Origin: Desulfobulbaceae bacterium
GTDB lineage: Bacteria; Desulfobacterota; Desulfobulbia; Desulfobulbales; Desulfocapsaceae
Length of the DNA: 64,000 nt
Direction of reading: 5' to 3'
NCBI GenBank assembly: GCA_019163335.1
Contig: JAFLKM010000002.1
Span: 1-64,000 of the forward strand
Within the stretch, counting starts at the first letter, position 1, and the number at the start of each line of letters is the position of its first letter. The notes beneath the pieces are model-generated. The model saw nothing but the letters and a program-made list of their open reading frames with translations. It did not search any database and was not told the origin of the DNA. Shown in pieces: positions 1-64,000 of the stretch. Both the position numbers and the translations under genes were made by a program.

Positions 1-41
1 TGGGCTTTCAGGACATAACCGGACAGTGCCGGATTTCAAAA

Positions 42-402
42 TGGTGGAGGCGGCGGGAGTTGAACCCGCGTCCGAAAATACTCCCCTCCCGTATCTACAT
101 GCTTAGTTCCGGGCTTTAGTTCTCACGCCAGGAGCTCCGCCGGAGCTTGGATATCCTGATGCCAGCCTGCTTGGTTCTCATCTTTTAGCAAACAGGCGCT
201 GCTAAAGGACCAGCCCACAGAGTCGGCGCTCCGATCCAGTCTTATGGGCAGAGACTGGGGGAACGGCACAGCAGACTAAGCTGCCAGTGCGTAGTTATAA
301 TCGTCGGCGATTATAATTAAATTTCCATCGGTTTAACGAGCAGACAGAAGCTCGGCATGCAACAAGTAGCTTACATATCCCCGTCGAAGCCGTTTCGCCC
401 CC
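42..402 (-). ncRNA. ssrA: tmRNA (transfer-messenger RNA)
   Basis: This RNA rescues stalled ribosomes together with SmpB, which is encoded just upstream on the same strand. The 5' end reads GGGGGCGAAACGGCTTCGAC and the 3' end closes with GCCTCCACCA, so the acceptor stem pairs GGGGGC with GCCTCC and CCA is encoded. The T-arm motif GTTCAACTCCCGCC is visible near the 3' end. The tag reading frame lies at 308 down to 276, starts at a GCC resume codon and encodes ADDYNYALAA followed by TAG, a typical proteobacterial-type degradation tag ending in ALAA. It is a one-piece tmRNA of about 361 nt, the usual length. The ends were set by stem pairing. Confidence 0.95.
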
Positions 403-442
403 ATATTGGTTAAAATTAATCTAAAAGTCGTTCTCAAAAACC

Positions 443-490
443 GGGGACGGAATAATTTTCGCAAAATGACGCGAAAAAAATTCTGTCCCC
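443..490 (-). terminator. Long imperfect hairpin between smpB and ssrA
   Basis: Twenty-base arms at 443-462 and 471-490 pair at about 18 of 20 positions around an 8-nt loop, just downstream of the smpB stop on the minus strand. It could end the smpB transcript or act as a processing site before ssrA. The outer GGGGACA/TGTCCCC ends also resemble REP-type palindromes, so a dispersed repeat is an alternative reading. Confidence 0.5.
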
Positions 491-496
491 TCAATC

Positions 497-958
497 CTAT
501 ACCACATTGTGACGCATAACCCTTTGAATCTCGCGGTCACTCTGTTGCTCTTTCAGTGCGGCCCGTTTATCGTACTCTCGTTTACCGCGGGCGAGCCCCA
601 GTTCCACCTTAGCCTTGCCCCGTTCGTTAAAGTATATCTTCAAGGGGATCAAGGCAAGGCCTTTCTCCCGCAGCTTGCCAATCAGCTTGTTGATCTCCCG
701 TTTATGGAGCAGCAGTTTACGGGAACGCAATGGCTCATTGGGGTTATGGGTGGCAAAGGTATAAAAGGAAATATGCACATTCAACAGCATCGCCTCGCCA
801 CGGTCATTAATCTGGACGTACCCGTCGCGAAGGCTGGCCTTGCCGGCCCGCAGAGATTTCACCTCCGGCCCGCTGAGCACCATCCCCGCCTCCATGGTGG
901 ACTCGATGGAGTAGTCATGGAAGGCCTTTTTGTTGCGACAGACTATTTTTTCGCCCAT
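497..958 (-). CDS. smpB: SsrA-binding protein SmpB
   Basis: SmpB binds the tRNA-like domain of tmRNA and brings it to stalled ribosomes for trans-translation. The product (about 153 residues from the start chosen here) begins [16 protein letters not shown] and has the family hallmarks: [19 protein letters not shown], the [16 protein letters not shown] segment, and a basic C-terminal tail containing [12 protein letters not shown]. The open frame extends 16 codons upstream, but the family normally starts near the ATG at 958, which has AGGTGATC upstream as a weak ribosome binding site. It lies directly upstream of ssrA on the same strand, so the two partners of trans-translation are neighbours. 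gspE follows immediately upstream, 50 bp away. Confidence 0.95.
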
Positions 959-1009
959 GACCTGATCACCTGTTCCTTTGCCGGACTGCGTCCAAAATAA
1001 AATCACTCA

Positions 1010-2812
1010 TCACTGACTGGTCACCCGCAGGGCCTCCTGATAGGTGGTCACCCCTGCCTTCACTTTCTGCCAGGCATCTTCCCGTAAGGTAGTCATTCCC
1101 TCCCGGATTGCAACCTTGCGCATCTCGTTTACCCCTTCACCATTCCGCAATAGCCGGTTGATCTGTTCGGAAAAGACAAAAACCTCAAACACCCCGCACC
1201 GTCCCTTATAGCCGGTGCCCCGGCACTGACGGCAACCCTTGCCGCGCTTGAGCTCAATGGTCCCGCTGCCTGCCACCGGAAAGCCGAGCTTGAGCAGCTC
1301 CTCTTTTTCCATGGAAAAAGTTTCCACACATTCAGGACAGATCGTCCGCACCAGACGCTGGGCGACACAGCCAAGCAGGGTGGAACTGATCAGAAAAGGC
1401 TCCAGCCCCATGTCCATCAAACGGACAATGGAGGAAACTGCATCGTTGGTGTGCAGGGTGGAGAGCACCAGATGGCCGGTCATGGCGGCCTGCACCGCAT
1501 GGGAAGCGGTTTCCAGGTCCCGGATCTCGCCGATCATGATGATATCCGGATCCTGGCGGAGGATGTTACGGAGGATGGTGGCAAAGGTCACATCAATAAG
1601 GGGCTGCACCGAGATCTGATTGAACTCTTCATGGACCATTTCCACCGGGTCTTCGACGGTGACGATATTCTTTTCCGGGGTAGCGATTTTTTTTAAGGTC
1701 GAATAGAGGGTCGTAGACTTGCCGCTGCCGGTGGGCCCGGTGACAAGGACGATGCCATGGGGGGCATGGATAAAGGAATCATAGACCTGACGATCGCGAT
1801 GCGAAAAGGCCAGCTGATCGATATCCTGAAAGATCACATCCGAGTCCAGAATCCGCATCACCGTCTTTTCCCCAAAGGATACGGGCACGGTGGAGACACG
1901 GATCTCCACCTCCTTCTGGCCGCCGACTCCAAGTTTGATCCGGCCGTCCTGGGGCCGACGTTTCTCGGAAATGTCCATGCGGGCCAGAGACTTGATGCGG
2001 GCGGTTATGGCCGCATGCACGGCCTTGGGCAGGCGGTAGATGGGGTGGAGCATCCCGTCGATGCGAAAGCGGACCATGCAGGCATCCCGTTTCGGCTCGA
2101 TGTGGATATCGCTTGCCTGCTGCTCCAGGGCATAGTGAAAGAGATGGTTTACCGCTGATTTGATGTGCTGATCGGAGGAGGAAATCTCTTTGGAGGCGGA
2201 GATCTTGACAAACTGCTCGAGATTGCCGATGTCCACTGAACTGCCGATACCTGGTCCGGCGAACTGGCTCTCTGCCGCCTGGATGGACTTCTGAAAGCCA
2301 AAAAATTCGGCCTGAATCTTACGGATATCGGACTTTGTGGCCAGGTAGGGTTTGATCTTGATCTGATTGGCCTGCTCAATATCGGCCAGCACGGTTTTGT
2401 TGTCGGGATGATAAACCGCCACCTCGAGCACGCCATTCTGCAGATTAAAGGGCAGCAGCAAATGGGTGACGGCGAAGTTTCTGGGGATATTTTTGGTCAC
2501 GATATCCATGTCGAGGGCCAGGGGATCAAGCTTTTTAAAGGGCAGCCGAAACTCACGGGCCACCGCCTGCATGATCATCTCTTCATCGAGCAGCACCCCG
2601 GGCCTGCCTTCACGCTCCATCTGCAGGGAGACGATGATATCCACCAGGTCAGGGTAGCTTTTATCGGCCCCCCCGCCATTATCATCCGCGCGCTTCAGCA
2701 GTTTTTGCCGCTGCCGCCCCTTGCCCAGGCTAATCGTCTGCCGCTGCTGGCTGCTCAGCAGCCGCTGGCGCTCCAGCAAATCAAGCAATGCGTCACTATT
2801 TAAAAAATTCAT
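1010..2812 (-). CDS. GspE/PilB-type secretion or pilus assembly ATPase
   Basis: Hexameric cytoplasmic ATPase of the type II secretion / type IV pilus family, which powers pseudopilus or pilus polymerisation at the inner membrane. The 600 residues contain an N-terminal MshEN-like region (about 60-190), the linker ending ASDIHIEPKRDA, Walker A GPTGSGKSTTLY near residue 360, the Asp-box and Walker B segment ending IMIGEIRDLETA, a His-box STLHTNDAVSSIVRL, and a zinc-binding tetracysteine element (CPEC ... CRQC) followed by GYKGRCGVFEV. The ATG has a good AGGAAGG upstream. No other gsp or pil gene is nearby, so which machine it serves cannot be told from this window. Confidence 0.9.
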   Translation of the reverse strand: MNFLNSDALLDLLERQRLLSSQQRQTISLGKGRQRQKLLKRADDNGGGADKSYPDLVDIIVSLQMEREGRPGVLLDEEMIMQAVAREFRLPFKKLDPLALDMDIVTKNIPRNFAVTHLLLPFNLQNGVLEVAVYHPDNKTVLADIEQANQIKIKPYLATKSDIRKIQAEFFGFQKSIQAAESQFAGPGIGSSVDIGNLEQFVKISASKEISSSDQHIKSAVNHLFHYALEQQASDIHIEPKRDACMVRFRIDGMLHPIYRLPKAVHAAITARIKSLARMDISEKRRPQDGRIKLGVGGQKEVEIRVSTVPVSFGEKTVMRILDSDVIFQDIDQLAFSHRDRQVYDSFIHAPHGIVLVTGPTGSGKSTTLYSTLKKIATPEKNIVTVEDPVEMVHEEFNQISVQPLIDVTFATILRNILRQDPDIIMIGEIRDLETASHAVQAAMTGHLVLSTLHTNDAVSSIVRLMDMGLEPFLISSTLLGCVAQRLVRTICPECVETFSMEKEELLKLGFPVAGSGTIELKRGKGCRQCRGTGYKGRCGVFEVFVFSEQINRLLRNGEGVNEMRKVAIREGMTTLREDAWQKVKAGVTTYQEALRVTSQ

Positions 2813-2837
2813 AGCACCTTCCTGTTCCTCTCGTTAC

Positions 2838-3704
2838 TCATGCACCTTCACCCGCATGGCTCTTGATAAGCCCTCGCAATACCCCTAAATTATCACGATC
2901 TTCCTGCAGGTCTTCTCCTTTTTCCGTCTCAATGATCATGGGATGGTTGGCAAAACGGGGGTCATTGAGCAGACTCGCAAACCCGCTCAGGCCGATTGCC
3001 CCCTGACCGATATGTTCATGCCGATCCACCCGACTGGCAAGTGGCTGTTTTGAATCGTTAAGATGAAAAAACATGATCGTTTCAATACCCACCAGTCGGT
3101 CAAACTCCTCCATGGTCTGGAGGTAGCTTGAAGGGGTGCGGATATCATAGCCGGCGGCAAAGATATGACATGTATCGACGCACACCCCGAGCCGCTCCGG
3201 ATATCGTGAATGGGCCAGGATATCGGCCAGCTCCTCAAAACGACTCCCCAGACTCGTCCCCTGGCCGGCGGTGGTCTCCAGCAGGACCGTCACCCCGGGT
3301 TCCGATTCCGCCAAGGCCAGATCCAGCGCCCTTGCAAAACGTACCAGCCCGACCTCCACCCCATCCCCGCCATGGGAACCGGGATGAATCACCACAAAGG
3401 GAACGCCAAGTTTTGCGCACCGATTGATCTCACCGGCAAAGGCAGTGATGGATTTTTCTATCAGCTCCTGCTTGCCACTGGCCAGATTGATCAGATACGA
3501 GGCATGCGAAGAGACAGGCAGGGCTCCGCTCTCTTTCCAGGCCTGCTGAAACAGCGCAATCTCCTCTGCCGTTAAGGCCTGGGGATGCCACTGTCGCTGA
3601 TTTCTGGTAAAAATCTGCAGCGCCTCACCACCTGCCTGGCGCAGGCGGTCAAAGGCCAGGTACAATCCCCCGGCCACCGATTCATGAGCCCCTAGCAATG
3701 GCAT
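2838..3704 (-). CDS. nfo: Endonuclease IV (AP endonuclease family 2)
   Basis: Zn-dependent apurinic/apyrimidinic endonuclease of base-excision repair. The 288-residue TIM-barrel protein starts MPLLGAHESVAGG and carries the family metal-ligand motifs: HASYLINLAS, VVIHPGSHGG, VLLETTAGQG, GVCVDTCHIFAAGYD, FHLNDSKQPLASRVDRHEHIG and MIIETEKGED. Length matches the family. The ATG is preceded by AGAGGGGAACAG, a good ribosome binding site. It sits between the GspE-type ATPase and the M48 protease on the same strand with short gaps (25 and 22 bp), suggesting co-transcription but no shared pathway. Confidence 0.95.
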   Translation of the reverse strand: MPLLGAHESVAGGLYLAFDRLRQAGGEALQIFTRNQRQWHPQALTAEEIALFQQAWKESGALPVSSHASYLINLASGKQELIEKSITAFAGEINRCAKLGVPFVVIHPGSHGGDGVEVGLVRFARALDLALAESEPGVTVLLETTAGQGTSLGSRFEELADILAHSRYPERLGVCVDTCHIFAAGYDIRTPSSYLQTMEEFDRLVGIETIMFFHLNDSKQPLASRVDRHEHIGQGAIGLSGFASLLNDPRFANHPMIIETEKGEDLQEDRDNLGVLRGLIKSHAGEGA

Positions 3705-3726
3705 CTGTTCCCCTCTGAAGACCTCT

Positions 3727-5586
3727 TCATCTTTCCTTGCTTTCCCCTTGTTTTTCTCCCGGCCCCGGTTGATATTTTGTTCGCCGGAACCGCTCTATCT
3801 GCTGCTGATAATATGGGCTGCCAACGGGTTCGGCAAGAATCGCTTCCTCTTCAGCCCTGATTGCCTCTTCGCTGAAACCATTGGCCCAATAGGCCTGGGC
3901 CAGAGTGTCAAGAAAAGACGCCACCGGTTTTTCGATGACTGCGGCACGGGCCAGAGTCAAAGCCCGCACAGGATCACGCAGTTGCACATCCTTGCTGGTC
4001 AAGAGCAGCCAGGCCAGATTATTCATGAGATCAGGGCTGGCTGGCTCAAAGGCCATGGCCTTTTCATAAGACTCCAGGGCCTTTTTCTCCATCTTTTTGT
4101 GTTGCATCAGGTCTCCAGCCAGGCGAAGCCAGAGAGCCTTGTCTGCCTCATGCAGCACCCTCTGTGACAACGCTGTCTCGATATATTTTTCCTCATACTG
4201 GCGGGTCAGTTCTTCCAGCGGAACCTGGCGCGCCAGGACGATCACCACCATCAGCCCCAGCAGATAAGCACCGAGACTGAGCCACACCTTCCGCTCGTGA
4301 CGCACTCTCTCACCGGGATCCCGTTCACATTTTTCGAGGAAATCCACCCGCTCACCAATCCCGAAATGATGCCAGCTGGGCTTATCGCGATTCCCACCCA
4401 ACAGGCCAATCTTTTCAAAGGCCGACACCAGGCTGTAACTGCGGCCGTGACTTCCGTAATGATTGTCGGCAAAGGCGGAAAAGACATACAGATCCGCCTG
4501 CCTTTCAAAATTTCTGATAAAATAGCCAAATAAAAACCGGAAATAGAGAAGCATGGCGGCAAGCAAAGGAACGGACGTACAGGCCACCAGCATCGCCTCC
4601 GGAGACATCCCGCTCCAGCGCATCAGCGAGTAAAAGAAATCACGGGAAAGAAGGAAATAGGTCAATGGCTCGGAGAGCACCCCGACCAGCAGACTGAAGC
4701 CGGCAATGAGCAGCATATATAAAAGCAGATGCCTTTTCTTGACATGGCCGATCTCATGGGCCATCACCGCTTCCAGCTCATCAAGGGTCAGGGTCTGGAT
4801 CAGGGCTGGGGTAATCAACACATAGCGCAGACCAGGGACAATCCCCATGACCGCCGCCGTCAACGCCTGCCCCTCATAGAGCGGCCATAAATAAAGGTCA
4901 CAGGCAAACTTCTGTCTGGCACAAAAGGCGGTGAGTTGCTCCTTGAGGACACTGGCCGGCATCTGAACACAGCCCCAGAGGCGACGCACCACCGGCGGGA
5001 AAATCAGCAGGACAAAAAAGAGAAATAAGAGATAAAAGAGCAAGTCCCCCCAGGCCGTAAGCAGCAGATCCTGCAAGCCCTGCGAAGGCACCAGGGTGAC
5101 CAGATCATGGCAGAGAGAAAGCAGGGCCCAGGGCAGGATCACGGGCAGATTCACCCTGATATTCAACCAGAGAAAGGCGGCAGGAGTATAGCTATGTCCA
5201 AAATCCCTCTGGTAATGGGGGCGGGCGGCCCGCCACATGAGCGCAAGATAGCCAAAAAAAAGCAGCAGCCCGGCAATATTGACCAGCGCCGGCAGGGACT
5301 TTACCCATTCTGCCAGGGAGAGATAATATTTGACGTCACAGAGATAGGTCGCCAGACCTAAAAAAACAACAGCCAGTATCATGGACTGCCGTTCCGCTCT
5401 GAAATAGCCGGCGGCCTGGCGGTTGCCGCTTTTTCCATAAACCAAACGGACCAGCCGGTCATATCCGATGAAACTCAGGACAAAGCAGCAAGCCGACACC
5501 AAGGGGCGCAGAAAAGGGGTCTCAGGCACCGTTTTCATGCTGAACAAAAAGATGGCGACAAGAAAATAAAGCAAATTATTATACAT
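3727..5586 (-). CDS. M48-family membrane metalloprotease with C-terminal TPR region
   Basis: Integral membrane zinc metalloprotease (peptidase M48, HtpX/Ste24 superfamily). The zinc motif HEIGHVKKRH lies near mid-protein, and the downstream glutamate of the NFERQADLYVF segment is the likely third ligand. Several hydrophobic segments flank it: the N-terminal anchor, the region up to about residue 220, and YMLLIAGFSLLVGVL after the active site. The last about 130 residues hold tetratricopeptide-like repeats (KALESYEKAMAFEPASPDLM and the following unit), a substrate- or partner-binding extension seen in some M48 proteins. The ATG at 5586 was chosen because CAGGTGCG precedes it and the protein then opens with a signal-anchor helix; the frame is open to TTG at 5610. 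Substrate unknown. Confidence 0.85.
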   Translation of the reverse strand: MYNNLLYFLVAIFLFSMKTVPETPFLRPLVSACCFVLSFIGYDRLVRLVYGKSGNRQAAGYFRAERQSMILAVVFLGLATYLCDVKYYLSLAEWVKSLPALVNIAGLLLFFGYLALMWRAARPHYQRDFGHSYTPAAFLWLNIRVNLPVILPWALLSLCHDLVTLVPSQGLQDLLLTAWGDLLFYLLFLFFVLLIFPPVVRRLWGCVQMPASVLKEQLTAFCARQKFACDLYLWPLYEGQALTAAVMGIVPGLRYVLITPALIQTLTLDELEAVMAHEIGHVKKRHLLLYMLLIAGFSLLVGVLSEPLTYFLLSRDFFYSLMRWSGMSPEAMLVACTSVPLLAAMLLYFRFLFGYFIRNFERQADLYVFSAFADNHYGSHGRSYSLVSAFEKIGLLGGNRDKPSWHHFGIGERVDFLEKCERDPGERVRHERKVWLSLGAYLLGLMVVIVLARQVPLEELTRQYEEKYIETALSQRVLHEADKALWLRLAGDLMQHKKMEKKALESYEKAMAFEPASPDLMNNLAWLLLTSKDVQLRDPVRALTLARAAVIEKPVASFLDTLAQAYWANGFSEEAIRAEEEAILAEPVGSPYYQQQIERFRRTKYQPGPGEKQGESKER

Positions 5587-5727
5587 GACGCACCTGACCT
5601 GCGGCATCAAACAGCTTGTGGTTTTTCCCCGCCATCACAATCCTGATACTTATAAGCGATCCATTTTCATCGCGGACTTGCTGATTCATTCCCTTCTCTT
5701 CTCCTCCACCGGAACATCCCTTTCCCC

Positions 5728-5756
5728 ACTATACCTACCCTGACAGTCACTGGCAA
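5728..5756 (-). promoter_or_regulatory. Sigma-70-like promoter for the M48 protease operon
   Basis: On the minus strand TTGCCA (5751-5756) and TATAGT (5728-5733) are separated by exactly 17 bp and point towards the M48 gene about 140 bp downstream. It lies after the strong terminator at 5797-5844, so it would start a new unit covering the M48, nfo, gspE and smpB genes. Confidence 0.55.
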
Positions 5757-5796
5757 CCGCGAAGAAAAAAGTGCCCGATGTTCCGTGCCCATCAAA

Positions 5797-5844
5797 TGCA
5801 AAAAGGGGGTTGCCGTCAATCAAGACGGCAACCCCCTTTTTGCA
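5797..5844 (-). terminator. Strong Rho-independent terminator
   Basis: A perfect 21-bp inverted repeat (arms 5797-5817 and 5824-5844, loop AATCAA) with a GC-rich core flanked by A and T runs, placed 56 bp after the stop of the minus-strand response regulator. By symmetry it could work in both directions. Confidence 0.9.
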
Positions 5845-5900
5845 CTTTTCCGGCCGCACTGCAAGCAATGCCGCCAGCTTTTTCAATTTTACCTAACAAT

Positions 5901-6296
5901 TCAGGCCAGGTCACCCCCAGCCAAAGCCTTTTGAATGGCTATTCCGAGCTCATGGATGGTGAAGGGCTTTTGCACGAACTGGCTGACCCCGAGATCCAAC
6001 GCCCGGTCCACCTCACCCATCTCCGCATATGCGCTGACCACAATGGCCGGCTGACCCGGCCTGAGGGCAAGGATCCTTGCATAGGTATCGCAACCATTAA
6101 GCCCTGGATTCAGGTGCATCTCAAACATGACCAGCTGGGCTGGATTCCGTTCCAGATGAGAAACCGCCTCCTCACCACTTGCCACCGCCGTAGCCGAATA
6201 CCCGAGAAAACGAACCATCTGCAGGATCATCTTCCGTACTGACTGATCACCGTCAACAATAAGAACACACTCACCATGTCCCTGAATCTTGTCCAT
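5901..6296 (-). CDS. Single-domain response regulator with Glu at the phospho-acceptor position
   Basis: A stand-alone CheY-like receiver of about 131 residues with no output domain. Receiver landmarks are present: the acidic pocket VLIVDGDQS, the conserved Ser of VVSAYAE and the Lys of FVQKPF. The strand-3 segment that normally ends in the phosphorylated Asp reads QLVMFEMHLNPGLNG, with Glu (residue 59) where Asp is expected. Glu cannot be phosphorylated normally and often mimics the phosphorylated state. The ATG at 6296 was preferred over 6329 because GGAG lies at a good distance upstream. It follows the PAS-LuxR response regulator with a 37-bp gap, so the two are likely co-transcribed, and it is closed by the terminator at 5797-5844. 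Confidence 0.85.
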   Translation of the reverse strand: MDKIQGHGECVLIVDGDQSVRKMILQMVRFLGYSATAVASGEEAVSHLERNPAQLVMFEMHLNPGLNGCDTYARILALRPGQPAIVVSAYAEMGEVDRALDLGVSQFVQKPFTIHELGIAIQKALAGGDLA

Positions 6297-6333
6297 GTCA
6301 TCCACTCCACCAACGCTTCGACTTTCCATTTCT

Positions 6334-7380
6334 TTATTTCAGGGCAAGAAGAACTGTACTGAGGTTCACACAATCACCTTTTTTCAGCCCCAGTTTCTCA
6401 CGCAGATTGGCTCGATGGTATTCCACGGTACAAAGGGCAATATTGAGCAACCCGGCCACCTCTTTATTGCTCATCCCAACCCTGACTAGATTAGCCACCT
6501 CGCACTCCCTGGCCGAAAGATCAGGATATCTCGTCGCCAGCATCCTCTTAAATGAGGAAAAGCCAAACTCACTGATATTAATCATGATCCCGAGAACTGC
6601 AGCCTGCTCATTATCCATGGAAACAGCAGAACGGCAGACAACCACCTCCTGCTGTTTTCCATGGGAATCCTTCACCATCTGCTCATGACAGAGAACACCC
6701 CCGCCCTCTATCACGGTCAACTCATCGCGATGATGGTTGGTGAGAAATTGCTTATCCCTGCTGATCTCTTCACCGGTCTTGCCGAGCAAGGCGTCACGGC
6801 CAAGGCCGGTGAACTCCTCCAGCGCTTTGTTCACCTGAATCAGCATTCCCTTTCTGTCTTTGACAAAGACCGGAAAGGGGAGGGCCTCGATCAGATGCTG
6901 CCCGTCCTGATTCCCCAAACCAAGCAAAGAGGCCTGTTGACTGAGGGAGGCCACGGTATCCAGATTGCAGGAGAGCTGGTTCCTGAGCGCAGCCACCCTT
7001 GTAAAACGGCGGCTGACAGCAATAATCTCTTTGACGTTAAAGGGTTTGTGAATCAGAGAAAAAATCCCCTGATCAAAGCACTCATTGAGCAGTAACTCAT
7101 CCTCATGGCCGCTGATAACCAGAACGGGACATAATGCCGGACCCCTTTTATTTAAAGCCTTTAAAAATCCAATGCCGTCGAGAACCGGCATACGCACATC
7201 GAGAAAGATAAGATCCGGAGGGGTTTGCAAGGCTTTTTCCAGCCCCTCCTGTCCATTACCGGCGAAAAAAAGCTCGTACCCCTCCTCCTCCAGCACAGTC
7301 GCCATCAGCTTCCTGATCTCAGGATCATCATCAATGACAAGAATTTTGGATTTATACTGAGGTTTAGGTTTCGTCATCAT
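6334..7380 (-). CDS. Response regulator: receiver, PAS and LuxR-type HTH
   Basis: A three-domain signalling protein of about 348 residues. The receiver (about 10-125) has KILVIDDDPE, the phospho-acceptor Asp in LIFLDVRMPVLDG and the Lys of LIHKPF. A PAS domain follows (about 165-285; LPFPVFVKDRKGMLIQVNKA). The C-terminal LuxR/GerE helix-turn-helix (about 300-345) reads LSARECEVANLVRVGMSNKE then CTVEYHRANLREKLGL. It therefore probably binds DNA as a phosphorylation- and ligand-dependent regulator. The open frame extends to 7494, but the ATGs at 7380/7377 start just before the receiver, and a promoter-like sequence sits inside the extension. No SD is obvious for either start. Its target and partner kinase are not in view. 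Confidence 0.85.
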   Translation of the reverse strand: MMTKPKPQYKSKILVIDDDPEIRKLMATVLEEEGYELFFAGNGQEGLEKALQTPPDLIFLDVRMPVLDGIGFLKALNKRGPALCPVLVISGHEDELLLNECFDQGIFSLIHKPFNVKEIIAVSRRFTRVAALRNQLSCNLDTVASLSQQASLLGLGNQDGQHLIEALPFPVFVKDRKGMLIQVNKALEEFTGLGRDALLGKTGEEISRDKQFLTNHHRDELTVIEGGGVLCHEQMVKDSHGKQQEVVVCRSAVSMDNEQAAVLGIMINISEFGFSSFKRMLATRYPDLSARECEVANLVRVGMSNKEVAGLLNIALCTVEYHRANLREKLGLKKGDCVNLSTVLLALK

Positions 7381-7449
7381 AGACTCAAGAAAAAAGGAGG
7401 AAACAGCAGAGGCGATCGATTTTGTATCAAATGGCTGAAACACTTTTAT

Positions 7450-7479
7450 ATTACAACAGCAGGAAGCTGGGCATGTCAA
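7450..7479 (-). promoter_or_regulatory. Candidate promoter for the response-regulator pair
   Basis: On the minus strand TTGACA (7474-7479) and TGTAAT (7450-7455) are spaced by 18 bp, about 70 bp upstream of the preferred start at 7380. It lies inside the longer open frame, which supports the shorter start. Confidence 0.45.
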
Positions 7480-7497
7480 CATGAGGTTAGTCATAGT

Positions 7498-7780
7498 CTA
7501 TAATCCACAAGTCTCTTCGATAATGCCAAGGGGCTGAAAGTTATCTTGCAAATAGTCCCGAAAAATTTTGCCCCCATCAGTTGGGGTTCTCAAGAACAAC
7601 TTTCTTTTTTGGCGGTCTCTACTGACGGGGAATGGCGGTCTATTGGCAATTTGGCAAGGCCCCCATGGCTGACACAACAACAGTCATCATCTGCCAAAAA
7701 AACCGTCCCTGCCATTTCCGCCCCTGCTGGAACTCTCAGAAGAATCCCCCCTGTTCCCCAAAAATCAGAAAATTTTTTCA
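7498..7780. other. Spacer without a recognisable gene
   Basis: No convincing coding frame was seen on either strand. The short frames here lack ribosome binding sites and family features. Its right end leads into the tRNA-Met promoter. Confidence 0.5.
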
Positions 7781-7810
7781 TTGACAAAAGAAGCTTCCTG
7801 CACTTATATT
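7781..7810 (+). promoter_or_regulatory. Promoter of the tRNA-Met gene
   Basis: TTGACA (7781-7786) and TATATT (7805-7810) with an 18-bp spacer end 20 bp before the first base of the tRNA. Confidence 0.65.
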
Positions 7811-7830
7811 TAAAAGTTTTTTATCAATAT

Positions 7831-7906
7831 GGGCGTATAGCTCAGCTGGTAGAGCCACCGGCTCATAACCGGTCGGTCGTAGGTTCGAGTCCTACTGCGC
7901 CCACCA
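7831..7906 (+). tRNA. tRNA with CAT anticodon (tRNA-Met)
   Basis: A full cloverleaf of 76 nt with encoded CCA. The acceptor stem pairs GGGCGTA with TGCGCCC, the D stem GCTC with GAGC, the anticodon stem ACCGG with CCGGT around loop CTCATAA, and the T stem GTAGG with CCTAC around TTCGAGT. The anticodon is CAT. It pairs fully at position 1-72, so it is not an initiator. Elongator Met is favoured, but a CAT tRNA can also be the lysidine-modified Ile2 species, which cannot be excluded by eye. Confidence 0.93.
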
Positions 7907-8041
7907 CTACCCAGAATCTGCATAGAATTAACAGGTTCCTTGAATAAATCATCTTTCTTCACAAACAGAATAGGGACTTTTTTCCGTTCCCTCCGCGATC
8001 CTGCCCTTAGGGAGATATGTCCCTGGTTCAGGCAAAATAAT

Positions 8042-8079
8042 AAAAAAAGGTACAGCCCTGTCGGGATGTGCCTTTTTTT
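8042..8079 (+). terminator. Terminator downstream of tRNA-Met
   Basis: A run of A then GGTACA pairs with TGTGCC followed by seven T (arms about 8042-8054 and 8067-8079). It separates the tRNA from the Nif3-like gene. Confidence 0.7.
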
Positions 8080-8115
8080 ATTGCCGGCCGCTAACTTCAA
8101 CGCGGAGTTGAGGCC

Positions 8116-8940
8116 ATGAGCATACAGATTCACCAACTCCTTGCCGGCCTGGAGCAGATCGCCCCCTTTTCTCTGGCTGAAAACTGGGATAATGTGGGCC
8201 TGCTGGTGGGCAATCCCGAGGCCTGCGTTACCGCCATACTCCTTGGCCTTGACCCGAGCATCCAGCTCCTCGATGAGGCCATTGCCCGTGGAGCTGACAC
8301 CATCATCACCCACCACCCGATTATCTTTCATCCCCTTGCCACAATCCTCACCAACTCCCCTGCTGGTCTCTTTCTTGAAAAGGCGCTGACCCACAAGATG
8401 AACGTCATCGCCTGCCATACCAATCTGGACAACGCCACAGCGGGTGTCAGTGATGCCCTGGCGGAAGCCCTGGGGCTCACTGAGCTTACCCCCCTTCGTC
8501 CCGGGACAATAGTCGAAACAGGCGCGGGCCGTATCGGCAGCTTTGATCCGCCGCTTACCGCTTCGGCCTTCATGGACAAACTCTTCGACGTCCTGAAGCT
8601 TGACACCATTCAGATAACGGGTCAGATTCCAGCCCAGGTCAAGACTATGGCCCTCTGCGGCGGCAGCGGCTCAGAGCTTGCCGAGATCGCCCTGCTGAAA
8701 GGTGCGGACCTCTACCTCTCGGCCGAGATCAAACACAACACCGCCCGCTGGGCAGAGGAATGCGGCTTCTGCGTCATCGACGGCACCCATTACGGCACTG
8801 AGAAGCCTGCCATGTCGTTTTTACACCGCAAACTCCAGGTCATGGCTGAGCTTCATCGCTGGTCGCTGGAGCTCTTCTTGAGTACAACCGAAAAACACCC
8901 TTTCACCTGCTACCATAAAAATGATCCAGATCTCATATAA
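8116..8940 (+). CDS. Nif3-like dinuclear metal centre protein (YbgI/DUF34 family)
   Basis: A 274-residue member of the Nif3/YbgI family, widespread metal-binding proteins of uncertain biochemical role, sometimes annotated as GTP cyclohydrolase I type 2. Visible family signatures are the N-terminal LAENWDNVGLLVGNP, the metal-ligand segment DTIITHHPIIFHPL, ACHTNLDNATAGVSDALAEA, and the C-terminal SAEIKHNTARW plus DGTHYGTE ligands. Length suits the short family form without the central insertion. GGAGTTGAGG precedes the ATG. It is followed 31 bp later by the zinc-ribbon coiled-coil gene; that pairing with a COG1579-type protein is common, and their function together is not established. Confidence 0.9.
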   Translation: MSIQIHQLLAGLEQIAPFSLAENWDNVGLLVGNPEACVTAILLGLDPSIQLLDEAIARGADTIITHHPIIFHPLATILTNSPAGLFLEKALTHKMNVIACHTNLDNATAGVSDALAEALGLTELTPLRPGTIVETGAGRIGSFDPPLTASAFMDKLFDVLKLDTIQITGQIPAQVKTMALCGGSGSELAEIALLKGADLYLSAEIKHNTARWAEECGFCVIDGTHYGTEKPAMSFLHRKLQVMAELHRWSLELFLSTTEKHPFTCYHKNDPDLI

Positions 8941-8971
8941 ATAAATAACCACCAAAACCAGGAGAACCATC

Positions 8972-9691
8972 TTGAACGAAGTCATCTCTCAACTCGTCGC
9001 CTTACAAAAAATAGACCTGCAGCTTGACACCATTGATAATGAAATCAAGCAGAAACAAGATGCCCTTGACAAGCTTGCCGCCATGCTGCTGCAAAGGGAA
9101 GCGGATATCACCCAACTCAACGAGCAGATAAGCGCCCTGGAACAGGAGCGCCGGATCCTCGATCTGGAGTTGAGTGAAGAGCTGGCTCATGTCAAATCCC
9201 GCCAATCAAAAATGATGCAGGTGCAGACCGGCCGTGAACAAACCGCCATTCTCAAGGAAATTGAAGATGGCAAACAGGGCATAAAGGAAAAAGAAGAAAA
9301 GATCGTCATCATCATGGAAGAAGTAGAGTTGCTGACCGCCCAGATCGCCAAGCAAAAGGAACTCGTACAGGAAGAAAGCAAAAACCTGACCGCAGAAACC
9401 GGCAATACCAAAGAAAGCATTGAGGCTATCATTAAAAACAAAGAGGGACAAGACCAGAACCGGCAACAGCAGGCAAGCCAGGTTGAGGCTAAACTTCTCA
9501 GCAAATACAATGTACTTCGGGAACGCCGCAATGGCCTGGCAGTGGCTAATGTCCTGGCCGGCGTCTGTCAGGGCTGCTTCATGAGTATCCCGCCTCAACA
9601 GTACAACATCCTGCTGCGGGGAGATCGGCACCTCGAGTGCCCCGTCTGCCAACGCATCATTTACCATCTGCCACTGGACGACCAGGAATAA
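8972..9691 (+). CDS. Coiled-coil protein with C4-type zinc ribbon (COG1579 family)
   Basis: A 239-residue protein made of a long, charged coiled coil (about 1-175, rich in Glu, Lys and Gln heptads) ending in a zinc ribbon in which CQGC and CPVC provide the four Cys ligands (GVCQGCFMSIPPQQ ... LECPVCQR). The family is linked to nucleic-acid- or ribosome-associated roles but has no firm function. It starts with TTG at 8972, supported by AGGAGAACC upstream. RNase P RNA follows about 130 bp downstream on the same strand. Confidence 0.88.
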   Translation: MNEVISQLVALQKIDLQLDTIDNEIKQKQDALDKLAAMLLQREADITQLNEQISALEQERRILDLELSEELAHVKSRQSKMMQVQTGREQTAILKEIEDGKQGIKEKEEKIVIIMEEVELLTAQIAKQKELVQEESKNLTAETGNTKESIEAIIKNKEGQDQNRQQQASQVEAKLLSKYNVLRERRNGLAVANVLAGVCQGCFMSIPPQQYNILLRGDRHLECPVCQRIIYHLPLDDQE

Positions 9692-9822
9692 ATCCCACGG
9701 AGAAACGTCTCATATTCCTTATCTTTCTTTTGGTGGACAATGCAAGCCGGTCGAACAAAAGGACCTGAGTCGGCAAGACTTTCTCCTTTCAACTTTGCCG
9801 CTCCTGCGCTATGATGCTCGAT

Positions 9823-10178
9823 GAAGCGGGCGCATGGTCGCTCCGGCCTTGTGCCGGGGAGGAAAGTCCGAACTCCGCAGGGCAGAATGGTTCGTAACGC
9901 GAACGCCGGGTGACCGGGGGAAAGTGCCACAGAAAATAAACCGCCCGGGAAAGTGCCGGGTAAGGGTGAAACGGCGAGGTAAGAGCTCACCGCCTGGATG
10001 GTGACATGCAGGGCACGGCAAACCCCATTCGGAGCAAGACCAAATAGGGAGACGTTTAAGGGCTGCCCGCTCATTGTCTCCGGGTAGGTTGCAAGAGATG
10101 CCGGGCAACCGGCATCCAGAGTGAAATGACCATGACCCCGCTCGCGGGGGACAGAATTCGGCTTATAACCCGCTTCGT
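9823..10178 (+). ncRNA. rnpB: RNase P RNA, bacterial type A
   Basis: Catalytic RNA that matures tRNA 5' ends. Conserved blocks are visible in order: GAGGAAAGTCCG, then GGGTGAAACGGCGAGGTAAG with AGCTCACCGC, then GGAGCAAGACCAAATAGGG, GGGTAGGTTGC and the 3' ACAGAATTCGGCTTAT. The terminal P1 helix pairs GAAGCGGG (9823-9830) with CCCGCTTC (10169-10176), followed by a T run that probably ends transcription. The ends were set from this helix and may be off by a few bases. Confidence 0.95.
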
Positions 10179-10190
10179 TTTTTAGGAACC

Positions 10191-10265
10191 GTTACAAAAC
10201 GGCCCTATCGTTTTGTCTACGGATCCTTATGTCGATTACGAAACAGCCCCACCGTTTCGTAACGA
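10191..10265. repeat. Pair of similar hairpins downstream of rnpB
   Basis: Two stem-loops have the same design. In the first, ACAAAAC (10194-10200) pairs with GTTTTGT (10210-10216) around loop GGCCCTATC. In the second, TTACGAAAC (10236-10244) pairs with GTTTCGTAA (10254-10262) around loop AGCCCCACC. Both have a 9-nt C-rich loop and an AAAC/GTTT stem top, so they look like diverged copies of one element. Function unknown. Confidence 0.6.
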
Positions 10266-10305
10266 CGTCGTCCCAAAATATCACTATCATTTCTTCGTTG
10301 CCAAG

Positions 10306-10413
10306 CGTTTTGACTCAGCGTTAAGTCGTTTTTTGGTTCAGCGTAAGCTGTTTTTTGATTCAGCGTAAACCGTTTTATGGTTCAGCATAAAACGTTGTAG
10401 TTCAGAGTGAACC
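10306..10413. repeat. Five degenerate tandem repeats of 21-23 bp
   Basis: Units at 10306-10326, 10327-10349, 10350-10370, 10371-10392 and 10393-10413 share the pattern CGTTTT, two or three bases, TTCAGCGTAA, two to four bases. The first four are close copies and the fifth is more diverged. A 10-bp hairpin (GAACCGGACT with AGTCTGGTTC, 10409-10430) overlaps the end. No coding frame explains the array, and there are no spacers, so it is not a CRISPR. Confidence 0.75.
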
Positions 10414-10501
10414 GGACTTTAGTCTGGTTCTAATAAACAGTTGTAAACGATCAGCAAGAATTGCAAACGGCTTTAAACAAAGGTTCATCTCCTCTTCCTC
10501 C

Positions 10502-11668
10502 ATGCCATCTGCCGCCGTCATTATCCCTGCCGCTGGAAGCGGAACCAGAATGGGCCTGGGCCACCCCAAGCAATATCACCACCTGGCCGGCGTCCCCATC
10601 CTGATTCATACCATCCGCGCCTTTGTCGCCACCCCTTCAATCCAGCGAATAGTTGTTGCCGTTCCACCAGAGCTCATTGCCGACAGCCGTCGCCTCCTCA
10701 CAGAGTATCACTTAAACAGCGATGCTATCACCGTCACCGGCGGCGGGCAACGACGACAGGATTCGGTCTGGGCAGGACTTCAATGCCTGAATGATGACAT
10801 TGACGTCGTTCTTGTGCACGATGGCGCACGCCCCCTGATCACACCGGAGCTTATCCAGCGCTGCCTTGATGCCGCCTGGAAACATGGCGCGGCCATTGCC
10901 GCTATCCCGGTGAAAGATACCCTGAAACAATCCCGGTCAGACCAAACCATTGCCTGCACCATCGACCGCAAGGACCTCTGGCAGGCCCAAACCCCCCAGG
11001 CGGCGCGATTCAGCCTGCTCAAACAGGCCTACGAAACGCTTGCCGACACAGATGTCACCGACGAGGCCGCCCTGCTCGAACTGGCCGGCATAGCCGTCAC
11101 CCTCATTGAAGGCGATGAGACAAATATAAAAATCACTCGCCCCATGGACCTGATCCTGGCAGAAAAAATCATGCAGCCATCCCCTCCCCCCACCATGCGT
11201 ATCGGCCACGGCTACGATGCCCATCGCCTTGTCCCGGACCGGGATCTCATTCTTGCCGGCGTAAAAATTCCGCACAGCCTGGGACTCGCGGGTCATTCCG
11301 ATGCCGACGTTATCACCCACGCCCTTTGTGATGCCGTCCTTGGCGCCCTTGCCGCCGGTGATATTGGCCGTCATTTCCCGGACTCGGATGAGCGTTTCAA
11401 GGATATTTACTCCATTTCCCTGCTGGAACAGGTCATGCAATTTGTCTTCGCCAAAGGACTTGCCATTGCCAATGCCGATATTACAGTCATCTGCCAGACC
11501 CCGAAACTGGCGCCCTATATGGACCTCATGCAGACGACCCTGAGCACCGCCTGCAAGGTCGATCGTACCCAGATCAACATCAAGGCAACCACCACCGAGA
11601 AGATGGGCTTTACCGGAAGAGAAGAGGGAATCAGTTGCCATGCCGTCATTCTCTTGATGCCCTTATAG
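10502..11668 (+). CDS. ispDF: Bifunctional IspD/IspF of the MEP isoprenoid pathway
   Basis: A fusion of two MEP-pathway enzymes. Residues about 1-225 are 2-C-methyl-D-erythritol 4-phosphate cytidylyltransferase (IspD): PAAGSGTRMG nucleotide-binding loop, GGGQRRQDSVWAGL, VHDGARPLI and the C-terminal DETNIKITRPMDL. Residues about 230-388 are 2-C-methyl-D-erythritol 2,4-cyclodiphosphate synthase (IspF): IGHGYDAHRL with Asp and His metal ligands, GLAGHSDADVITHALCDAVL, and the C-terminal KATTTEKMGFTGREEGI. Fused IspDF occurs in several proteobacterial groups, including many Desulfobacterota and Campylobacterota. There is no clear Shine-Dalgarno before the ATG; the leader is pyrimidine-rich. The repeat-rich spacer lies just upstream. 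Confidence 0.95.
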   Translation: MPSAAVIIPAAGSGTRMGLGHPKQYHHLAGVPILIHTIRAFVATPSIQRIVVAVPPELIADSRRLLTEYHLNSDAITVTGGGQRRQDSVWAGLQCLNDDIDVVLVHDGARPLITPELIQRCLDAAWKHGAAIAAIPVKDTLKQSRSDQTIACTIDRKDLWQAQTPQAARFSLLKQAYETLADTDVTDEAALLELAGIAVTLIEGDETNIKITRPMDLILAEKIMQPSPPPTMRIGHGYDAHRLVPDRDLILAGVKIPHSLGLAGHSDADVITHALCDAVLGALAAGDIGRHFPDSDERFKDIYSISLLEQVMQFVFAKGLAIANADITVICQTPKLAPYMDLMQTTLSTACKVDRTQINIKATTTEKMGFTGREEGISCHAVILLMPL

Positions 11669-11717
11669 CCAGCCCGCAAGACCAAGGACTTTCCAAAAAA
11701 GAAAGGAAAATAGACCG

Positions 11718-12965
11718 ATGAATATCCCCATCAATCTGGAACGGCTGGCTGAAACCTTTGTCCAGCTCTGCGAAATTGACAGCCCCTCCCGCCGGGAAAA
11801 AAAGGTGTCCGACTTTCTCACCAAGACATTTCGTGACCTCGGTGCCACCAGCATCTGCGAAGATCAATCCTCCACCCTCACCGGCTCAGACTGCGGCAAT
11901 CTTGTTATTTCTTTTCCAGGAAGGGGAAGTGGGGACGGGACGAATCAGGAACCAATTTTGCTGGCCTGTCACATGGACACGGTGGAACCCGGCTGCGGGG
12001 TGGAAGTCATCAGAAACGGCGACATCTTTACCAGTCGGAGCGATACCGTCCTGGGCAGTGATGATAAATCAGGTATTGCCGCCATCATTGAGCTGATCCG
12101 AATCCTTCGGGAAACGAACATCGATCATGCCCCACTGGAACTGCTGTTCACCACCTGCGAAGAAATCGGCCTGATCGGGGCCAAGGCCCTGGATCGGACC
12201 CTGCTGAAGGCACGCTATGGGTACGCGCTGGACTCCACCGGCATTGATCGGATTATTATCGGCGCGCCTGCCGCCAACAAACTGAAGATCGAGGTGCATG
12301 GCATAGCAGCACATGCCGGACTGCATCCGGAGCAGGGAATCAGTGCCCTGTGCCTGACCGCCAACGCCATCACCAACCTCCGGCTTGGACGCCTGGATGA
12401 AGAATCAACGGCCAACTTCGGCCTCATCCATGGGGGCGTTGCAACCAACATCATCCCTGACCATATCACCATCGAAGGCGAGGTCAGGAGCCATTCTCTA
12501 TCCAAGCTGATCGAACACACTGAAGAAATCAAACGTACCTTTCAGCAGGTGATTGAATGCTGGCCGCTCCCGCCTGCCGCTCTTCATCCACCCATGGAGC
12601 AAGCGACACTGGGGTGCCCATGCCCTGCAGCTTCAGGAGGACATCCCTCTCCGTCGCCGCTTTCACCTGTCCCTGAGTCTTTGCCTTCGGTGGAGATCTC
12701 CGTTCACTCTGAATATCCCGCCATGCACCTTGAACTGCATGAACCGGTCATCAAACACGTCAAGGAGGCCGCTCAAAAACTGGGGCGAACTCTGACTTTT
12801 AAGGTTGCCGGGGGTGGCAGTGACGCCAATATCTTCAACAGCTTTGGCCTGGCCACCGCCATTATCGCCACTGGCATGAACAAGGTGCACACCACCGACG
12901 AGTGTCTTGACATGAAGGATTTAATTCGCCTGACAGAACTGCTCTACGCCATCGCCGTCCACTGA
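11718..12965 (+). CDS. M20-family metallopeptidase (peptidase T-like)
   Basis: A cytoplasmic zinc aminopeptidase-type enzyme of the M20 family, nearest in style to peptidase T. Metal and catalytic motifs are LLACHMDTVEPG, VLGSDDKSGIAAIIEL and LLFTTCEEIGLIGAKA, followed by the dimerisation domain (HGIAAHAGLHPEQGISA) and the C-terminal KVAGGGSDANIFN and HTTDECL. The 415 residues are longer than usual because of a Pro/Ser-rich insertion between about residues 287 and 325 (PPAALHPPMEQ ... PVPESLPS), probably a surface loop. AAGGAAAATAG precedes the ATG. It is convergent with the ABC-F gene. Confidence 0.88.
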   Translation: MNIPINLERLAETFVQLCEIDSPSRREKKVSDFLTKTFRDLGATSICEDQSSTLTGSDCGNLVISFPGRGSGDGTNQEPILLACHMDTVEPGCGVEVIRNGDIFTSRSDTVLGSDDKSGIAAIIELIRILRETNIDHAPLELLFTTCEEIGLIGAKALDRTLLKARYGYALDSTGIDRIIIGAPAANKLKIEVHGIAAHAGLHPEQGISALCLTANAITNLRLGRLDEESTANFGLIHGGVATNIIPDHITIEGEVRSHSLSKLIEHTEEIKRTFQQVIECWPLPPAALHPPMEQATLGCPCPAASGGHPSPSPLSPVPESLPSVEISVHSEYPAMHLELHEPVIKHVKEAAQKLGRTLTFKVAGGGSDANIFNSFGLATAIIATGMNKVHTTDECLDMKDLIRLTELLYAIAVH

Positions 12966-13008
12966 TCTGACCGCATCGTATAGAGTCGTGCAGATTATCA
13001 GTCCCTTC

Positions 13009-14859
13009 TCACTCACTCCCGTTTTTTCGGGCTTCCAGCTCATGCCAGCGGTCATAGAGCTGCGTGACTCGACCCTCGACATCCGCTAATGCGACCCAGC
13101 ATTCATGCAGCCGTTCCGGATCGGAGACCGTCTCCGGGGCATCCATAAGGGCCTGAAGCCTTCCTTGCTCATCCTCCACCTCCACGATCCTTTCTTCTAT
13201 CTGATCATATTCACGCTGGTCGAGATACGAAAGTTTCCCGAGTTTTTTCTTTCTATCAGGACTCGTGGAAGCGGCTGCAACCACGGCCGGCGTTTCATTT
13301 TCCTGCCCGCGCTCCTGCATGGAAGCCAGCCACTGTTCATAATCGGCAAAATAACCTATCCCGCCCTGACCATCAAAACCGAGCACCTGATCGCACACCC
13401 GATCGAGAAGAAAACGATCATGGGTGACCAGCACCAGTGCTCCGGAGAATTCCAGGAGACTCTCTTCCAGCACATCAAGGGAAGGAATATCAAGGTCATT
13501 GGTGGGTTCATCAAGGAGCAGAATATCCGCAGGCTGCCGCATCAAATCAGCAATAAGAATCCGGGCCTGCTCTCCTCCCGAGAGTTGGCCCACCGGCATT
13601 TCCATCTGTTCAGGCTGAAAAAGAAAGCGCTTACCCCAGGAAATCACATGCATGGAGCGCCCCTGACAGACAACGGCGTCGCCATCCGGCGCAAGGGCCC
13701 GGCGCAGGGTCAGGGCCGGGTTGATCTTTTCCCGCCGTTGATCAAAACTGACAATCCGCACCCCATCCGCCACGCGAATGTCTCCATTATCCGGAGCTAT
13801 GAGCCCTGCGTTCCCGCCCCCGGAGGCGGCCAGCAACTGCATCAGGCTCGACTTTCCGCAACCATTGCGGCCCAAAAGCCCAAGCCGGACTCCTGGCGAA
13901 AGGACCATATCAAGGCCAGAAAACAACAGTTGTCCCCCATGGCTTTTAGCAATCCCATGCGCCTCCAGAAGTTTGCGGGTTTTTCGACCGGTGCCATTAA
14001 AGGCTATCTGGACACTGGAAATCGAACGATTACGCCCCTTGACCTGAGCCAGATCGTCCTGCAGCCGATACGCCTCATCAATACGGGCTCGAGCCTTGGT
14101 GGCCCTGGCCTTGGGCCCACGACGCAGCCACTCGGTCTCACGCCGGACCTTGTTCGACAAACGTTCTTCCTGCTGCAGCTGCTGACTTAAAAAGGCCTCA
14201 CGATCTTCAAGGAACCGGGTATAGCCTCCCTGCACCTGAAACGAACCCTCAGGATACAGGGTCGATAATTCCACCACCCGGGTCACGGTATTCTCCAGAA
14301 AACGACGATCATGGCTTACCAGCAGAACCGCCGATGGCCGGTCAGGAGAGGATCCCGACAACATCTTTTCAAGCCACAGAATCCCCTCGATATCAAGATG
14401 ATTGGTGGGCTCATCCATCACCAGGATATCCGGCTGCACGACAAAGGCACGACAGATGGAAAGCCGTTTCCGCCAGCCCCCGGATAAAACACCCACCGGC
14501 ACTGCCGTATCAGGAAATTCGGCTCGGCTCAACAGAGCGTGCACCCGATTATACTTCTCGCTTTCTTCAAGATCGAGACCTGCAAGGGCTAGCTGCAAGT
14601 TTTCAGCAACACTCTTATCCTCATCAAAGATGTCCGTCTGGGCAAGATACGATGTGCGCACATGCCGCTGAGTCAGAATCTTCCCCTCATCGGCATCGAC
14701 TTTATTGCAGATAATCTTGAGCAGCGTTGATTTACCGCTGCCATTGGGGCCGATCAAACCGATCCGGTCATTATCGTTGATCGACAGAAAAATATTTTCA
14801 AACAGTCTTTGAGCGCCAAAAGACTTGCTCAGAGACTGACAACTCAAAAGATTGGCCAT
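13009..14859 (-). CDS. uup: ABC-F ATPase, Uup-like
   Basis: A soluble ABC-F protein with two nucleotide-binding domains and no membrane segments. These proteins act on ribosomes or in DNA metabolism. Walker A motifs are GPNGSGKSTL (about residue 36) and GRNGCGKSSL (about 335), and signature motifs are VLSGGWRKRL and QLSGGEQARI. Walker B/Asp motifs are LVMDEPTNHLD and LLLDEPTNDLD. An inter-domain linker (about 235-300) is rich in Arg and Lys, and the C-terminal about 80 residues form a coiled coil (KKKLGKLSYLDQREYDQIEE onward), the feature that separates Uup from EttA-type members. Length of 616 suits Uup. No clear SD precedes the ATG. Confidence 0.88.
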   Translation of the reverse strand: MANLLSCQSLSKSFGAQRLFENIFLSINDNDRIGLIGPNGSGKSTLLKIICNKVDADEGKILTQRHVRTSYLAQTDIFDEDKSVAENLQLALAGLDLEESEKYNRVHALLSRAEFPDTAVPVGVLSGGWRKRLSICRAFVVQPDILVMDEPTNHLDIEGILWLEKMLSGSSPDRPSAVLLVSHDRRFLENTVTRVVELSTLYPEGSFQVQGGYTRFLEDREAFLSQQLQQEERLSNKVRRETEWLRRGPKARATKARARIDEAYRLQDDLAQVKGRNRSISSVQIAFNGTGRKTRKLLEAHGIAKSHGGQLLFSGLDMVLSPGVRLGLLGRNGCGKSSLMQLLAASGGGNAGLIAPDNGDIRVADGVRIVSFDQRREKINPALTLRRALAPDGDAVVCQGRSMHVISWGKRFLFQPEQMEMPVGQLSGGEQARILIADLMRQPADILLLDEPTNDLDIPSLDVLEESLLEFSGALVLVTHDRFLLDRVCDQVLGFDGQGGIGYFADYEQWLASMQERGQENETPAVVAAASTSPDRKKKLGKLSYLDQREYDQIEERIVEVEDEQGRLQALMDAPETVSDPERLHECWVALADVEGRVTQLYDRWHELEARKNGSE

Positions 14860-15084
14860 AAAAAATAACTACTTTGAGACGCTAAGCCTCTAATTTCGTG
14901 GGATTAAAAAAATGATAGAACCATCAAAATGGTCAGGAATGGGGCTTTTTTTATTGATTATTCAGACTGCTACGATTATAACAACTCGATTATGAGTAAG
15001 TAATAATTGTAAAAAAGGGAATTATTCTCGATAGTTTCAATTTGTCACAACCTCATTTTATACAAACAAACTGGATAAACTGCA

Positions 15085-16149
15085 ATGAATGACCACATCC
15101 ATATTAATATTACCTGGGCCAAGGAAAAGGCCAAAACCATCCTTCTCTCCAGGAAAAAAATAAAAATTGGGGTAGCCGCTGCTGTTGGTTTGGTCTGCGC
15201 CTGCATAATTATTGCTATCGTTGTTTCCACCCGGCTTCTTGAGGAAAACAACAACCTGAACGCACAGGTTGCCGCCATGAATCTCAAACTGATTGAAACC
15301 ACTCAGGAAAGTCAAAATTACGCTGACCGTGTAGATGACCTTTTGACTCAGAACTCCTCTCAAACGGCCACCTTTGACTCAGAAAAAGAAGTCTTGGTCA
15401 ATCAGACCCTTGCAGAATTTAATGAGCGAAATCAGCTTATTGAAAACATTATGAAAAGCCTTGGTGTCAAAATACAAAAACATACACCAACAGCCAACAG
15501 CGGCGGTCCCTATCTCCCTACCTCGCAATCCCTGCCAGCTGACTTGCTTCTCCGTACCGATAAAAATCTTAATATGCTGCTCTACACCCCCTTGGGACGT
15601 CCACTGGCAGGGGCAATCAGCTCCCCTTTTGGAAACCGAGATGATCCCTTTACCGGTGAAAATGCCTTCCATACCGGCGTAGATATCAAAGCCAGACGAG
15701 GGGAACCGATCAAGGCAACGGCTACCGGAACAGTTGTTGAGGCAAGTTATAATGGCGATTATGGCCATTTGGTTGAAATAAAAAACGGCAACGGTTTTAC
15801 CTCCAGATTTGCTCATCTTCAAAGCTATAAGGTAAAAGTTGGTGACAAGGTTAAACGCGGACAACTCATCGGTCTGGTTGGGAATAGTGGCCGGTCCACA
15901 GGAGCTCACCTGCATTACGAACTTTGTCTCAACGGAAAACCAATCAATCCAGCACCATTTATGCAAACCACCAATCTCTCGAAAATTCTAGCCAGCGAAG
16001 AGATTCAAGCAAGAACGCCCAAAAAAAAGATAGCTTCCAGCGGCAAATTAAAACAAGTCACAACCCCAAAAACATCTAAAATGAACGTAAAAAAATTGAC
16101 GGTGGCAAGTGTCAAGACGAAAAAGAAAGCATCCCCCTCTGCGAACTAA
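15085..16149 (+). CDS. Membrane-anchored M23 (LytM-type) peptidase
   Basis: A peptidoglycan endopeptidase-type protein or divisome regulator. The N-terminus is cytoplasmic, followed by one membrane helix (about residues 31-51, IGVAAAVGLVCACIIIAIVV), a periplasmic coiled coil (about 52-125), and an M23 domain (about 170-290). Zinc-site motifs are present: HTGVDIKARRGEP, with the first His and Asp, and GAHLHYEL with the HxH pair, so the enzyme is probably active rather than a degenerate EnvC-like activator. The C-terminal about 55 residues are Lys-, Thr- and Ser-rich and probably disordered. The gene is divergent from the Uup gene across about 225 bp. Confidence 0.88.
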   Translation: MNDHIHINITWAKEKAKTILLSRKKIKIGVAAAVGLVCACIIIAIVVSTRLLEENNNLNAQVAAMNLKLIETTQESQNYADRVDDLLTQNSSQTATFDSEKEVLVNQTLAEFNERNQLIENIMKSLGVKIQKHTPTANSGGPYLPTSQSLPADLLLRTDKNLNMLLYTPLGRPLAGAISSPFGNRDDPFTGENAFHTGVDIKARRGEPIKATATGTVVEASYNGDYGHLVEIKNGNGFTSRFAHLQSYKVKVGDKVKRGQLIGLVGNSGRSTGAHLHYELCLNGKPINPAPFMQTTNLSKILASEEIQARTPKKKIASSGKLKQVTTPKTSKMNVKKLTVASVKTKKKASPSAN

Positions 16150-16320
16150 TCTCTATCCCAACATCACTTTCAATAAAGAAAGGCCCCTATCTTCAAAGCC
16201 AAGTAATACGTAAGTTTTAGGCTTTTGGCTGATATTTCTCTCATCAGTAATGAATAATCCGCCATAACTTATTTGTGTAGCAAAGGCTCACCGCCATCCT
16301 CAAACAATCGTATAGACATC

Positions 16321-16563
16321 ATGTCCATGAAAGATCGTCCAGCCGTCAGCCTGCTTTCCTGTCCCGCCTGTGGAAACAATGAAGACTTTATTGAAGTAGC
16401 TGAGAATGTTATCATTACAACTCATTATGTCCAAAATCCAGATGGCAGTTTTACCCCGGGTGAAGACAACTCCCAGATTCTTGGCCCGGTTCGGCTTATC
16501 TGCGGTGAGTGCGAAGAGGATTTGACAGCCTTTCACCATCGTTTTACAGAAATGCTCTTTTAA
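16321..16563 (+). CDS. Small zinc-ribbon protein, function unknown
   Basis: About 80 residues with two Cys pairs spaced for a zinc ribbon: LSCPACGNNEDF near the N-terminus and LICGECEEDL near the C-terminus. No membrane segment or known enzymatic motif is visible. The open frame extends to a TTG at 16273, but the MSMKDRP or MKDRP starts (16321 or 16327) are more natural; none has a clear SD. It lies alone between the M23 peptidase gene and the convergent YkgJ-like gene. The two-pair Cys pattern and normal composition make it a likely real gene. Confidence 0.6.
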   Translation: MSMKDRPAVSLLSCPACGNNEDFIEVAENVIITTHYVQNPDGSFTPGEDNSQILGPVRLICGECEEDLTAFHHRFTEMLF

Positions 16564-16597
16564 CTCCCCATATTATCTTCCACTTTTTTTCCTGCAA

Positions 16598-17230
16598 TTA
16601 CCTTTCACAATGGGGGGTGGCAATTTTTGGCGGTCCTGCCACTAACATTTGGGCAATGGTGAGTTTTAATCGGGGATAAAGATGCCTTTTACCATCCATC
16701 AGTTCTTTTTCCAGAGTCACTAGTTCACGCAGCAACAGAGTTCGTTCCATACGCGGCACTTGAGCCATTTGTGAATCAGAAAACGTCTTTTTGACCAAAT
16801 CCTGACATCGAAAACAACCAGGAAAATCAAGCCTCTGTCCATCCGGTCTCTGCATGGTGGCAGGCACCCCGTGCGTCCTGCAAACCATAAGACGATGGGC
16901 ATAAAGCACGCAGCGGCCATTGTCATTCAACGGACACATCACCTGAGGTCGCTCATTTCTGGCCAAAGCTTCTTCACTGACGACAACATACAATCGGCTG
17001 CGCTGAAGGATCTCCGCCTGCTGCGCCGGGGGAAGCTGACAAAAACCCACCCAGAGATATCCCCACTCCACAAAGGTATGATGCTGAAACCAGGAGTCGC
17101 AACAGTTATCCGGACAACCGTCACAACTGAAATCGAGTTGGCCAGCCACCTGTGAATACCCTCTTTCCATGTCTTCATACACCCGCCGAATCCTTTCGAC
17201 CAGATCAGGAGCAAGCACCACTTCCTTCAT
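16598..17230 (-). CDS. Cysteine-rich YkgJ-like protein (putative metal-cluster protein)
   Basis: A 210-residue protein with the Cys pattern of the YkgJ/Fli B-like zinc- or iron-chelating family: CDGCPDNCCDSWF near residue 35, then MCPLNDNGRCVLYAHRLMVCRTHGVP in the middle and CFRCQDLV further on. These Cys clusters probably bind a metal. Start at 17230 was chosen because GGGAAATGA precedes it and it begins directly after the stop of the upstream AmrA gene (one base between them); the frame is open further upstream inside amrA. The tight spacing indicates translational coupling with amrA. The biochemical role is unknown. Confidence 0.75.
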   Translation of the reverse strand: MKEVVLAPDLVERIRRVYEDMERGYSQVAGQLDFSCDGCPDNCCDSWFQHHTFVEWGYLWVGFCQLPPAQQAEILQRSRLYVVVSEEALARNERPQVMCPLNDNGRCVLYAHRLMVCRTHGVPATMQRPDGQRLDFPGCFRCQDLVKKTFSDSQMAQVPRMERTLLLRELVTLEKELMDGKRHLYPRLKLTIAQMLVAGPPKIATPHCER

Positions 17231-17231
17231 T

Positions 17232-17813
17232 TCATTTCCCTTCTTCAAAACATTGGACCTGATAAATTGCCACTTCCGGATGGGAATCCTTCCAGGCCGT
17301 AGGCGATAATCCCGCCTTCCGGCACAGATGGCCCAAAAAATCATCGGCTCGGGGCAGCTGTTCCCATACCTGGGGCAAAAAAGTAGCGCTGTAATGCCCC
17401 AGCCCCAGAATTACCCCATCAATCCCGGGCCGCAGTCTGGCAACAAGGTCTTCCCCATCTCGATAGGTCAAAGGTTGCGGACGGGTTAAAATAGAGATGT
17501 CGATGTGAACCTGCTCCAACTCCTTGGCCGTAAGCTTCGTAAATCGAGAATCATGAAAGGCAGCATTGAGGGCATTCCTCTGAATGCCCTCATAAATAGA
17601 GCTCACGGCCTCAAGGTTGCCTATACAGCCTCGCAACTGGCCACCAATCTTCAGGGTCACAAAGGTTCCACAGCGGGCCAACAGAGCTGGATCTTGATTC
17701 TCAGCTTTTTCATTCTCGATTGGACTTGTTGGTCCTGCCAATTTATCGGCGATGGTTCCGCGAGCCAATCTCAGCAACCGTCGCCCTTGTTCTTCGGATA
17801 AAAATTCTTGCAT
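17232..17813 (-). CDS. amrA: AMMECR1-domain protein AmrA
   Basis: A 193-residue AMMECR1-domain protein of the AmmeMemoRadiSam system type. Recognisable blocks are CGTFVTLKIGGQLRGCIGNL, the region AAFHDSRFTKLTAKELEQVH, and IDISILTRPQPL, with the C-terminal LPQVWEQLPRADDFLGHLC. The start at 17813 is supported by TGGAGGAAAT upstream; the 11 extra N-terminal codons of the longer frame are unlikely. In many genomes AmrA sits with a Memo-like AmrB and a radical-SAM AmrS, but neither is in this window. It is between the KAS III-like gene upstream and the YkgJ-like gene downstream, all on the minus strand. Confidence 0.88.
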   Translation of the reverse strand: MQEFLSEEQGRRLLRLARGTIADKLAGPTSPIENEKAENQDPALLARCGTFVTLKIGGQLRGCIGNLEAVSSIYEGIQRNALNAAFHDSRFTKLTAKELEQVHIDISILTRPQPLTYRDGEDLVARLRPGIDGVILGLGHYSATFLPQVWEQLPRADDFLGHLCRKAGLSPTAWKDSHPEVAIYQVQCFEEGK

Positions 17814-17870
17814 ATTTCCTCCATTTTCCCCATCCTGTGGGATCATAAAAATTATGCAAATAGAAATTCT

Positions 17871-18914
17871 TCAGTGCTTCTCCCAGTCGACACCTAACAT
17901 TAAACAGTTTATGCCGCTTCCAATTCCCAACAACGCCCCTTTTTGACCTGGCTGAAAAACTTTCTGGTCAATAGCCATGGCCAAGGTGACAGGGGCAGAG
18001 ACAGATCCCACATTCCCTAAGATGGCCAGGGTTTCAAAATTCTTTTCCATCTCCAGGCCAAGAGAATCAAAAAGCAATCTTGCGTGGGCAGACCCTACTT
18101 GATGACAGAAAAACCTGTCAATATCTGCCGCCTGCCACCCAGGCTTTGCAGAGAATGACTGCCAGGTAAGATGTGCTGTCTCAACTCCACGCTGAAGCAA
18201 TTCTTCAGAGTTGGTGTTCATAAGCGTTATGGCGCTTCCCGACTGACTTCCCTGACACAAACCGGAATGTGCTGTATTAGCCTGCCAGGAGCCATGCACC
18301 AAACGCGGGCGGTCCTCTTGTCCTTCTGCCTGGCACATATACAGGGCAACAGCCCCGGAACCAATAGTCAATGAAGCAAAGGCGGGCTTAATTGACTTGC
18401 GGGTCAGGGACATATCTACCAGCAAAGACTCAATAGTAGATTCCACTAACTCCTCTGCGGTTTCCCCTGCCACCAGCAAACCATTTTTAACCTGTCCCAA
18501 CTCTATCATATTGGCCAGAACCACCATACCGTCCAGAAATCCGAGACAGGCGTTTGAAAGATCAAACAAAAGACAATTTTCAGATAACTCAAGACCAGCA
18601 TGCACAAATGAGGCGGTAGCCGGCTCCATCATATCCCTTGAAACGGACGTAAAGATCAAACATTCTATCTGCTCTGGAGCTAGATCGGCCTGCTCCATGA
18701 CTTGGCGTCCGGCCAAAATCCCCCCTTCACTTGGCCTGGTTCCAGGATTCCAGAATCGCCTTTCTCGGATCCCGCTCATCATTTCCAGTCTGCCCACCGG
18801 TAATTTAAGCCGTTCATAAACCTTTGCCAATCGATGTTCCAGTTCTTCTGAGGTTACGATCCTTGGTGGGAGTACATATCCAAAGGTATGAAGACAAACA
18901 TTAGAATAATGCAT
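17871..18914 (-). CDS. 3-oxoacyl-ACP synthase III-like (FabH/thiolase superfamily)
   Basis: A 347-residue condensing enzyme. The catalytic triad of the KAS III branch is visible: Cys in LSNACLGFLDGM, His in FFCHQVGSAHARLL, and Asn in ILGNVGSVSAP. The sequence also has SGIRERRFWNPGTRPSEG near the N-terminus and a C-terminal GIGSGINCLMLGV. It differs from canonical FabH, where the motifs are usually HQAN and GNTSAA, so it may be a specialised KAS III that primes an unusual fatty acid or secondary product rather than the housekeeping enzyme. No ACP or other fatty acid gene is adjacent. It is upstream of amrA with a 57-bp gap. Confidence 0.85.
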   Translation of the reverse strand: MHYSNVCLHTFGYVLPPRIVTSEELEHRLAKVYERLKLPVGRLEMMSGIRERRFWNPGTRPSEGGILAGRQVMEQADLAPEQIECLIFTSVSRDMMEPATASFVHAGLELSENCLLFDLSNACLGFLDGMVVLANMIELGQVKNGLLVAGETAEELVESTIESLLVDMSLTRKSIKPAFASLTIGSGAVALYMCQAEGQEDRPRLVHGSWQANTAHSGLCQGSQSGSAITLMNTNSEELLQRGVETAHLTWQSFSAKPGWQAADIDRFFCHQVGSAHARLLFDSLGLEMEKNFETLAILGNVGSVSAPVTLAMAIDQKVFQPGQKGALLGIGSGINCLMLGVDWEKH

Positions 18915-19099
18915 GCGTAGATCCTGTTACCCGGCTTTTTTCAGCCATCATCAATTAATTACTTCGTTGACTCGTCACTACCGGACAACCCTCAACTAAA
19001 CTGGTATTTTTTATTTGCCAAATGTTCCAGTGCGACAGTATAAATGGCTGGCTTATCGCTAACAACCCTTTTTCTTCCCTTAAACGACACGGACGCAAA

Positions 19100-19897
19100 A
19101 TGATCATTGATTTCCACACCCACGCCTTCCCGGATGCCATTGCAGCCAAGGCTATCCCGGCCCTTGCCAAGGAAGGGAACATTACCGCACATACTCAAGG
19201 AACGACAGAGTCCTTACTGGCATCCATGGACAGGGCTGGAATCAATGCCAGTGTAATTTGTTCCATCGCGACGCGTCCTTCTCAATTTGATCCCATTCTC
19301 AAATGGTCTGCATCCATTCAATCATCACGTCTTATCCCCCTGCCCTCAATTCATCCGGCTGATCCTGATATTGTCACGAGAGTCATTCAAGTTAAGGAAG
19401 CAGGGTTTTCAGGGATTAAAATGCATCCCTATTACCAGGATTTTTTCCTTGGTGAAGAACGACTCACCCCCCTCTATAAAGCCTTGACTGAGGCTGGATT
19501 ATTTCTGGTCGTCCATTGCGGATATGACATCGCCTTCCCCCGGACTCGTCGCTCTGATCCTGCTCAAATTCTGGCCCTGCAACTACGTTTCCCGGATCTC
19601 AAGCTGATTACTACTCATTTTGGCGGATGGGATATTTGGGATGAAGTAGAAGAAACACTGATCGGGAAAGAAATCTTTATGGAAATTTCCTTTGCCCTTG
19701 CCTATCTTTCAGCTCATCAGGCATTGCGAATGTTCAACAATCATCCCGACAACTACCTTCTCTTTGGCAGCGATTCCCCTTGGGATGATCAATCAACAGC
19801 TTTGCAACGATTAAGAAAACTCCCAATAAGCGAAGACCTTTTGAATAGTGTTACTGGAGAAAACGCCGCAAGACTTTTACAACGGCATTCAACTTGA
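19100..19897 (+). CDS. Amidohydrolase-family metal-dependent hydrolase
   Basis: A 265-residue TIM-barrel hydrolase of the amidohydrolase 2 / ACMSD-like group. Metal-site motifs are DFHTHAFPD at the N-terminus, LVVHCGYD, TTHFGGWD and LLFGSDSPWDD near the C-terminus. These fit decarboxylases or hydrolases acting on small carboxylates, but the substrate cannot be named. The frame is open to 19022; the ATG at 19100 was chosen because the family begins with this HxH strand directly after the start Met. It is divergent from the KAS III-like gene across about 185 bp. Confidence 0.82.
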   Translation: MIIDFHTHAFPDAIAAKAIPALAKEGNITAHTQGTTESLLASMDRAGINASVICSIATRPSQFDPILKWSASIQSSRLIPLPSIHPADPDIVTRVIQVKEAGFSGIKMHPYYQDFFLGEERLTPLYKALTEAGLFLVVHCGYDIAFPRTRRSDPAQILALQLRFPDLKLITTHFGGWDIWDEVEETLIGKEIFMEISFALAYLSAHQALRMFNNHPDNYLLFGSDSPWDDQSTALQRLRKLPISEDLLNSVTGENAARLLQRHST

Positions 19898-19935
19898 AAT
19901 ACTGCGGAATATCTATTGAAGTGATGAGAATGCAA

Positions 19936-19969
19936 CAGGCCGGCCAGATTGTTTCATCTAGCCAGCCTG
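19936..19969 (-). terminator. Hairpin between convergent amidohydrolase and peroxiredoxin genes
   Basis: Fourteen-base arms (19936-19949 and 19956-19969) form a complete stem with two G-U pairs only when read as minus-strand RNA, just after the peroxiredoxin stop. There is no strong T run on that side, so termination is uncertain. Confidence 0.4.
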
Positions 19970-19996
19970 CTCATTTATTTGGATAAAGATATGTAT

Positions 19997-20605
19997 TTAC
20001 TCAAAAGCCTCTTTCGTTTTCCATTTTTTCCAAACCTTGCCCACCAAATTTATTCCAGGCTCAAGGGTTTTTTTACCTGGACGCCAACCGGAAGGTGTTG
20101 CCTCTGCCCCCTTCGTTTCCCGAACCAGTTGAAAGGCTTGCAGTTGTCGAAAAGTTTCATTTATATTCCTCCCAACAGGAGGCGAGAGAACCTCAAACCC
20201 CTGGATTACACCGTCTGGATCGATGATAAAACGTCCACGCGTTTCAACACCTGAGACCTCATCATAGACCCCGTAAACCGTACCAACCTTCCCCCCGCCA
20301 TCGGAAAGCATGGGGTAGGGGATCCCTCCTTTCACCATGTGTTCCAACTCAACATCATTCCACATTTTATGAACAAACATTGAATCTATTGACATAGACA
20401 AGACTTCTGCGCCCAAGTTTTGAAATTCCGAGTATTTTTCAGCAACTGCTGAAATTTCCGTTGCTCAGACAAAGGTAAAATCTCCTGGATAAAAACAAAG
20501 CAAGACCCATTTCCCGAGGTAATCTGAAAGTTTCACATTCACAAATGCTCCCTTATGATACCCTGGGGCGATAAAGTCCGGCGCTTTTTGTCCTACCTTG
20601 ATCAT
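19997..20605 (-). CDS. prxU: Selenocysteine-containing peroxiredoxin (PrxU-like)
   Basis: A thioredoxin-fold peroxidase of about 202 residues that reduces peroxides. The reading frame is interrupted by one in-frame TGA at 20465-20467 (codon 47). It falls exactly where the peroxidatic Cys belongs: FYPGDFTFV, then TGA, then [11 protein letters not shown], the counterpart of the usual FTFVCPTE motif. The frame continues past it without a shift through [12 protein letters not shown] to the C-terminus, and a hairpin fits the bacterial SECIS geometry (20437-20454). It is therefore read as selenocysteine. The usual C-terminal resolving-Cys motif (VCPA) is replaced by EATPSGW, so only one ordinary Cys (LLCFYPG) remains. 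The ATG at 20605 has AAGGAGGAGC upstream; an in-frame ATG at 20716 also has CAGGAGC, so an N-terminally longer form is possible. Automatic gene callers would split this gene. Confidence 0.9.
20437..20467 (-). promoter_or_regulatory. Bacterial SECIS-like hairpin after the in-frame UGA
   Basis: Immediately downstream of the TGA (20465-20467) the minus strand folds TTTCAG (20454-20449), loop CAGTTG, CTGAAA (20442-20437). The loop begins 16 nt after the UGA, within the spacing used by bacterial SECIS elements that recruit SelB. The pairing can extend to TTTCAGCA/TGCTGAAA with a very small loop. Confidence 0.75.
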
Positions 20606-20833
20606 GGTTTGCTCCTCCTTGAAAGGTTTTTGTATAGCTTCCGACTCGGTTCTCTTTTCTTCACCAACAGGTCCGCCAGTCGGGCGGGCACACCCAACGC
20701 CTGTTTCCTTTTCCATAAAAAAGCTCCTGTCTAAGAAAGTTAAAGGGCAGGGGGGCAGCCAATCTGTCCCCCTTTGGGAATAGGTTTTTCACATCCAGAT
20801 TACCTCAAAAAATCTACTTTTAAAAAAAAATTT

Positions 20834-22471
20834 CTATACAAACTCAACTTCACCTGGCCATTCTCCGCTTTTTTTCCTAAATCGTGTATTCTTAGCTAAC
20901 TTCTCCTGAGATTCTGGATAATCAACAAGATAATGAAGTCCTCGGGACTCTTTACGGTGCAAAGCAGACTCGATGATCAACAAGGAAACCAGGGCTATAT
21001 TCCGCAATTCGATCATATCCTGGGAAACAAAGTAATCTTTGTAGTGTTGCTCTATCTCTTGGAAAAGAGCTTTTACATGTTTTTTAGCCAACTGTAATCG
21101 CTTGATATTCCTCACAATCCCAACATAATTCCACATAATCCGGCGGATAAGATCCCAATTATGGTGAATCAAAATCTCTTCACTGAGGGCTTGGGCATCA
21201 CCAACCTTCCATGATTCAACCTCCGGAAAGGCCTTGCACGAAATTGAGTCCCAATGATCTGCACAATATTCATACGCCCTCTCTGCGAAGACTACAGCTT
21301 CCAGCAAAGAGTTGCTCGCGAGACGATTTGCGCCATGCAATCCAGTACACGCAGTCTCGCCCAGCGCTAATAAACCATCAATTGAGGTTCTTCCCCATAT
21401 ATCCGTCTCAACCCCGCCACACATATAATGTGCAGCGGGCACGACAGGAATTAATTCACAAGTAATATCAATGCCATACTCCAGACAACGCTTATAAATC
21501 GTAGGGAATCTTTCTTTTACAAACTCTTTATCTTTATGGGTAATATCCAAAAAGACACAATCCGCTCCCCGCTCTTTCATCTCTCTGTCTATTGCTCGCG
21601 CTACAGCATCCCTCGTTGCAAGATCCTTACGACTGTCATATTTCTCCATAAATGGATGACCATCTTGATCCACCAGAATGCCACCTTCTCCCCGGACTGC
21701 TTCAGAAATCAAAAAATTTTTAGCTTTAGGATGGTACAGGCATGTTGGATGGAATTGAACAAATTCCATATTCGCCATTATTGCTCCTGCCCTGAACGCC
21801 ATTGCTAATCCATCACCTGTCGCTATGTCCGGATTAGTAGTATACAGATACACTTTCCCAGTACCACCAGTGCATAAGGTTGTAACCTTCGCCCTGTATA
21901 CCTCAACCTCACCTTTCTCGTTAAGAACATACGCACCGGCACAGCATCCCCCTAGCTTTTTTTCATTTTCCTTATTTTCAGTCATCAATATAAGATCAAC
22001 AGCTCTATGATTTTCTAAAACTTGTATAGAAGCAGTTCCTTTAACTTTTTCCAACAATGTACGCTCAATCTCTTTCCCTGTAAAGTCGTGCGCATGGGCA
22101 ACACGTCGCTTTGAATGGCCACCTTCTCGACCAAGATCTAACCCTGATGAATCCTTACTGTTTTTTACAAATCCAACCCCCAGCGCGATCAAATCCCTCA
22201 CCCTTTCTGGCCCCTTGTCAACCACCATGCGAACAACTTCTTCATTGCACAACCCAGCCCCACTAACAAGGGTATCTTGGGTATGATTCTGTTTCGAATC
22301 ACTTGCAGACATGACAGCAGCGATCCCCCCTTGTGCGAGATTCGTAGCACTGTCAATCTCATTTTTTTTAGTTATTACAATAACAGATCCCAGCTGTGCA
22401 ACTCGCAAAGCAAATGAGAGCCCAGCAATTCCACTTCCAATGATCAAAAAATCGCACGTCGTGTTCAACAT
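20834..22471 (-). CDS. nadB: L-aspartate oxidase
   Basis: A flavoprotein that oxidises L-aspartate to iminoaspartate, the first step of de novo NAD synthesis; under anaerobic conditions fumarate serves as electron acceptor. FAD-binding residues GSGIAGLSFALR open the protein. The succinate-dehydrogenase/NadB catalytic blocks follow: NLAQGGIAAVM, EGGHSKRRVAHA, TGGTGKVYLYTTNPDIATGD, EFVQFHPTCLY, SEAVRGEGGILV and GLHGANRLASNSLLEAVVF. The start at 22471 gives 545 residues and begins MLNTTCDFLIIGSG. The frame is open to 22501, where the extra N-terminus would be encoded by the parS palindrome, so the upstream starts are doubtful. No nadA or nadC is adjacent. Confidence 0.93.
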   Translation of the reverse strand: MLNTTCDFLIIGSGIAGLSFALRVAQLGSVIVITKKNEIDSATNLAQGGIAAVMSASDSKQNHTQDTLVSGAGLCNEEVVRMVVDKGPERVRDLIALGVGFVKNSKDSSGLDLGREGGHSKRRVAHAHDFTGKEIERTLLEKVKGTASIQVLENHRAVDLILMTENKENEKKLGGCCAGAYVLNEKGEVEVYRAKVTTLCTGGTGKVYLYTTNPDIATGDGLAMAFRAGAIMANMEFVQFHPTCLYHPKAKNFLISEAVRGEGGILVDQDGHPFMEKYDSRKDLATRDAVARAIDREMKERGADCVFLDITHKDKEFVKERFPTIYKRCLEYGIDITCELIPVVPAAHYMCGGVETDIWGRTSIDGLLALGETACTGLHGANRLASNSLLEAVVFAERAYEYCADHWDSISCKAFPEVESWKVGDAQALSEEILIHHNWDLIRRIMWNYVGIVRNIKRLQLAKKHVKALFQEIEQHYKDYFVSQDMIELRNIALVSLLIIESALHRKESRGLHYLVDYPESQEKLAKNTRFRKKSGEWPGEVEFV

Positions 22472-22484
22472 AATTGCACCCATA

Positions 22485-22500
22485 TGTTTCACGTGAAACA
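22485..22500. promoter_or_regulatory. parS centromere site
   Basis: TGTTTCACGTGAAACA is a perfect 16-bp palindrome identical to the consensus parS bound by ParB/Spo0J. It lies 272 bp upstream of parA and overlaps the 5' end of the nadB frame (its potential first codons). Confidence 0.95.
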
Positions 22501-22501
22501 T

Positions 22502-22772
22502 TAAAAAATTTGAAACCAGAATAAAAGACTTACCAGATCAAGGGAGCTTAAATTTTTATCAATATACACCCATAACTATTGCCTTGCACTATATCTAGAT
22601 CCAGAAACTCAGCGTCAATTTGCAAAAACAAGAACAATTGATATAAAAACATACTAAAAAACATATAAAGGTGCTTCAAGTTAGGTAGAACCTTTTTTTG
22701 ATTGTCCTAAACAGAAAATTGATATAAAAATAGCAAAATCGATAAAAAAACACTCAACTAGTAAGGAAGCGA
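22502..22772. other. AT-rich spacer between parS and parA
   Basis: About 270 bp of AT-rich sequence with no coding frame. It should hold the parAB promoter and nadB leader. No DnaA-box cluster was recognised. Confidence 0.5.
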
Positions 22773-23552
22773 ATGGAATCAAAAAAAGAAGCAAAGATAA
22801 TAGCTGTCGCCAACCAAAAGGGGGGGGTAGGAAAAACCACTTCGGCTGTCAACCTGGCTGCTGCGCTGGCTAAAAAAAGAAAAAAAATACTCTTAATTGA
22901 TTCTGACCCACAGGGAAATGCATCCAGCGGATTAGGGGTCAAATCACTTACGCTTAACCGTCACCTCTATCACAGCTATACGGGTGGAGTTCCCATGAGT
23001 GACATCCTCCATGTAACAAATGAGAGCAATCTCACAATTGCACCAACTAGCATAGATCTAGTGGCAGCCGAGATCGAGCTTGTAACCCTTGAAAATAGAG
23101 AATTCACCCTACAAAAACTAATTCTTCCGTTAAAGTGCTGCTTTGATTACATCCTGATTGACTGTCCCCCCTCACTAGGTCTTCTCACCATAAATGCGCT
23201 CACTGCTGCTCATGCGGTGCTCATTCCCATGCAGTGTGAATATTACGCCTTAGAAGGATTAGCGCAACTCGTTAAAACAATCAGATCTGTTAAAAAGTCC
23301 TTCAATAAAGACCTTTTTATTGAAGGACTTTTGCTCACTATGTATGATAAACGGAACAAACTTACCTTTCAAGTTGCCGATGAGGTCAACAAACACTTTG
23401 GAAATCAGGTTTTTAAAACAGTAATTCCAAGGAATGTTAGGCTTAGCGAGTGCCCTAGTCATGGACAGAGCATTATTAAATATGACAGCCGTTGCAGTGG
23501 AGCTACTGCATATATGGATTTGGCCAGTGAATTTCTTAAACATCAGAGGTAA
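22773..23552 (+). CDS. parA: Chromosome partitioning ATPase ParA/Soj
   Basis: A 259-residue ParA-type ATPase that moves ParB-parS complexes during chromosome segregation. The deviant Walker A reads NQKGGVGKTTSAVN with the signature lysine before GGVGKT, and further motifs are LLIDSDPQGNASSGL, ILIDCPPSLGLLTINAL and PMQCEYYALEGLAQL. The size and lack of an N-terminal HTH identify the chromosomal Soj type. TAAGGAAG precedes the ATG. parB follows with a 6-bp gap and the parS site is upstream, giving a complete parABS locus. Confidence 0.95.
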   Translation: MESKKEAKIIAVANQKGGVGKTTSAVNLAAALAKKRKKILLIDSDPQGNASSGLGVKSLTLNRHLYHSYTGGVPMSDILHVTNESNLTIAPTSIDLVAAEIELVTLENREFTLQKLILPLKCCFDYILIDCPPSLGLLTINALTAAHAVLIPMQCEYYALEGLAQLVKTIRSVKKSFNKDLFIEGLLLTMYDKRNKLTFQVADEVNKHFGNQVFKTVIPRNVRLSECPSHGQSIIKYDSRCSGATAYMDLASEFLKHQR

Positions 23553-23558
23553 TGGAAG

Positions 23559-24437
23559 ATGTCAGGTAAAAAAAATGGCCTAGGACAAGGTGTCAACATC
23601 CTTTTCCCGCAAGATGAGGAAAATGAGAAATATTTCGAATGTGAAATTGAAAAAATTTCTCCGAATCAGCAACAACCACGCAGTTATTTCGATGAAGAAG
23701 GACTGGAAGAACTTGCACAATCAATTAAGGAGCATGGGGTCATTCAACCCCTTGTCGTGCTGGCTCAAAAGGACGGAACCTACCAGTTAATTGCAGGAGA
23801 GCGAAGATTAAGAGCCTCTCAACGCGCAGGATTACAAAAAATTCCTGTCGTCATTCGTGACATGGCCAGCGATGAGTCACTATTAGAATTAGCCCTCATT
23901 GAGAATATTCAACGAAAAGACCTTAATGTCATTGAAGAAGCAGAAGCTTACAATAAACTCATAATAAAATTTAAATATACTCAGGAACAAACAGCTCAAA
24001 GGGTAGGGAAAAAACGCTCAACAATAACTAACATACTGAGATTACTACAATTACCTGAATACATAAAAAAGGATCTGGAACAAGGTAGTTTAACCGAAGG
24101 ACACGCGAGGGTGCTCCTCAAATTTATTGACAGCCCCACAGAACTTCAACTATTACGTGATCAGATAATTAAAAAAAACCTATCAGTTCGCCAAACAGAA
24201 AATACCGCTCGCAAAACCAACCATCCTCAAAATCCAGCTATTTCTACAAAACTACGTAGCTCTCCACAAGTCGAAATCTCACAAGAATACACGACCACAC
24301 TGGTTACACAATTAACCAATACTCTTCAGTCGCGAATAGCTCTTACTCAAAACGGCAATCGTGGTAAAATTGAAATAGAATATTACTCGCTTGATGATCT
24401 CGAAAGAGTAGTAAATCTGATAACCCGTAAATCATAA
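23559..24437 (+). CDS. parB: Chromosome partitioning protein ParB/Spo0J
   Basis: A CTP-dependent DNA clamp that loads at parS. The 292-residue protein has the N-terminal ParB/Srx domain (PNQQQPRSYFDEEGLEELAQ, the CTP-binding LIAGERRLRASQRAG and ALIENIQRKDLN), a central HTH (YTQEQTAQRVGKKRSTITN) and a C-terminal dimerisation region. It follows parA directly and is presumably co-transcribed. The perfect parS at 22485-22500 is its expected binding site. Confidence 0.95.
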   Translation: MSGKKNGLGQGVNILFPQDEENEKYFECEIEKISPNQQQPRSYFDEEGLEELAQSIKEHGVIQPLVVLAQKDGTYQLIAGERRLRASQRAGLQKIPVVIRDMASDESLLELALIENIQRKDLNVIEEAEAYNKLIIKFKYTQEQTAQRVGKKRSTITNILRLLQLPEYIKKDLEQGSLTEGHARVLLKFIDSPTELQLLRDQIIKKNLSVRQTENTARKTNHPQNPAISTKLRSSPQVEISQEYTTTLVTQLTNTLQSRIALTQNGNRGKIEIEYYSLDDLERVVNLITRKS

Positions 24438-24487
24438 CTGCAAACTAAAAATGAAATAACTCTACTACCACTTACCGTAACCGTAAT

Positions 24488-24709
24488 ATGTCCATAGGTA
24501 CCAAACACTGGCGATTACATCGTACAATACAAAAACGATTATCCGATATGGAAACAACTTTTGTTCTGGACAACAGAGGCACCCTTATTGCGGTAAAAGC
24601 TGTGGATCTCCTTCAAATTGCAATTTCACTCTACAAAAGACCATTCGAGCAAGGTACTGTAGGGTTGATGACACAAGTCACTATCGACGACAGAACAGAC
24701 AAAATATAG
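24488..24709 (+). CDS. Possible small protein, unrecognised
   Basis: An open frame of 73 codons downstream of parB. A second ATG (24545) would give METTFVLDNRGTLIAVKAVD onward, which has plausible protein-like composition with alternating hydrophobic and charged residues. Neither start has a visible Shine-Dalgarno, and no family is recognised, so it may be non-coding. If real it is a short soluble protein between parB and the CXXC membrane protein gene. Confidence 0.25.
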   Translation: MSIGTKHWRLHRTIQKRLSDMETTFVLDNRGTLIAVKAVDLLQIAISLYKRPFEQGTVGLMTQVTIDDRTDKI

Positions 24710-24758
24710 AAATAGGGGATAAATCAACAAAGATTAATACCCTGAAGGTCAATCAGTG

Positions 24759-24908
24759 ATGAACATAAAAAAAAAGCCGATGGTTGCTAAATTTATTCCG
24801 CTGACATTCTTTGTCATTCTATTTATAACCGGAATCGCCCTTAATGAACCACAAAGAGTGCTGGAGCAGGCTTGGCAAATTTGCTTGGACTGCATGGGAA
24901 TAGGGTAG
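24759..24908 (+). CDS. Small CXXC-motif membrane protein (CD1871A-like)
   Basis: A 49-residue protein with a basic N-terminus (MNIKKKP), one membrane helix (FIPLTFFVILFITGIAL) and a conserved-looking C-terminus ending QICLDCMGIG, a CXXC motif three residues before the end. This matches the architecture of the small CD1871A-type CXXC proteins that sit beside NapH-like ferredoxin genes. Here the NapH-like gene follows directly. The two probably work together at the membrane in electron transfer or metal/thiol redox, but that is inference. A weak GAAGG precedes the ATG. Confidence 0.65.
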   Translation: MNIKKKPMVAKFIPLTFFVILFITGIALNEPQRVLEQAWQICLDCMGIG

Positions 24909-24969
24909 TAGGTACCATTACAGAGCATCTTACCCGTCATTGAAAATATTATTATTGCTCACTAAGAAT

Positions 24970-25848
24970 ATGGAAACCGTCAGAAAATACTTACAATTTT
25001 TTGTAGCAATAATCACTAATGCATACACGCTTTTCCCGTGGACGAAGAATATATACCAAGGGCCCCTTAAAACACTTTGCTCACCTGGCTTAAATTGTTA
25101 CTCATGCCCAGCTTCAACAACCTATTGTCCCATCGGAGCGATTCAACAGTTATTACTCGGAATCCGCTTTTCAATTGAAACTGGCTCATACTATATAGGG
25201 TCATACGTTTTTGGCTCCATAGGAATTATTGGAGCCTTAACCGGTAGAATAACCTGCGGATGGCTATGTCCATTTGGACTGCTACAGGAATTATTGTATA
25301 AAATACCTTCTGGAAAAAAACGAATAATCCCTAACCAACTAAAATATATAAAATATTTCGTACTTGTTCTTTTTGTAATAGCTTTCCCATTAATACTTAC
25401 TGACGAGTGGGGGATGGGGAAGCCGTGGTTTTGCAAGTTTCTATGTCCAGCCGGAACCCTGGAGGCAGGGATACCACTAATTATCCTCCAACCTGATCTG
25501 AGGGGAACACTGGGATACCTCTTTTACAACAAATTATTCTGGATGATTGTGTTCCTACTCTGGAGCACTATATCCAGCCGCCCATTCTGTAAAACAACGT
25601 GCCCCTTAGGGGCATTTTATGGATTGTTTAACAAAAGAAGTATTTTTCAACTTCACCTTCACGAGTCTAATTGCACTGATTGTGGTGCTTGCCTGCACGT
25701 ATGTCCCATGAATATCCAGTTTAATAGGAACGTTAATAGCAGTGAGTGTATTTATTGCCTGCGTTGCATGACGGTAGCATGTAAATTTAATGCAATCTCG
25801 ATACAATGTGCAGGTGTACCACTTACACGAATATTGAAGAAAGTATAG
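24970..25848 (+). CDS. NapH-like membrane 4Fe-4S protein
   Basis: A polytopic inner-membrane protein of about 292 residues with several helices and repeated Cys motifs of the NapH/polyferredoxin group. In order these are CYSCPASTTYCPIGA, CGWLCPFG, CKFLCPAGT, CKTTCPLGA, and two C-terminal 4Fe-4S clusters (CTDCGACLHVCPMNI and CIYCLRCMTVAC). Such proteins pass electrons between the quinone pool and periplasmic or cytoplasmic partners. No nap or nos operon is present, so the partner is unknown; the adjacent small CXXC protein is the best candidate. The frame is open to a TTG at 24940; the ATG at 24970 was preferred, though neither has a strong SD. Confidence 0.82.
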   Translation: METVRKYLQFFVAIITNAYTLFPWTKNIYQGPLKTLCSPGLNCYSCPASTTYCPIGAIQQLLLGIRFSIETGSYYIGSYVFGSIGIIGALTGRITCGWLCPFGLLQELLYKIPSGKKRIIPNQLKYIKYFVLVLFVIAFPLILTDEWGMGKPWFCKFLCPAGTLEAGIPLIILQPDLRGTLGYLFYNKLFWMIVFLLWSTISSRPFCKTTCPLGAFYGLFNKRSIFQLHLHESNCTDCGACLHVCPMNIQFNRNVNSSECIYCLRCMTVACKFNAISIQCAGVPLTRILKKV

Positions 25849-25966
25849 GCTATCTTGCCCTTGATAAGCAAAAACAACCCAAACAATTCCTATATTGGGT
25901 GGGGCACCCTCGAGTTCACCATACACAATAGCGAAAAGGCCCCATTACATATTAAAAATAAAAAAA

Positions 25967-26005
25967 AGCCCCATTTTTAAAGTGCAATCCTTTAAAAATG
26001 GGGCT
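25967..26005 (-). terminator. Terminator of the tRNA-Ser pair
   Basis: A perfect 15-bp stem (25967-25981 with 25991-26005, core AGCCCC/GGGGCT) is followed on the minus strand by a T run. It lies 6 bp beyond the 3' end of tRNA-Ser(GCU). Confidence 0.85.
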
Positions 26006-26011
26006 TAACAT

Positions 26012-26103
26012 TGGCGGAGAAGGAGGGATTCGAACCCTCGGTGGAGTTTAACCCCCACACTCGCTTAGCAGGCGAGCACCATCGGCCTCTCGGTCACCTC
26101 TCC
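26012..26103 (-). tRNA. tRNA-Ser (GCU anticodon)
   Basis: A class II tRNA of 92 nt with a long variable arm and encoded CCA. The acceptor stem is GGAGAGG with CTTCTCC plus G73, and the anticodon stem CTCGC/GCGAG encloses GCT. The T arm reads GGGTTCGAATCCC. Confidence 0.95.
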
Positions 26104-26109
26104 AATAGA

Positions 26110-26195
26110 TGGCGGAGGAAGTAGGATTCGAACCCACGGTACTTTCGTACAACGGTTTTCAAGACCGCCGCCTTAAACCACTCGGCCATTCCTCC
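26110..26195 (-). tRNA. tRNA-Ser (UGA anticodon)
   Basis: A class II tRNA of 86 nt with encoded CCA. The acceptor stem is GGAGGAA with TTCCTCC, the anticodon stem GCGGT/ACCGT-type encloses TGA, and the variable arm pairs TGTACG with CGTACC imperfectly. It is 6 bp upstream of the other tRNA-Ser on the same strand, so the two form one unit. Confidence 0.95.
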
Positions 26196-26208
26196 CCAAT
26201 CAGAAAGC

Positions 26209-26237
26209 CTTTTACCATCAGAACCAGAAACTGTCAA
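26209..26237 (-). promoter_or_regulatory. Promoter of the tRNA-Ser pair
   Basis: Minus-strand TTGACA (26232-26237) and TAAAAG (26209-26214) with a 17-bp spacer lie directly upstream of tRNA-Ser(UGA). Confidence 0.55.
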
Positions 26238-26377
26238 TATCTGCAAAAAATGCTACTACAGATTATAAAAACAAATATGTAATATCTAATCGGCAAACAC
26301 GCCATTTTCTGTTAATAATACATACATATGAAACATATTTTTACAATTTGACATCAATTTAAGAAAATAAATCTATT

Positions 26378-27940
26378 ATGCAGGAACCTAAAAATATCTC
26401 AAAAGAATTACAAGACTTAACCTGCCTCTACGAAATAACAAAAGCCCTCGCTTCAGCAGTTAACTTAAGTGATTGTCTCGAGCAAATCATGGAGACCTTG
26501 GCTGATCTAAAATTTATGGAAAATGGTACTATAACAATCTTAAAACCCTTCACCGGGAAATTAGAAATTGAGGTTGCGCATGGATTGAGCCCGGAAAACA
26601 TAAAACGTGGGAAATATATGCTGGGTGAGGGGATAACAGGACGTGTAGTTGCGTCAGGAGAACCGATAATTGTACCTAGTATTGCTGATGAACCTCTATT
26701 TCTAAACAAAACAGGCGCTAGAGGAAATACAAACTTTCAGAATAAATCATTTCTCTGTGTTCCGATTAGAGATGAACACCAAGTTATTGGATCGCTCAGC
26801 GTTGATCGCGTATATGAAAATGGCCTAGATCATCAAGCAGACGCAGACCTGAGGTTCTTGACGGTCCTGAGTGGTCTTATAGCTCAAACCACGAGAAGAA
26901 TTCAAATAGTAAATAGGGAACAAGAAGGGTTACGATTAGAAAATTTAAAGCTCAAGCGCGAACTATCGGAAAAAAACCAAATTAATGACATCATAGGCAA
27001 CTCAAGCCGCATGCAAGATGTCTACGAAATGGTACATCGGGTAGTTGATTCTAACGCTACCGTACTCCTTCGTGGTGAATCGGGGACAGGAAAAACTCTG
27101 GTTGCCAAATCTTTGCACTATAACAGCCATCGGAAGAACAAACCTTTTTTAGTGGTAAACTGCTCCGCTTTGCCGGAAACACTACTTGAAAGTGAATTGT
27201 TCGGTCACGAGAAAGGGGCTTTTACTGGGGCAACAGAGCGAAGAATAGGGCGCTTTGAACAGGCAGAAGGAGGAACACTTTTTCTAGACGAAATTGGAGA
27301 AATAAGCCCATCTGTACAGATAAAACTTCTACACGTAGTACAAGAGCGAAACTTTCAAAGATTAGGTTCCACCCTCACGATACAATGCAATGTTAGACTC
27401 GTCGCTGCCACCAATAAAGACCTGGAACGAGCTGTAAAGGAAGGAGTCTTTAGAGAAGATCTTTACTATCGATTGAATGTCTTTCCCGTATACATGCCCC
27501 CTTTAAGAGAACGACGTACAGACATCCTTCTTCTAGCAGAATATTTCTTAGACAAATACGCACGAGAAAATAAGAAAATAATAACCCGAATTTCAACCCA
27601 GGCTATTGATATGCTAATTCAATATCACTGGCCCGGTAATGTTCGAGAACTGCAAAACTGCATGGAGAGGGCGGTGCTTATCTGTGATGATGAATCCATT
27701 AAAGGGATTCATCTGCCACCAACTCTGCAAGTATCAGACGCAAGTAAATCCACCAACCTTCCTTCTCTTGCAGGATCGGTAGAAAATTTCGAGAAAGAAC
27801 TTATCATTGAAAACCTGAAACACCATAATGGCAATCAAACAAAAACCGCAGAATCACTAAACACCAGCTTGAGAATTATTAACTATAAAATTCACCAATA
27901 TAATATTGATCCAAAAAAATATAAAATTTCTAAAAAATGA
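26378..27940 (+). CDS. Sigma-54-dependent activator with GAF domain (NifA-like architecture)
   Basis: A bacterial enhancer-binding protein of 520 residues that would activate RpoN-dependent promoters. Domain order is GAF (about 20-175, GEGITGRVVASGEPI and FLCVPIRDEHQVIGSLSVDR), AAA+ (about 205-435) with Walker A GESGTGKTLVAK, the sigma-54-contacting GAFTGA in GHEKGAFTGATERR, Walker B TLFLDEIGEIS and an Arg-finger region LYYRLNVFPVYMPPLRERR, then a Fis-type HTH (about 475-515, GNQTKTAESLNTSLRIINYK). This is the NifA layout, but no nif genes are nearby and no Cys-rich linker is seen, so the regulon is open. It overlaps queH by 4 bp (ATGA). Confidence 0.9.
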   Translation: MQEPKNISKELQDLTCLYEITKALASAVNLSDCLEQIMETLADLKFMENGTITILKPFTGKLEIEVAHGLSPENIKRGKYMLGEGITGRVVASGEPIIVPSIADEPLFLNKTGARGNTNFQNKSFLCVPIRDEHQVIGSLSVDRVYENGLDHQADADLRFLTVLSGLIAQTTRRIQIVNREQEGLRLENLKLKRELSEKNQINDIIGNSSRMQDVYEMVHRVVDSNATVLLRGESGTGKTLVAKSLHYNSHRKNKPFLVVNCSALPETLLESELFGHEKGAFTGATERRIGRFEQAEGGTLFLDEIGEISPSVQIKLLHVVQERNFQRLGSTLTIQCNVRLVAATNKDLERAVKEGVFREDLYYRLNVFPVYMPPLRERRTDILLLAEYFLDKYARENKKIITRISTQAIDMLIQYHWPGNVRELQNCMERAVLICDDESIKGIHLPPTLQVSDASKSTNLPSLAGSVENFEKELIIENLKHHNGNQTKTAESLNTSLRIINYKIHQYNIDPKKYKISKK

Positions 27941-28500
27941 ACATTCTTCTTCATATCTGTTGTGGACCATGCGCAATCTACCCCGTAGCACAAATGCTCA
28001 ATGCTGGAATGAGGGTAACCGGCTTTTTTTACAACCCTAATATTCACCCATATCGTGAATTCAAACAACGAATTCAAGGAGTCCAACAATTTGCCAATAT
28101 GATCCAATTAGAGATAGAGATTGATTTGGAATATGGACTTACTGAATATTTAAGAAAAGTTGTTTTTCGCGAACATGAAAGATGCTCCCTCTGTTACAGA
28201 ATGCGACTAGAAGAAGTTGCTCAAAAAGCAAAAAAAAAGGGGTTTGATGCCTTTTCAACCACTCTACTGTATAGCAAATACCAAAAACATGAGTGCATAA
28301 GAAAAATGGGTATGGAAATTGGAGAAAAGTATCAAATTGAATTTTACTACCAGGATTTTCGCAGTGGATGGCAAGAAGGTATTGAAAAAGCTATTGAAAT
28401 AAATTTATATAGACAAGCATACTGTGGATGTATATACAGCGAACAAGAGCGTTACGACAAAGCTTTTACTAAGAAAAAGCAAAAAATTAAAAATTCTTAA
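27937..28500 (+). CDS. queH: Epoxyqueuosine reductase QueH
   Basis: The non-orthologous replacement of QueG that performs the last step of queuosine tRNA modification. The 187-residue sequence has the family's Cys motifs: ICCGPCAIYPV at the N-terminus, ERCSLCYRMRLEE in the centre, and YCGCIYSEQERY at the C-terminus, which hold an iron-sulfur cluster and a second metal. It also has FFYNPNIHPYREF and FSTTLLYSKYQKHE. It starts inside the end of the sigma-54 activator gene (4-bp overlap) and is followed 15 bp later by rdgB, suggesting one transcript. Confidence 0.9.
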   Translation: MNILLHICCGPCAIYPVAQMLNAGMRVTGFFYNPNIHPYREFKQRIQGVQQFANMIQLEIEIDLEYGLTEYLRKVVFREHERCSLCYRMRLEEVAQKAKKKGFDAFSTTLLYSKYQKHECIRKMGMEIGEKYQIEFYYQDFRSGWQEGIEKAIEINLYRQAYCGCIYSEQERYDKAFTKKKQKIKNS

Positions 28501-28515
28501 TTAAATAAGCTGATT

Positions 28516-29187
28516 ATGGTTACCATACTCGTCCTGGCCACTAAAAATAAAAATAAAATTCTGGAATTTCAAGAAATTCTAAAAGATTTTCCTATCGAAA
28601 TCCGGACACTTTCTGATTTTGGCACACTCCCTGAAGCCATTGAAGATGGAGATACTTTTGATGATAATGCATATAAAAAAGCTATCCATACAGCCAAAAT
28701 ACTTGGATTACCTTCAATAGCCGACGACTCAGGTCTTGTTGTTGAGGCCTTAAATGGAGCACCTGGTGTTTATTCTGCTAGATATGCAGGGGAAGGAGCT
28801 ACAGATAGCGATAATGTAGAAAAGCTACTCCATGATATGAAAGGAGTGAAAAATCGAAAAGCTGCTTTTCAATGTGTCCTTTCTATTGCAGTTCCCTCTG
28901 GACCTGCTTTAACCTATGAAGGGAGTTGTGAGGGGGTTCTTCTGGAAAAGCGATGTGGTAAAAGTGGATTTGGGTATGATCCAATCTTTTATTTCGAAGA
29001 TTTAAAGAAAACCTTTGCAGAATGTTCAATGGAAGAGAAAAACACGGTTAGCCATCGCGGGAAAGCATTAGCTGAGCTAAAAGAAGAGTTTCCCCAAATA
29101 CTTAAATGGCTAACCCAACGATTACTTGAGGAAAAACCGCCAAAACCTGATCACGATGAATTCAAGGATAATGATTGGTCACGTTAA
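28516..29187 (+). CDS. rdgB: XTP/dITP diphosphatase (RdgB/HAM1)
   Basis: A house-cleaning enzyme that hydrolyses non-canonical purine triphosphates to prevent their incorporation. The 223 residues have LATKNKNKILEFQEIL at the substrate site, SIADDSGLVVEALNGAPGVY, and SGFGYDPIFYFEDL, with AECSMEEKNTVSHRGKAL near the end. The C-terminal about 20 residues (EEKPPKPDHDEFKDNDWS) extend beyond the typical family end and are acidic. It is convergent with gpsA with only 12 bp between stops. Confidence 0.95.
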   Translation: MVTILVLATKNKNKILEFQEILKDFPIEIRTLSDFGTLPEAIEDGDTFDDNAYKKAIHTAKILGLPSIADDSGLVVEALNGAPGVYSARYAGEGATDSDNVEKLLHDMKGVKNRKAAFQCVLSIAVPSGPALTYEGSCEGVLLEKRCGKSGFGYDPIFYFEDLKKTFAECSMEEKNTVSHRGKALAELKEEFPQILKWLTQRLLEEKPPKPDHDEFKDNDWSR

Positions 29188-29198
29188 TCTTCGTTCCG

Positions 29199-30215
29199 TT
29201 ATTCAATTCTCATCTCTCTAGTCAAAAGATCCATAACTGCAGCGGAACAATCTTTGTTCTTGTATAGGATTAAATAAACCTGCTCAAGGATCGGCATATC
29301 AACCTTAAACCTCTGGGCAAGTTCATAAACCGATTGAGTTGTTTTAACACCTTCTGCAACCATTTCCATTTCTTGTAAAATGGCAGAAAGTTTTTTCCCC
29401 TGTCCCAGTTTTAAACCCACAGTACGATTTCGACTTAAATCACCAGTACAGGTAAGTACCAAATCTCCAAGTCCACTTAATCCAAAAAAAGTAAGGGGAT
29501 CTGCGCCCATAAGAACGCCTAATCTTTTTATTTCCGATAAACCTCTGGTAATAAGTGCTGCTCGGCTATTATGTCCATACCCTAAGCCATCACTGATTCC
29601 AGCAGCAATGGCTATTATATTTTTTAACGCAGCACTTATTTCAAGTCCTATTATATCATTACTCGCATAAACTCGAAACCTTTCCGTGCCAAAAATATGC
29701 TGTAATTTTTGTGCCTTTTCAATGTGAGAACATCCTATCGTCACAGCTGTAGGCATGCCAAGTGCGACTTCCTTGGCAAAAGAAGGACCAGAAAGAACAG
29801 CCAACTCAACTTCTTTTTTCTGCAGCTCAGTGCCTAAAACCTCTATCATTACTTGAGTCATTGTCATCAGGGTTTCGTTTTCAATGCCCTTTACTGCAGA
29901 AACAATAATACAATGCTTTTCCAAAAAAGGAACAATGTTCTCGAAAACCTTACGAAAACCATGAGAAGGAACGACCATGCAGACTATTTCACACCCTTTG
30001 ACAGCAGAACGAAGGTCAGAAGTAAATTGTAAAGAATCTACAAGGTGATACCCGGGAAGATATTTAATATTTTCCCGATCTCTGGTTAGTGCAGCTACAT
30101 ATCCTGAATTGTGCCCCCATAAAACAGTTTGAAGGCCCTTTGTAGCAAGCATCCCAGCTATGGCGGTACCCCACGAACCGGCACCGATAACAGCTATTTT
30201 ACCAATCTTATTCAT
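29199..30215 (-). CDS. gpsA: Glycerol-3-phosphate dehydrogenase [NAD(P)+]
   Basis: It reduces dihydroxyacetone phosphate to sn-glycerol 3-phosphate for phospholipid synthesis. The protein begins [20 protein letters not shown], with the Rossmann motif GAGSWG, and includes ILSAV-type [16 protein letters not shown], and the active-site lysine region [19 protein letters not shown]. About 338 residues, normal length. The ATG at 30215 overlaps the gyrA stop, giving an overlap of 8 bp; a start at 30227 would add four residues. The overlap suggests translational coupling with gyrA. Confidence 0.95.
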
Positions 30216-32694
30216 CACAGGGATCATTCTCTAAAGAGTCAGGGTCCCCAGCTTCTTCCCGAGCTACAATATCCATAGCTACAACTTTTTCACCTTCTTC
30301 CAGGTTAATGAGTCGAACTCCTTGGGTGGTACGCCCAATAATTCGAATATTTTCAAGGGGCATTCGAATCATTTTTCCAGAGTTTGCTATAAGAATAACC
30401 TCACTCTCGTTATCCACTTGCATGGCACCAATAATAGCGCCATTACGATCGCTGGCTTTAATGGCAAATATTCCTTTTCCACCCCTTTTTTGAATACGAT
30501 ATTCGTCCACAGGACTTCTTTTTCCATATCCGTTTTCAGTAACCGTTAGTATCGATGTCTCCGATGAAAGAACAATAGCCCCAACAACAAAATCTCCTTC
30601 TGCCAGATGAATACCATTCACACCGGCGGCAGTTCGACCCATTATACGTATATCTGATTCATGAAAACGAATAGACATACCCTTAGAAGAAATAAGAAGA
30701 ATCATGTCATTTCCATTAAGGATATGGGCAGCTATAATCTCATCGCCTTCATTAATCGTTAAAGCTCGTTTACCTCTCTTAAGGGGTTTAATAAATTCCT
30801 GAAGGCTGGTTTTTTTTACCCGCCCCGAACGTGTTACCATTAAAATAGTTCTATCTTCTTGATTATTAGCAATATCAGATATTGGAAGAATTGCCGCAAC
30901 CTTCTCTCCTTCTGCTAAATCAAGGAGATTTACGATGGCCTTTCCACGGGCAATACGACTAGCCAATGGTAACTGATACACTTTACGCCAAAATATTTTT
31001 CCATGATTAGTGAAAAAAAGAAAAGTGTCAAGAGTAGATGCTACATATAGATTTGTAACAAAGTCTTCATCAATATTTGTTACCCCACGGATACCTTTTC
31101 CACCACGACGCTGTGAACGATATAAATTCAGAGGATTTCGTTTAATATACCCAGAATGGGTTACAGTAACTGCCATATCTTCGGGTAAAATCAAATCTTC
31201 CGGCAAAATTTCATCCACAGCATCTATGATTTCTGTTCGCCTTTCATCTCCATAGAGTTCTTTAATCTCAGAAAATTCATCCCGGATAATCTGCATGACC
31301 AGAGATTCATCCCCTAATATTTTCACCAGTGTCTCTATTTCCAGAACAACCTCATTATAATCACTAATGATTTTCTCTCGCTCTAACCCCGTGAGACGTT
31401 GTAAACGCATATCAAGTATTGATTGAGCTTGTATCTCTGAAAAATCAAATCGTTTTATTAACTCTTCCTTCGCCTCAACAGGGGTTTTGGAAGCACGGAT
31501 TAACAGGACCACATCGTCCAAATTACTAATAGCAACTTTAAGAGCTTCTAATAAGTGAGCCCTCTCTTTCGCTTTCTTCAACTCAAAAACAGCACGACGG
31601 TAAACGATTACCTTTCGATGAAGGACAAAGTGTTCAAGTATCTGCTTAAGATTCAAGACCTCTGGACGATTATTGACAATTGCTAAAAAAATAATGCCAA
31701 AGGAGCGCTGCAATGGAGTCATTTTATAGAGCTGATTTATAACTATTTCAGCTATTTCATCTTTTTTCAGCTCAAGAACGATGCGCATTCCATGCCGATC
31801 GGACTCATCCCGTACTTCGGATATAGAGCTGATTTTTTTTTCTTTGACCAACAATGCAATTTTTGCAACAAGGGTAGCTTTGTTCTGTTGATAAGGAATT
31901 TCACTAATAATAATAGACTCGTGTTTCCCGTCCTTCATTTTTTCAACATGAGTAAGCGAACGCATCAAAACGCTTCCCCGACCAGTTTCATAAGCTTCTC
32001 TAATACCGGAACGACCACAAATAAGTGCTCCGGTGGGAAAATCTGGCCCGGTAATATAAGTAATTAATTCATGAATAGTAATTTGAGGATTATCAATCAA
32101 GGCTATTAAACCATCCATAACCTCAGTTAAGTTATGAGGTGGAATATTTGTTGCCATACCTACAGCAATGCCAGATGAACCGTTTATTAGTAGTGTAGGA
32201 ATTTTACTGGGCATGACAGAGGGTTCTGTCATGGAGTTATCATACGTTGGAACAAAATCAACAGTTTCTTTCTCTAAATCTGCTACAATCTCTTTATCAA
32301 TTTTGGTCATCCGGGCTTCTGTATATCGCATGGCGGCAGGTGAATCACCATCCATAGAGCCAAAGTTACCTTGACCATCTACCAAGGGATAGCGCATGGA
32401 AAAATTCTGGGCCATCCTAACGATAGTGTCATAGGCAGCCGTATCACCATGAGGATGAAATTTACCAATTACATCACCCACAATACGAGCAGATTTGACA
32501 TACGGCCGGTTGTACATAACCCCAAGTTCACGCATGGCAAAAAGAGCTCGACGATGTACCGGTTTAAGACCATCTCGTATATCTGGTAAAGCTCTTCCTA
32601 TAATTACACTCATGGCATAATCAAGATAGGATTTTTGTAGCTCCTTTTCGATAGATATAGTGGGGGATTTTTCTTGATTATTTTCGTTATTCAT
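30208..32694 (-). CDS. gyrA: DNA gyrase subunit A
   Basis: The DNA-cleaving subunit of type II topoisomerase that introduces negative supercoils. The 828 residues contain the N-terminal winged-helix region with [17 protein letters not shown] (Thr85 at the position of the quinolone-sensitivity serine), the catalytic Tyr in AMRYTEARM (about residue 124), and the C-terminal beta-pinwheel with the GyrA box in [10 protein letters not shown]. The last about 15 residues are acidic. It lies downstream of gyrB with a 99-bp gap and dnaN before that, all on the minus strand. Confidence 0.97.
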
Positions 32695-32793
32695 AAAAAC
32701 TCATTTTTCCGGCATTAAAGGATTAACAATACATATTTTTTTTTATCATCGTGCAACTAATCTTTAAAAAATTACTTTACCATACAAACCATT

Positions 32794-35208
32794 TTAAATA
32801 TCGAGAGATGTTACCTCTAAGGCATGATTCTGGATAAACTCTCTTCTTGGTTCAACCTTATCTCCCATAAGGGTGGTAAACATATCATCTGCCTGTTCGG
32901 CATCATTGATGGTTACCTGGACAAGAACCCTGTTCTCGGGATTCATCGTTGTGTCCCAAAGCTGCTCTGGGTTCATCTCTCCAAGACCTTTATAACGCTG
33001 AAGATGACTTCCTTTGAAAGTTTCACTTCGCACAGTCTCAATCATTTCTATCCAATTATCTACCTTAATACTTCTATCTTGATTAACGTTTGATTTTTTT
33101 ATTATTGTAAAACTGCTTTTTAGATAGGTATGAATAGATGAAAAAAGAGTAAGCGCTTTTCTGTATTCGAGAATAAGGGGTATTTGAGGTCCTAGATTTA
33201 CAAAAATATGGTTTTTACCTTTTATTGCGACGTTTGCTTCAAAACAAGTTGGTCGCCATCGACACGATCGAATAGGACCTATTATAAGTTCTTCACTAGA
33301 TAATTTAGTAATGAGATTTTGGACAAATGATTCATCGGTGAATTGATCAGCTGAATGAATATTATTTTCTAAAAGAAAATAAAGCATATCTTCCCATATG
33401 TTCATCCTTTCAAGGTAGGAAACAATTTTTTTGTAAATAGAAAGTTTTTTTAATATTTCCGACAAACTTTCACCACAAATATTATGTTCAATGGTTCCTT
33501 CTACTTGAAGTTCTATCATCTGACTTGCTTCTAAATAAAGATGATTGTTTAATTCTTCATCCTCTAAAAAATATTTTTCTTTTTTCCCTTTTCCTAATCT
33601 ATATAATGGTGGTTGGCCTATATAAACAAAACCACCCTCTACCAATGGCAACATTTGCCTGTAGAAAAAAGTAAGAAGAAGGGTACGAATATGAGCACCA
33701 TCTACGTCAGCATCTGTCATTATTATTACTTTATGATATCGTAACTTTTTAACATCAAACTCATCTGTTCCAATACCACAACCTAATGCACCAATAAGAT
33801 TTTTTATTTCTTCACTTCCTAATATCTGGTCAAAACGAGCCTTTTCTACGTTCATAATTTTACCACGTAAAGGAAGAATGGCTTGAATAGATCTGTCTCT
33901 TCCCTGTTTAGCTGAACCGCCTGCTGAATCGCCCTCTACAATAAATATTTCTCGTTTACTCGGATCTTTTTCCTGACATTCAGCGAGTTTTCCAGCCAGA
34001 AGTAAGCTGGTAGATCCTTTTTTCCTTGAAAGGTCACGAGCCCGCTTAGCCGCTTCTCTTGCTCGTGAAGCCTCTACAACCTTGATAAGAATTTTTTTAG
34101 CTTCCTGGGGATTTTGTTCCAAAAAAATAGTGAGTTTTTCAAAACATACTGATTCGACAATAGATTTAACCTCAGAATTTCCTAATTTTGTTTTCGTCTG
34201 TCCTTCAAATTGAGGGTCGGGTACACGAACAGAAATTACACAGGTCAAACCCTCCCTCATATCGTCCCCACTCATTTTTTCTTTTAAATTTTTAGGGATT
34301 ATATCATCAGTCGCATATCTATTTATACATTTTGTTAATGCAGCCCTAAATCCTGCCACATGGGTTCCGCCTTCTTTAGTATTAATATTATTAACAAATG
34401 AAAAAAGTCTTTCGGTGTATCCATCTACATATTGAAAAGCTATTTCAACCTGAACCATATCTTTTTCGCCTAAAATATGAATAGGTTCAGAGGTAATTGG
34501 TGTTTTTTTCCTGTTAAGATAGCTTATATAAGACTTTATTCCACCTTCCGCATAAAAGGAATCTTCTGCTCCAGATCTTTCATCTTTCAAAAAAATTTGA
34601 ATTTCTTTGTTTAGATAAGCGAGTTCTCGTAATCTATTACTCACCGTTTCATAATTAAATACTGTGGTTTCGGTGAATATTTCCGGGTCAGGGGAAAAAG
34701 TAATACGCGTTCCGGTTACATCACTTTTTCCTATTATTTCTAATTCACCTATTTTTTCTCCACAGCTATAGGATTGTTTATATATTTTTCCATTTCTTTT
34801 AATTTCTGCACTAGCCTTTATGGAAAGAGCATTAACAACAGAAACACCTACACCATGAAGTCCACCAGAAACTTTATAAGATGAATGATCAAATTTTCCA
34901 CCAGCATGAAGCGTTGTCATTACTAATTCAAGAGCAGACATTTTTTCTGTCGGATGCATATCAACAGGAATTCCTCGCCCATTATCTTCAACAGAAACAG
35001 AATTGTCTTCATGGATAACTATATAGATATGTGTGCAATACCCAGCCAAAGCTTCATCAATGCTATTATCCACTACTTCCCATATTAGATGATGCAATCC
35101 CGATTCTGAGGTATTTCCTATATACATAGACGGTCTTTTGCGTACGGCTTCAAGACCATCAAGAACCTTTATTTGTTCAGCATCGTATGATTTTTTTTCT
35201 TCTGTCAC
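32794..35208 (-). CDS. gyrB: DNA gyrase subunit B
   Basis: The ATPase subunit of gyrase, 804 residues. Motifs include the GHKL ATP site (EVVDNSIDEALAGYC, EDNGRGIPVDMHP, GLHGVGVSVVNALS), the Toprim domain (IVEGDSAGGSAKQGRD and IIMTDADVDGAHIRTLLLTF), and the C-terminal QRYKGLGEMNPEQLWDTTM. The length and the segment between Toprim and the C-terminus fit the Gram-negative form with the extra domain insertion. It starts with GTG at 35208, preceded by AAAAGGAATAAA. A hairpin lies between it and dnaN. Confidence 0.97.
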   Translation of the reverse strand: MTEEKKSYDAEQIKVLDGLEAVRKRPSMYIGNTSESGLHHLIWEVVDNSIDEALAGYCTHIYIVIHEDNSVSVEDNGRGIPVDMHPTEKMSALELVMTTLHAGGKFDHSSYKVSGGLHGVGVSVVNALSIKASAEIKRNGKIYKQSYSCGEKIGELEIIGKSDVTGTRITFSPDPEIFTETTVFNYETVSNRLRELAYLNKEIQIFLKDERSGAEDSFYAEGGIKSYISYLNRKKTPITSEPIHILGEKDMVQVEIAFQYVDGYTERLFSFVNNINTKEGGTHVAGFRAALTKCINRYATDDIIPKNLKEKMSGDDMREGLTCVISVRVPDPQFEGQTKTKLGNSEVKSIVESVCFEKLTIFLEQNPQEAKKILIKVVEASRAREAAKRARDLSRKKGSTSLLLAGKLAECQEKDPSKREIFIVEGDSAGGSAKQGRDRSIQAILPLRGKIMNVEKARFDQILGSEEIKNLIGALGCGIGTDEFDVKKLRYHKVIIMTDADVDGAHIRTLLLTFFYRQMLPLVEGGFVYIGQPPLYRLGKGKKEKYFLEDEELNNHLYLEASQMIELQVEGTIEHNICGESLSEILKKLSIYKKIVSYLERMNIWEDMLYFLLENNIHSADQFTDESFVQNLITKLSSEELIIGPIRSCRWRPTCFEANVAIKGKNHIFVNLGPQIPLILEYRKALTLFSSIHTYLKSSFTIIKKSNVNQDRSIKVDNWIEMIETVRSETFKGSHLQRYKGLGEMNPEQLWDTTMNPENRVLVQVTINDAEQADDMFTTLMGDKVEPRREFIQNHALEVTSLDI

Positions 35209-35234
35209 TTTATTCCTTTTTTCTTATTTAAAAT

Positions 35235-35271
35235 AAAAATATCCATTCATTAAATATGAATGGATATTTTT
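35235..35271 (-). terminator. Hairpin between dnaN and gyrB
   Basis: A perfect 16-bp stem (35235-35250 with 35256-35271, loop of 5) with an AT-rich core and T run on the minus strand, 24 bp after the dnaN stop and 27 bp before gyrB. It may end part of the dnaN transcript or regulate gyrB. Confidence 0.65.
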
Positions 35272-35295
35272 AATAATAACAGTGTGTTATTTTTT

Positions 35296-36426
35296 TTAAA
35301 GTTTCATTGGCATAATAATACTCAAAAATCCTTCATCAAAATCTGATTTTAAAAGACATGGGCTATTATTATAATTTATGTAAGCATCGACAGTATCACT
35401 TTCCATCACCTGTAAGGTTTCAATAAAAAAACGACAATTGAAACCAAGAACAAGAGGTTCGCCTTTATAAATTATTTCTTGCACATCTTTTGCGTTACCT
35501 ATATCAGCATTTTGAGATGATAATATCATTTTATCTTCAATAATTTCAAATTGTATGGTGTGAAAGATGTCTTCGGTAAATAAATTTATTCGCTTTAGCG
35601 ATTCTAAAAAAGGAATTCTATCAATTGTAATTTTATTCGTTAATTGAATGGCATTAATAATAGTTTTATACGGAGGAAATTCTCCTTCTTTAAGACGAAT
35701 AATCATAATTGCATTTTCGTCTTTTATTACTAATTGTTTTTCTTCAAAACTAACTTGTATGTTATCTCGATTTTCGCAGAATTTTTTAAATTCTTGGATT
35801 CCTTTTTTAGGAATAAGGGTTGTTTCGTTAAGATGAAGATTATTAATATCAGCAGCAACATCTTTTTCCATAACAGAAAGACGATGCCCATCTGATGAAA
35901 TCATTCTTACATAAGATTTATTGTTTTTATTTTCTTTTTCAAAAAGAACGCTTGTTAAAACATAATTATTTTCTTGTTCAGTTGCTATTGAGTAAATAAT
36001 TTTATCAATAATTTCTGAAAAAATATGAGCTTCAAATGATACAAATGTTTCTTTATTAAATTCAGGAAATTCAGGAAATTCAGCACTTGATATACCAGCA
36101 AGATTATAAATACTTTGTCCTGCCTGAATTTCAACCCAACTGTTTTCTTTTTCTATAATATTTATTGACGATGAACCAGATTCTCTAACTATTTCAAAAA
36201 TTTTTTTACTAGGAAGGGTTAAACTCCCAGATTCCTTTATTTCAGCTGGAAGTTTAATTTGAAGACCAATCTCAAGATCAGTTGCTGTAAGAAAAATAGC
36301 ATCTTGACCTGTTTCAATGAGAATATTAGAAAGAATAGCAAGTGTTCCTCTTTTATTTGTTATATTTTGAAGAGCATTTAATCCCTCAAAAAATACAATT
36401 TTTGAAATATTCAAATTAAGAGTCAT
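35296..36426 (-). CDS. dnaN: DNA polymerase III beta sliding clamp
   Basis: The ring-shaped processivity clamp of replication, 376 residues built of three similar domains. Recognisable segments are LNALQNITNKRGTLAILSNI with ILIETGQDAIFLTATDLEIG at the N-terminus, RMISSDGHRLSVMEKD in the centre, and the C-terminal INYNNSPCLLKSDFDEGFLSIIMPMKL in which the final MPMKL matches the conserved MPMRL end. Strongly AT-rich codon use, shared with the gyr genes. Upstream lies the AT-rich spacer with a nested palindrome; dnaA and recF are not adjacent, unlike the classic dnaA-dnaN-recF-gyrB order. Confidence 0.95.
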   Translation of the reverse strand: MTLNLNISKIVFFEGLNALQNITNKRGTLAILSNILIETGQDAIFLTATDLEIGLQIKLPAEIKESGSLTLPSKKIFEIVRESGSSSINIIEKENSWVEIQAGQSIYNLAGISSAEFPEFPEFNKETFVSFEAHIFSEIIDKIIYSIATEQENNYVLTSVLFEKENKNNKSYVRMISSDGHRLSVMEKDVAADINNLHLNETTLIPKKGIQEFKKFCENRDNIQVSFEEKQLVIKDENAIMIIRLKEGEFPPYKTIINAIQLTNKITIDRIPFLESLKRINLFTEDIFHTIQFEIIEDKMILSSQNADIGNAKDVQEIIYKGEPLVLGFNCRFFIETLQVMESDTVDAYINYNNSPCLLKSDFDEGFLSIIMPMKL

Positions 36427-36750
36427 ATAAAATAACCTTTATTGTATATATATTTATTTATTTTTATTAAAAAAGAATTTTTGTTAAATAGTTGCATAAT
36501 ATTCTGATATTCATAGAATATCAGAATCAGAATATTATGTTTATAACCTTAATTATTTTGTTTATATTTTTCTTTTAGTTAATAATTAATTGTTATAAAA
36601 AATTATTAACTAAACGTATGTTTAAAAGACATAAATTAAAAATAACATTATGATATTTCTATATTTTTTATAATAATTTATATAAATAAAAATTACAATA
36701 AGTAATAGAACAATTGTAAACTGGTCCAGTTTATTCCTTTTAAAATTTAA
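36427..36750. other. Strongly AT-rich spacer upstream of dnaN
   Basis: No coding frame on either strand. It should carry the dnaN promoter. Apart from the nested palindrome at 36495-36539 it is mostly A and T with scattered short palindromes. Consensus TTATCCACA boxes were looked for and not found, so it is not claimed as oriC. Confidence 0.5.
36495..36539. repeat. Nested palindrome upstream of dnaN
   Basis: Two overlapping inverted repeats. The inner ATTCTGATATTC (36501-36512) pairs with GAATATCAGAAT (36516-36527) around ATA. The outer CATAATATTCTGA (36495-36507) matches TCAGAATATTATG (36527-36539). The shared ATTCTGA/TCAGAAT unit allows alternative hairpins. It resembles a multi-site operator or a replication-control element. 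Confidence 0.7.
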
Positions 36751-36791
36751 AAAAAAATCCTTTTCTTTTTTTCAAAGAAAAGGATTTTTTT
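36751..36791 (-). terminator. Terminator of the minus-strand sulfur cluster
   Basis: An 18-bp perfect stem (36751-36768 with 36774-36791, core ATCCTTTTCTTT) with A/T runs on both sides, 23 bp after the stop of the last gene. It closes the tusA-dsrE unit and may also protect dnaN from read-through. Confidence 0.85.
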
Positions 36792-36814
36792 GAAATTTTA
36801 ATAAAATTAAAACA

Positions 36815-36988
36815 TTACCACCAGCAAACGGTTTTATCAGCAGCAAATATTTTATTAACCAGCACATCATAATCTGGGTTTTCAACGTTTAAATTAAATT
36901 CATCAGACTCTCGGTCTCTATTTAATATTTGAACCAGGGTTTTTACTTCGTTATTAGGCTCTGAACGATATACTTGCAGAATTTTCAT
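36815..36988 (-). CDS. 57-residue conserved-looking protein of the YTD-like sulfur cluster
   Basis: A small gene that falls below common length cut-offs. The frame reads MKILQVYRSEPNNEVKTLVQ and continues through an acidic, Asn-rich centre to a C-terminus TVCWW. An excellent AAAGGAG sits at the right distance before the ATG, and the gene begins 16 bp after the stop of the 118-residue gene upstream and ends just before the terminator. The single Cys near the end followed by two Trp is a plausible sulfur-carrying or partner-binding tail. In YTD clusters small conserved hypothetical genes accompany tusA and dsrE; this is a candidate for one of them, by position only. Function unknown. Confidence 0.8.
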   Translation of the reverse strand: MKILQVYRSEPNNEVKTLVQILNRDRESDEFNLNVENPDYDVLVNKIFAADKTVCWW

Positions 36989-37004
36989 TATATAACTCCT
37001 TTAA

Positions 37005-37361
37005 TTATTCGGCACAGGCAGGTGGTGGTTCGTTGGTTTGTTTGGGTAAACCATAAGGAATGATAAAATCTGCATCACGCATAGCTTCTCCTAATTCTTC
37101 TAAAGATATTTCAGCTATTAGTTTATCACCTTCTTCGTCTACACAATTATCAGGGGCTGGAGCACCACAAGAATATACCTGACCCTCCATATCTTTTACC
37201 CACGCAATATTTTCACTCATATAGGTAGAAAAAGGGGGGAATTCTCCATTCATAATAACAGGAAAGGCATAATGATTTTCGACCGCTAGTCCAAGGCCTG
37301 AGCGAATACCATCATTATACATACGATTTGCGATTAAAATATATACTTTTAAAGATTCCAT
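37005..37361 (-). CDS. 118-residue conserved-looking protein of the YTD-like sulfur cluster
   Basis: A small soluble protein beginning MESLKVYILIANRMYNDG, whose first strand (VYILIA) resembles the opening of DsrE-fold proteins. It contains Cys in GQVYSCGAPAPDNC and a last one in PPPACAE. AAGGAGTATATT precedes the ATG, and the gene follows the DsrE-like gene after 12 bp. It is the best candidate for the other conserved hypothetical protein that accompanies tusA, dsrE and yedE in YTD clusters. A DsrE-like fold and a role in handling sulfane sulfur are inferences; no database family is recognised by eye. Confidence 0.8.
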   Translation of the reverse strand: MESLKVYILIANRMYNDGIRSGLGLAVENHYAFPVIMNGEFPPFSTYMSENIAWVKDMEGQVYSCGAPAPDNCVDEEGDKLIAEISLEELGEAMRDADFIIPYGLPKQTNEPPPACAE

Positions 37362-37373
37362 TTAATATACTCC

Positions 37374-37706
37374 TTATAAAACAATGTACTTGCTGCATTC
37401 GTCCAGCAGAGCACCATGGAAAGCCTGAGTTCGCATTTGTTTTGCAGATAAACCAGCAGGAATATCTGCAGCAGAATCATATCCTTCGCAAGTATAACTA
37501 TCAGCACATATAGCTATATTTTCCTCGCCACAATTTTCAGCTAAAGCTTTGAAACGAGGATCTTTGGTAAGGTGAATAGATTTGAAAGTAAAGAAAATCA
37601 TTGGTTGTTTACCAGCTTTCTCGGCAGCATTGGCAATTCCTACAACATGATGCATGTTTTGCGGTGAAGTTACAAAAATCGCTATTTTATTTGGATCAGC
37701 AGACAT
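37374..37706 (-). CDS. DsrE-family protein
   Basis: A 110-residue protein of the DsrE/DsrF-like (peroxiredoxin-like) fold, cytoplasmic proteins that carry persulfide sulfur in sulfur oxidation, tRNA thiolation and related relays. It begins SADPNKIAIFVTSPQNMHHV, the typical first strand and helix, and has Cys in ENCGEENIAICADSYTCEGY, with the CxxSxxCxG-like group at the usual active-site loop, plus DECSKYIVL at the end. AAGGAGGATAAAGC precedes the ATG. It is 35 bp after tusA and before the two small proteins, so the likely partner is TusA, by analogy with TusA-DsrE sulfur transfer. Confidence 0.85.
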   Translation of the reverse strand: MSADPNKIAIFVTSPQNMHHVVGIANAAEKAGKQPMIFFTFKSIHLTKDPRFKALAENCGEENIAICADSYTCEGYDSAADIPAGLSAKQMRTQAFHGALLDECSKYIVL

Positions 37707-37741
37707 TAGCTTTATCCTCCTTAAGGGAAAAAATAAAAAAA

Positions 37742-37999
37742 TTAACCTTTTTTAACAAAAAAGCTCATATAGCCAGACTGCTCTTTCTCCCCTAAATACT
37801 CATGTCCTCCGCGAGCGCACCAACCAGGTATATCGTTTCGCGAGCCTGGATCTGTTCCATCAATCTGAAGTATTTCACCTGATTTGATTTTACCTATCTC
37901 TTTTTTTGTACGTAAAAGAGGCATTGGGCAACTTAATCCTTTAGCGTCAAGAGTAGCTGTTATCAACAATCCTTCTGGTGCAACCTTGATGTCACTCAT
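37742..37999 (-). CDS. tusA: TusA/SirA-like sulfur carrier
   Basis: An 85-residue sulfur-carrier protein. The hallmark reads LDAKGLSCPMPLLRTKKEIG, with the CPMP motif whose Cys (residue 24) carries the persulfide. The C-terminal half (EILQIDGTDPGSRNDIPGWC) is the usual IF3-like fold and supplies a second Cys. AGGAGAAAAAA precedes the ATG. It is the first gene of the minus-strand unit, downstream of a good promoter, and is divergent from the YedE-like permease, the arrangement seen in YTD clusters of sulfur-disproportionating bacteria. It probably accepts sulfur brought in by the permease. Confidence 0.9.
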   Translation of the reverse strand: MSDIKVAPEGLLITATLDAKGLSCPMPLLRTKKEIGKIKSGEILQIDGTDPGSRNDIPGWCARGGHEYLGEKEQSGYMSFFVKKG

Positions 38000-38119
38000 T
38001 TTTTTCTCCTATAAAAATAAAATAAAAAGGTATAAATAGTTTTATACCAGAAAAATACATATTTAATAAACTATATATAAAATAATACAAACCACAAATT
38101 AATCTTTTAATTTTATTTT

Positions 38120-38148
38120 GCTATACTTTAACGAGAAGTAAAAGTCAA
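38120..38148 (-). promoter_or_regulatory. Promoter of the tusA-dsrE unit
   Basis: Minus-strand TTGACT (38143-38148) and TATAGC (38120-38125) spaced by 17 bp. The -35 hexamer overlaps the left end of the palindrome at 38147-38180, so a regulator bound there would touch RNA polymerase. Confidence 0.6.
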
Positions 38149-38180
38149 GTTTAAAATGAATAACCATTCATTTTAAACTT
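38147..38180. promoter_or_regulatory. Perfect 15-bp palindrome between tusA and yedE (operator candidate)
   Basis: AAGTTTAAAATGAAT (38147-38161) and ATTCATTTTAAACTT (38166-38180) are exact reverse complements around AACC. It lies between the two divergent promoters, touching the -35 box of the tusA side. With no T run after it, an operator is more likely than a terminator. Confidence 0.7.
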
Positions 38181-38247
38181 TGTTAATAAAAGTTTGTATT
38201 TATTAATTAAAAATAAAATTTTTATGTTTAATTAATTTCTTAGATAC

Positions 38248-38276
38248 TTGACAAATGATAATTGTAGAGGTAAAAA
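38248..38276 (+). promoter_or_regulatory. Promoter of the YedE-like gene
   Basis: TTGACA (38248-38253), a 17-bp spacer and TAAAAA (38271-38276), about 54 bp before the start codon. The -35 is perfect; the -10 is weak, which fits an activated promoter. Confidence 0.5.
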
Positions 38277-38329
38277 ATTTTTTTTATCCTTAAATTATTT
38301 TAAATGTATTTTCAAAAAAGGAGGGGGGG

Positions 38330-39574
38330 ATGAGTGAAGAAAATGTAATGACAGAGAAGGTTAAGGATTTTTATAAAATAATGTGTAGATCTGAATGGAA
38401 TGCTACTGTTACTGGTGTTTTGGTGGCTTTTTTGTCTGTAATGATTATGGCCTGGTGGCGTCCTTGGGGAGCTGTGGGTGCCATAAGAAATTGGGGAGAC
38501 TGGATTATGTATGGAATAACCAGTCTTACGGGAGCTGAATCCGGCTTTTTTAGTTATTATTTAAAGGAGCCTAAATCTGTTTTTCAGGATTCCGGATCTA
38601 TCATTGGTATTGGATTTGTAACAGGTGCTTTTATTTCTGCTTGTCTGGGCAAGGATTTTGCTTTTCGAATTCCCCCTTACAGGGAAATGGTTAAAGCGAT
38701 GATAGCTGGCGTTTTAATGGGCATAGGTGCAACATTAGCGGGTGGGTGTAATGTTGGAGGTATGTACAATGCTATTGGTAATTTGGCAGCGAATGGCTTT
38801 ACCATGTGGATTGGTTTGGTAGCAGGTGTTCTTTTGGGTTTGAAATTATTATACATAGAAATGGAGTATATTACCTGGGGTGATGGTGGTTCAGCAACCA
38901 TAGAATTACCAAGTTTATTACTTTATGTACTTGGCATTGGGGCCATGGGAGGTATTTTTTGGGGAGCCTATACTTTTGCTGGAAATACTGAAGATGAATA
39001 CTTGGCAACTCTCAGTGGGGTAATCCTTATTGCAGCCGCACTGGGATATGTCATGCAGCGGGGTCGCTGGTGTATGGTACAGGGTTTTCGCGAACCACAT
39101 ATGACTGGTGATTGTACGTTGGCAAAATCTGTTGCACTTTCAATTCTTATCGTAGCTGTAGGTGCCGCAGTATTGAAGTATTCCGTTCCCCTTCGGGCGG
39201 AAGGTGTGGCCGTGCTAGATCCTGCCAATTATGTGCGTGGAACTTTTGGTTGGGGTTCTATTGTCGGTGGTTTTATTTTTGGTTTGGGCGCCATGCTCGC
39301 AGGGGGGTGTGGATCTGGAACATTATGGCGTGTGGGTGAAGGACAGGTAAAGCTGATTATGGTTGTTCCTTTTTTTGCTGTTTCTAATTCTATCATGACC
39401 TCCTGGTTTAAGGCGAACGATTTTGAGGGTCGCGGTCTCCTTGGTTCTCACGTGTATCTTCCTGATGTTATGGGATACGGTGGCACCTTGTTTTTTATCG
39501 CCGCTATTATGATGGTTTGGTATCTGGTGGTGACCTGGAACGAGGAAACGAATAAATTGATTGTACCTATGTGA
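38330..39574 (+). CDS. YedE/YeeE-type permease for sulfur compounds
   Basis: A polytopic inner-membrane protein of 414 residues with about ten helices, of the YeeE/YedE family. TsuA members import thiosulfate through conserved Cys in the membrane. Equivalent Cys are visible: GGCNVGG (Cys140), RGRWCMVQG (Cys248) and GGCGSGT (Cys327), in two similar halves. A very strong AAGGAGGGGGGG precedes the ATG, indicating high expression. It is divergent from tusA and the DsrE-like gene, which places substrate uptake next to sulfur carriers. YedE-related permeases are also found in selenium metabolism, so selenium transport is an alternative, but the TusA-DsrE context favours sulfur. Confidence 0.9.
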   Translation: MSEENVMTEKVKDFYKIMCRSEWNATVTGVLVAFLSVMIMAWWRPWGAVGAIRNWGDWIMYGITSLTGAESGFFSYYLKEPKSVFQDSGSIIGIGFVTGAFISACLGKDFAFRIPPYREMVKAMIAGVLMGIGATLAGGCNVGGMYNAIGNLAANGFTMWIGLVAGVLLGLKLLYIEMEYITWGDGGSATIELPSLLLYVLGIGAMGGIFWGAYTFAGNTEDEYLATLSGVILIAAALGYVMQRGRWCMVQGFREPHMTGDCTLAKSVALSILIVAVGAAVLKYSVPLRAEGVAVLDPANYVRGTFGWGSIVGGFIFGLGAMLAGGCGSGTLWRVGEGQVKLIMVVPFFAVSNSIMTSWFKANDFEGRGLLGSHVYLPDVMGYGGTLFFIAAIMMVWYLVVTWNEETNKLIVPM

Positions 39575-39600
39575 TATTTTTTTCACAAAACAGTTCCTAG

Positions 39601-39642
39601 AAATCGCAACTCCGAAGATAATCAGGAGTTGCGATTTTTTTT
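39601..39642 (+). terminator. Terminator after the YedE-like gene
   Basis: AAATCGCAACTCC (39601-39613) pairs perfectly with GGAGTTGCGATTT (39625-39637) and is followed by more T. It ends the permease transcript just before the next gene. Confidence 0.9.
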
Positions 39643-39649
39643 TGGAAAA

Positions 39650-40252
39650 ATGAGGAAAAAATTTTTGATTAAACCATCTCTCATACGAAAAACAACCTTG
39701 GCTGCCCGTGACAGTTTGTCTTTTCATGATCGCCAAGTCATGAGTGATATAATTGTTAAACAGATTTTATTGCTCGATGAGATTAAGTCCAGCGAAACTC
39801 TTTTTATTTATGTAGCTTTTCGTTCTGAGGTGGAAACTCTTAATCTTATTAAACAATTGCTGCTGCTGGGGAAAAAGGTGGTGGTTCCTGTTACCCTGGT
39901 TTCAGAGAAGCGACTTCTCCCTGTGGTCATTCGTGATGTGAATAAAGACCTCTTGCCTGGTTATTGCTCCATTCTTGAACCACGATTAGAGTTAAGAACG
40001 AGTAGCGTAATAGAGAGCAGTCAGATTGATACTATTTTTTTGCCTGGGGCAGTTTTTGATGAACAGGGGGGTAGAATGGGCTATGGGGGAGGCTTTTATG
40101 ATCGTTTTATGGCCTATGAAGCACCCTTGGCTAGACGGATTGGCTTGGCTTTTGAGGTACAGGTGATTGATAAATTATATCTACAAGCGCATGATAAGAT
40201 TCTTGATCTCATTGTTACAGAAAATAGACTTATTCAAGGAATAGGACAATAA
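39650..40252 (+). CDS. 5-formyltetrahydrofolate cyclo-ligase
   Basis: It converts 5-formyl-THF to 5,10-methenyl-THF using ATP, recycling folate. The 200-residue protein has the family's substrate and nucleotide motifs, notably FIYVAFRSEVETL and the C-terminal LPGAVFDEQGGRMGYGGGFYDRF, in which the GRMGYGGGFYDRF block is the signature. The ATG at 39650 (MRKKFLIKPSLIRK) was chosen over a TTG at 39629, which lies inside the upstream terminator. It is followed by the HDAC-family gene after 19 bp. Confidence 0.9.
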   Translation: MRKKFLIKPSLIRKTTLAARDSLSFHDRQVMSDIIVKQILLLDEIKSSETLFIYVAFRSEVETLNLIKQLLLLGKKVVVPVTLVSEKRLLPVVIRDVNKDLLPGYCSILEPRLELRTSSVIESSQIDTIFLPGAVFDEQGGRMGYGGGFYDRFMAYEAPLARRIGLAFEVQVIDKLYLQAHDKILDLIVTENRLIQGIGQ

Positions 40253-40271
40253 ATTTGCTGGCAGGAGCAAT

Positions 40272-41336
40272 ATGGGAACCACAGCGATATTCAAAAATTC
40301 TCTTTTCTTAAAACATGATCCCGGATTTGATCATGTCGAATCACCGGAACGTTTAAAGGGTATCTATAAGATCCTGGATGACGATTTGTTACGTGATTAT
40401 TTCCTTACTCCGGATTTTTCTCCAGCCTCCAATGAACTCATAGGTTTGAATCATTCCCAAATCCTGATTAAAAGGGTGTCACAAACTGCGGGTAAAATAT
40501 TCGACAATCTGGACCCTGATACAAACACCTCCCCGGATTCCTATGCCGCGGCTTGTCTTGCTGTCGGTGCTTTGGTCAAAGGGGTTGATATGGTGTTGGA
40601 TGGCACAATTACTAATGGTTTTGCCCTGGTACGTCCTCCTGGACATCATGCAGAAAAGAATAAGTCTATGGGGTTTTGTCTTTTCAATAATGTGGCCATA
40701 GCGGCCCATTATGCTCTTCAGGTCCTTGGGTTGGAAAGAGTGATGATTGTGGACTGGGATCTGCATCATGGCAATGGTACCCAGCATTCGTTTTATGATA
40801 GTGATAAGGTCCTTTATCTTTCGACCCATCAGTACCCTTATTATCCCGGCACTGGTTCTCTCCGGGAGACAGGTCAAGGGCAGGGAGAAGGGTTTACAGT
40901 GAATATTCCTTTGCCTGGATATCAGGGGGATATGGATTATGCAACTATTTTTAATGAGATAGTTCTGCCCATTGGACGTGAGTATAAACCTCAGCTTGTT
41001 TTGGTTTCTGCGGGATTTGATATATACCGGGGGGATCCTCTGGGGACCATGGAGGTAACAAGACAAGGCATTGCTTATATAACAAGGGTTCTTGTCCAGT
41101 TGGCTGAAGAAATTTGTGATGGACGTTTACTGATAACCCTGGAGGGTGGATATACAAAAGAAGGCCAGCAAGACGGAATTCTGGCTGTTCTTGGAGAACT
41201 TTGTGGTCAGTCTTTTGATACCGGCTATCCCACTATTTTGAAAAATGAGGTAGCTCCTTTTTTAAGTCAAAAAAAATCATCTCATCCGGCCATACAGCAG
41301 GCGTGGAATGTTGCAAAAAAATATTGGAAAATGTAA
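40272..41336 (+). CDS. Histone deacetylase-family hydrolase (AcuC/HDAC-like)
   Basis: A zinc-dependent deacetylase of 354 residues from the class II HDAC-like bacterial group. Substrates of bacterial members include acetylated polyamines, proteins or acetoin-related compounds. Catalytic motifs are all present: RPPGHHAEKNKSMGFCLFNN, MIVDWDLHHGNGTQHSFY with the zinc-binding Asp and His, VSAGFDIYRGDPLG and LITLEGGYTKEG. GGAGCAAT precedes the ATG. It lies between the folate cyclo-ligase and an HD-GYP response regulator; no acetyl-CoA synthetase is adjacent to suggest an Acu role. Confidence 0.9.
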   Translation: MGTTAIFKNSLFLKHDPGFDHVESPERLKGIYKILDDDLLRDYFLTPDFSPASNELIGLNHSQILIKRVSQTAGKIFDNLDPDTNTSPDSYAAACLAVGALVKGVDMVLDGTITNGFALVRPPGHHAEKNKSMGFCLFNNVAIAAHYALQVLGLERVMIVDWDLHHGNGTQHSFYDSDKVLYLSTHQYPYYPGTGSLRETGQGQGEGFTVNIPLPGYQGDMDYATIFNEIVLPIGREYKPQLVLVSAGFDIYRGDPLGTMEVTRQGIAYITRVLVQLAEEICDGRLLITLEGGYTKEGQQDGILAVLGELCGQSFDTGYPTILKNEVAPFLSQKKSSHPAIQQAWNVAKKYWKM

Positions 41337-41380
41337 GGTCTTCTAAATTATTTTACTCGTAAACGTGACAGGGGGAGAGC

Positions 41381-42448
41381 TTGGAAGGCAGGAAGGCAAA
41401 AATATTACTTGCAGATGATGATATAACAGCTCGAAGTACTGTGTCTACAGTCCTGGAGATGTTTGGCCATAATGTTAAAACAGTTGCGGATGGTAAAGAT
41501 GTCCTTGATATTGTAGATAATTCTTATGATGTAATCATTCTTGATATCAATATGGTCGATATGGGTGGATTTGAAACGATCAAGGTTTTAAATGCCCGTC
41601 AGTATAATATCCCGGTTTTATTTTTGACTGGGATTGGTTCCATGGAATATGTAGTGCAGGCTATAAATCTTGGAGGATATGATTTTTTAACTAAACCCAT
41701 TGAAGATCTTGATATTTTTAATGTCAAGATCCGCCGGGCCATCGAGAAAAGAACTTTTATTCTGCGAGAAAAAAACTACAAGAAATCTTTAGAGTTGGAG
41801 GTTCGGGATAAAACCCAGGAGTTGGAAGAGACGAATAGACTGTTGCTCACCTATAGTCATAGCCTGGAAAATGCCACGGTTCAATTGATGAGCAGTCTGC
41901 AAAATGCCATGGAGGAGAAAGATTATTACACCGCCGGTCATACCATGCGGGTAACGGAATATGCTCTCATGCTTGGCCTTGCCATGAATTTATCGGAAAA
42001 AGAACTGGTGGTGTTGCGAAGAGCTTCTCAGTTTCATGATATCGGTAAGTTGGTTATCGATCTTTCCTGTATTCAGAAGCCAGGAAAATTAAATGACGAG
42101 GAGTGGACACTTATCAGAAAACATCCTGTTGTTGGTGCTAATATTATTCAACCACTGGGATTTATGGATCGCGAGCAGTTTATTGTCAGGCACCATCATG
42201 AACGGATGGATGGCAAGGGATATCCAGATGGTCTGATGGGTGAAGATTTGGATCAATTGACCAAGATTCTTATAGTTGTGGATAGTTATGATGCCATGAC
42301 CTCCCGGCGTAATTATCGGCGCAATATGAATATGGATGAGGCGCTTGATGAACTGCAACTACATTCCGGAACACAGTTTGATGGCGAAACGGTAGATGCT
42401 TTTTCCCATGCAGTCCGGGATTTTGTGCTTACTTATAATGTCTCGTGA
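41381..42448 (+). CDS. Response regulator with HD-GYP phosphodiesterase domain
   Basis: A 355-residue two-component output protein likely to degrade cyclic di-GMP. The N-terminal receiver (about 5-120) has KILLADDDITA, the phospho-acceptor Asp in VIILDINMVDMGG and Lys in FLTKPI. A short coiled coil follows (about 120-165). The HD-GYP domain (about 175-350) has HTMRVTEYALMLG, the HD pair in ASQFHDIGKL, and HHHERMDGKGYPDG with an intact GYP, so it is predicted active. It starts with TTG at 41381 after GGGGGAGAG. The next gene, gatC, is close downstream. Confidence 0.9.
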   Translation: MEGRKAKILLADDDITARSTVSTVLEMFGHNVKTVADGKDVLDIVDNSYDVIILDINMVDMGGFETIKVLNARQYNIPVLFLTGIGSMEYVVQAINLGGYDFLTKPIEDLDIFNVKIRRAIEKRTFILREKNYKKSLELEVRDKTQELEETNRLLLTYSHSLENATVQLMSSLQNAMEEKDYYTAGHTMRVTEYALMLGLAMNLSEKELVVLRRASQFHDIGKLVIDLSCIQKPGKLNDEEWTLIRKHPVVGANIIQPLGFMDREQFIVRHHHERMDGKGYPDGLMGEDLDQLTKILIVVDSYDAMTSRRNYRRNMNMDEALDELQLHSGTQFDGETVDAFSHAVRDFVLTYNVS

Positions 42449-42487
42449 TAATTTAGCGGGATGTCATACAGTGGAGGTTGGCAGGAA

Positions 42488-42772
42488 GTGGCAATAACAA
42501 AAGAAGAAGTTGAACGGGTGGCTCATCTGGCCCGGTTGCATTTAAGTGAACAAGAACTTGTCACCATGACCAGTCAATTGGATACAATCCTGTCTTATGT
42601 GACTAAACTTAATGAGTTGGATACTGTGGGGGTGCAACCAATGACCCATGCCTTTTCTGTTTCCAATGCCTTTCGTGAGGATCATGTTTTGGATTCCCTT
42701 GTCAGGGAAGAGGCCTTGGCAAATTCCCCATGTCAGAATGGTGAAACCTTTGTGGTTCCAAAAATTATTTAA
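42488..42772 (+). CDS. gatC: Aspartyl/glutamyl-tRNA amidotransferase subunit C
   Basis: The small subunit of the GatCAB complex that converts Glu-tRNA(Gln) or Asp-tRNA(Asn) to the amide form. About 94 residues: VAITKEEVERVAHLARLHLS, EQELVTMTSQLDTILSYVTK, VQPMTHAFSVSNAFREDHV and the C-terminal NGETFVVPKII. The start is taken as the GTG at 42488, where the family usually begins, with GGAGG 11 bp upstream; an ATG at 42461 would add nine residues. gatA follows after 155 bp, and gatB is not in the window. Confidence 0.92.
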   Translation: MAITKEEVERVAHLARLHLSEQELVTMTSQLDTILSYVTKLNELDTVGVQPMTHAFSVSNAFREDHVLDSLVREEALANSPCQNGETFVVPKII

Positions 42773-42927
42773 GTGTCGCTATTAAAAGATCCTTACATTT
42801 TTTTCGTTATCCCCCCCTTTTTTCTATTGTCTGATTATAATCAAATGAAAGAGCTGGACGTTCCTCGAAAAAGGAACGGTTTAAAAGTGTTTTTTCAAGG
42901 ACTAAGCGAATATTTTTTGAGGTATAG

Positions 42928-44388
42928 ATGAACCCTTATGAATTGACCATTGCCCAGGCAAAAGGACAACTGATTGCCGGCAGTCTTTCATCTCGTGAGT
43001 TGACCCAGAGCTGTCTTGATCGGATTGAGGCGGTTGATGGCAAGATCAAGGCTTTTTTGGTGGTAAACTCTGAACAGGCATTACTGCAGGCTGACGCAGC
43101 TGACAAGATGCGGGTTCATGGCGAAGTTGCTAATCTGTGCGGTATTCCACTTTCTATTAAGGATTTACTGTGTACCAAGGGAGTAGCCACGACCTGTGGT
43201 TCAAGGATGCTTGAGCATTTTGTTCCCCCGTATGATGCGACGGTTGTGGAAAAATTGAAGGGGCAGGGGGCAGTGATTCTTGGGAAAGTGGCGATGGATG
43301 AATTTGCCATGGGGTCAACGTCAGAGAGTTGTGTCTTTAAAGTTCCAGAAAATCCATGGAAGCCGGGATACGTGAGTGGAGGGTCTTCGGGCGGCTCAGC
43401 GGCATCGGTGGCTGCTTTGGAGTGCCCAGGTTCTCTCGGATCCGATACCGGTGGCTCTATTCGTCAGCCCGCTTCTCTCTGTGGGATTGTGGGGATAAAA
43501 CCAACGTATGGCTTGGTGTCGCGCTATGGCCTGGTGGCCTTTGCTTCCTCCCTGGATCAGATTGGTCCGCTTGCTCGTGATGTCACAGATTCCGCTTTGA
43601 TGCTGAATGCGATCAGTGGATATGACCCTAAAGATTCTACCTCTGTCAGGCGGGAGACGCCTGATTACTGCACATCCCTTGTGGATGGCTTGCATGGAAT
43701 GAGGATAGGAGTGCCCCATGAATATTTTGGAGAGGGATTAGATCCGGAGGTTCGAGCAGTCGTAATGCACGGCATAGATGTTTTACGGGAGGCAGGGGCG
43801 GAGATTATCCAGGTGTCACTGCCCCGGACGGATTACTGTGTTGCGGTCTATTATCTCATTGCCACAGCCGAAGCCAGTTCCAATCTTGCTCGTTATGACG
43901 GTGTGTCCTATGGATTTCGAGACCAGGATGCCCGGTCGCTCATGGAGATGTATAAAGAAACCCGTTCAAAAGGGTTTGGTGCAGAAGTAAAGAGACGGAT
44001 TCTGATTGGCACCTATGCCCTATCTGCTGGATATTATGACGCCTACTATAAAAAAGCCTCCCAGGTACGGACCTTAATTTTGGGTGATTTTAATCGGGCT
44101 TTTGAACAGTGCGATGTTCTTATTTCCCCTGTAGTCCCGACTCCTGCCTGGAAAATTGGTGAGAAGGCAGACAATCCGCTTGCCATGTATCTATCGGATG
44201 TGCTTACGATTTCTGCAAATCTTGCCGGTATTCCCGGAATTTCGGTTCCTGGCGGATTCAGTCGCGATGGATTACCCATTGGGATACAACTCCAGGGGCC
44301 ACATTTCCGGGAAGATTCATTATTCAAGGTTGCTTATAACCTGGAACGAGGGCTTGGCCTGTCTCCGCAACGACCTAAAGTTACTTGA
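42928..44388 (+). CDS. gatA: Aspartyl/glutamyl-tRNA amidotransferase subunit A
   Basis: The amidase subunit of GatCAB, which releases ammonia from glutamine. The 486 residues show the amidase catalytic triad: Lys in LSIKDLLCTKG, the cis-Ser in YVSGGSSGGSAAS and the nucleophilic Ser in GSDTGGSIRQPA. The C-terminus contains NLAGIPGISVPGG and GLPIGIQLQGPHF. Normal length for GatA. It lies after gatC and before hisC on the same strand. Confidence 0.96.
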   Translation: MNPYELTIAQAKGQLIAGSLSSRELTQSCLDRIEAVDGKIKAFLVVNSEQALLQADAADKMRVHGEVANLCGIPLSIKDLLCTKGVATTCGSRMLEHFVPPYDATVVEKLKGQGAVILGKVAMDEFAMGSTSESCVFKVPENPWKPGYVSGGSSGGSAASVAALECPGSLGSDTGGSIRQPASLCGIVGIKPTYGLVSRYGLVAFASSLDQIGPLARDVTDSALMLNAISGYDPKDSTSVRRETPDYCTSLVDGLHGMRIGVPHEYFGEGLDPEVRAVVMHGIDVLREAGAEIIQVSLPRTDYCVAVYYLIATAEASSNLARYDGVSYGFRDQDARSLMEMYKETRSKGFGAEVKRRILIGTYALSAGYYDAYYKKASQVRTLILGDFNRAFEQCDVLISPVVPTPAWKIGEKADNPLAMYLSDVLTISANLAGIPGISVPGGFSRDGLPIGIQLQGPHFREDSLFKVAYNLERGLGLSPQRPKVT

Positions 44389-44442
44389 ATAGTTGACATT
44401 TAAAGACAGTACAATTGTTGCTTCTGAGTGAAAGGGATAGAA

Positions 44443-45555
44443 ATGAAAATTCAGGTACCTGAAAATATTGCATCAATAGTACCGTATCCTCCTGGAAAAC
44501 CCCTGGAGGAACTGGAAAGGGAGTATGGAGTCACTGGTTCCATTAAGATGGCCTCCAATGAAAACCCATGGGGCCCTTCCCCCAAGGCAATCGAGGCGAT
44601 ACGGGAGTCCCTTGTTAATCTGCATCGATATCCCGATGGAAGTTGTTATCGTCTGACCCATGCTCTGGCTGATAAACTGGGATTTTCAGCAGAAGAGATT
44701 GTCCTGGGCAATGGTTCCAATGAGATCATTGAGATGCTGGTCAAGGCCTATGTCCAGAACGGTGACGAGGTGATTACCAGTCATCCCTCTTTTCTTATGT
44801 ACCAGAAAATTGTGCAGGTTCGGGGCGGGGCGAATATTGTCATTCCCCTGAGCAGGATGCAGCATGATCTGGCCGCTATTCTGGCGGTTATCACTGACAA
44901 AACCCGTTTGATTTTTCTTGATAATCCCAATAATCCAACCGGCAGTCCAATAAAACCAGTCGACTTGTATGGCTTTCTCAGCAAAGTTCCGGAATCAGTT
45001 CTGGTGGTCCTTGATGAGGCCTATGTGGATTTCATGGATCCTGAGTTGCAGGTTGACAGTTTTTCTTTGATTCGAAACATCAATGGGCGATGCGGGGTAG
45101 TGGCCTTACGGACTTTTTCCAAAGCATACGGTTTGGCGGGATTGCGTGTTGGGTATGGGGTAATGCCGTCTCAGGTAGCCATAAATCTGCACCGGGTTCG
45201 TCAACCATTCAACGTCAACCAATTAGCACAGGTGGGTGCCTTGGCCGCTTTGCAGGATGAGGAGTTTTATCGGCAAACCTTGAGACGTACCCGTGAGGGG
45301 TTGAATTTTTTGCAGCAGGAAATTACCAAACTGGGATGTAAAAGTTATCCATCCCAGACCAATTTTTTTCTGGTAGATGTGCAGGGTGATGCCACCGCCT
45401 TATATGAGTCGATGCTCTATCAAGGGGTTATTATTCGTTCCATGAAACCTTATGGATACAATGAAATGGTGCGTATCACTGTTGGCAGCGAAGAGGAAAA
45501 CAATCGCTTGTTAGATGCCCTTGCATATTGTTTGCGTGAACTTTCCTATGTCTGA
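44443..45555 (+). CDS. hisC: Histidinol-phosphate aminotransferase
   Basis: A PLP enzyme (fold type I) that transaminates imidazole acetol phosphate in histidine synthesis; homologues also act on aromatic amino acids. The 370-residue protein has MASNENPWGPSP at the N-terminus, LGNGSNEIIEMLVKAY, FLDNPNNPTGSPI, VLDEAYVDFM and the PLP lysine in RTFSKAYGLAGLRVGYG. The ATG at 44443 is preceded by AAAGGGATAG; a GTG at 44428 adds five residues. It overlaps cmk by 8 bp, so the two are translationally coupled. Confidence 0.93.
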   Translation: MKIQVPENIASIVPYPPGKPLEELEREYGVTGSIKMASNENPWGPSPKAIEAIRESLVNLHRYPDGSCYRLTHALADKLGFSAEEIVLGNGSNEIIEMLVKAYVQNGDEVITSHPSFLMYQKIVQVRGGANIVIPLSRMQHDLAAILAVITDKTRLIFLDNPNNPTGSPIKPVDLYGFLSKVPESVLVVLDEAYVDFMDPELQVDSFSLIRNINGRCGVVALRTFSKAYGLAGLRVGYGVMPSQVAINLHRVRQPFNVNQLAQVGALAALQDEEFYRQTLRRTREGLNFLQQEITKLGCKSYPSQTNFFLVDVQGDATALYESMLYQGVIIRSMKPYGYNEMVRITVGSEEENNRLLDALAYCLRELSYV

Positions 45556-46225
45556 AAAGCAGGAGATCGTGACGATTGATGGGCCGTCCGGGGTGGGTAA
45601 ATCCACTCTGAGCAGACAGGTTGCGGCTGCTTTGGGGTACACCTATCTGGATACTGGTGCGATGTATCGAGCCGTAGCTCTTTTTTTTAAGCGACAGCAG
45701 ATAGATCTTGATGATGAGCAGGCTGTCTGTTTTGCCCTTTCCGGGCTGGATATTCAGTTGTTTCCGGCGGAAAAGGAGGATGGCGATGTGGGAGTACTTG
45801 TGAATGGTCAGGACGAAAGTCAAGCCATACGTACTCCGGAGTTAGGGATGCTCGCTTCAAGGGTATCTGCGATTCCAGCGGTGCGTGCGCAGTTGACAGC
45901 AATGCAGCAGGCGATAGGACGGTCTGGAAAGATTGTTGCCGAGGGTAGAGATACCGGAACCGTGGTTTTTCCGGCTGCTGCCTGGAAATTTTATCTGGAA
46001 GCTGAGCCCCAAGAGCGAGCTCGAAGACGAGTGGCGCAGTTACGTGCTGCCGGTCAGGAAGTTGATTTCGAAGAGTTATTAAAGCAGACATTGAAACGTG
46101 ATCGTGATGATCAGGAGCGAACGTTAGCTCCTTTGAAAAAAGCAGAAGATGCTGTCATTATTGATACCACCTGTCTTAATATTCAGGCGGTGTGTGCAAA
46201 GATATTACAGATTATTCAGGACTGA
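45548..46225 (+). CDS. cmk: Cytidylate kinase
   Basis: It phosphorylates CMP and dCMP to the diphosphates. The 225-residue sequence begins MSEKQEIVTIDGPSGVGKST with the P-loop, then YLDTGAMYRAVALFFKRQ, a CMP-binding domain, and IVAEGRDTGTVVFPAA, with QERTLAPLKKAEDAVIIDTT near the end, all of the family type. It overlaps the end of hisC (ATGTCTGA) and is closed by the strong terminator at 46281-46337. The usual neighbour rpsA is absent. Confidence 0.95.
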   Translation: MSEKQEIVTIDGPSGVGKSTLSRQVAAALGYTYLDTGAMYRAVALFFKRQQIDLDDEQAVCFALSGLDIQLFPAEKEDGDVGVLVNGQDESQAIRTPELGMLASRVSAIPAVRAQLTAMQQAIGRSGKIVAEGRDTGTVVFPAAAWKFYLEAEPQERARRRVAQLRAAGQEVDFEELLKQTLKRDRDDQERTLAPLKKAEDAVIIDTTCLNIQAVCAKILQIIQD

Positions 46226-46280
46226 TGGACAAGTGCTACGGAGTGGAGTGTAGGCATCCACGGTGATTGTTGGATAAAGA

Positions 46281-46337
46281 ATAATAAAAAAGGGTGGTAA
46301 CAGTGCGATTCGCACTGTTACCACCCTTTTTTATTAT
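46281..46337. terminator. Bidirectional terminator between cmk and pal
   Basis: A perfect 27-bp inverted repeat (46281-46307 with 46311-46337, loop ATT) with a GC-rich core and A/T runs at both ends. The converging transcripts of cmk (plus) and pal (minus) both meet it. Confidence 0.95.
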
Positions 46338-46355
46338 ATTCAAAAAGCAGAACGA

Positions 46356-46943
46356 TTATTCGATCACAAAGTCATCCCGCCGGTTATACTGATAATTTGA
46401 TTCATCTGCACCTTCAAAGAGAGGCCGTTCTTCGCCATAACTGACGGTACGGATTCGTTTACCATCCACGCCAAGATCTACCATATATCTCTTTGCATTG
46501 ATGGCGCGTCGCTCCCCGAGTGCCAGATTATACTCATTGGTTCCACGAGCGTCACAGTTTCCCTCGATGACAATGGACTCTGATGCCGATTTCATATATT
46601 GAGCGTTAGCTTCTATGTTCTGGATCATATCCTTACGGATATTTGACTGGTCAAAGTCAAAAAAGACGGGTTGAAACTGTGGTGAAGATCGACCATGCTG
46701 GCGTTTGTATGCATCGCTTTTATCATCGTCACCAAAACTGCCGTACTTCTGATTGGTGGTGTCGTCAAGAGTGCCTTCAGAGCTCCCGGTGTCTGGATAG
46801 TTAATATTGTTTCCACCGGACCCCTCTCCCGATGTTGGAGGGGTGATTTGTTTTTTGCTGCAACCTGTGCCAACAAGGGTGAGTGAACTGATCAGGGTAA
46901 GCAGAAGCAAGGTGTTCATGGTCTTTTTTTTCATGATTTTCAT
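46356..46943 (-). CDS. Pal/OmpA-family peptidoglycan-associated lipoprotein
   Basis: An outer-membrane lipoprotein of about 195 residues. The N-terminus has a signal peptide with lipobox LVGTGC, then a Gly/Ser/Asn-rich linker and an OmpA-like peptidoglycan-binding domain: PVFFDFDQSNIRKDM, IVIEGNCDARGTNEYNLALG, RRAINAKRYMVDLGV and RIRTVSYGEERP. This is the Pal pattern, linking outer membrane and cell wall. No tol genes are adjacent, so the link to a Tol-Pal system is by family only. The start at 46943 is the first ATG of the frame; no clear SD is visible. Confidence 0.9.
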   Translation of the reverse strand: MKIMKKKTMNTLLLLTLISSLTLVGTGCSKKQITPPTSGEGSGGNNINYPDTGSSEGTLDDTTNQKYGSFGDDDKSDAYKRQHGRSSPQFQPVFFDFDQSNIRKDMIQNIEANAQYMKSASESIVIEGNCDARGTNEYNLALGERRAINAKRYMVDLGVDGKRIRTVSYGEERPLFEGADESNYQYNRRDDFVIE

Positions 46944-47361
46944 TTTACGCAAAAAGTTGGTTTGTTAGTTTCAGCCAGGGTAATATTTGACTGCGAAAAT
47001 AGGATGTAAAGATGAGGTAAATGAAAAAATATATAACGTTATTGTTTTTAACTATAGAATATTGCAAATATATATAACATTTTTTCTAAAAAAATTTATA
47101 TTCTGAATTATATTAAATCAAGTACTAATTTTTTACTAGACCTTTCTAGGACATTTGGTCAAGAAAATTCAAAGAATGGGTGATATTGACATCTTAATCC
47201 AGACCAAGTAATTCTTCAGGGTTTCTAGTCTTTTGTTTTTTTGAGAGACCCTGAGAGCAGACTTGCGTTCATCCCTTTTCTTGATTCCGGCAGAATTATA
47301 CACCCATTTTTTTTTGTTACGAAATAAGAGCCCCCCTTAAGATTACTTTTGACAGAATCCG
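46944..47361. other. AT-rich intergenic region between pal and DUF2721 gene
   Basis: About 400 bp with no supported gene. It should contain divergent promoters for pal (minus) and the membrane protein (plus). A loose hairpin CAGGGTTTCT ... AGAGACCCTG (about 47217-47254, one mismatch) and a long run of A/T are the only structures noticed. Confidence 0.5.
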
Positions 47362-47784
47362 ATGGATATCACCTTGACTACACCAGCCCTGCTTTTTCCG
47401 GCTGTAACCTTCCTTCTTATTGCTTTTACCAATCGATTTCTGGCCTTGGGCTCCAGGATTAGGAATCTTCATGATCGTTATCGAGTGAATCCCGATGATG
47501 TCCTTTTGGCCCAGATTGAGATCATGCGGCGCCGGGTTTTGCTGATCAGGAATATGCAGGCCTGCGGCGTTGCTGGTCTTTTCGGGTGTGTGGTCTGTAT
47601 GCTGTTTCTTTTTGCGAGTTGGCAGATAGCCGGGAAAATAGTTTTCGTGGCCAGTTTACTTTTGCTGCTTTCCTCGCTGGCCATCTCATTTCGGGAAATT
47701 CTCCTGTCTGTTGAGGCATTGAACCTTGAGTTGAGCTCCATGGAAATAGCTGGCAAGGCAGAAAAACCATCGGGAACAGGGTGA
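47362..47784 (+). CDS. DUF2721-type membrane protein
   Basis: A 140-residue membrane protein with three hydrophobic segments: near the N-terminus (TTPALLFPAVTFLLIAFTN), and two closely spaced ones (VAGLFGCVVCMLFLFASW and VFVASLLLLLSSLAISF). Between the first and second is the conserved-looking FLALGSRIRNLHDRYR, then RRRVLLIRNMQACG, and the C-terminus has REILLSVEALNLEL. This matches the DUF2721 family, whose function is unknown. It stands alone, with long intergenic regions on both sides. Confidence 0.8.
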   Translation: MDITLTTPALLFPAVTFLLIAFTNRFLALGSRIRNLHDRYRVNPDDVLLAQIEIMRRRVLLIRNMQACGVAGLFGCVVCMLFLFASWQIAGKIVFVASLLLLLSSLAISFREILLSVEALNLELSSMEIAGKAEKPSGTG

Positions 47785-48308
47785 GATAAGCGCTTATCTG
47801 TTCACGGAAGCGTGTTTTTTCTCCGTCTGGTGAATCAGCCATGGATTATGGTCTGACGATTGTAAGCCCTCTCCAAAAAACATTTCCTTTTTTTTGTTTT
47901 CCATCCGTTATTTGCAACACATGTTGCATGATAGACTCCCCCGCATCGACCTCATTGCCGGTTAATGCCTTTTTCTACCGATCTACTTGATTCTTCACTG
48001 AACTTCCCGTACAGATTCTCCTTGCCTTCTCGGTGTCAACTTGCATGTTTATGTTGAAGAGCAAGGGGTTAGAAAAGAAAGACAAATAAACAGTTAACAT
48101 GTTGAGATGATAATGTTTACTAATTTTTTATGCGCTCTTGCCTCATCGATCTGCTGCCAGGTCTTCCGGGGTGAAGAACCGATTGTCATGGTTTTCCGTT
48201 CCATGTGAAAAAAAATATGGTAAAATAATTTTTTAGTTTGTGGCCCTGTTTTTTGAGATAACTTTATAAATTATAAGAAAAAATACGTCCATTTATAGGG
48301 AGAAAAAC
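47785..48308. other. Long intergenic region upstream of the efflux operon
   Basis: About 520 bp with no supported gene on either strand. It should hold the promoter of the TolC-MFP-RND operon. TGCAACACATGTTGCA (47913-47928) is an interrupted palindrome with 7-bp arms, of the size bound by TetR- or MarR-type repressors, but no regulator gene is adjacent. The last 60 bp are very AT-rich. Confidence 0.5.
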
Positions 48309-49655
48309 ATGAATATGCACAAAATATATGGTGTGATGATTTTTTTTCTCATTGTTTCCGTGGGAACTTCTCCCGTTTTAGCAGTTGAAACAAATTCGCC
48401 CGCTGCGGTTTCAGAGCAGCGGGCGACCTGGACTGCTCGTCAGGCCGTGCATTTTGCATTGAGCCATAGCCCGGACAGTCAAGTGGCAATTGAGAGAATA
48501 GAGACGGCCAGGGCCATGCTTAATCAGGCCCGGTCCAGTTATTATCCTCAGGTTGGTCTCAGTGCCGAGTATGCACAAACCAATAATCCGATGTACTCGT
48601 TTGGCAATATTCTCCATCAGGGTCAGTTTGAGCCATCCATTGATTTTAATGATCCTGGTCGCACGGATGATTTGAACCTGCGGGCCGCGCTCCAGTATAG
48701 GCTTTACAATGGTGGCCGTGATCAGGCGGTAATCAAGGCGGCAGAAGCCGGAGTCGCGGTTTCCCGGATGCAGCAGCAAACGGTGTCTGCCCAGCTTGCT
48801 TTCGAGGTGGTACGGACTTTTCATGCCATTGCTCAATCCATGGAACTGCTCGAGGCGCATCGGGAATCCATTAAAGTCATCGGTGTATCGCTTGTGGTTG
48901 CCAGAACACGCTTTAAGGCCGGCGACCTGTTGAAGGCGGATCTGTTAAATATTGAGGTTCAGGAGTCCATGGCCAGGGAGAATCTCATTCTTGCGGAACA
49001 CAATCTCGAGCTTACCCGGAAGGCCTTTCTTGGCCTTCTTGGTCTGCACGAGGGGCAGGTGCTGATTGATACGGTTCAGGAGAATGAACAGGAGGTGCCC
49101 GAAGACCGGAGTTACAGCAAACGCCCTGAGCTTAAAAGTTACGAGGGACAGATCGAGGCGGCTGAGGCGGAACTGCGAATGGCTCGGGGCGGGTTGTATC
49201 CCACTATTGATGGGCTGGCTCATTATCAATATGATAATGGATTTGTTCTTGGTGGTTCTGGGGATTCCTGGATGGGGGGGGTGCGGGTCAATTATCCCCT
49301 GTTCACCGGTGGAAAAACCGAGGCTGAGATTGCTCAGGCCCGTGCAAAACTTGGCAGATTGGCGGCGGAAAAGAATAAACTGGAACTGGCAATGGAGCTT
49401 GAGATAAAGCAGGCGGAGCTTGCTTATAGTCAAGCGGAGCAACGGTTGCATGTAACGGACAAAATGTACGAGCAGGCACAGGAAAGTGCTCGTTTGAGTA
49501 GGGTGCGGTTTAAAGAGGGGGTTATTCTTGCCTCAGAGCTTATGGATGTTGAGACTCGCTTGACCGAGGCTCGAGTACGCCAGACGGTGGCCAGGGCCGC
49601 CCTTCGAGTGGCAGTTGCAGATTTACGACGGGCCACCGGCTTACCCCAGTTTTAG
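48309..49655 (+). CDS. TolC-family outer membrane efflux channel
   Basis: A 448-residue outer-membrane channel of the TolC family that exports compounds with an inner-membrane pump. An N-terminal signal peptide (MIFFLIVSVGTSPVLAVET) is followed by a repeated-helix structure typical of OEP proteins: LSHSPDSQVAIERIETARAM, LRAALQYRLYNGGRDQAVIK and the matching second half VNYPLFTGGKTEAEIAQARA and LAYSQAEQRLHVTDKMY. GGGAGAAAAAC precedes the ATG. It is followed by an MFP lipoprotein and an RND pump, so the three form a tripartite efflux system. An inverted repeat begins at its stop codon. Confidence 0.92.
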   Translation: MNMHKIYGVMIFFLIVSVGTSPVLAVETNSPAAVSEQRATWTARQAVHFALSHSPDSQVAIERIETARAMLNQARSSYYPQVGLSAEYAQTNNPMYSFGNILHQGQFEPSIDFNDPGRTDDLNLRAALQYRLYNGGRDQAVIKAAEAGVAVSRMQQQTVSAQLAFEVVRTFHAIAQSMELLEAHRESIKVIGVSLVVARTRFKAGDLLKADLLNIEVQESMARENLILAEHNLELTRKAFLGLLGLHEGQVLIDTVQENEQEVPEDRSYSKRPELKSYEGQIEAAEAELRMARGGLYPTIDGLAHYQYDNGFVLGGSGDSWMGGVRVNYPLFTGGKTEAEIAQARAKLGRLAAEKNKLELAMELEIKQAELAYSQAEQRLHVTDKMYEQAQESARLSRVRFKEGVILASELMDVETRLTEARVRQTVARAALRVAVADLRRATGLPQF

Positions 49656-49707
49656 AGGCCGTTATAAAAAGAGCAAAGCTTTTCATGCTCTTTTTATAAC
49701 GGCCTCT
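49654..49707. repeat. Perfect 22-bp inverted repeat at the tolC stop codon
   Basis: Arms 49654-49675 and 49686-49707 are exact reverse complements around a 10-nt loop. The left arm begins inside the TAG stop of the TolC gene. The right arm contains a T run, so it may attenuate or terminate read-through into the MFP gene, setting relative expression. Confidence 0.75.
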
Positions 49708-49812
49708 TATGCCGCATCGGGGCAATCGATATATTTCCAAAGACGGCAAGGTGTGGGGTGTGTCCGAAATTATCTGTAATTGATGAGAATTGAGAAACCA
49801 GGAAGGAAGACA

Positions 49813-50973
49813 ATGAGATCAGGGAAAGTATTGATCGGATATAGTTTGGCGGCGTTACTGTTCGCTCTTTCCGGATGTAAAGGGGGCCATGAGGGGAAGG
49901 CCGTTCCAGCACTACCGACGGTTCTGGTAAGTGTACAGGACGTGGTGGAAAAGAGTATCGGCTCACAACTCGAAGTCGTGGGAACGGTGCAGGCGGTTGA
50001 GCGTGCCCTGATATCGCCCCGGGTCAGTGGGCAGATTGTGCAGTTGCCGGTGGTGCTTGGCTCACGGGTACAGAAGGGAGATCTTCTGGTCAAAATTAGT
50101 GCCGCTGAGACCTCGGCTCAGGTGTTACAGGCCCGTGCCCAACTTGAACAGGTCAAGCGCAACCTGGCGCGGGAGGAAAGGCTGGAGCAGCAGGAAGCCT
50201 CAACCCCGGAGACGGTCAAATCCCTGCGCGATCAGGTGAGGATAGCAGAAGCATCTCTGCAAGAGGCGTCAGGTATGTTGGAGTATGCAACCATGCATGC
50301 CCCATTTGCCGGGACGATAACCCGAAAGATTGCCAGTGTCGGAGAGTTGGCTTCTCCTGGTACGGTGTTGCTGGAGTTGGAAAATGACAAGCTTCTGCAG
50401 GTCGTGGCGCAAGTGCCGGAGCGGGTAATGTTGAAGATCTGCAAGGGGGATGTCCTCCCCGTTACCGTGCCGGCGACCGGGGTGAAGGTGAGTGGCACGG
50501 TGGCAGAGCTGGCCGCGGCGGCAGATCCGGTATCGCGAACCACCCAGGTGAAGATTGATCTGGAGCCGGGGGCTGGTGATCTCAGGTCGGGCCAGTTTGC
50601 CAGGGTAACATTGGCTGGCATGGAAGAGAAGTCACTGATGATCAGCGAGAAAGCCGTTCTCCCCTTTGGTCAAATGGAGCGCGTCTTTTTGGTGGATGGT
50701 GGTGGTAAAACGGCAGGTGTGGATAAAATTGCCCGGCTGCGTCTGGTGCGAACCGGCAGCCGTCATAATGGCCAGGTCGAGATTCTGGCTGGCTTGACAT
50801 CCGGTGACCAGGTGGTGGTTGGCGGCGCAGAAAAGTTACAGGACGGACAACCCCTCAACGTGGCGGCTGAGTCCAGCCGGGAAGTGCCTGCCTCAGGAAT
50901 GGAGAAAGGGGGGCCGCCGGACAGGGATGTCCCAGTGCCGACCGCTCCAGGGACGGAGAAAGGTCGGCCATGA
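49813..50973 (+). CDS. RND efflux periplasmic adaptor (MFP) lipoprotein
   Basis: A membrane-fusion protein of 386 residues that bridges the RND pump and TolC channel. The signal peptide ends at a lipobox (ALSGC), so it is anchored as a lipoprotein. Biotinyl-lipoyl-like halves ([17 protein letters not shown] and [20 protein letters not shown]) flank a coiled-coil hairpin (about 95-150), followed by a beta-barrel and the membrane-proximal domain ([20 protein letters not shown]). The ATG at 49813 is preceded by AGGAAGGAAG; the upstream in-frame TTG is less likely. Its end overlaps the RND gene by 4 bp (ATGA). Confidence 0.93.
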
Positions 50974-53900
50974 GTGGGTACAGCCTCGAGAACCCCGGGT
51001 TTGCCGGTCGGCTGGCTGCAATCTTTGTCAACTCACGATTGACCCCGGTGGGCATCCTGGCCTCGTTGTTGCTGGGGCTGATAGCCATCGTCATGCTGCC
51101 TCGGGAGGAAGAGCCGCAGATCAAGGTACCCATGATTGATGTCATGGTTTCGATGCCGGGGGCAACCCCCAGGGAGGTAGAGGAGCGGGTTTCAATTCCT
51201 ATGGAAAAGCTGCTCTATGAACTGCCCGGTGTGGAATATATTTACTCCACGTCGATGGCCGGTCAGTCGATGCTGGTGGTGCGGTTTTATGTGGGTGAAG
51301 ACTTTGAGAGCTCCATCGTCCGCCTGAACCAGAAGCTGGCCACCAACTTTGACCGTATCCCGCACGGGGTTTCAACGCCGCTGGTCAAGCCTCATATTAT
51401 TGATGATGTGCCCGTTCTGGCCCTGACTTTTCACAGTGATAAATATGATCATTATACCCTGCGCCGCATGGCGGCCCAGGTCAATGATGTTATCAAGAGT
51501 ATCCATAAGGTGGCGGAAACCACCCTGATCGGCGGGACCAGACGGCAGGTCCGGGTTCTTTTTGATCCTCTGCTGCTGGCGGCGCGGAATCTGACCGTGG
51601 CGGAACTGGTGCCCAGGATCCAGCAGGCCAACCGCCAGGATTATTCAGGTCGCCTGGAGAGTCTGAATCAGGAAACTCTTTTGCAGACAGGCCAGTTCCT
51701 GAGCAGTGCCCAGGAGATTGGCCGACTGGTGGTTGGCGTCCATGCCGGCCATCCCATCTATCTCGATGAAGTGGCGGAGATCCTTGACGGCCCTGAAGAG
51801 CCGGATAATTATGTCCTTTTTGGGACCACCGATAAACCTGGTACCGAGGCGGCGGTTACCCTTTCCATCGCCAAGCGACCCGGGGCCAATGCCGTGAGTG
51901 TGGTGCAGGAGGTGCTGGCCAAGGTGGAGGGCCTGAAGGGGAGCTTGATTCCAGCTGATCTTGAGGTGAAGGTGACCCGTGATTACGGGGCCACGGCGGC
52001 GGAAAAGTCCAATGAGCTGCTGCTCCATATGGGGATTGCGGTCTTTGGCGTGGCTATCCTGATCCTTTTTTTCCTGGGCTGGCGGGAGTCCACCATCGTC
52101 ATGCTGGCCATCCCTTCGACCCTCGCCCTCACCCTGCTGGTGTTTTATCTCTACGGATATACCCTGAACCGGATTACCCTGTTCGCCCTCATTTTTTCCA
52201 TCGGTATTCTGGTGGATGATGCCATTGTGGTGGTGGAAAATATCGTTCGTCACCTGCGTCTTCCCGCCAACCGGAATCGTTCACTGGTGGATGTGGGGGT
52301 TGAGGCGGTGATCGAGGTGGGGAATCCCACCATTCTGGCCACCCTGGCGGTGATCGCCGCCATCCTGCCCATGGCCTTTGTGGGCGGGTTGATGGGCCCC
52401 TATATGCGGCCCATTCCCATTGGTTCATCGGCGGCCATGCTGTTTTCCCTGATCATTGCCTTCACCGTGACGCCCTGGGCTGCAACCCATATCCTGAAGA
52501 GGAAAAAAACGGACGAGGTCAGCGTGGCGGATGATACTCATGCTGAAGATCATGCCCCCGATGATTTTTTTACCCGGCTGTATCACCGGATTATGGATCC
52601 CCTGCTGGCAAGCAGTTCTGCCCGCCTGCTCTTTTTTGTGATCATTATTTCCCTGCTCCTTGCTACATGTTCCATGGTCTATTTCGGCCTGGTCAAGGTG
52701 AAGATGCTCCCCTTTGACAACAAGAGTGAGTTTCAGGTGATTCTCAATATGCCTGAGGGGTCAACCCTGGAGCAGACCAGCCGGGTGGCCCTCGAAATGG
52801 CCGAGGCCATCCGCAAGGATCCAGCGGTCGTCAACTATCAGATCTATGCGGGCACCGCCTCCCCCTATAATTTTAACGGCCTTGTCCGCCATTATTTCAT
52901 GCGCAGCGGACCGACGGTGGCCGATATCCAAGTGAACCTGCGGCCTAAACATGAGCGGGATGTGCAGAGCCATGGGATCGCCGTCCGTATCCGCCCAGGA
53001 GTTTCCGCCATTGCCCAAAAATATGGAGCGGCGGTGGCGGTGGCGGAGGTACCACCCGGGCCGCCGGTGCTGCAGACCCTGGTGGCGGAGATCTATGGTC
53101 CCAGCGATGCTGACCGGGTTCGTATGGCCGAGGCGGTCAAGGGCATCTTCGAGAGTACCGAGGGCGTGGTGGATGTGGATTGGTACCGTGAGGCCGATCG
53201 CAACCGGGTCGTGCTGACTGTGGATAAGGAAAAGGCCGCCTTGCATGGAATCTCCGAGGAAGAGATCACCCGTACCGTCCAGCTTGCCATGGCGGGGATG
53301 TCCATTGATCTCTTTCATCAGCCGCGTGACAAGGAAGAGATTGATCTGGTGCTGGAGTTGCCTTGGCCCCTCCGGGCACGGGTGGATGGAATTTTGAATA
53401 TTTCCCTGCGTTCTTCGATGAACCAGCAGGCCCCTTTGGTGCCCCTGCGGGAACTGGTGCGGGTCTCAGAGACTCCGGTTGATCAGCCCATCTACCGGAA
53501 AAATCTCAAGCCGGTAATCTATGTCACCGGAGACGTGGCCGGCACAGTTGAGAGTCCGGTTTATGCCATCTTCGATATGAACAAGAAGCTTGCTGCCCTC
53601 AAAGGCAGTGATTACGGCGGGCATCAGGAGAAGGTGCAGATCTACAATCTGAACCAGCCCTTCAACGAGATGGAGCCTTCCATGAAGTGGGACGGCGAGT
53701 GGCATATTACTCTTGAGGTCTTTCGGGACCTGGGACTTGCCTTTGCCGTGGTCATGATCCTGATCTATATGCTGATGATTGGCTGGTTTAAAGACTATTT
53801 TACCCCGCTGGTGGTCATGGCCGCCATTCCCTTTTCCCTGATCGGCATTTTGCCGGCCCACTGGGGATTCGGCGCTTTTTTCACTGCCACGTCTATGATT

Positions 53901-54206
53901 GGCTTTATGGCCGGTGCGGGCATTGTGGTGCGTAACTCCATTATTCTGGTGGACTTCATCGAGTTGCGGATCAGTCATGGCCTGCCCCTGGCCGAGGCCG
54001 TGGTCGAGGCAGGGGCCATCCGTTTCCGGCCCATGCTGCTCACCGCCTTGGCGGTGGTGGTGGGGGCCTCGGTGATCCTGGCCGATCCCATCTTCCAGGG
54101 CCTTGCCATCTCGCTGATGTTTGGTGAGATCGCCTCGCTTTTGATCAGCCGCATGGCGGTTCCGGTATTGTATTTTATGCTGAAGAACGGGAAAAGTGCA
54201 GCATGA
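50970..54206 (+). CDS. RND-family efflux permease
   Basis: A 1078-residue inner-membrane proton-driven pump of the AcrB/HAE-1 superfamily. It has twelve expected helices in two halves, large periplasmic porter loops after TM1 and TM7, and the proton-relay Asp pair in [16 protein letters not shown] in TM4. Other recognisable blocks are [19 protein letters not shown] near the N-terminus and [19 protein letters not shown] in the second half. The ATGA overlap with the MFP gene couples their translation. Substrate is unknown; nothing in the neighbourhood points to metals or a particular drug. Confidence 0.95.
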
Positions 54207-54261
54207 GTAGAGTTGTAAAGCAGATGTTTTTGAGTGAGAAATTTTTAGTTTTAAATCTATT

Positions 54262-56556
54262 ATGAAATCCCAACAGCAGTACACCCTGATTGCCACCTGT
54301 GCCGCCGGTCTTGAAGATCTGGTGCATGAAGAGATTGCGTCCTTTGGCGGCAAAGAGATCGAGAGCGGCAAGGGAGTGATAACCTGGCAGGGTGATCTGG
54401 CCGGCGGCTACCGGGCCTGCCTGTGGTCCCGTTTTGCCTCCCGTATCCTGCTTCAGCTGGCAGCCTTTCCAGCCCCGGATGATACCGAGCTTTATCGTCA
54501 GTGCGGCGCCATCGACTGGCAGGAACACATGGAGAACAGTTCTACCTTTGCCATAAATTGCACCCTGAGCGATTCCGTTATTACTCACAACCAGTTTGCC
54601 GCCCTGCGGGTCAAAGACGCCCTGGTGGATCAGTTCCGGGAGCGCAGCGGTGAGCGTCCGTCGGTCCAGGTGGAGCGTCCGGATCTGCAGATTAATTTGC
54701 ACATCCATAGCGATCAGGCGATTCTTGCCCTTGATCTTTCCGGCGAGAGCCTGCACCGGCGGGGCTATCGGGTGGAAAGCGCCATTGCCCCCCTGAAGGA
54801 AAGTCTGGCGGCGGGGATTGTCGCCCTGGCTTGTCGATCCTGCGCCGTTTCTGGCGCCGGTGACACTGGACCATCCCCGGTCTGCGGATGGAATAACGCA
54901 ATCACCCCGGATACCATGCTGCTTGATCCCATGTGCGGTTCGGGCACTTTACTTATTGAGGCGGCTCTGATGGTTGGCGATTCCGCGCCTGGTCTGGGGC
55001 GGCGCTATTTTGGTTTTCTGGGCTGGAAGCAGCATGACGAGGATATCTGGCAGCAACTGGTGGACGAGGCTATCGCGCGGGAAGAAGCCGGGATGGATCG
55101 GCCCTGGCCCGTGATTCTTGGCTATGATGCCGATCCGGTGGTGGTGGCTGCCGCCCGCAAGAATATCGAACAGGCCGGGCTGACCGAGAAGATCCGGGTG
55201 AAACAGGGGCAGCTTGCCACCCTGAAGCGCCCGGCGGATAAAGGTTTTCTCATCTGCAATCCGCCCTATGGCGAGCGACTGGGAGAAGCGGAGGAGGCGG
55301 TTCAGCTTTACCGGGCTCTGGGCCGGGTGATGCGGGCGGAGTTTTCCGGCTGGCAGGTGGGATTTTTTATTGCCGCCCCGGACTTTGGTGACCGTTTCGG
55401 CCTGTCGTGGACGGCCAGTCACCGGCTTTACAATGGCCCCCTGGCCTGCCGCCTGTTCTGCGCGGAGATGGGGGAGGTGGAACCGGAGCCGCTGTTTCAG
55501 TGGCAGCTTGGCTTGCAGACCTTTGATGGTGAGGGTTCAGATTTTGCCAACCGTCTGGTCAAGAATTTGAAGAAGATGCTGAAATGGGCAGAGCGGGAGG
55601 ACATCACCTGTTTTCGCGTCTATGATCGTGATTTACCCGAGTATAATGTGACCATTGATCTCTACGGCAAGTGGGTTCATGTGCAGGAGTATGCGCCGCC
55701 GGCAACCATTGATCCGGATCTGGCGTCACAGCGGTTTTCACAGGCGCTGGCCAGTATTCGTGAGGTTCTGGGGGTGCGCCGGGACCGGATTTTCATCAAG
55801 ACCCGCAAGAAGCAGAAGGGAAAACAGCAGTATCAGAAGCAGGGCAGCCATAAAAAGATGCATGAGGTGCGGGAGGGCCAATGTTTTTTCCTGGTCAATT
55901 TCACCGATTATCTGGACACCGGACTGTTTCTTGACCATCGGATCACAAGAAGCCGTATCGGGCGGCTTGCTGCCGGCAAACGATTTCTCAATCTCTTTGG
56001 CTATACCGGAGCGGCCACCATTCACGCAGCCCGGGGCGGAGCGGTATCGACGACCACCGTTGACTTGTCCGCCACCTATCTCAGTTGGGCGAGGATGAAT
56101 CTGGCCTTAAACGGCTATGGCGGCCCGACACAAGTGACCATTCAGGAGGATTGTCTGCAATGGCTCGAAAACGGAGGCCGGTCACGGTCTGATCAGAAGA
56201 CAGGCGTCAAAGGACAAAAGACGGCCTTTTCTCAACACAGAGGCGAGGGTGAGAGGCAGGTCAGTCGCTATGACCTGATCTTTGTTGATCCCCCCACTTT
56301 TTCCAATACCAAAAAAGACAATCGGGTTTTTGATGTCCAGGAGGATCACGGCCGGCTTCTTGAGCTTGCCATGCACCTACTCGCCCCCGCTGGTCTGCTC
56401 ATCTTTTCCACCAATTTCCGCAAGTTTGTCCTTGATGAATCATTGGGACAGCGTTTTGCCGTGTGTGAAATCAGTCGAGAGACCATTCCCTTAGACTTTG
56501 AACGGAACAGTCGAGTCCATCGGTGCTGGGAGTTTCGGCACAAGGCGGTTGAGTAG
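54262..56556 (+). CDS. rlmL: Bifunctional 23S rRNA guanine methyltransferase RlmKL
   Basis: A 764-residue fusion. The N-terminal half has a THUMP domain (about 50-160) and a class I methyltransferase (RlmL, m2G2445) with MLLDPMCGSGTLLIEAA and the catalytic NPPYGERLG. The C-terminal half is RlmK (m7G2069) with FLNLFGYTGAATIHAARGG and DLIFVDPPTFSNTKKDNR. The fused architecture is typical of Gammaproteobacteria and some others. Between the RlmK SAM motif and the DPP motif there is a Lys/Gln/Gly-rich insertion (about residues 639-665). It follows the RND gene with a 55-bp gap and is followed by glk. Confidence 0.93.
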   Translation: MKSQQQYTLIATCAAGLEDLVHEEIASFGGKEIESGKGVITWQGDLAGGYRACLWSRFASRILLQLAAFPAPDDTELYRQCGAIDWQEHMENSSTFAINCTLSDSVITHNQFAALRVKDALVDQFRERSGERPSVQVERPDLQINLHIHSDQAILALDLSGESLHRRGYRVESAIAPLKESLAAGIVALACRSCAVSGAGDTGPSPVCGWNNAITPDTMLLDPMCGSGTLLIEAALMVGDSAPGLGRRYFGFLGWKQHDEDIWQQLVDEAIAREEAGMDRPWPVILGYDADPVVVAAARKNIEQAGLTEKIRVKQGQLATLKRPADKGFLICNPPYGERLGEAEEAVQLYRALGRVMRAEFSGWQVGFFIAAPDFGDRFGLSWTASHRLYNGPLACRLFCAEMGEVEPEPLFQWQLGLQTFDGEGSDFANRLVKNLKKMLKWAEREDITCFRVYDRDLPEYNVTIDLYGKWVHVQEYAPPATIDPDLASQRFSQALASIREVLGVRRDRIFIKTRKKQKGKQQYQKQGSHKKMHEVREGQCFFLVNFTDYLDTGLFLDHRITRSRIGRLAAGKRFLNLFGYTGAATIHAARGGAVSTTTVDLSATYLSWARMNLALNGYGGPTQVTIQEDCLQWLENGGRSRSDQKTGVKGQKTAFSQHRGEGERQVSRYDLIFVDPPTFSNTKKDNRVFDVQEDHGRLLELAMHLLAPAGLLIFSTNFRKFVLDESLGQRFAVCEISRETIPLDFERNSRVHRCWEFRHKAVE

Positions 56557-56590
56557 CCTTTCATTTGTGAGATCTTTTCGGTGAGCTGAT

Positions 56591-57595
56591 ATGACCCTTC
56601 TTCTGGCCGCAGATATCGGCGGCACCAAGAGTGTCCTGGCGATTTTTGACCTGACAGGTGACCTGCGGGCGGCACCGCTCTGTCAGGCGGTCTATGCCAA
56701 TCGTGATTTTTCCGGACTTGATGCATTGGCAACGTTTTTTCTCCAGCAGGCCGGAGTTAAGCCTGAATATGCCTGTCTGGCCGTCGCCGGGGTGGTGCGT
56801 CATGGCCGGGCCGCCATGACCAATCTGCCATGGGAGATGAGTGAATCGGAAATAGCGCGGCGTTTTGGCTTCAAAAGGGTCTGGCTGATCAACGACCTCA
56901 CCGCTGTCTGTGCCTCGGTACCCTTTTTGCAGGGTGATGATTATCTGGAGTTGCAAACGGGGGCACCTGAACCCGCCGGAGTACGAGCGGTGATTGCCCC
57001 GGGCACGGGACTGGGCGAGGGCTTTCTGGTGCAGGTCGGTGACCAGCTACTGGCGCGGGGGTCAGAGGGTGGGCATTGTGATTTCGCCCCCATCGATAGC
57101 ACCCAGAATGAACTGCTGGCCTGGGTGCGTCGCCGCTATCCCGGTGAGCCGATCAGCTACGAGATGCTTTGCTCCGGTATGGCGATTCCCCTGCTGTATG
57201 CCTTTTTCAAGGCGTCGGGGATGCCGGAATCCGCAGCCATCCGGGAGGCCTTAGAGGCTGTTGTAGACCAGACCCCGGTCATTGTCGGTGGAGCCATCGA
57301 CAGCCGCACCCCTTGTCCATTATGCACTAAGACCATGGACACCTTTCTTGCCATCCTTGGGGCCGAGGCCGGCAATCTGGCCCTGAAACTCTACAGCACC
57401 GGCGGTCTGTATATCGGTGGCGGCATCATGCCGCGCCTGGTCGGCCGTCTCTCCTTTGCCCCCCTGCTGGCCGCCTTCAACCACAAAGAGAAGATGGAGG
57501 CATTGATGCAAAGCATCCCGGTTCGCCTGATCACCCGAAAAGACGCGGCCCTGCTGGGCGCCGCCGGACATGGCAGGGGCAGGGTTCAGCAATAA
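56591..57595 (+). CDS. glk: Glucokinase
   Basis: An ROK-distinct, bacterial Glk-type ATP-dependent glucokinase of 334 residues. It begins LLLAADIGGTKSVLAIFDLT (phosphate loop DIGGTK) and has VWLINDLTAVCASVPFL, APGTGLGEGFLV, the sugar-contacting SEGGHCDFAPI and the C-terminal TGGLYIGGGIMPRLV. An insertion in the middle contains a CPLCTK pair. GGTGAGCTG precedes the ATG. It follows rlmKL with a 34-bp gap. The accessory island begins just downstream. Confidence 0.92.
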   Translation: MTLLLAADIGGTKSVLAIFDLTGDLRAAPLCQAVYANRDFSGLDALATFFLQQAGVKPEYACLAVAGVVRHGRAAMTNLPWEMSESEIARRFGFKRVWLINDLTAVCASVPFLQGDDYLELQTGAPEPAGVRAVIAPGTGLGEGFLVQVGDQLLARGSEGGHCDFAPIDSTQNELLAWVRRRYPGEPISYEMLCSGMAIPLLYAFFKASGMPESAAIREALEAVVDQTPVIVGGAIDSRTPCPLCTKTMDTFLAILGAEAGNLALKLYSTGGLYIGGGIMPRLVGRLSFAPLLAAFNHKEKMEALMQSIPVRLITRKDAALLGAAGHGRGRVQQ

Positions 57596-57770
57596 AAACT
57601 CCATAGCATCAATTTGTTACAAGATTGGCCTTGCCGCTACGGACAAAAATCAACCCCTGGCCAAAATCCCATCCTGCATTCAACCCATTAACCGGAACTC
57701 AAGGTTTGAGCTAAGTGTTAGCTTGTTTATTTTCAGTAAGTCCAACAAATAAATCTGTCCCCTTTTCCTC

Positions 57771-58421
57771 TTATTTCGTAGGAGTGTAACCTGCAGAAAG
57801 TAATCTTCTTTTTATATAATCAACGGTCCATGTTTGACCTGTTATTTCGCTTTTTGCTTGTAAAGAGTTGAATTCTTTAATCGTGACCTTCTCTTTCTTT
57901 AAAGAGTACAGAGCTTCAAATAAATAATTTATTTCAATTTTTTTCTTATTAAAAAAATTCTGTTTGTCAGCCTTGTCCAGGTAATCAAGAGCATCAGCTG
58001 TTTTTAACACAATTTTCATCTTCCATCTCAATTCTTCAAAATTACTAAAAAGGTAGCTTCTGCCCATATTCTCCAATGCGTTAAGCAGCGCTATGATTTT
58101 ATTTGCATATTTTTTCCTCAAAGACTTGTTCGGCTGAACTTCAACTTTTGGAACAAGGCTAATAATTTCATTGTACATATTTGCACTACGGTTCGACTCC
58201 TTAATTTCTTCAATCTTTTTTAGTTTTATATCTCTTGATACGTAGTCAGCTAACAATAAAAATATTTTAAAAGGCAAAACTACAAATAGCTGAAAAGGCA
58301 AAACAATAGAAAGATAAATTATGCCTCGAAACGCTGTGAAGTTACTCATCTGGTTGGCATAGTCTGATTTACCAAACATACCGTACCAGATATTCCAATC
58401 ACTAATTTTGTGTAGCCTCAT
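57771..58421 (-). CDS. Hypothetical membrane-anchored protein, AT-rich
   Basis: A 216-residue protein of unrecognised family. One long hydrophobic stretch (about residues 32-60, IIYLSIVLPFQLFVVLPFKI and on) suggests a single membrane hairpin or two short helices, followed by a soluble, Lys/Glu/Asn-rich helical domain. AAGGGATAGG precedes the ATG, supporting that it is real. Its codon use and base composition are much more AT-rich than the flanking glk and rubrerythrin genes, a sign of horizontal acquisition. It is upstream of no recognised partner; the next gene on the strand is another orphan. Confidence 0.65.
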   Translation of the reverse strand: MRLHKISDWNIWYGMFGKSDYANQMSNFTAFRGIIYLSIVLPFQLFVVLPFKIFLLLADYVSRDIKLKKIEEIKESNRSANMYNEIISLVPKVEVQPNKSLRKKYANKIIALLNALENMGRSYLFSNFEELRWKMKIVLKTADALDYLDKADKQNFFNKKKIEINYLFEALYSLKKEKVTIKEFNSLQAKSEITGQTWTVDYIKRRLLSAGYTPTK

Positions 58422-58483
58422 TTTTACCTATCCCTTGATATCATCTAATATTGTATGTGGTAGAGAAGTAAGCTCGTTTTAAC

Positions 58484-59008
58484 TTATATTAAAATGCCCA
58501 AAGCCCCTCCTTGACAATTCGGGCATTTACGCTGAAAGATATCAGTGCCATTGGCCCAATATCTATGCTGGCATTCAAGGCATTCGAGCTCATAAGCACG
58601 GGAGTTGTGGTCGGTTCCTGCGTCCCCACAATGACCATGATTCTTTTGATTGTTTTTATTCACATATCCTATCTTGGTCGTTTTGGCAGCGCCATCTACA
58701 TAACGAGATGCTTTTTTAAAGAGCCGCCTATCTTGTAATACTTTCACGTTCTGAGCATCCAATTGAAATCCTCGACTTTCCATAATTTGTCTCACCATGT
58801 GTCCAATCAATTGTTTGACACGATCCACGCGAACATCATCACCAAATTTCTCAACTAATTCTCTTGCAACAGCTTCCACCGCTGGTTTACCCAAGTCTAT
58901 GGCTGTTTCCATCCTAATAATGTTGTCTTGTTGATTTAGGAAGTTCCATAAATCTTTACCGAGCGTGAGACATGCAAGATCAGAAAATTTGCCAGGATAG
59001 TATTCCAT
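58484..59008 (-). CDS. Hypothetical protein with C-terminal zinc ribbon
   Basis: A 174-residue protein with no recognised family. The last about 45 residues have Cys and His arranged as a possible zinc ribbon: HCGDAGTDHNSRAYELECLE, then CQHRYWANGTDIFQRKCPNC. The N-terminal part is mostly helical, with AVEAVARELVEKFGDDVRVD and VKQLIGHMVRQIMESRGFQL. Such tails occur in phage and defence-island proteins, but no function is claimed. AAAAGGAGAAAAA precedes the ATG, a strong ribosome binding site. It sits in the same AT-rich island as the previous orphan gene. Confidence 0.65.
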   Translation of the reverse strand: MEYYPGKFSDLACLTLGKDLWNFLNQQDNIIRMETAIDLGKPAVEAVARELVEKFGDDVRVDRVKQLIGHMVRQIMESRGFQLDAQNVKVLQDRRLFKKASRYVDGAAKTTKIGYVNKNNQKNHGHCGDAGTDHNSRAYELECLECQHRYWANGTDIFQRKCPNCQGGALGILI

Positions 59009-59078
59009 TTTTTCTCCTTTTAGTTTTAATTTAATACCAGCCCCATAGACACTATATATACCGCACAGGTTGCCGTGT

Positions 59079-59120
59079 CAAGGTTTAATACCGGTCTTAA
59101 AAGACCGGTATTAAACCTTG
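59079..59120. repeat. Perfect 20-bp inverted repeat with 2-bp spacer
   Basis: CAAGGTTTAATACCGGTCTT (59079-59098) and its exact reverse complement (59101-59120) are separated by AA, upstream of the zinc-ribbon gene. The shape fits a palindromic dispersed element or a terminator; no other copy was seen in this window. Confidence 0.8.
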
Positions 59121-59292
59121 AAAGCCAAGAAGACGAGTCGGGGTAGACAAAAGTAAAAGGAGGGTCAGAAAGGTACGTGGTCTGCCATGGAATTTGGAAA
59201 AAAGGGTCGGATCTATTTTTGACAAAGCAAACGGCAAAGCTGAACAAGTAAGGTTGCCCATATCCACACTTCTGGTTTCTTTCCTCTGAGAA

Positions 59293-60459
59293 TTACAGAG
59301 TTGCTAAACGTGTCAGTTCGCTCCACGGGACGATAGTGATATTCCCGTTGGCATGACCCGTTGTGCCGCCATACACCAGCCATGCCGGGCGATTTGGGGC
59401 TCCGGAGATTTCACACCACTTTCGTATTGAAGTCATAAAATCGGGGGCAACCGTCTGGCCGGATTTTATCTCGACCGGTTTCAGGCTGCTGCCATCATCC
59501 AATACGAGATCCACCTCTAGCCCTTTACTGTCACGCCAGAAGTAGAGGTCGGCCTGTTGCCCCTTGTTGAACCTTCCTTTCAGAAACTCCGTCACCACCA
59601 GATTCTCAAACAGCGCCCCACGCTGGGCATGGAATGTCAGTTGCTCCTGTTCCCGAATTCCCAGCAGCCATGCGGCCAGGCCGGTATCAAGAAAATAGAG
59701 CTTGGGAGTTTTGACCATCCGCTTGTTGAAATTGCTGAAGTGAGGGCGCAGCAGAAAGATAATGTAGCTCGCCTCCAGTACCGAGATCCAGGCCGCCGCT
59801 GTGTTGTGCGTAATGCCGCAATCCGAGGCCAGAGAGGAGAGATTGAGGAGTTGTCCGGTGCGGGCCGCGCACATCCTGATGAATCTCTGGAAGGCGGAAA
59901 GGTCACGAATATTGATGAGCTGGCGCACATCGCGTTCGATGTAGGTATTGACGTAGGCTGGAAACCAGTCCGCCGGGGCCAGATCACGATCGTAGAGGGG
60001 TGGGTACATCCCATAGAACATGAGCCGGTTGAGAGCATCCGGCAGCTTGTCAGCAGATTTCAGTTCGTCCATGGCAAAGGGGAGCAGTTGGATCATCCCC
60101 GCCCGACCAGCCAGAGACTGGGTTATTCCCGACATGAGGCCGAATTGCTGTGAGCCGGTCAGGACATATTTCCCCGGAACCAAGTGATCATCCACAAAAG
60201 ATTGCAGGTAGGAGAATATCTGCGTCGAACGTTGTGCCTCGTCGAGAATCAGCCCGTCAGGATAACCGGCAAGGAGTCCACGTGGGTCGCTTTCGGCCAG
60301 CATCCTGGTATCCGGGTCCTCCAGGGTCAGGTACGGTTTGTCGGGGAATGCGCTTCTGGCAAGAGTCGTCTAGCCCGATTGGCGTGGACCGGTGATGGCA
60401 ATTACCGGAAACCCCCTGGCAAGGCGCGTGATGGTATCGTAAGCGGTTCGTTTGGTCAT
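59293..60459 (-). pseudogene. AAA ATPase with DUF4143, stop codon at the Walker A lysine
   Basis: An ATPase of the type that carries an N-terminal AAA domain and a C-terminal DUF4143 nuclease-like domain, commonly found in accessory islands. Reading from ATG at 60459 the frame gives MTKRTAYDTITRLARG, then PVIAITGPRQSG followed by TAG (60370-60372, codon 30) and TTLARSAFPDKPYL, so the Lys codon of the P-loop GPRQSGKT has become a stop. The rest is intact to 59293, with LILDEAQRSTQIFSYL as Walker B and LYFWRDSKGLEVDLVLDDG as the DUF4143 core. The downstream part can start at 60303 but would lack the P-loop. Pseudogene is the simplest reading; a sequencing error at the one base cannot be excluded. 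Confidence 0.8.
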
Positions 60460-60690
60460 GAAATGATCTTGGCAGGATTGTACAATTTGTCAATTGTATT
60501 TACAGATTGTACAAGAAGCTGGCAGGCTGACCTGACTTACAGCATATGGACTGTCCGGTTTTACCATGGGAATTTAAAAAAAACGGGACAAACAAAAAAA
60601 CGGCAGTAATATTGTCTGGAGTTTGAATTCACTTCATTCCATCCTGTCTTGCGAGACAGCACATTACAACCATTTTAAAAGGAGAACGGT

Positions 60691-61191
60691 ATGCCATCAA
60701 CCACAGAAAATCTTTTAGACGCCTTTGCCGGTGAGAGCCAGGCCAACCAGAAATACCGCGCCTTTGCCAAAAAGGCGGAGAAAGAGGGGTTTGCCAATGT
60801 CGCCAAACTCTTCCGCACCACCGCTGAGGCCGAGCGCATTCACGCCGAGGGGCATCTCAAGGCCCTGGACAAGATCAGTTCCACGGCTGAGAATCTGCAA
60901 GAGGCCATTGCCGGGGAAACCCATGAGTTTCAGGGAATGTACCCGCCTATGGTGACCCAGGCCGAGGAGGAAGGCCATAAGGCCAAGGTGATGTTCAAGT
61001 TTGCAGTCAAGGCCGAGGCAGTTCATGCCGCCCTCTACAGCAAGGCCCTGGAGGCTGTCCAGAAAGGAGTCGATCTGGATGTGACCGACTTCTATCTCTG
61101 CCCGGTGTGCGGGTATATCGAGTTTGGTGCGCCCCCGGAAAAATGCCCGATCTGTGGGGCGAAAAGCCATATCTTTGAACAGGTTGGCTGA
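60691..61191 (+). CDS. rbr: Rubrerythrin
   Basis: A non-heme di-iron peroxidase that protects anaerobes from hydrogen peroxide. The 166 residues have the ferritin-like four-helix domain with iron ligands (FAGESQANQKY, FRTTAEAERIHAEGH, AIAGETHEFQGMYP, AVKAEAVHAALYS) and a C-terminal rubredoxin-like domain with YLCPVCGYIEFG and CPICGAKSHIFE. AAAAGGAGAAC precedes the ATG. It is followed by a flavin disulfide reductase 7 bp later, a likely operon partner that may supply electrons. Confidence 0.95.
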   Translation: MPSTTENLLDAFAGESQANQKYRAFAKKAEKEGFANVAKLFRTTAEAERIHAEGHLKALDKISSTAENLQEAIAGETHEFQGMYPPMVTQAEEEGHKAKVMFKFAVKAEAVHAALYSKALEAVQKGVDLDVTDFYLCPVCGYIEFGAPPEKCPICGAKSHIFEQVG

Positions 61192-61198
61192 CAGGTAA

Positions 61199-62659
61199 AT
61201 GGCGACCTATGAATATGATCTGGGGGTGATCGGCGGGGGAGCGGCGGGGTTGACCGTGGCATCCGGGGCGGCGCAACTGGGGGCCAGAACCCTGCTCGTT
61301 GAAAAGGAGCCCTCCTTAGGCGGTGACTGCCTGCACTTTGGCTGTGTACCGTCCAAGACCTTGATTCACTCCGCCAGGCTCTATCACAGCCTGAAGAGCT
61401 GTGCGGATTTCGGCCTGCCCGTGGTGGAGAGAAGACCGGTTGATTTCAGCCGGATCGCCGATCGCATCAAGTCGGTGATCGCGACCATCCAGGAGCATGA
61501 TTCGGTGCAACGGTTCTGCCGTCTGGGGGTGGATGTCCGGTTCGGTCTTCCCCGTTTTGTTGATGAACATCAGATTGACTTGGATGGTAAACGCATCTCC
61601 GCCAGATCCTGGGTCATTGCCACCGGTTCTTCTTCAACCCCACCGTATGGCGCCGCCCTGGCCAATCTTTCCTATCTTACCAACAAAGAAATCTTCTCCC
61701 TGGATCGTCTGCCCGCTTCCCTGGTTGTCCTCGGGGCCGGGCCCATTGCCGTTGAGATGGCCCAGGCTTTTTGCCGGCTTGGTTCGCAGGTGACGGTGAT
61801 TCAGCGTTCCGGTCAAATCCTGAGTAAAGAGGATCAGGATCTGGCCGATGCGGTGATGGCCGCCATGGAGGCGGAAGGGGTACGATTTTTGCTCAATGCC
61901 GCTGTGACTGGAGTCCGAAAAAAGGACCGCGGTCAGGAGCTGGTGGTGGCCACCGGCGCTGGTGAGGAAATCGTGCCGGCCGAGCAGGTCTTGGTGGCCC
62001 AGGGCCGCAGTCCCAATATCGAGGGGCTGGGGCTTACGGAAATCGGGGTTGCCCATACCGCCGCCGGGATTACGGTGGACAACCGGATGCGTACCAGTCA
62101 TGGGCATATTTATGCCCCGGGCGATGTGAACGGTCGCTTTCAGTTTACCCATGCCGCCGGTCATGAGGGCGGGGTGGTGGTTGCCAATGCGGTTTTCCGT
62201 TTGCCGCGCAAGGTCAATACCCGTTGGATGCCCTGGTGTACCTACTGCGATCCGGAGCTGGCCTCCATCGGCATGAACGAGAAGCGGGCCAAAGAGGCCG
62301 GGATAGCTTATAGCGTGTGGACGGAAGAGTTTGCGGTCAATGACCGGGCCATTAGCCAAGGTGAGGGGCGGGGCAAGTTGAAACTGCTCCTTGATGGGAA
62401 TGAAAATCCCCTTGGGGTGCAGATCCTGGGGCCTTCGGCGGGTGAGATTCTGGGGGAATGGGTGGCGGTGCTGAACAGCGGGATGAAGCTGTCCGCTCTG
62501 GCCGGCGCTATCCACCCCTATCCCACCTTGAGCGAGATCAACAAGCGGGTGGCGGGTTCGTATCTCTCCCCCAAGATCTTTTCGTCCACGGTGCGCAAAG
62601 GGCTCAAACTGATCTTTCAGTTAAAGGGGGCTGTCGACAACCCCTGTTCGAGGATTTGA
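61199..62659 (+). CDS. FAD-dependent pyridine nucleotide-disulphide oxidoreductase
   Basis: A 486-residue flavoenzyme of the mercuric reductase / dihydrolipoamide dehydrogenase group. It has the FAD motif GVIGGGAAGLTVASG, the redox-active pair in GGDCLHFGCVPSKTL, the NAD(P)H motif VLGAGPIAVEMAQAF, the second FAD motif IYAPGDVNG and a C-terminal HPYPTLSEINKRV at the dimer active site. It has no N-terminal heavy-metal domain, and no mer or pyruvate dehydrogenase genes are adjacent, so neither role is assigned. Position directly after rubrerythrin makes a disulfide or peroxide-related redox role plausible. Confidence 0.85.
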   Translation: MATYEYDLGVIGGGAAGLTVASGAAQLGARTLLVEKEPSLGGDCLHFGCVPSKTLIHSARLYHSLKSCADFGLPVVERRPVDFSRIADRIKSVIATIQEHDSVQRFCRLGVDVRFGLPRFVDEHQIDLDGKRISARSWVIATGSSSTPPYGAALANLSYLTNKEIFSLDRLPASLVVLGAGPIAVEMAQAFCRLGSQVTVIQRSGQILSKEDQDLADAVMAAMEAEGVRFLLNAAVTGVRKKDRGQELVVATGAGEEIVPAEQVLVAQGRSPNIEGLGLTEIGVAHTAAGITVDNRMRTSHGHIYAPGDVNGRFQFTHAAGHEGGVVVANAVFRLPRKVNTRWMPWCTYCDPELASIGMNEKRAKEAGIAYSVWTEEFAVNDRAISQGEGRGKLKLLLDGNENPLGVQILGPSAGEILGEWVAVLNSGMKLSALAGAIHPYPTLSEINKRVAGSYLSPKIFSSTVRKGLKLIFQLKGAVDNPCSRI

Positions 62660-62665
62660 ACCGGA

Positions 62666-63748
62666 GTGGAAGAGATTCTGCGTCAATTCTGCCCCCTTGC
62701 GTCCGGGGATGTTTCGCTCAGCGTCCTTGGACAGGGGAATATCAACGATACCTGGCTGGTGCGTTCGTCAGATCGTGCCTTTGTCCTGCAACGGCTGAAC
62801 AGCCAGGTTTTTCCCAATCCCCACTTGATCATGGCAAATCTGGCCACCTTTTCCCGTCACCTGCTGGAAAAGGGGAGTCCCTGCGGGCAGCGCTGGGAAA
62901 ACAGCAGTCTCTTGCCGACCCGATCGGGCGCTCCCTTTTATACCGACTGGCAGGGCGATACCTGGCGGGCAATCAGCTATATTGATGGAACCATCACCCA
63001 TCAGGCCATCAGCACATCGGCCCAGGCCCGGCAAGTTGGCTGGGCCCTGGGCCATTTTCATCATCTGCTGGCTGATCTGCCGGCTGAAAAGCTCCATGAC
63101 ACCTTGCCCGGATTTCACGTTTTGCCTCGGTATCTGGAATCCTTTGATCAGGTCTTGCGTCAGGCGGCGACAAAGAGGAGTGTGGATCTCCGTTTTTGTC
63201 TCGACTTTGTCGCTGCCAGGCGGGCTGAGGCGGATCTTCTGGAGCGGGCCCGGCGGCAGGGAAAGATCACGGTGCAAGTAGTCCACGGTGATCCCAAGGC
63301 AGCCAATATCCTCTTTGATACGACCACGGATCTGGCAGTCAGCCTGATTGACCTTGATACCGTGGGGCCGGGCCTGCTGCTCTCTGATATCGGCGATTGT
63401 CTGCGTTCCTGCTGCAATGTCCATGGCGAGGAGAGCGAAGATGCGGCGGCCGTGGAATTTGATCTGGAGATGTGCCGTGCCATCCTGGCCGGGTATTTCA
63501 GTGAGGCGGAAACCCTGCTTTTAGAACATGAGCGCGATCTTATCTTTCACGCCGTGCGACTGATTGCCTTTGAGCTGGGGCTTCGTTTTCTGACCGACTA
63601 TCTGGCTGGCAGCACTTATTTCAAGGTGTCCCATACGGAGGAAAATCTGCACAGGGCCCTTGTCCAGTTTCATCTGGTGCAGAGCATTGAGGGGCAGGAG
63701 AGGGGGATAAAGGAGATTGTCAGTGATGTCCGGCGCTGCCCGGACTGA
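62666..63748 (+). CDS. Aminoglycoside phosphotransferase-fold kinase (NahK-like)
   Basis: A 360-residue kinase of the protein-kinase-like APH fold. It shows a nucleotide-binding loop SVLGQGNINDTWLV, the catalytic VVHGDPKAANILFD (HGD and Asn) and the Mg-binding LIDLDTVGPGLLLSDIGDCL. Within this fold the pattern is closest to N-acetylhexosamine 1-kinases and related sugar kinases rather than drug-resistance enzymes. It begins with GTG at 62666, 6 bp after the disulfide reductase gene. Confidence 0.82.
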   Translation: MEEILRQFCPLASGDVSLSVLGQGNINDTWLVRSSDRAFVLQRLNSQVFPNPHLIMANLATFSRHLLEKGSPCGQRWENSSLLPTRSGAPFYTDWQGDTWRAISYIDGTITHQAISTSAQARQVGWALGHFHHLLADLPAEKLHDTLPGFHVLPRYLESFDQVLRQAATKRSVDLRFCLDFVAARRAEADLLERARRQGKITVQVVHGDPKAANILFDTTTDLAVSLIDLDTVGPGLLLSDIGDCLRSCCNVHGEESEDAAAVEFDLEMCRAILAGYFSEAETLLLEHERDLIFHAVRLIAFELGLRFLTDYLAGSTYFKVSHTEENLHRALVQFHLVQSIEGQERGIKEIVSDVRRCPD

Positions 63749-63786
63749 TTTTGCCTTTCCGGTGTTGCCTAGGTTGGAATCAGGGT

Positions 63787-64000
63787 TCAATCCAGCGTGT
63801 TGCCGATAAGCATCTGCTCCACCACGGCAATATCTGCCGGACGGTCAACGCCGTGGCATTTATGGGTGGTGATGACCACTTGGATGGGGATATTATTTTC
63901 CAGCAGACGTAATTGTTCGAGGCATTCCTTTTGTTCCAGAAGACCCTTGTCGAGGCCGACAAAGCGGGCCAGGGTTTTCATCCGGAAGGCGTAGAGACCG
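63787..64000 (-). CDS. kdsB: 3-deoxy-manno-octulosonate cytidylyltransferase, C-terminal part (cut by window edge)
   Basis: The 3' end of kdsB, which activates KDO as CMP-KDO for lipopolysaccharide synthesis. The visible C-terminus reads GLYAFRMKTLARFVGLDKG, then LLEQKECLEQLRLLENNIPI, QVVITTHKCHGVDRPADI and ends GNTLD, matching the KdsB pattern LEQ.E.LEQLR.LE and the HGVD.P motif. The frame is open across the right edge, so the start lies beyond the window. It supports a Gram-negative envelope. Confidence 0.9.
   Translation of the reverse strand, partial: GLYAFRMKTLARFVGLDKGLLEQKECLEQLRLLENNIPIQVVITTHKCHGVDRPADIAVVEQMLIGNTLD

Follow-up and report, generated by a model that had tools for sequence, protein, structure and literature searches.

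The question raised by this locus is whether a cluster of yedE, tusA and dsrE genes with two small companions marks its carrier as a sulfur disproportionator or serves a more general function in sulfur metabolism. Such a YTD cluster has been defined as yedE, tusA and dsrE together with two or three conserved hypothetical genes (PMC12998232). The window, i.e. the whole 64,000-nucleotide stretch of DNA analysed here, contains a complete YTD cluster of the published type (Table 1). All five reading frames are present, with yedE divergent from tusA-dsrE-chp1-chp2, as claimed by the first-pass annotation, which also rightly described the minus-strand unit as tightly spaced (gaps of 35, 12 and 16 bp). 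It further postulated a strong terminator behind chp2. The hairpin and its T run exist, but "strong" applies to the length of the stem only, since G-C accounts for only 3 of the 18 pairs and hairpin plus T-run matches are no more numerous in the region than in shuffled sequences. In the region between tusA and yedE no Rfam element was found. This region contains a perfect inverted repeat, TTTAAAATGAAT-AACC-ATTCATTTTAAA (window 38150-38177; none expected by shuffles). The repeat was not recovered in the same region of the closest relative, a neighbouring species, and for this reason it is not claimed as an operator.

Table 1. Genes and other features of the YTD cluster in the window
Feature	Position	Strand	Properties
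yedE/yeeE-family sulfur permease	38330-39574	+	414 aa; Pfam PF04143 Sulf_transp, E 4.8e-44
tusA, sulfur carrier	37742-37999	-	85 aa, SCPMPLL; Pfam PF01206 TusA, E 2.8e-23
dsrE type II, predicted sulfur-transfer subunit	37374-37706	-	110 aa; Cys67 plus form-A cysteines 59, 73, 104
chp1, predicted DsrF-like subunit of DsrEFH type II	37005-37361	-	118 aa; form-A C-terminal tail, Cys116
chp2, predicted DsrH-like subunit of DsrEFH type II	36815-36988	-	57 aa, C-terminus TVCWW
Terminator-like hairpin 3' of chp2	36751-36791	-	18 pairs and T run
Divergent intergenic region tusA/yedE, presumed promoters of both units	38000-38329		330 bp

The assignments of TusA by its CPMP motif and of YedE as a YedE/YeeE permease were confirmed by Pfam. 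The three cysteine motifs previously noticed in the membrane part of YedE (C140 GGC, C248 RGRWC, C327 GGC) are invariant among 46 homologues, 98 % of which also retain C19. In TusA, Cys24 of the CPMP motif occurs in 100 % of the homologues and Cys61 in 94-100 %. YedE does not belong to the TsuA/YeeE equivalogs, as its scores were 100 bits with a cut-off of 400 and 98 bits with a cut-off of 645; its match to the YedE/FdhT model and the score obtained with the YeeD model were likewise far below the cut-offs. Support for the orthology of yedE and tusA with the genes of YTD carriers comes from trees that include named carriers such as Electronema and Thermosulfurimonas.

Chp1 was matched in 31 of the 38 nearest genomes and in 67 of the 93 genomes of the family (42 of the 54 good ones). 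Almost all of 80 named loci, among them those of Desulfobulbus and Desulfogranum species, have the five genes in the same order, and the exceptions are mostly cut by contig ends. Most Desulfobulbales among these loci have a divergent yedE, most deeper lineages a co-directional one. The small genes are kept in the same order in relatives, with identities of about 40-98 %, and such recurrence of the set goes far beyond what chance would give. The proteins of Electronema aureum are 84 % (DsrE), 75 % (Chp1), 80 % (Chp2), 84 % (TusA) and 62 % (YedE) identical to those of the window. The proposals that the window contains a YTD cluster and that its small proteins have homologues in other YTD clusters therefore withstood comparison, the same five-gene set being present in nearly every relative examined. 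The cluster is ordinary for its group; it is a complete example of a known system, in a host that suits it.

In most Desulfobulbales examined the cluster adjoins dnaN-gyrB (window 32794-39574; L121-L173). The dnaA gene of the host is located on another contig (G000:C37:20910) and hence apart from dnaN. In one genome (G006) a gene named by eye as a serine hydrolase (beta-lactamase-like) lies between chp2 and dnaN (L154 4713-5852), a gene absent at this place in the window. Four genomes of the host genus lack Chp1 (G001, G002, G004 and G012); G004 is rated 95 % complete, and its cluster may be lost or unassembled.

Sequence searches alone disclose little about the trio dsrE-chp1-chp2. Chp1 and Chp2 matched no family in Pfam or NCBIfam, DsrE gave only a sub-threshold DrsE_2 match in Pfam (E 0.044), nothing scored above the cut-off with the known DsrE, DsrF and DsrH families (DsrEFH type I) in either collection, and no relative of DsrE or Chp1 was found among PDB sequences. 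The two small proteins had been regarded as prime unknown components, a view superseded by two papers of 2026 in which the dsrE-like gene, chp1 and chp2 are identified as structural counterparts of DsrE, DsrF and DsrH and the small proteins are assigned as the DsrF- and DsrH-like subunits of DsrEFH type II (PMC13047784; PMC13293266). Recombinant DsrEFH-II of E. aureum is stable at a 1:1:1 ratio and in vitro takes sulfur from TusA on Cys67 of DsrE and hands it to DsrC (PMC13293266). The same study detected the trio in 985 genomes from 20 phyla, and 73.9 % of these genomes also contain reductive dsrAB (PMC13293266).

The window proteins fit this description. DsrE has cysteines at positions 59, 67, 73 and 104, and each of the 127 sequences compared has Cys67. 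Structure prediction, which had been suggested for both small proteins, was carried out for Chp1 and yielded an AlphaFold2 model with a mean pLDDT of 88.6 when based on 118 sequences (an earlier alignment of 12 rows gave a useless model with a pLDDT of 38.4). The best structural matches of the model all belong to the DsrE/F family (YchN, Z 9.5; TusBCD, Z 8.0; DsrEFH 2hy5_A, Z 7.8), and the first unrelated chain follows at Z 6.3, below the family range of 7.8-9.5; by this model Chp1 has a DsrE/F fold. Chp2 is predicted to be DsrH-like by analogy with its E. aureum orthologue and the fold published for cable bacteria (PMC13047784). Its length of 57 residues in nearly all clusters examined indicates a complete gene rather than a fragment. 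The three adjacent genes dsrE-F-H stand beside tusA and yedE and co-occur in the host with DsrC and with a dsrAB that is probably of the reductive type, judged by the presence of dsrD. Based on Cys67, the identity to the E. aureum proteins and the fold of Chp1, the window is filed as DsrEFH type II within a YTD cluster.

In all likelihood, the cluster is a sulfur uptake and relay unit in which import by YedE is followed by TusA, DsrEFH-II and DsrC and then by DsrAB, AprAB and Sat operating oxidatively. YedE would bring reduced sulfur, in the form of thiosulfate, polysulfide or sulfane sulfur, across the inner membrane. TusA would take the sulfur as a persulfide on Cys24 and pass it to Cys67 of DsrE within a DsrE-Chp1-Chp2 complex, which would load DsrC. 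The DsrC persulfide would then feed DsrAB and AprAB/Sat in the oxidative direction, which in the host may amount to sulfur oxidation or to the oxidative branch of disproportionation. For the window proteins, formation of the heterotrimer and transfer from TusA via DsrE Cys67 to DsrC are predicted by analogy with the in vitro results on the E. aureum orthologues; the residues and partners of the relay are present and conserved. This explanation is based on a gene set and gene order as published, the identity to E. aureum including Cys67, the Chp1 fold, the partners encoded by the host, and the abundance data from Desulfolithobacter, where the levels of all five YTD proteins are raised during thiosulfate disproportionation (PMC9751629). 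Counting against it, thiosulfate gave no persulfidation of TusA, DsrEFH-II or DsrC of E. aureum (PMC13293266), so that the substrate is not fixed, and the cluster occurs in reported non-disproportionators and is absent from many disproportionators. The authors of the in vitro study proposed a general role in sulfur oxidation and rejected the cluster as a marker of disproportionation (PMC13293266).

The near relatives of the host are metagenome-assembled genomes (MAGs) named Desulfocapsa, Desulfocapsaceae or Desulfobulbaceae, from which we infer that it is an uncultured member of the Desulfocapsaceae that groups with Desulfocapsa. A cable bacterium, at first suggested by the shared cysteines, was discarded as the host in view of the named loci, which point to Desulfocapsa-type MAGs. 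Its genome encodes dsrA, dsrB and dsrD, the last of which suggests a reductive-type dsrAB, aprB and aprA, behind which lie HdrA-like genes as in qmo, and one DsrC. A MOLY-like trio (L180 4470-8373, on G000:C2) consists of an Fe-S subunit, a TAT molybdopterin subunit related to PhsA and a TorD-like chaperone, for which a 65 % identical match was found in a genome of genus g6 (G058). The A and B subunits and the chaperone are adjacent, with no membrane anchor gene between them, which is the composition of MOLY. The MOLY cluster, a candidate for S0 disproportionation, is present in 90 % of S0 disproportionators (PMC12998232). Kinship to Desulfocapsa, the genes dsrABD, aprBA and dsrC, and the MOLY-like trio taken together, and not the YTD cluster alone, make it likely that the host disproportionates sulfur. 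The first-pass annotation had suggested this ability from the YTD cluster; the ability is plausible, but its deduction from the cluster is not supported.

That the YTD cluster is a dedicated sulfur-disproportionation machine, the presence of which predicts that metabolism, would agree with its occurrence in every elemental-sulfur disproportionator surveyed (PMC12998232), with the response of its proteins to thiosulfate disproportionation (PMC9751629) and with the additional MOLY-like trio of the host. However, the cluster is found in strains for which the evidence speaks against disproportionation of any kind (PMC12998232) and in many sulfate reducers unable to disproportionate, only 25 of 63 cultured disproportionators carry it (published surveys; PMC13293266), and among the loci compared here it is also present in Desulfobulbus and Desulfogranum species. 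Such a dedicated function is unlikely, and confinement of the cluster to disproportionators is contradicted by the surveys, which list non-disproportionating carriers (PMC12998232, PMC13293266); by itself the cluster is not a sufficient marker (PMC12998232). Still less probable is a role mainly in assimilation or thiol modification, with thiosulfate import and breakdown as by YeeE-YeeD and a trio acting like TusBCD in tRNA thiolation: YedE does belong to the YeeE/YedE family, the Chp1 fold is also near TusBCD and the cluster encodes the only TusA-family protein of the host, but the matches to the YeeE/TsuA and YeeD models are far below the cut-offs, no loading of the E. aureum proteins by thiosulfate was observed, reductive dsrAB accompanies the trio in most genomes (PMC13293266), and expression is high in dissimilatory sulfur metabolism (PMC9751629, PMC13047784).

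Alignments revealed two forms of the trio, DsrE and Chp1 of the window's genus being distinct from their counterparts in most other members of the family. Form A is found in the window, Electronema, Electrothrix, Desulfobulbus, Desulfogranum and others; its DsrE contains C59, C73 and C104 in 97-100 % of the sequences and its Chp1 has a tail with Cys116. Form B, found in most other Desulfocapsaceae and in G028, which we take to be Desulfurivibrio alkaliphilus, lacks these cysteines and often has C56 and C106 instead. The forms are about 40-45 % identical to each other in DsrE and Chp1 and probably correspond to subtypes of PMC13293266. Judged by the extra cysteines of form A, the two may differ in sulfur load or partner.

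Both forms occupy one place, flanked on one side by gyrB-dnaN and on the other by the genes found after yedE in the window, and both occur within the Desulfocapsaceae, even within one genus, which holds D. sulfexigens-like genomes. Comparison of a form-A locus (L162) with a form-B locus (L159) of the same genus yielded identities of 91 % for GyrB, 84 % for DnaN, 90 % for TusA, 84 % for YedE and 79 % for the gene after next; the values for the trio were 44 % (DsrE), 41 % (Chp1) and 75 % (Chp2), and Chp2 thus differs less between the forms than DsrE and Chp1. In trees of DsrE, Chp1 and Chp2, forms A and B are split on one well supported branch. The yedE-tusA tree joins A and B members of the host family, with a support of 97 when long rows are left out, and genus g6 is a single clade on this tree (99). 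A constraint uniting the form-B members of the family on yedE-tusA was rejected (AU p 8.9e-05), as was forcing the g6 grouping on the trio (AU p 3e-79), p-values that are indicative because the groups were named after the first trees had been seen. We consider it probable that the dsrEFH-II trio is an exchangeable cassette, with forms A and B swapped at the same gyrB-dnaN locus and yedE-tusA and the flanks inherited vertically. Form A of the family nests among Desulfobulbaceae, the contrary being rejected only at p 0.029; the exchange may have run in either direction, and loss of alternative ancestral copies is a possible alternative.

Paralogy of the whole cluster was considered and rejected as the cause of the two forms. 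A second cluster does exist elsewhere in some genomes, but its yedE-tusA branches separately and it lies at another site, so that paralogy leaves form B at gyrB-dnaN unexplained. This second cluster, a co-directional yedE-tusA-dsrE-chp1-chp2 of another lineage with a tusA of 80 aa (L120 3101-5650, L155, L157), is found alongside the form-A cluster in three Desulfocapsaceae genomes (G006, G043, G044). In Thermosulfurimonas dismutans (L107) and one SulCav MAG (L111), form-A-like trios are accompanied by a yedE that forms a very long branch of its own, which again points to recombination between permease and trio.

In the papers on YTD and DsrEFH-II consulted here no report of trio exchange between forms was found, and no evidence of lateral transfer was seen in the published survey (PMC12998232). 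Cassette exchange, if upheld, bears on this reading and on the published view that the trio arose in a Paleoarchean ancestor. Of the points raised here it alone deserves re-examination; the interpretation given in the first-pass annotation is half right and superseded by the 2026 papers. Close relatives with form A and form B provide natural pairs for asking what the extra cysteines do. The window also places an uncultured Desulfocapsa-like lineage among the carriers of the putative oxidative sulfur relay, and the inference that YTD means disproportionation is corrected.

Among the known systems, the YTD cluster of sulfur-metabolising Desulfobacterota (PMC12998232, PMC9751629, PMC8780430) has the same composition, with all five genes in one block and yedE divergent as in most Desulfobulbales examined; the exact species of the window is uncultured. 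The window shares with DsrEFH type II of E. aureum (PMC13293266) the form of the trio, Cys67, three further cysteines in DsrE and a DsrH of 57 aa, but its host is not a cable bacterium and has a yedE with no more than 62 % identity to that of E. aureum. YeeE-YeeD (TsuA-TsuB) thiosulfate uptake likewise pairs a permease of this family with an adjoining TusA-like protein, whereas the window proteins score far below the curated cut-offs and are supplemented by the DsrEFH-II trio. DsrEFH type I of Allochromatium vinosum (PDB 2HY5) and TusBCD (2D1P) resemble the window trio in subunit fold, the TusA partner and one catalytic Cys in DsrE; the window trio differs in being without detectable sequence similarity to them, in the small size of its DsrH-like subunit and in accompanying a dsr set of the reductive type.
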